In this document: piece by piece, positions 1 through 13,710 of the stretch
Numbering within the stretch: position 1 is the first letter of the stretch
Layout: every line of letters starts with the position of its first letter
Assembly (NCBI GenBank): GCA_945947845.1
Contig: CAMEZN010000008.1
Span: forward strand, 1-13,710
Reading direction: 5' to 3'
Length of the DNA stretch: 13,710 bases
Source: an uncultured Mucispirillum sp.
Lineage (GTDB): Bacteria > Chrysiogenota > Deferribacteres > Deferribacterales > Mucispirillaceae
Made by a program: the position numbers and the translations under genes
Notes under the pieces: generated by a model
The model's input: only the letters and a program-made list of their open reading frames with translations
What the model was told of the DNA's origin: nothing
Database searches by the model: none

Positions 1-1
1 A

Positions 2-886
2 ATTTATAACTATGTAGTTGTTATAGATGATGATTTAATGAAAATAACTCATGTTATCAGGGGTGATGACCACTTATCAAATACTCCAAAACAGGCATTA
101 ATTTATGAAGCAATAGGTGAAAAAGCACCTGTTTTTGCTCATATCCCTATGATTTTAGGTCCAGACCATGCAAAACTTTCAAAAAGGCACGGCAACACAA
201 GTGTAGAAGAGTTTAGAAAAGCAGGCTATCTAAAAGAAGCTATGATAAACTATATGTCGCTTCTTTCTTGGAGCTCAGATGATGAAAGAGAGATTTTTAC
301 AATTGATGAATTAAAAGAAAAATTTTCTATGAGCCGTGTTTCAAAAAGTGCTGCTGTTTTTGATTTTGATAAATTAAAATGGATGAACGGTATCTATATC
401 CGCTCAAAAGAGATTTCTGAATTATTAGAACTTTGCAAACCATACATTATATCATCAGGGCTTGCAGATGAAAAATACATAAGCGAAAATAAAGAGAAAA
501 TGGAAGCTATGCTTTTATCTGTCCGCGATAATTTTACACTTTTAAGCGATGCACCAGAATATTTACAGGTATATTTCAAACTGCCTGATGAAATAACTGA
601 TGAAGCCCGCGATATGCTTGCTCTTGAAACTAGTAAAGGTGTGCTTGATTTATTCCTTTCAAAAATAGCTGGCAGAGATTACCTTGATTTAGAAAGCTAT
701 AAAGCAGTAATGAAAGAAATACAAAAAGAAACAGGCACAAAAGGAAAACCTTTATATATGGCAGTTCGTTCTGGTGTTACAAGAAGCACAAAAGGTCCTG
801 AAATGGATAGTGTTGCAACACTGCTTTCATGTGATGAGCTTACAAGAAGAATAACTGAAACAATGAAACTTGCAGGGCTTTTATAG
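2..886 (+). CDS. gltX: glutamyl-tRNA synthetase, C-terminal part (5' end cut by window)
   Basis: Class I aminoacyl-tRNA synthetase that charges tRNA(Glu) with glutamate in the cytoplasm. The frame is open to the left edge: 12 codons upstream of the ATG at 38 continue the family sequence (…YNYVVVIDDDLM…), so that ATG is internal and not a start. The visible part is 294 residues. It carries the end of the Rossmann catalytic domain (THVIRGDDHLSNTPKQ), the ATP-binding KMSKS-type loop as KLSKR (nt 173-187), and the helical anticodon-binding region to the C-terminus. The HIGH-motif half lies outside the window. The stop at 884-886 is one nt before the der ATG, so the two genes are probably cotranscribed. 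Identity is seen in the sequence and is secure; whether the enzyme is discriminating or also charges tRNA(Gln) cannot be told. Confidence 0.96.
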   Translation: MYNYVVVIDDDLMKITHVIRGDDHLSNTPKQALIYEAIGEKAPVFAHIPMILGPDHAKLSKRHGNTSVEEFRKAGYLKEAMINYMSLLSWSSDDEREIFTIDELKEKFSMSRVSKSAAVFDFDKLKWMNGIYIRSKEISELLELCKPYIISSGLADEKYISENKEKMEAMLLSVRDNFTLLSDAPEYLQVYFKLPDEITDEARDMLALETSKGVLDLFLSKIAGRDYLDLESYKAVMKEIQKETGTKGKPLYMAVRSGVTRSTKGPEMDSVATLLSCDELTRRITETMKLAGLL

Positions 887-887
887 A

Positions 888-2234
888 ATGTTTAATTTAG
901 GTATTATAGGCAGACCAAATGTAGGAAAATCAACCCTGTTTAATAGAATTGCAGGCAGAAGAATTGCAATTACTGATGATATGCCGGGTGTTACAAGAGA
1001 CAGAATAGAAGTTGAAACATCTTGGCTGGGAAAAGATTTTAAGCTAGTTGATACTGCTGGTTTTGATTTACAGGCTGATATTTTAAAAAAAGAAATGCAG
1101 GAGCAGTTTTTTAAGGCTTTGGAAGAAGCGGACTTTTTAATATTAGTTGTAGACGCATCAGAAGGGCTGCATGCACTTGATGAGATTGTGTGCGATATGC
1201 TTAGAAAATGCGGCAAGCCTTTTATCGTGGCAGTAAATAAAGCAGACAGTAATGCAAGAGAACAGGCAGTAAATGAATTTTATAAGCTTGGTGATGTGGA
1301 GCTTTTTCCTATTAGTGCACTGCATGGAAGAAATGTAGATGATATTCTTGACTATATCCATGCCTATATACCTGAGCAGGAAGAAATAGAACCTGATGAA
1401 GAAATAGAAGAAGATGAACGGATAAAAATTGCAGTTGCAGGCAGGCCAAATGTTGGTAAATCAAGCCTTTTAAATGCTTGGCTTGGGGAAGAAAGAGTTA
1501 TTGTTACCCCACTTGCAGGCACAACACGAGATAGTGTTGATGTATATTTTACATATAAAAATGATAAGTATATCATAACAGATACAGCTGGTATCCGTAA
1601 AAAATCTGTTATGTTTAAAGATACTATTGAAAAATATGGATATTACAGGTCCATAGATGCTATAAAAGAAGCAGATGTGGTTGTGGCAGTAATAGACGGA
1701 GCAGACGGACTTAATGAAAGAGATGTGAAAGTTATAAGTGATGCTTGGGAAGCTGGAAAACCTGTTGTGCTTGCAGTTAATAAGTGGGATATTGCAGGAA
1801 AAGATGAAAAAGCAGTGAAAAATTTTAAAAGAACACTGGCTGAAAAACTGCAATTTTTAGCAAATCCGCCGTTAATATTTATATCTGCTAAAACTGGCAA
1901 AAACTGCGAAAAAATCTTTGATGCAGTAAAAAAACTATACCTTGAATATAATAAACGAGTGCCTACTCATGCAGTAAATGAAGTGCTTAGAGAAGCCCTT
2001 GAAAGACATCAGCCGCCAGTTGTAGGCACAAAACGATTAAAATTTTACTATATGACACAGGTTGCAGCCCGTCCGCCTTATTTTGTAGCTTTTGTAAATA
2101 ATCCGCAAGGGGTGCATTTCTCTTATGAAAGGTTTTTAGTGAATATGTTAAGGGAAGCTTTTGGGTTTGATGGTGTGCCTGTCAGGTTAAGTATTAGAAA
2201 AAGAAAAAGTAAATACAGCGATGAAGAAGAATAA
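888..2234 (+). CDS. der: ribosome-assembly GTPase Der (EngA), tandem G domains
   Basis: Essential GTPase that acts in 50S ribosomal subunit maturation. The 448-residue protein has two G domains and a C-terminal KH-like domain, the family's normal layout and length. G domain 1: P-loop GRPNVGKS at 8-15, DTAG at 55-58, NKAD at 117-120. An acidic linker (about 163-177) leads to G domain 2: second GRPNVGKS at 185-192, DTAG at 232-235, NKWD at 298-301. The KH-like domain runs from about residue 350 and ends in a basic stretch (RKRKSK) followed by acidic residues. The frame also allows a TTG start at 870, inside gltX, but the ATG at 888 places family-typical MFNLGIIGRP at the N-terminus and follows the gltX stop by one nt. 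The ribosome-binding site (AGGG, 874-877) is weak, consistent with translational coupling to gltX. Confidence 0.97.
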   Translation: MFNLGIIGRPNVGKSTLFNRIAGRRIAITDDMPGVTRDRIEVETSWLGKDFKLVDTAGFDLQADILKKEMQEQFFKALEEADFLILVVDASEGLHALDEIVCDMLRKCGKPFIVAVNKADSNAREQAVNEFYKLGDVELFPISALHGRNVDDILDYIHAYIPEQEEIEPDEEIEEDERIKIAVAGRPNVGKSSLLNAWLGEERVIVTPLAGTTRDSVDVYFTYKNDKYIITDTAGIRKKSVMFKDTIEKYGYYRSIDAIKEADVVVAVIDGADGLNERDVKVISDAWEAGKPVVLAVNKWDIAGKDEKAVKNFKRTLAEKLQFLANPPLIFISAKTGKNCEKIFDAVKKLYLEYNKRVPTHAVNEVLREALERHQPPVVGTKRLKFYYMTQVAARPPYFVAFVNNPQGVHFSYERFLVNMLREAFGFDGVPVRLSIRKRKSKYSDEEE

Positions 2235-2237
2235 TAT

Positions 2238-2558
2238 ATGAGCTGGATATATTTAATAATCGCAGGAATTTTTGAAGTAGGCTGGCCCTTAGGGTTTAAG
2301 CTTGCTTCCACTTATACAAAATACAGTATTTTATTTATAGGGCTTTCAGTAGTTTCTATGACATTAAGCGGTGTTTTTTTATACATTGCACAAAAAACTA
2401 TACCCATAGGAACTGCTTATGTTATATGGACAGGGGTAGGGGCTGTTGGAACCCTGATTATAGGTATATTATTTTTTGGCGATAGTGCAAACTTTTGGAG
2501 ATTGTTTTTTATAACAATGATTATAATAGGTGTTATTGGCACAAAAATAGTTCACTAA
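2238..2558 (+). CDS. sugE: SMR-family exporter, SugE/Gdx (guanidinium) type
   Basis: Small four-helix inner-membrane transporter of the small multidrug resistance family, 106 residues, the usual size. It has four hydrophobic segments, at about 3-22, 29-50, 57-77 and 84-104. The proton/substrate-coupling glutamate is E13 in AGIFEVGW. The following W16 and the GTAYVIWTGVGAVG stretch in helix 3 match the SugE/Gdx branch, shown to export guanidinium, rather than the EmrE branch. The C-terminal SANFWRL…GVIGTK pattern is also SugE-like. Oddities compared with remembered SugE sequences are G15, P17 and a threonine near position 42 where Gdx proteins usually have serine; these could alter substrate range. 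It starts 3 nt after der, so no guanidine riboswitch can precede it directly. Such proteins work as dimers (antiparallel) or as paired subunits; no second SMR gene is seen. The family is certain and the substrate is inferred. Confidence 0.88.
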   Translation: MSWIYLIIAGIFEVGWPLGFKLASTYTKYSILFIGLSVVSMTLSGVFLYIAQKTIPIGTAYVIWTGVGAVGTLIIGILFFGDSANFWRLFFITMIIIGVIGTKIVH

Positions 2559-2631
2559 TTACTTAAAAGCAAAACACGTCCTGTGTTTTAAAATACAGGA
2601 ATGAAATATTTATATATATTAAGGTGTTAAC
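2559..2631 (+). promoter_or_regulatory. leader with two mutually exclusive hairpins before the aminotransferase gene
   Basis: The 73-nt spacer contains two overlapping inverted repeats. The first pairs AAAACAC (2571-2577) with GTGTTTT (2583-2589) around a 5-nt loop. The second pairs CCTGTGTTTT (2580-2589) with AAAATACAGG (2590-2599), with one G-U pair and tip bases that would open into a loop. They share 2580-2589 and cannot form together. A short weak terminator for the gltX-der-SMR transcript or an attenuator-like switch are both possible; neither is shown. A ribosome-binding site AAGGTG (2621-2626) sits five nt before the ATG at 2632. Confidence 0.35.
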
Positions 2632-3936
2632 ATGAGAGCAGATTTCGCAACAATTGGCAGCGGCTTGACCTACGAAATTAGAAATATTGTAGAGATAGCA
2701 AATTTTATGAAATCAAAAGGTTTAGAGATTTCATGGGAAAATATTGGCGACCCTGTTATGAAAGGAGAGCAGGTGCCTGAATGGATTAAAGATGTATTAA
2801 AAGAAGTTATTGATGATAATATGTCTTTTGCATATTCACCTACTAAGGGTGTAGATTCTACACGGGAATATTTAGCCGCCAAAAGAAATGCTCTTGGTGG
2901 AGCTCAAATCACAAAAGATGATATAATATTTTTTAACGGGCTTGGAGATGCTATTGCAAGAAGTTATTCGGTTATACGAGTTGATGCCCGCATAATTATG
3001 CCAGAGCCAACATATTCTACTCACTTTATGGCAGAAGTTGCCCATGCATCATTTCCACCAAATACTTATAAAATGAACCCATATAATAACTGGGCACCAG
3101 ATTTAGGAGAGCTGGAAAGGAAAATAAAAAGTGCTCAGTCTATTGTTGGTATACTTGTGATTAACCCTGATAACCCAACTGGTTATGTATATTCAAAAGA
3201 AAAACTTGCTGAGATTGTCCGTATAGCCCGCGAACATAATCTTTTTATTGTGGCAGATGAAATATATCATAATATGATATATAACGGGCAAAAAACTCCA
3301 TATTTATCAGAAGTTATTGGCGATGTGCCAGCTATCAGCATGAACTCCCTTTCAAAAGAAGTGCCTTGGCCGGGGGCAAGATGTGCATGGATAGAAGTAT
3401 ATAACTACGGCAAAGATGCAGATTTTGATAGATATATTCAGGCGATTTTTAAACAGAAACAGGCAGAAGTATGTTCTACTACTATGCCGCAAATGGCTAT
3501 ACCAAAACTTATGGAGCACCCAGAATATGCTAAATATTTACAGACAAGAGTTACTCATTATGAAAAACTGGCAGATATAGCATATAATGTATTAAAAGAT
3601 GTTCCTTATATTGTTGTTAATAGAAGTAATGGAGCATTCTATTTAAGTGTTGTATTTAATGAAGCTGTGCTGAATAATAAACAATATTTAGAAATGGAAA
3701 ATAAGGAAGTTAAAGAATATGTAAACAAGCTGCTTGATAATAATTCAGAACATGATAAAAGGTTTGCATATAATCTGCTTGGGGCAACAGGGATATGTGT
3801 TGTGCCGCTCACTTCGTTTTTCACTAACCTGCTTGGTTTTAGAATGACACTGCTTGAAAAAAATGTGGAAAAATTTGAAAGCAATGTGAAAATTATTGCT
3901 CAGAAAATTGTAGAGTATGTAGAATCAGCTAAATAA
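2632..3936 (+). CDS. PLP-dependent aminotransferase, class I/II (fold type I)
   Basis: Cytoplasmic pyridoxal-phosphate enzyme of 434 residues in the aspartate aminotransferase superfamily. Motifs in order: cofactor-anchoring GLGDA (103-107), NPDNPTG (178-184) with the PLP-ring asparagine, D209 and Y212 in VADEIYHN (D209 pairs with the pyridine nitrogen), the Schiff-base lysine K242 in SLSKEVPWPGAR with the phosphate-binding arginine R250, and R404 in GFRMTLLE, which should bind the substrate carboxylate. The length is slightly above the usual 390-400 because of a lysine-rich insertion at about 345-375. The substrate cannot be read from the motifs; alanine, aspartate or aromatic amino acids are all possible. 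The ATG at 2632 is preceded by AAGGTG, and the gene ends just before a strong terminator. It appears to be the last gene of the left block and has no evident link to the opposing Ter locus. Confidence 0.93.
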   Translation: MRADFATIGSGLTYEIRNIVEIANFMKSKGLEISWENIGDPVMKGEQVPEWIKDVLKEVIDDNMSFAYSPTKGVDSTREYLAAKRNALGGAQITKDDIIFFNGLGDAIARSYSVIRVDARIIMPEPTYSTHFMAEVAHASFPPNTYKMNPYNNWAPDLGELERKIKSAQSIVGILVINPDNPTGYVYSKEKLAEIVRIAREHNLFIVADEIYHNMIYNGQKTPYLSEVIGDVPAISMNSLSKEVPWPGARCAWIEVYNYGKDADFDRYIQAIFKQKQAEVCSTTMPQMAIPKLMEHPEYAKYLQTRVTHYEKLADIAYNVLKDVPYIVVNRSNGAFYLSVVFNEAVLNNKQYLEMENKEVKEYVNKLLDNNSEHDKRFAYNLLGATGICVVPLTSFFTNLLGFRMTLLEKNVEKFESNVKIIAQKIVEYVESAK

Positions 3937-3941
3937 AGCAT

Positions 3942-3976
3942 AAAACCCTTTTGGTATTTTCCAAAAGGGTTTTTTT
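3942..3976 (+). terminator. intrinsic terminator between the convergent blocks
   Basis: A perfect 13-bp stem pairs AAAACCCTTTTGG (3942-3954) with CCAAAAGGGTTTT (3961-3973) around a 6-nt loop, followed by further T residues (to 3976) and an AT-rich stretch. It begins 5 nt after the aminotransferase stop. On the minus strand the same hairpin follows the YceG-like stop codon by only a few nt, with a short four-T tail, so it may also stop, less strongly, the opposing Ter operon. Seen directly in the sequence. Confidence 0.9.
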
Positions 3977-3979
3977 ATA

Positions 3980-6286
3980 TTATTTTTTACCGAATATTTT
4001 TGAAATAAATTCCTGTGCTATAAATGATTTATCTATATCAGATGGCATATAGTCATATTCATAAGTGCCAGCTTCATAGCTTACAAAAAGCGGTTCGCTG
4101 TAATATGTTTCTACTACTTGGTATCCTGTTGGGGCATATAGTGCAATATCAAAGCCTGCATAATGCAGAAATGCAAAAAGGATTGCATCATCAAGTGAAA
4201 AATTAGTTTCATTACATGCTATTGCCACAACTTTTGGTATATATTTTGTAAAATCAAACTTTTGAATAAGCCTGATTATATCTTTATCCATATTTAAGAC
4301 AACATTTATAATTCTGTATTCCATACCCTGAGAAAAAGTGCCGTTAATTATTCTGCTGTCTATTAGAAGCTGTAATTTATCAAGTATATGTTCCTGAGTT
4401 TCATTCCGCAGTATTTTATACTTATAGGAAGGACTGTTTTTTATTTTATCCCTTAAAAGTTTTCCATTTTTTAAGACATCTGCCGGGTTAAGCTTGTTTG
4501 GAGAAGCATGCCTTATATATGGTGGGTGTTTGATTAATAATGTATCTTCACCAAGTTTTTTACGGATATTTTCCCAGTATAGTTTTTTATTATCATCTTT
4601 TACCCCATTTATTTTTGCAGCTATTACAGGCAGAAGCACTGTATTATTTACAGTTTCAAAACCCGGTCTGAATGTTGCAGGTTCATGCCATAAAATATTA
4701 ATTTCTTCAAGCATTGTTTGAAGTTTTAATGAGTCTGCTTTATGATACTGCCTGTGCCTGTATAAGCCGCTGTCAGTATATAATGTTTGAGTTAATTCCT
4801 GCTCTGCATTATATGCTGCTGTTGAAATAACTGTATCATCTGCACTTAATGGCAGTTTATCTATATTTAAATAATCATCATACTTTTGGATAAAAAGCAT
4901 ATTATCTTCAAGCATACATGAATTATTTTCAGCAGGGCACAATATAAGCACATCAACAGGTATATTTGATAAAAACTTAAAAAATACTGATTCAAAATTT
5001 GTTTTACAGCCGCCAAAGTAAATTAAAACTGGTGTTTTGCCGTTTTGAGTATACTTACTAAATAAAGCAGAAGCAAACCTGTTAAACCAGCAGAGAATGT
5101 ATACTGCCTTGTTATTCAGGCGGTTGAGCTTTTCTTCACTGTCATTCATTATAGTATCATAAAATGATTTATAAATAATATTATCAAGCTGTGGAACAGC
5201 ACTTCGCCACATTAAAGGATATAATAAACCAATAATTTCTTCTTTTGATGAAATCTGCCTTCTAGGTATCCTTTCCGTTTCTTTTATAGATGGAATATCA
5301 AAATCCTTTATTTCAAGTAAAGTTCTTTTGTTCTGCTCTATTTTTTTCTGGAATAGGAATAAGTCTTTACTGTATGTTGATTTATTCCAAACACCAGTAA
5401 TTTTTACAAAAGCATTATATATATAATCTTCACTGCCTCTTTCATTCTGTTCTTTTAAGATATCTTCTAATGTATTACCACTAAGCCATGTATTTGTATT
5501 AACATACGGTTTTTGCTGTGGTATATTTATTCTGCTGTTATGCTTTGGCTTATCAGATGACTGCTGTTTTATATCATCTTTTGCAGGTGCAGTCTTTTGC
5601 TGGATATTATTATTTTTACCAAGGTTTAATATATATGATGGATTAAATTCTGCTGGAAAGTTTTTTTCAGCCTTATCTTTATATAAAAAAGAAAGTGAGC
5701 CATTTTTATCTGCCTTATTATAGCTTTCTTCATCTTGTATAAACATTAATACATCACAGCCGCACTCTGCTATCAGGCGGAGAAATAATAATTCATGGTT
5801 TGATATGCTGCCAATATATATAATTTTTGGAAGATTATCCTGCCCCAGTTTATTCATAATACTATTAAGCTTGTAATATGCCCAACACATAAATTTGACA
5901 AAAATATTTTTCAGCATATTTACACTTTTGCCTTCCTGCAAAAGAATGTTTAAAATATCTGCTGTGCTTTCTGCAACTATATTCTGCTGGAAACTGTTAA
6001 GATTTGGAAGCCATTTTTGTATAATTTTTAGGATAAACTGCTGATTATTTTCAAAATCATGACCTATGATTGTTTCATAATATTCAAGTTGTTTTTCATC
6101 AGGATTATTTAATTTTTCAGATACTAGAAGTCCATATTTATTTTTATTTTCTACTATATTTTTTAAAAATATTTCTATTTCACTGCCATAGTTATATGCT
6201 CTTATAAAATAAGTATTTTTATTCTGCCGTTCATTTAAAGGTTTCAAAAAGTCATTAAGTGATGCTGTATCTGATAATCTAAACAT
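3980..6286 (-). CDS. yceG: YceG-like protein of the Ter-associated biosynthetic module, three tandem repeats
   Basis: Large soluble protein of 768 residues placed in the YceG family of Gram-positive ter loci (not E. coli YceG/MltG). The family is listed as a component of the Ter 'biosynthetic module'; its reaction is unknown. The placement rests on gene context and overall character, with no diagnostic motif known to me. The sequence shows three diverged copies of one unit. A strand-like motif recurs as FIRAYNYG (27-34), FVKITGV (293-299) and AAKINGV (556-562). A Rossmann-like strand-helix-strand recurs from P153 (PKIIYIG…CDVLMF), P419 (PVLIYFGG…VDVLIL) and P684 (PKVVAIAC…FDIALY). Copies 1 and 2 also share a preceding CW pair in a helix. 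The period is about 265 residues, while B. subtilis YceG (about 540) is shorter. A low-complexity Q/N/K linker lies at about 223-265. The ATG at 6286 is chosen over the one at 6337: GGAG (6292-6295) sits five nt upstream, and the longer start would overlap the preceding gene. Last gene of the operon, 17 nt downstream of the StiP-like gene. Confidence 0.78.
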   Translation of the reverse strand: MFRLSDTASLNDFLKPLNERQNKNTYFIRAYNYGSEIEIFLKNIVENKNKYGLLVSEKLNNPDEKQLEYYETIIGHDFENNQQFILKIIQKWLPNLNSFQQNIVAESTADILNILLQEGKSVNMLKNIFVKFMCWAYYKLNSIMNKLGQDNLPKIIYIGSISNHELLFLRLIAECGCDVLMFIQDEESYNKADKNGSLSFLYKDKAEKNFPAEFNPSYILNLGKNNNIQQKTAPAKDDIKQQSSDKPKHNSRINIPQQKPYVNTNTWLSGNTLEDILKEQNERGSEDYIYNAFVKITGVWNKSTYSKDLFLFQKKIEQNKRTLLEIKDFDIPSIKETERIPRRQISSKEEIIGLLYPLMWRSAVPQLDNIIYKSFYDTIMNDSEEKLNRLNNKAVYILCWFNRFASALFSKYTQNGKTPVLIYFGGCKTNFESVFFKFLSNIPVDVLILCPAENNSCMLEDNMLFIQKYDDYLNIDKLPLSADDTVISTAAYNAEQELTQTLYTDSGLYRHRQYHKADSLKLQTMLEEINILWHEPATFRPGFETVNNTVLLPVIAAKINGVKDDNKKLYWENIRKKLGEDTLLIKHPPYIRHASPNKLNPADVLKNGKLLRDKIKNSPSYKYKILRNETQEHILDKLQLLIDSRIINGTFSQGMEYRIINVVLNMDKDIIRLIQKFDFTKYIPKVVAIACNETNFSLDDAILFAFLHYAGFDIALYAPTGYQVVETYYSEPLFVSYEAGTYEYDYMPSDIDKSFIAQEFISKIFGKK

Positions 6287-6303
6287 AAAAACTCCAATAT
6301 ACT

Positions 6304-7350
6304 TTATATATCTGCCATATTTTTTATAATACCACATGCTTTGTAATTTTTTAATGGATAATTTATTATCTCTACATTTTTTTCCTTTGCAAGTTGTATA
6401 ATATGTTTAATATCACTGCCTTCTACTGTGCTGTTTATAATAATCTTCCAAGGTATTCTTCTAAGAAGCACACGGGTTGTTTCTCCTATACCCGGTTTAA
6501 TAAAATTGATATTTGATATATTATATGTTTTTGCAATATTATTTACTTCATCAATACCTTTTGTAACTGGTCTTTTTATATTTTTTATTTCTATTTCAGG
6601 AAAATATTTACAGCATTTATCAATAAATTCATATGTTTTATCATCATTTTTAAATTCTTCATAGTATGCAGCACCATGAAAATCATCTTCTTTTATAATA
6701 TCATTTCTTAGAAATGTTCTGCTGATAAGTCCAGATACAGTGCAGTTAAAACAGGAGCTTGGAATAAGTATATCTTCATAAGTGCCAGCATACTGTGTAA
6801 TATTTGCAGGGTCTGCAAGAACAGCCAGTTCTTTATTTATATTATCATAATTTTTCAGTGATTTTATTAATTCGTTCTGTATAGCACCTTTTCCAGTCCA
6901 GCCGTCTATAAAAACAATACTTTCTGCACTGTGATGATTTAATATATATTTTATTGCATTATTATCTATACCTTTATCCCTGATGATAGATACTGCATAA
7001 TGAACCGCATTAATATTATACTTATACTTTAAAAACCGTTTAACAAGAATCCCGGCAGGAATTCCAGCTCTTGCAAGTGATACTAGTGTAATATTTTCTC
7101 CATACTTTTTAAACAGTATACTGCTTAAATCAGCAGCTGCCTGAGCAGTAATTAATGCTCCTTCTTCAAGATAATCATAATAGAGCCTGTTATATCTTTC
7201 AGTAGGCTGATATTCCAGCGGCAGCATTTCACAATAATGGGTGCCAGACTGTATAAGAGGCTCTCTTTCTTTTGCACTTAACGGGATTACTAACCCTGTA
7301 ATATCTTTAAGCAGCAGTTTAACATCATCATCAATAAATGAACTTTGCAA
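6304..7350 (-). CDS. StiP-like PRTase with C-terminal Pelota-type RNA-binding domain
   Basis: A 348-residue cytoplasmic protein. Databases often call this family 'cysteine protease StiP', but the sequence is that of a type I phosphoribosyltransferase-like enzyme. SGTHYCEMLPLEYQPT (35-50) is a family signature. VSLARAGIPAGIL (90-102) and the PRPP-loop equivalent FIDGWTGKGAI (147-157) form the PRTase-like core, followed by VLADPA (177-182) and conserved cysteines in SSCFNCTVSG (198-207). Residues from about 259 (KRPVTKGIDEVNNIAK…INSTVEGSDIKHII…ACGIIK) resemble a Pelota/L7Ae-like RNA-binding domain. Together with the PRTase-TRSP protein, HAD and lyase it is proposed to make a nucleoside-like compound; the chemistry is inferred. 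The start is TTG, directly after the TAA of the preceding gene, with GGGAG (7359-7363) eight nt upstream inside that gene; the next in-frame methionine is residue 42, inside the signature, so TTG is preferred. Confidence 0.88.
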   Translation of the reverse strand: MQSSFIDDDVKLLLKDITGLVIPLSAKEREPLIQSGTHYCEMLPLEYQPTERYNRLYYDYLEEGALITAQAAADLSSILFKKYGENITLVSLARAGIPAGILVKRFLKYKYNINAVHYAVSIIRDKGIDNNAIKYILNHHSAESIVFIDGWTGKGAIQNELIKSLKNYDNINKELAVLADPANITQYAGTYEDILIPSSCFNCTVSGLISRTFLRNDIIKEDDFHGAAYYEEFKNDDKTYEFIDKCCKYFPEIEIKNIKRPVTKGIDEVNNIAKTYNISNINFIKPGIGETTRVLLRRIPWKIIINSTVEGSDIKHIIQLAKEKNVEIINYPLKNYKACGIIKNMADI

Positions 7351-8481
7351 TTAATTATCTCCCAGCATAAAAATAAAAATATTATCATTATTATGTATCT
7401 TTAAGGCATTTACTAATGAATATATACCTTTTTTATTATTTATACCATCAGAAACTATTATTACACTACTATATTTTTTTAAATTATAAATATATGTTAC
7501 TCTTTCTTTTTCATAAAAACTTTCAAGGCTGTATCTTGTATTTAAAGGGTATCCTTTATGATTTCCAGTCATAATAGGGCTTCTTGTTGTGGCATGAAAA
7601 AGTATATTTTTAGTATTTTTCTGCATTAGTTTTGATATATAAAGACCCGGATACATACATTCTTCTGTTCCTAATACTAAAATATCATTATCTAATATAT
7701 TTATGTGGCTGTTTATGATTTTTGCTGCTTCTTCTATACTTTTTTTATATTCTGAAAATTTAACAGCAAACCTTGGGTTAATATATTTTTTAAAGTGAAA
7801 AATACCGCTGTTAGATATTTCATTATTATTAGATTGAAAATAACTGCCTTCTAAACTAATATTTTTAATCTGCTCTGCTATAATTTCATTATCTGTTTTT
7901 AAAAGATAAAGGGGTGTAATATGGTTATTATGGAATCTTTCTAATGACTTGCTGTCCATACCATTTATAAATGATAATACCCATATTTTTTTAGTTTCTA
8001 TATTAGAAAACTTTTCTTTTAATACATTAATAAGATTAATAATTGTATTTCCAGTTGTTATTTCATCTTCAACAAATACTATATGTCTAATTTTTTTAAG
8101 AATATTATCAAGCCCTTTAATGTAAAGTTTTTGGGAAGCAGCATGGCTGTGCACTTCTGAAAAATAAAGACATTCTTCATCTGGATAATTTTCTCTTGTT
8201 GTAGTAATAAAATAAGAATCTTTATTTAAATTACTGCATACACAGGCTCCAAGAGCTGTTGCCGTTTCTGCAAATGCAATAACGAGCACAGGTTCATTTT
8301 CTGCAATATTTTTAAATTTATCTGCTAAATCTTTTGCTTTATTAAAAAATTTTTCAGGTGAAGCAGGTATATGCTTACATAAAACAGGGTTTACTATTAA
8401 GTATGAACGGAGCTTATTATTATCTCGTTTAGCTGCCCTGACCATTTCTTTATAAAGAGAGTTGTTTTCTATATTTTCCAT
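7351..8481 (-). CDS. phosphoribosyltransferase with C-terminal TRSP domain (Ter biosynthetic module)
   Basis: A 376-residue cytoplasmic protein with two domains. The N-terminal part is an orotate-PRTase-like domain: VIAFAETATALG (67-78), TTTRE (93-97) and the PRPP-binding loop FVEDEITTGNT (136-146), with acidic residues E138 and D139 for the ribose hydroxyls and the TTG turn for the 5'-phosphate. The C-terminal part (about 235-376) is the TRSP domain, named for the TRSP tetrapeptide seen at 299-302 in HATTRSPIMTG, followed by YPLNTRYSLESFYE and VIIVSDG (340-346). The expected reaction is transfer of a phosphoribosyl group to or from an unknown base in the proposed nucleoside-like pathway. Its ATG overlaps the stop of the upstream lyase gene by one nt (TAATG), a sign of translational coupling. 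The amino-acid composition is strongly skewed to N, I and K. Family assignment is confident and the substrate is unknown. Confidence 0.9.
   Translation of the reverse strand: MENIENNSLYKEMVRAAKRDNNKLRSYLIVNPVLCKHIPASPEKFFNKAKDLADKFKNIAENEPVLVIAFAETATALGACVCSNLNKDSYFITTTRENYPDEECLYFSEVHSHAASQKLYIKGLDNILKKIRHIVFVEDEITTGNTIINLINVLKEKFSNIETKKIWVLSFINGMDSKSLERFHNNHITPLYLLKTDNEIIAEQIKNISLEGSYFQSNNNEISNSGIFHFKKYINPRFAVKFSEYKKSIEEAAKIINSHINILDNDILVLGTEECMYPGLYISKLMQKNTKNILFHATTRSPIMTGNHKGYPLNTRYSLESFYEKERVTYIYNLKKYSSVIIVSDGINNKKGIYSLVNALKIHNNDNIFIFMLGDN
7359..7363 (-). promoter_or_regulatory. ribosome-binding site that fixes the TTG start of the StiP-like gene
   Basis: On the minus strand GGGAG lies eight nt before the TTG at 7350-7348 and inside the last codons of the PRTase-TRSP gene. 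The stop TAA (7353-7351) is directly followed by TTG, so terminating ribosomes can reinitiate. This site supports TTG over the first ATG, which would remove the conserved N-terminus. Confidence 0.7.
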
Positions 8482-9446
8482 TAAACAGCACCATAAATAT
8501 TATAAAGTTCAATAATCTTTTTTGCCCAGTTAATATGAGTTTTATATTCATTCATACGGCTTCCATTACTGCTTTTAGAAACAAGAAAATCTGTATTGTT
8601 TTCCATATTAATAATATTTACTGCATCATCATAATCATGTTTTTTAACAGCAAACTGGGAGTTTACAACAGGTATCTGGTTAGGGTGGATAACAGTTTTC
8701 CCAATAAATCCGTTAATTTTATCTTTTTTAATTTCATTTATCAGGCCTTCTTTCCAGCCATCTAAGTTAAAATATTCCCAAACAGCTGCTGATACAATAT
8801 ATTCATGGGAAAATGCCGTAATAATATCCACTAAAATACTATTTACTGAGCCAATATCATAAATAGTTTCATTTACATTTCGCCTTATACCATAGTGATG
8901 ACAGAAATCATTTCCACCCACTCTAATATTCAGCACATATTGTTTTATATTATCAATATCTGTCTTAATATGAGAAAGTAACGATGTTCTCATATCCAGT
9001 TTAAATAAATCTATACTTTCAAGCACTGGCATTAAATAAATTATTTTTGTGCTGCTGCTGTTAATTTTAAGTACTGCATCTATATACTGTTTTGAATTAG
9101 TTATTGTAAATTTAGGGGCAATAAAGCCTGCAACTAAATCCATAAAAGAGCCAAGCAGAGCGGTAAGTGTATATATTTGCTGTGGATTTCTTACACGAAT
9201 AAATAATTTTGGCAGGTAAAAGTCATTATTTAAATTATATTTATAAAGAGTAGAAAGTGTGTCATAAAGTTGTTTTTCTGCCAGAGAAACTGCATTATCT
9301 GCAATAGAATCTTCTAAACATAATGCAAGTGAGTAGGGGGCAGGAATTTTGCCATTTAAAACACTTTCTGCTATATTTTCTTTTATGGCAGGAGCATATA
9401 ATAGAGCTCCAACACTATATGGTGATATTAAAGAGTTTTCTTTCAT
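8481..9446 (-). CDS. HpcH/HpaI aldolase / CitE-like lyase (Ter biosynthetic module)
   Basis: A 321-residue TIM-barrel enzyme of the HpcH/HpaI–citrate lyase beta (CitE) superfamily, metal-dependent enzymes that cleave or form C-C bonds next to a carboxylate or thioester. Visible motifs: ALCLEDSIAD (41-50) with the acidic pair E45/D46, FIRVRNP (82-88) with a phosphate- or carboxylate-binding arginine, LMPVLES (138-144) with the likely Mg2+ ligand E143, RVGGNDF (175-181) with the second ligand D180, and GKTVIHPNQI (249-258), the conserved C-terminal signature. It differs from true CitE in lacking CitD/CitF neighbours, and it belongs to the branch found in ter operons, where it may attach or remove a small acid in the proposed metabolite. 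The ATG is preceded by GGGAG (9451-9455). It lies 19 nt downstream of the HAD gene and overlaps the following PRTase gene by one nt. Confidence 0.88.
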   Translation of the reverse strand: MKENSLISPYSVGALLYAPAIKENIAESVLNGKIPAPYSLALCLEDSIADNAVSLAEKQLYDTLSTLYKYNLNNDFYLPKLFIRVRNPQQIYTLTALLGSFMDLVAGFIAPKFTITNSKQYIDAVLKINSSSTKIIYLMPVLESIDLFKLDMRTSLLSHIKTDIDNIKQYVLNIRVGGNDFCHHYGIRRNVNETIYDIGSVNSILVDIITAFSHEYIVSAAVWEYFNLDGWKEGLINEIKKDKINGFIGKTVIHPNQIPVVNSQFAVKKHDYDDAVNIINMENNTDFLVSKSSNGSRMNEYKTHINWAKKIIELYNIYGAV

Positions 9447-9465
9447 ATTTCTCCCTGCTGTAAAA

Positions 9466-10221
9466 TTAAATTAATTTAATAACATTTTCTACAACCTTGT
9501 CTGAAAAAAGCTCTCCCTGTGGTATTTTTATATACTTATCAGAATGATGTAAATATGGCAGTTCATCTGGAAAAATAGCATAATTGGCAGCTTCCAGTAA
9601 AGGAATATCAAAAAAGCTGTCGCCAGCAGAAACAATATTATCTATACTTACTGTATAATCATTAATAAATTTTTTTAATGCTTTACCTTTATCTATACTT
9701 TCTGGAACCACATATACTTTACTAAAATTTGTATATACTTTGACCGGCTCATTTTGCAGGCTGTTTTGCAGCATATCTACTGTTATTTCAGGCTTGCTGC
9801 TTTTTGTATAAATAAATAAGTTATCAACCAGCTTTATATCATATATTCTATATTCATGGTTTTCTAAAAGTTCTTTTGCTTTATTTAATGCAAAAACTGC
9901 ATTTTGTATTGTATTTATGAAATAATCATGCCATTGTCTGCTAGGCTTTCCATCTATTAAAAGGCTTCCACCGTTACTTGTAATAGCATATTTTGGCTGC
10001 CAGCAGCTGAATGTTATTCTTTTAAACTGTTCAATACTTCTTGTGGTTACAGGGACAAATAAGCTGTTTTCATATATATAATCCAGCTTTTCCTGTGTAT
10101 TTTTAGTAATAAATGATATATTTGAGCCTTCATATAATTCACAAGGAATTTTTTCAGCATTAAGCTCCTTTTTGTGTGAATATATTAATGTATTATCTAT
10201 ATCAGAAGCAAAAAGGAGCAT
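9466..10221 (-). CDS. HAD-superfamily phosphatase, Cof-like (Ter biosynthetic module)
   Basis: A 251-residue haloacid dehalogenase-type hydrolase, probably a Mg2+-dependent phosphatase for a small sugar- or nucleotide-like phosphate. All four motifs are present: motif I DIDNTL with nucleophile D7 and acid/base D9; motif II VPVTTRS (T59/T60); motif III lysine K178 in DKGKAL; motif IV GDSFFDIPLL with D201 and D205. The roughly 90 residues between motif II and III form a C2-type cap, typical of Cof/sucrose-phosphate-phosphatase-like members, which often act on phosphorylated sugars. It lies between the Ca2+ ATPase (gap 11 nt) and the lyase (gap 19 nt). The ATG has a good GAGG site overlapping the end of the ATPase gene. 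In the proposed pathway it would dephosphorylate the PRTase-derived product; that step is inference. Confidence 0.88.
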   Translation of the reverse strand: MLLFASDIDNTLIYSHKKELNAEKIPCELYEGSNISFITKNTQEKLDYIYENSLFVPVTTRSIEQFKRITFSCWQPKYAITSNGGSLLIDGKPSRQWHDYFINTIQNAVFALNKAKELLENHEYRIYDIKLVDNLFIYTKSSKPEITVDMLQNSLQNEPVKVYTNFSKVYVVPESIDKGKALKKFINDYTVSIDNIVSAGDSFFDIPLLEAANYAIFPDELPYLHHSDKYIKIPQGELFSDKVVENVIKLI

Positions 10222-10232
10222 ATATACCTCAA

Positions 10233-12863
10233 TTAAAGAGTTTTAGGTGTTAATATTTTGCGGATAATATCAACAGGATACATTGTTAATGCCATAAGGA
10301 TAACAACTACCCAGCCGCTTAAACCAAAACGCTGGCAGCTGAATATTTCGCCTATTACACCGCCAACACTTACAAGAGCAGCCTGCACAAGTATAATTAC
10401 TACCCATATTTTTATAAACATAGGGTTTTCTTTGATATGTTCAAATACATTTAAACTATCACTTCTTACATTAAAAGCATTTACCATAAATGCAAAAACA
10501 AACATAGCAAAGTAGCCAGTATAGAATTGTGCTTCAGTTTCAAAAAATTGTTGGAAAATACCAGATTTAAACCAGAATATGCTGATAGCTGTAAGCCATA
10601 AGCTCATTACAAGTATTTGGACTGCCATTTTTCTGCTTATAATATTTTCATCTCTTCTTCTTGGTTTATCTCTCATATATTTTTCAAGTGCTGCTTCACC
10701 TGCAAACATAATAGAAGCAAGTGCGTCCATACATAAGTTAATCCAAAGTAAATGTGTAACTTTTAATGGGCTTTTTATACCAATAAATGGGCTGATTGCA
10801 GAAACAAATACAGCTGCCAAGTTAATTACAAGCTGCATTTTACAGAATTTTAAAATATTTATGTATAATGTTCTGCCATACCATACTGCATTTTTAATAG
10901 AATTAAAGTTATCATCAAGAATAACAAGTTTTCCAGCTTCTTTTGCCACATCAGTTCCACTGCCCATAGCAAAGCCTACATCTGCTCGTTTTAATGCTGG
11001 ACCGTCATTTACACCGTCGCCAGTCATACCAACAACTAAATTCATTTCCTGACATATTTTTACCATGCGGCTTTTATCTGTTGGCATAGCTCTTGATATT
11101 ACTTTTATTTTAGGAAGAATTTTTTTAATTTCTTCATCGCTCATAGCACTAAGTTCGTTAGAAGTAAGAACTATATCATCATTATTTTTGAAAAGCCCAG
11201 CTTCTTTTGCAATGGCAACAGCAGTTTCTTTTCTATCACCTGTAATCATTACAACCTGAATACCTGCTTTCTGCACTTCTTCTATTGCTTGTTTTGCTTC
11301 CTGACGAACATCATCTCTTATACCAACAAACCCTATTAGCACTACATCGTTTTGGATAACATCTTTTTCCATTTTACTGCTGCTGTATCCAAAAGCTAAT
11401 ACTCTCATTGCTCTGTTAGAAAGCTCATTTATTTTTTCATCTATTACAGCCTGATTTACTTCTTTCTTCTGACCATCTTCTGTTAAAAAATATTTTGCTT
11501 TTTCAAGGAGTTTTTCAGGAGCACCTTTATAGTAAGTTCTGCCTGCTTGTTCTATATATACTTGGCTGAATTTATTAGAACTGTTAAATTCCTGATGCTC
11601 TGTTGCATGATACTGGCTGTTATTTACTTCATTATATGATTCTTCTCCAAGGAATTTTAATAATGCTTGGTCTGTCATATTGCCGCCAATAACATTATGT
11701 TCTGTATCAAACATAGCACTTGTATTTTTACCAATACAAAGGTTTAATTCTTTTTCTATTTCTTTATGCTGTTTGTAGTTAATTAGTTTTGCATCGCCTG
11801 TAAAAAATTCTACAACTTCCAGCTGTCCTTTTGTTATTGTGCCTGTTTTATCACTAAAAAGTATGTTTAGTGAGCCTGCCGTTTCAATACCGATTGATTT
11901 TCTTACAAGAACATTAACTTTCAACAGTTTTCCAGTATTTTGCATTAAAACTAATGCAATAACAAGTGGAAGTCCTTCTGGCACTGCACATACTATGATA
12001 GTTACTGCAATAGCAAGAGCAGTCATTATATCCCCTGCAATAGCAAGCCAGTCCTTAGAAAAATATGCTGCTGCACCGCCTGCCTGCATTATGTAGAATA
12101 CAAGATATGATAAAGCAATAACTATTGCACCTATATAACCAAAGATAGATATTTGATGAGCAAGTTTATTAAGTTTAACTTTTAATGGAGAATCTGGCTC
12201 TTTTTCTTCCATATCTTTTGCCATTTGCCCCATCATAGTTGCTTCACCAACTCGCTGCACCTGCATAATACCTTCGCCGTCTAATACAACAGCACCACGG
12301 AAAAGGCTGTGCTTATCAACAAATGTATCACCTGATATATTTTCAGGCAGTTTAAAAGAAGAATCTGCTGTTTTGCGACATTCTTCTGCTTCACCATTTA
12401 AAGCACTGTTATCTACATCTAGTAAACCGTCATATAATATTCCATCAGCTAGTATTTTATCGCCAGAATGGAGTATAATCATATCGCCTACAACAATATC
12501 ATCTACTTCAATTACTTTTATCCCGCCATCTCTGTATATTTTGGCAGTATCTTTTTTTTGTGATTGTTTTAATTTACGGTATGCATTATCGTTTGAAACA
12601 CTTGTTTTTGCAGATACTAGGTTTACTAATAAAACTGCAATGATTGTTCCTACTGGTTCATACCAGTGGCTTTGTCCAAAAAAGAACATTACAAGCATTA
12701 ATACAGCAATAACACATAATATACGAATCATAGGGTCTTGGAAACCCTCTAAAAATGCTTGAAAAAATGTTACTGGCTCTGCTTCTTTTATGGCATTTGA
12801 GCCATATTTTTTTCGGCTTTCTTCTACCTGAGCCTGTGTTAAACCTAAATTTTTATTTTCCAT
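10233..12863 (-). CDS. Ca2+-transporting P-type ATPase, PMCA (P2B) type
   Basis: An 876-residue integral membrane pump with the complete P2 layout. The N-terminal cation-ATPase domain leads to two membrane segments (about 45-62, 68-84). The A domain carries NGEAE (156-160), with the catalytic Glu of the TGE motif kept although T is replaced by N. Segments 3-4 contain VPEGLP (294-299). The phosphorylated aspartate is D338 in DKTGT, the nucleotide lysine is in KGAPE (446-450), and TGDRKE (541-546) and TGDGVND (614-620) close the P domain. Ca2+ ligands E296 (segment 4) and N709/D713 (NLCMD, segment 6) are present, while segment 5 (QLVINLAAV) lacks the glutamate of SERCA's site I, which points to a single-site PMCA-like exporter. 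There is no calmodulin-type tail. First gene of the operon: an intrinsic terminator lies upstream, and AAGG (12871-12874) is seven nt before the ATG. Ca2+ specificity is inferred; Mn2+ is an alternative. Confidence 0.94.
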   Translation of the reverse strand: MENKNLGLTQAQVEESRKKYGSNAIKEAEPVTFFQAFLEGFQDPMIRILCVIAVLMLVMFFFGQSHWYEPVGTIIAVLLVNLVSAKTSVSNDNAYRKLKQSQKKDTAKIYRDGGIKVIEVDDIVVGDMIILHSGDKILADGILYDGLLDVDNSALNGEAEECRKTADSSFKLPENISGDTFVDKHSLFRGAVVLDGEGIMQVQRVGEATMMGQMAKDMEEKEPDSPLKVKLNKLAHQISIFGYIGAIVIALSYLVFYIMQAGGAAAYFSKDWLAIAGDIMTALAIAVTIIVCAVPEGLPLVIALVLMQNTGKLLKVNVLVRKSIGIETAGSLNILFSDKTGTITKGQLEVVEFFTGDAKLINYKQHKEIEKELNLCIGKNTSAMFDTEHNVIGGNMTDQALLKFLGEESYNEVNNSQYHATEHQEFNSSNKFSQVYIEQAGRTYYKGAPEKLLEKAKYFLTEDGQKKEVNQAVIDEKINELSNRAMRVLAFGYSSSKMEKDVIQNDVVLIGFVGIRDDVRQEAKQAIEEVQKAGIQVVMITGDRKETAVAIAKEAGLFKNNDDIVLTSNELSAMSDEEIKKILPKIKVISRAMPTDKSRMVKICQEMNLVVGMTGDGVNDGPALKRADVGFAMGSGTDVAKEAGKLVILDDNFNSIKNAVWYGRTLYINILKFCKMQLVINLAAVFVSAISPFIGIKSPLKVTHLLWINLCMDALASIMFAGEAALEKYMRDKPRRRDENIISRKMAVQILVMSLWLTAISIFWFKSGIFQQFFETEAQFYTGYFAMFVFAFMVNAFNVRSDSLNVFEHIKENPMFIKIWVVIILVQAALVSVGGVIGEIFSCQRFGLSGWVVVILMALTMYPVDIIRKILTPKTL

Positions 12864-12938
12864 AAAAAGACCTTATATATTATATTTTCACATTGTATAG
12901 TAAGTGATATATTTTAATGTTTATTTATAAAATATAAA
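12864..12938 (-). promoter_or_regulatory. probable promoter region of the six-gene Ter operon
   Basis: This very AT-rich stretch lies between the terD terminator and the ATPase start, so transcription of the ATPase-to-YceG run most likely begins here. A possible sigma-70-type -10 (TATACA, 12899-12894 on the minus strand) with a poor -35 (TAAACA, 12924-12919) has a spacer of 19 nt, longer than ideal. A perfect TATAAT (12884-12879) is too near the ribosome-binding site to be comfortable. The location is inferred from the terminator; the exact boxes are uncertain. No clear operator was found. Confidence 0.4.
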
Positions 12939-12969
12939 AAATAGAGTTATCTTATGGATAACTCTATTT
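12936..12969 (-). terminator. intrinsic terminator after terD
   Basis: A perfect 13-bp stem pairs 12957-12969 with 12939-12951 around a 5-nt loop (12952-12956). On the minus strand it is followed by a run of T residues and further AT-rich sequence, the correct arrangement to end the terD transcript about 30 nt after its stop codon. The hairpin separates the TerD genes from the ATPase-led operon; read-through cannot be excluded. Confidence 0.85.
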
Positions 12970-12997
12970 ATAAATTAGAATGGCAAAAGCCATATTA

Positions 12998-13597
12998 TTA
13001 TTGATATCTTGCTGCTAATTCTCTTAAACCGGGGTCTTGTGTGCCTTGCCCAAGTGCATTAAATTTCCATTCGCCATCATGGCGGTATACTTCGCCGAAT
13101 ATCATAGCTGTCATATTTGTATAATCATCAGAAAGGTTATATCTTAATATTTCTTGATTATCTCTTGAATCTACAAGGCGGATAAAAGCATTTTGTATCA
13201 TACCAAAATGCTGTTTACGGCTTACAGCACTATAAATATTTACTACAAATACAATTCTGTTATATTCTTCTGGAACTTGACTTAATGTAATAATAATTTG
13301 TTCATCATCACCATCGCCATCACCAGTTAAGTTATCGCCCATATGCTGAACTGATTTTGAAGCATGTTTTAAGTTGCCAAAATATATAATATCGTTGCCG
13401 TTAGTTAATTTATCATTTTTAAGCATGAATACTGATGCATCGCAGTCAATATCTGGTGCTGATGAAAGCAGAGATGATAAAAAACCACCTTTTTTTTCTG
13501 CTTTTGCGTCCCAGCCTAAGCCGATAACAACTTTATCAAGCCCTGCTTTTTCTTTTGAAAGGCTTACTTTTTGTCCTTTTGTTAAACTTACTGCCAT
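12998..13597 (-). CDS. terD: TerD-family Ca2+-binding stress protein
   Basis: A 199-residue cytoplasmic protein of the TerD family (TerD/TerE/TerZ, Bacillus YceC/D/E), linked to tellurite, phage and other stress responses; members bind Ca2+ through clustered acidic residues. Motifs in order: MAVSLTKGQKVSLSK at the N-terminus, GLGWD (26-30), DIDCDASVFML (49-59), GDNLTGDGDGDDEQI (87-101), which carries the main acidic Ca2+-binding cluster, NIYSA (120-124), FIRLVD (138-143) and the C-terminal EWKFNALGQG (176-185). Residues 31-48 form a lysine/glycine/serine-rich loop longer than in minimal TerD. The last residues (TQDPGLRELAARYQ) depart from the usual FxGGLxALxxxYG ending. AGGAG (13607-13611) lies nine nt before the ATG. 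It follows another TerD-family gene by 18 nt, probably in one transcript ending at 12936-12969. Confidence 0.93.
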   Translation of the reverse strand: MAVSLTKGQKVSLSKEKAGLDKVVIGLGWDAKAEKKGGFLSSLLSSAPDIDCDASVFMLKNDKLTNGNDIIYFGNLKHASKSVQHMGDNLTGDGDGDDEQIIITLSQVPEEYNRIVFVVNIYSAVSRKQHFGMIQNAFIRLVDSRDNQEILRYNLSDDYTNMTAMIFGEVYRHDGEWKFNALGQGTQDPGLRELAARYQ

Positions 13598-13615
13598 ACT
13601 TTTTCTCTCCTTTTT

Positions 13616-13710
13616 TTACTCAGTTTCTACACCATAATTTGCACATAATGCAGCAAGTCCACCTTGAAAACCGCTGCCTATTGCATTAAATTTCCATTCA
13701 TTATTATGTC
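13616..13710 (-). CDS. TerD-family protein, C-terminal fragment (5' part beyond window)
   Basis: Only the last 30 codons and the stop (13616-13618) are in the window. Translated from the minus strand they read [20 protein letters not shown] and on to …CANYGVETE, the classic C-terminus of TerD proteins (EWKF…G.GF.GGL.AL…YGV). It is therefore a second TerD-family paralogue, lying 18 nt upstream of the complete terD and probably cotranscribed with it. The closest match within the window is the corresponding part of that terD (EWKFNALGQG), but this copy keeps the canonical GGL ending. The acidic Ca2+-binding region is outside the window, so the subtype cannot be assigned. Confidence 0.9.

Follow-up and report, generated by a model that had tools for sequence, protein, structure and literature searches.

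A Ter-linked enzyme island evidently acquired from Firmicutes in an uncultured Mucispirillum

Gene content and organization of the island

The window, i.e., the whole stretch of 13,710 nucleotides analysed from an uncultured Mucispirillum sp., contains Ter-related and enzyme genes in a single orientation next to an aminotransferase gene (Table 1). The identities and coordinates assigned to these genes in an earlier, sequence-only reading were correct: profile searches matched YceG_bac, StiP, PELOTA_1, PRTase_2, TRSP, C-C_Bond_Lyase, HAD, and TerD, and the catalytic motifs quoted there (DIDNTL/GDSFFD, LMPVLES/GGNDF, and VEDEITTGNT) are present in the translations. The genes of the island are real and look intact.

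Table 1. Features of the window, with the matches that identify them
Feature	Position	Strand	Evidence
Aminotransferase (PRK06855 family)	2632..3936	+	NF005334 672 bits, cut-off 443
Terminator-like hairpin, two-way, 13-pair stem	3942..3973		pattern match, both strands
YceG-domain protein	3980..6337	-	PF14266 (YceG_bac) 1.8e-89, 3 stretches
StiP + PELOTA_1 RNA-binding domain, TTG start	6304..7350	-	PF11202 6e-97, PF15608 8e-31
PRTase_2 + TRSP phosphoribosyltransferase	7351..8481	-	PRTase_2 5e-45, TRSP 3e-23
CitE/HpcH-type C-C bond lyase	8481..9446	-	PF15617 (C-C_Bond_Lyase) 1e-97
HAD-IIB phosphatase	9466..10221	-	TIGR01484 45.4 bits, cut-off 41.8
PMCA-type Ca2+ P-type ATPase	10233..12863	-	TIGR01517 569.6 bits, cut-off 507
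Terminator-like hairpin, 13 pairs	12939..12969	-	pattern match
TerD, whole	12998..13597	-	PF02342 9e-77
Second TerD, C-terminal end only	13634..13708	-	profile positions 163-187

The aminotransferase gene, which is present in nine of the 10 genus genomes, forms the native left flank, and the two-way hairpin, common to this gene and the end of the island, marks the left boundary. Gene spacing is as tight as had been claimed: the StiP and PRTase genes are adjacent, the PRTase and lyase genes overlap by one base, and 19 and 11 bases separate the lyase from the HAD gene and the HAD from the ATPase gene, respectively. The claim that TerD paralogues stand next to this operon needs amendment, because the 2.6-kb PMCA-type ATPase gene separates TerD from the enzyme genes, and of the two TerD genes here just one is whole; the other is interrupted by the contig end, with approximately its last 25 residues left. 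A hairpin also sits between TerD and the ATPase gene and may in part insulate TerD from the ATPase–enzyme unit. Hairpin-like sequences were seen by eye at the matching position in two other loci (L037 and L038). Contig C102, which carries TelA and two further TerD matches, one of them incomplete, very probably holds the rest of the locus; both flanks are syntenic with those of two island-less genomes (L151 and L152). The island comprises ten genes, encoding TelA, three TerD, the ATPase, the HAD phosphatase, the lyase, PRTase_2–TRSP, StiP–Pelota, and YceG.

Distribution and origin

The island was found in three of the 10 genus genomes (completeness: G000, 75%; G001, 97%; G006, 95%). TerD, PRTase_2, StiP, and PMCA were confined to this one common set, PRTase_2 exceeded its cut-off in no other genome among the 59 relatives searched, and in four island-less genus genomes (L150–L153) the site is contiguous and the island absent. 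The linkage of the enzyme genes to TerD held in all three genus genomes that carry them, as the sequence-only reading supposed for relatives; in Firmicutes, it was frequent, not fixed. Our Firmicutes set consisted of the 80 best among at least 594 confirmed stretches, 42 with approximately 21 kb of sequence and 38 shorter; counts of HAD and ATPase genes are family matches that may include paralogues. Within these best 80, TerD lay near StiP in 44 loci, including 25 of the 42 longer ones; no nearby TerD was found in the other 17 of 42, so a Ter unit need not stand beside the enzymes.

Of 83 loci, the 35 that had five or more of seven genes, including PMCA, went into the trees, which were rooted at the midpoint and drew on whichever copy of a gene scored best. 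In the trees of both halves, the island was nested beside the same two Firmicutes loci; L070 and L102 were its nearest loci in all three trees, and L049 was next in two of the three, falling outside the island clade in the four-enzyme tree (next node, 0.63). Among the matches listed, these three loci were also the best three outside the genus for PMCA, HAD, lyase, and YceG, and within the best 80 of at least 594 Firmicutes stretches their operons have the gene order of the island in circularly permuted form. Judged by the insertion site, patchy presence, tree nesting, and permuted order, the island was evidently acquired horizontally from Firmicutes (Clostridia). Together, the rotated gene order and the mutually consistent trees record the passage of an entire stress system from Firmicutes into Deferribacterales.

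Conserved residues and relationships of the enzymes

For each family, a subset of the rows entered the alignment: 49 of 75 for StiP, 41 of 54 for the lyase, 36 of 44 for HAD, 64 of 66 for PRTase, and 28 of 30 for YceG. The PRPP loop of PRTase_2, VEDEITTGNT, is intact, and [ED]D[EDG]x[TS]TGxT occurred in all 64 rows. The PRTase_2 profile aligned with control PRTases (hhalign probability 88.9, E = 2.4e-6), and the predicted fold is APRT-like, APRT rows ranking above PyrR. PRTase_2 was rejected as a purine salvage PRTase (APRT/HPRT), with a best score of 27.7 bits and a curated cut-off of 200. The lyase profile matched 5vxc (mitochondrial citrate lyase subunit beta-like; 3e-8) and malyl-CoA lyases. 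E143 and D180 were conserved in at least 90% of the 41 lyase rows, MPxLE in 26, GGND in 36, and GxxGKxxIHPxQ, which presumably has a role with CoA, in 40. Its assignment to citrate lyase beta or RipC was also rejected (26.4 bits against a cut-off of 443.4, and 33.2 against 375). These scores, which lie far below the NCBIfam cut-offs, do not place the PRTase or the lyase in the ordinary salvage and citrate-type families, a placement that would have counted against the earlier reading. In the HAD protein, D7, D9, T11, K178, D201, and D205 were present in all 36 rows, and the strings DxDNT and GDSxxD in 30 each.

The PRTase-fold proteins could alternatively be regulators or stress effectors, like PyrR and some anti-phage PRTases, acting on nucleotides or RNA without a dedicated product. 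PADLOC returned only weak PRTase_III-A matches (best, 8e-5), and the other six proteins tested matched none of its families at E 0.01. The absence of matches for those six and the ranking of APRT above PyrR argue against regulators, and the linked HAD phosphatase and C–C lyase, with their conserved catalytic residues, suggest metabolism; we consider a regulatory role possible but unlikely.

StiP is named a cysteine protease by NCBI and Pfam, and on that name the module would be proteolytic, not biosynthetic. Cys200 is present in 46 and Cys339 in 48 of 49 closer relatives, as the protease reading would have it; however, Cys200 is replaced by Ala in L038, and an alignment of six diverse StiP proteins had no invariant cysteine column, whereas RAG, SIIR, and DGWxGKG were invariant. 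SLARAG was found in 49 and DGWxGKG in 48 of the 49 rows. Because no cysteine is invariant while the PRPP-loop-like DGWxGKG is, the protease name is doubtful, and a proteolytic module seems extremely improbable. StiP may instead be PRTase-like, by motif resemblance only, judged by eye; hhalign linked it neither to PRTase_2 nor to the control PRTases (probabilities 2.4, 0.2, and 2.1), in a comparison in which the PRTase_2 control was significant. StiP matches occurred in 2,567 of 72,556 plasmid records, and 22 of 25 plasmid rows among the matches listed are annotated as StiP cysteine protease, so relabelling would mend a misleading name.

Genes at the margin of the module

The module had been called complete-looking, which does not hold: the ATP-grasp enzyme (PF15632) is missing from the island, and YceG goes with TelA by context. 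ATP-grasp is an optional pathway member, found in 17 of the best 80 of at least 594 Firmicutes loci and in the enterobacterial ter plasmid. In the island genomes, PF15632 gave borderline matches, at most 31.9 bits against a cut-off of 29.1, on contigs other than that of the island. Those shown in G001 and G006 lie in frames of approximately 1,075–1,090 amino acids, a length at which they are probably CarB, and 13 of 14 control genomes gave matches to this model as well. A cassette lacking ATP-grasp suggests that four genes may suffice for the product.

In the YceG alignment, M18 is a nearly invariant start column, and the protein likely starts at residue 18 (gene 3980-6286), which would remove the overlap with StiP. 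Its AlphaFold model has three parts (pLDDT, 79.8; pTM, 0.42), of which parts 1 and 2 are homologous repeats (hhalign probability 97) and part 3 is unlinked (10.5 and 3.7); no Walker A motif was found in any of the 28 rows. In the Firmicutes set (the 80 best among at least 594), TelA follows 27 of 30 long YceG genes and YceG–TelA–TerD is a stable run; judged by gene context, YceG belongs with TelA and not with the enzymes.

The locus was rejected as a classical terZABCDEF tellurite operon, in which TerC is the membrane protein: TerC exceeded its cut-off in none of the 10 genus genomes, of which the three with the island are 75–97% complete; a single weak hit, in G002, reached 20.1 bits against a cut-off of 27.8.

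Proposed function

We regard it as reasonably probable that the island is a Ter system of the Firmicutes type, gained by transfer, and that its cassette of four enzymes makes a ribosylated small molecule. The three TerD, TelA, YceG, and the Ca2+ ATPase would form a metal/calcium-linked envelope-stress unit. With PRPP as donor, PRTase_2–TRSP would attach ribose 5-phosphate to an acceptor resembling a base. The CitE-like lyase would make or break a C–C bond of this acceptor, probably as a CoA ester, the HAD protein would remove phosphate, and StiP–Pelota would carry out a second PRTase-like, RNA-binding step. This chemistry is suggested by the enzyme families, the APRT-like PRTase_2 model, the kept catalytic residues, the nearest relatives of the lyase, and similar gene sets near ter genes in phage ME3 and the enterobacterial ter plasmid. 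Counted against it were the missing ATP-grasp, the hhalign null for StiP, the TerD-less Firmicutes loci, and the place of L049 in the four-enzyme tree.

Alternatively, the island may be chiefly a calcium/metal and envelope-stress system, into which the enzymes drifted as cargo. Between islands, TelA, TerD, and the Ca2+ ATPase are 81–86% identical, whereas the enzymes are 53–72% identical (YceG, only 56%), and the stable YceG–TelA–TerD run in Firmicutes is also consistent with cargo. However, the four enzymes are intact in all three islands despite a divergence of up to 47%, and within the best 80 of at least 594 Firmicutes stretches PRTase_2 directly precedes StiP in 69 of 71 loci. These features, together with the enzyme sets that have no nearby TerD, point to selection on the enzymes themselves, and we judge the cargo explanation rather improbable. 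Less probable still is a scheme in which the cassette makes a nucleotide analogue that StiP–Pelota, as a divergent RNA-binding PRTase, swaps into RNA under stress, with the island spreading between phyla as circular DNA; a circular form would make its gene order a rotation of the Firmicutes operon.

For the preferred reading, a ribosylated product, the genus supplies genomes that naturally carry or lack the island at a single defined place in the chromosome.

Comparison with known systems

The B. subtilis yceCDEFGH operon resembles the island in that it combines what we take to be TerD-like genes with YceG and YceH/TelA; YceF is presumably TerC, and to our knowledge the operon contains no biosynthetic enzymes, which would favour the enzymes being cargo. 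According to PMC3498285, sigma W, B, and M control this operon, which would favour that view too. Acinetobacter jumbo phage ME3 has PRTase_2 and StiP–Pelota by Pfam, and HAD, TerD-like, and vWA genes by annotation; unlike in the island, no lyase, ATP-grasp, or ATPase is annotated in the 11-kb stretch, and its PRTase has no TRSP match. The IncHI2A ter plasmid pP10164-2 of Leclercia carries PRTase_2–TRSP, an S6PP/HAD-like protein, StiP–Pelota, and the C–C lyase beside ter genes, but differs from the island in having ATPgrasp_Ter and annotated terZ, terB, terC, terD, terW, and vWA/TerY-C; its enzyme genes lie on the strand opposite terZ–terD, and its StiP is 35% identical.

Anantharaman, Iyer and Aravind are reported to have proposed in 2012 that a Ter-linked enzyme set makes a nucleoside-like compound. 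With that module, as reported, the island shares PRTase_2–TRSP, StiP–Pelota, the C–C lyase, and HAD near TerD; it differs in lacking ATPgrasp_Ter, in having a Ca2+ ATPase within the gene run, and in its host, a member of the Deferribacterales whose genus has no TerC over the cut-off. The marks of the module are there, namely, the PRPP loop, StiP–Pelota, lyase, and HAD in one gene run, and the linkage to TerD. The families and linkage bear out the suggestion of a Ter locus carrying those enzymes for which a nucleoside-like product has been proposed; to call it the most likely undescribed biology of the window was too strong, because Anantharaman et al. are reported to have described the gene set in 2012. 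Systems of this type were known before, and the literature searched reports no product or activity for Ter-linked enzymes. The operons of L049, L070 (uncultured Clostridia), and L102 (Butyricicoccus pullicaecorum) share eight gene types, strand, and cyclic order with the island; theirs run from lyase to HAD, whereas the island runs from TelA to YceG.

Gene content and insertion site

The window comprises all of contig C8 (13,710 bases) of the draft genome G000, which totals 1.93 Mb over 336 contigs and is 75% complete. Its plus strand opens with a gene that we take, from its sequence, to be gltX, followed by der, which was assigned through homologues (the named Der relatives listed belonged to Deferribacterales or close kin), a small multidrug-resistance (SMR) protein gene, and an aminotransferase gene. 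The minus strand then carries, in window order, genes for YceG, StiP-Pelota, PRTase_2-TRSP, a C–C bond lyase, HAD, a PMCA-type calcium ATPase, TerD, and the tail of a second TerD. The sequence-only reading had named all of the enzymes correctly; the ATPase was missing from it, and one of the TerD genes in its count is truncated by the contig end. For PRTase_2 there was also a weak match (8e-5) to the retron type III-A PRTase. Contig C102 of the same genome (stretch L005) encodes two TerD proteins (one truncated at the contig end), TelA, OMP1, OMP2, and a DUF4241 protein. OMP1 and OMP2 of L005 had no Pfam match; the relatives of OMP1 include proteins from Brachyspira, Brevinematales, and Bdellovibrionaceae, some with PF28590.

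In the congeneric genomes G001 and G006, the entire run lies on a single contig (OMP2, OMP1, TelA, three TerD, ATPase, HAD, lyase, PRTase_2, StiP, YceG). TerD, PRTase_2 (over the cut-off), StiP, and the ATPase were each held by the same three of the 10 genus genomes; TerD, StiP, and the ATPase occurred in two of the seven that were at least 90% complete, and no PRTase_2 over the cut-off was found beyond the three island genomes among the 59 relatives searched. In four island-less genomes (G007, G003, G004, and G005; sites L150–L153, respectively), the aminotransferase and OMP1 share a contig with no intervening Ter gene. This interval measures 117 bases in G007, a closed genome of 2.35 Mb that suggests Mucispirillum as the genus; in G003, G004, and G005 one or two other small reading frames occupy it, so that it resembles a variable site. 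The remaining three island-less genomes were uninformative, with the two genes on separate contigs or the aminotransferase not found (G002). The Ter locus constitutes an island with a defined insertion site. The order in G003 and G004 (4HBT-DUF4241-OMP2-OMP1-...-aminotransferase-SMR-Der) unites the flanks found on C102 and C8, so these contigs are almost certainly adjacent in G000. The island and OMPs of G006 do not adjoin the aminotransferase, showing that this locus has undergone rearrangement too. All 10 genus genomes have OMP2, and OMP1 and OMP2 are native neighbours, outside the Ter system.

A pattern match found, in the window, a terminator-like hairpin that separates TerD from the ATPase, the pattern occurring at 11 sites in the region against 4.9 expected; at this position G001 and G006 have, by eye, a different hairpin-like sequence. 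The ATPase and five downstream genes may form a transcription unit with partial read-through from TerD.

Coordinates of features in the window and in compared stretches
Feature	Stretch	Position	Strand	Remark
Ter-locus genes, YceG to second-TerD tail	window	3980 to end	minus	
PRTase_2	window	7351-8481	minus	
PMCA-type Ca2+ ATPase	window	10233-12863	minus	between TerD and enzyme genes
OMP1 and OMP2	L005	2493-4835		beta-barrel-like, fold guessed by eye
Two tRNA genes	L005	6004-6160	minus	adjoin right flank of island
Aminotransferase–OMP1 interval	L151; L152; L153	6727-7617; 6825-7867; 1949-2869		other small frames
YceG match with trypsin-like protease domain	L039; L058	12132-13463; 13992-15332		YceG scores of the pair: 62.2 bits, and 24.7, just under cut-off 25
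PRTase_2, HAD-annotated gene, StiP-Pelota, TerD-like annotated gene	L163 (Acinetobacter jumbo phage ME3)	2109-5999		TerD-like gene beside the other three
Strong ATPgrasp_Ter match	G002, contig C8	5129-5473		437-aa frame
Strong ATPgrasp_Ter match	G007, contig C1	1144547-1144894		437-aa frame

Gene linkage in Firmicutes relatives

Searching with an alignment of StiP sequences yielded at least 594 confirmed stretches, of which the best 80 were kept. The titles listed indicated Clostridia and other Firmicutes, except for three labelled only 'bacterium' (including L049). Among these best 80, StiP was found in 80, PRTase_2 in 71, the lyase in 57, HAD in 50, TerD in 44, the ATPase in 33, and YceG and TelA in 31 each. 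Thirty-eight stretches were incomplete; within the 42 spanning approximately 21 kb, TerD was found in 25 and not found in 17. All eight gene types occurred in seven of the best 80, on a single strand in five. In L088, L089, L090, and L092, StiP immediately precedes HAD and the other six types were not found in the stretch; L088 also has FapA and DUF218 genes upstream of StiP. A 15-kb record labelled 'Bacteriophage sp.' (MT836648.1, hit H26) encodes a StiP 56% identical to that of the window and may be a mislabelled Firmicutes contig.

Within the best 80 of at least 594 loci, TelA followed the long YceG gene in 27 of 30 cases, and TerD flanked the ATPase, on one side or the other, in 26 of the 33 loci with an ATPase. 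These contexts assign YceG to the TelA/TerD stress unit more readily than to the enzyme cassette. Some Firmicutes loci have, near YceG, a protein combining a weak YceG match with a trypsin-like domain, adjoined in L039 by a rhomboid gene.

PRTase_2 immediately preceded StiP in 69 of 71 loci (same best 80), and the two also occur in phage ME3, in whose stretch no lyase or ATP-grasp is annotated. ATPgrasp_Ter (PF15632) was present in 17 of the best 80 of at least 594 Firmicutes loci and in the ter cluster of the Leclercia plasmid pP10164-2, and is absent from the island. Matches on further contigs of the island genomes were marginal (G000, at most 25.4 bits; G001, 30.1; G006, 31.9; cut-off 29.1), with a model that also matches 13 of 14 control genomes; those of G001 and G006 are probably carbamoyl-phosphate synthase, given their frames of about 1,075 aa. 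TerD was not found in G002 or G007, the genus genomes with strong matches. PRTase_2 and StiP are thus the most stable pair, with more variation in HAD, lyase, and ATP-grasp.

Permuted gene order and origin

The island order is TelA-TerD-ATPase-HAD-lyase-PRTase_2-StiP-YceG, whereas three of the five one-strand loci (L049, L070, and L102, the last from Butyricicoccus pullicaecorum) read lyase-PRTase_2-StiP-YceG-TelA-TerD-ATPase-HAD, an identical circle of genes opened at a different point; the orders of the other two, L052 and L079, differ. Among the best 80 of at least 594, these three loci were the top non-genus matches for the ATPase (72–75% identity; next locus, 62%), HAD, lyase, and YceG; for StiP, PRTase_2, and TelA, not all three were among the top matches. 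In midpoint-rooted trees of 35 loci, built from all genes, StiP+PRTase_2+lyase+HAD, or YceG+TelA+ATPase, the three islands formed one clade (support 1.0), which nested with L102 and L070 (0.999, 0.954, and 0.996, respectively). L049 was the next locus to join in the all-gene and YceG+TelA+ATPase trees (support 1.0); in the StiP+PRTase_2+lyase+HAD tree it did not, and the next node there had 0.63. Gene order, best matches, and trees together make it most likely that a single unit came from Clostridia by transfer and was permuted. A circular intermediate would explain the permuted order simply; one swap of two adjacent blocks yields the identical order and is indistinguishable from it.

Comparison with known systems

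The nucleoside-like metabolite proposed by Anantharaman, Iyer and Aravind in 2012 is repeated, with none named, in passages of two Klebsiella papers (PMC8115787, PMC12054061), and the 2012 paper is also cited in PMC9933665. The yceCDEFGH operon of B. subtilis is controlled by sigma W, B, and M (PMC3498285), and TerD synthesis in C. difficile increases under metronidazole (PMC6262375). The Ter locus is real, intact, and horizontally acquired, and is of an already known type. Within the reach of our searches, the new elements are the occurrence of this locus in Deferribacterales and its insertion site there, the permuted order, the likely donor group, the lack of ATP-grasp, the placement of YceG with the Ter genes, and the questioning of the name StiP.
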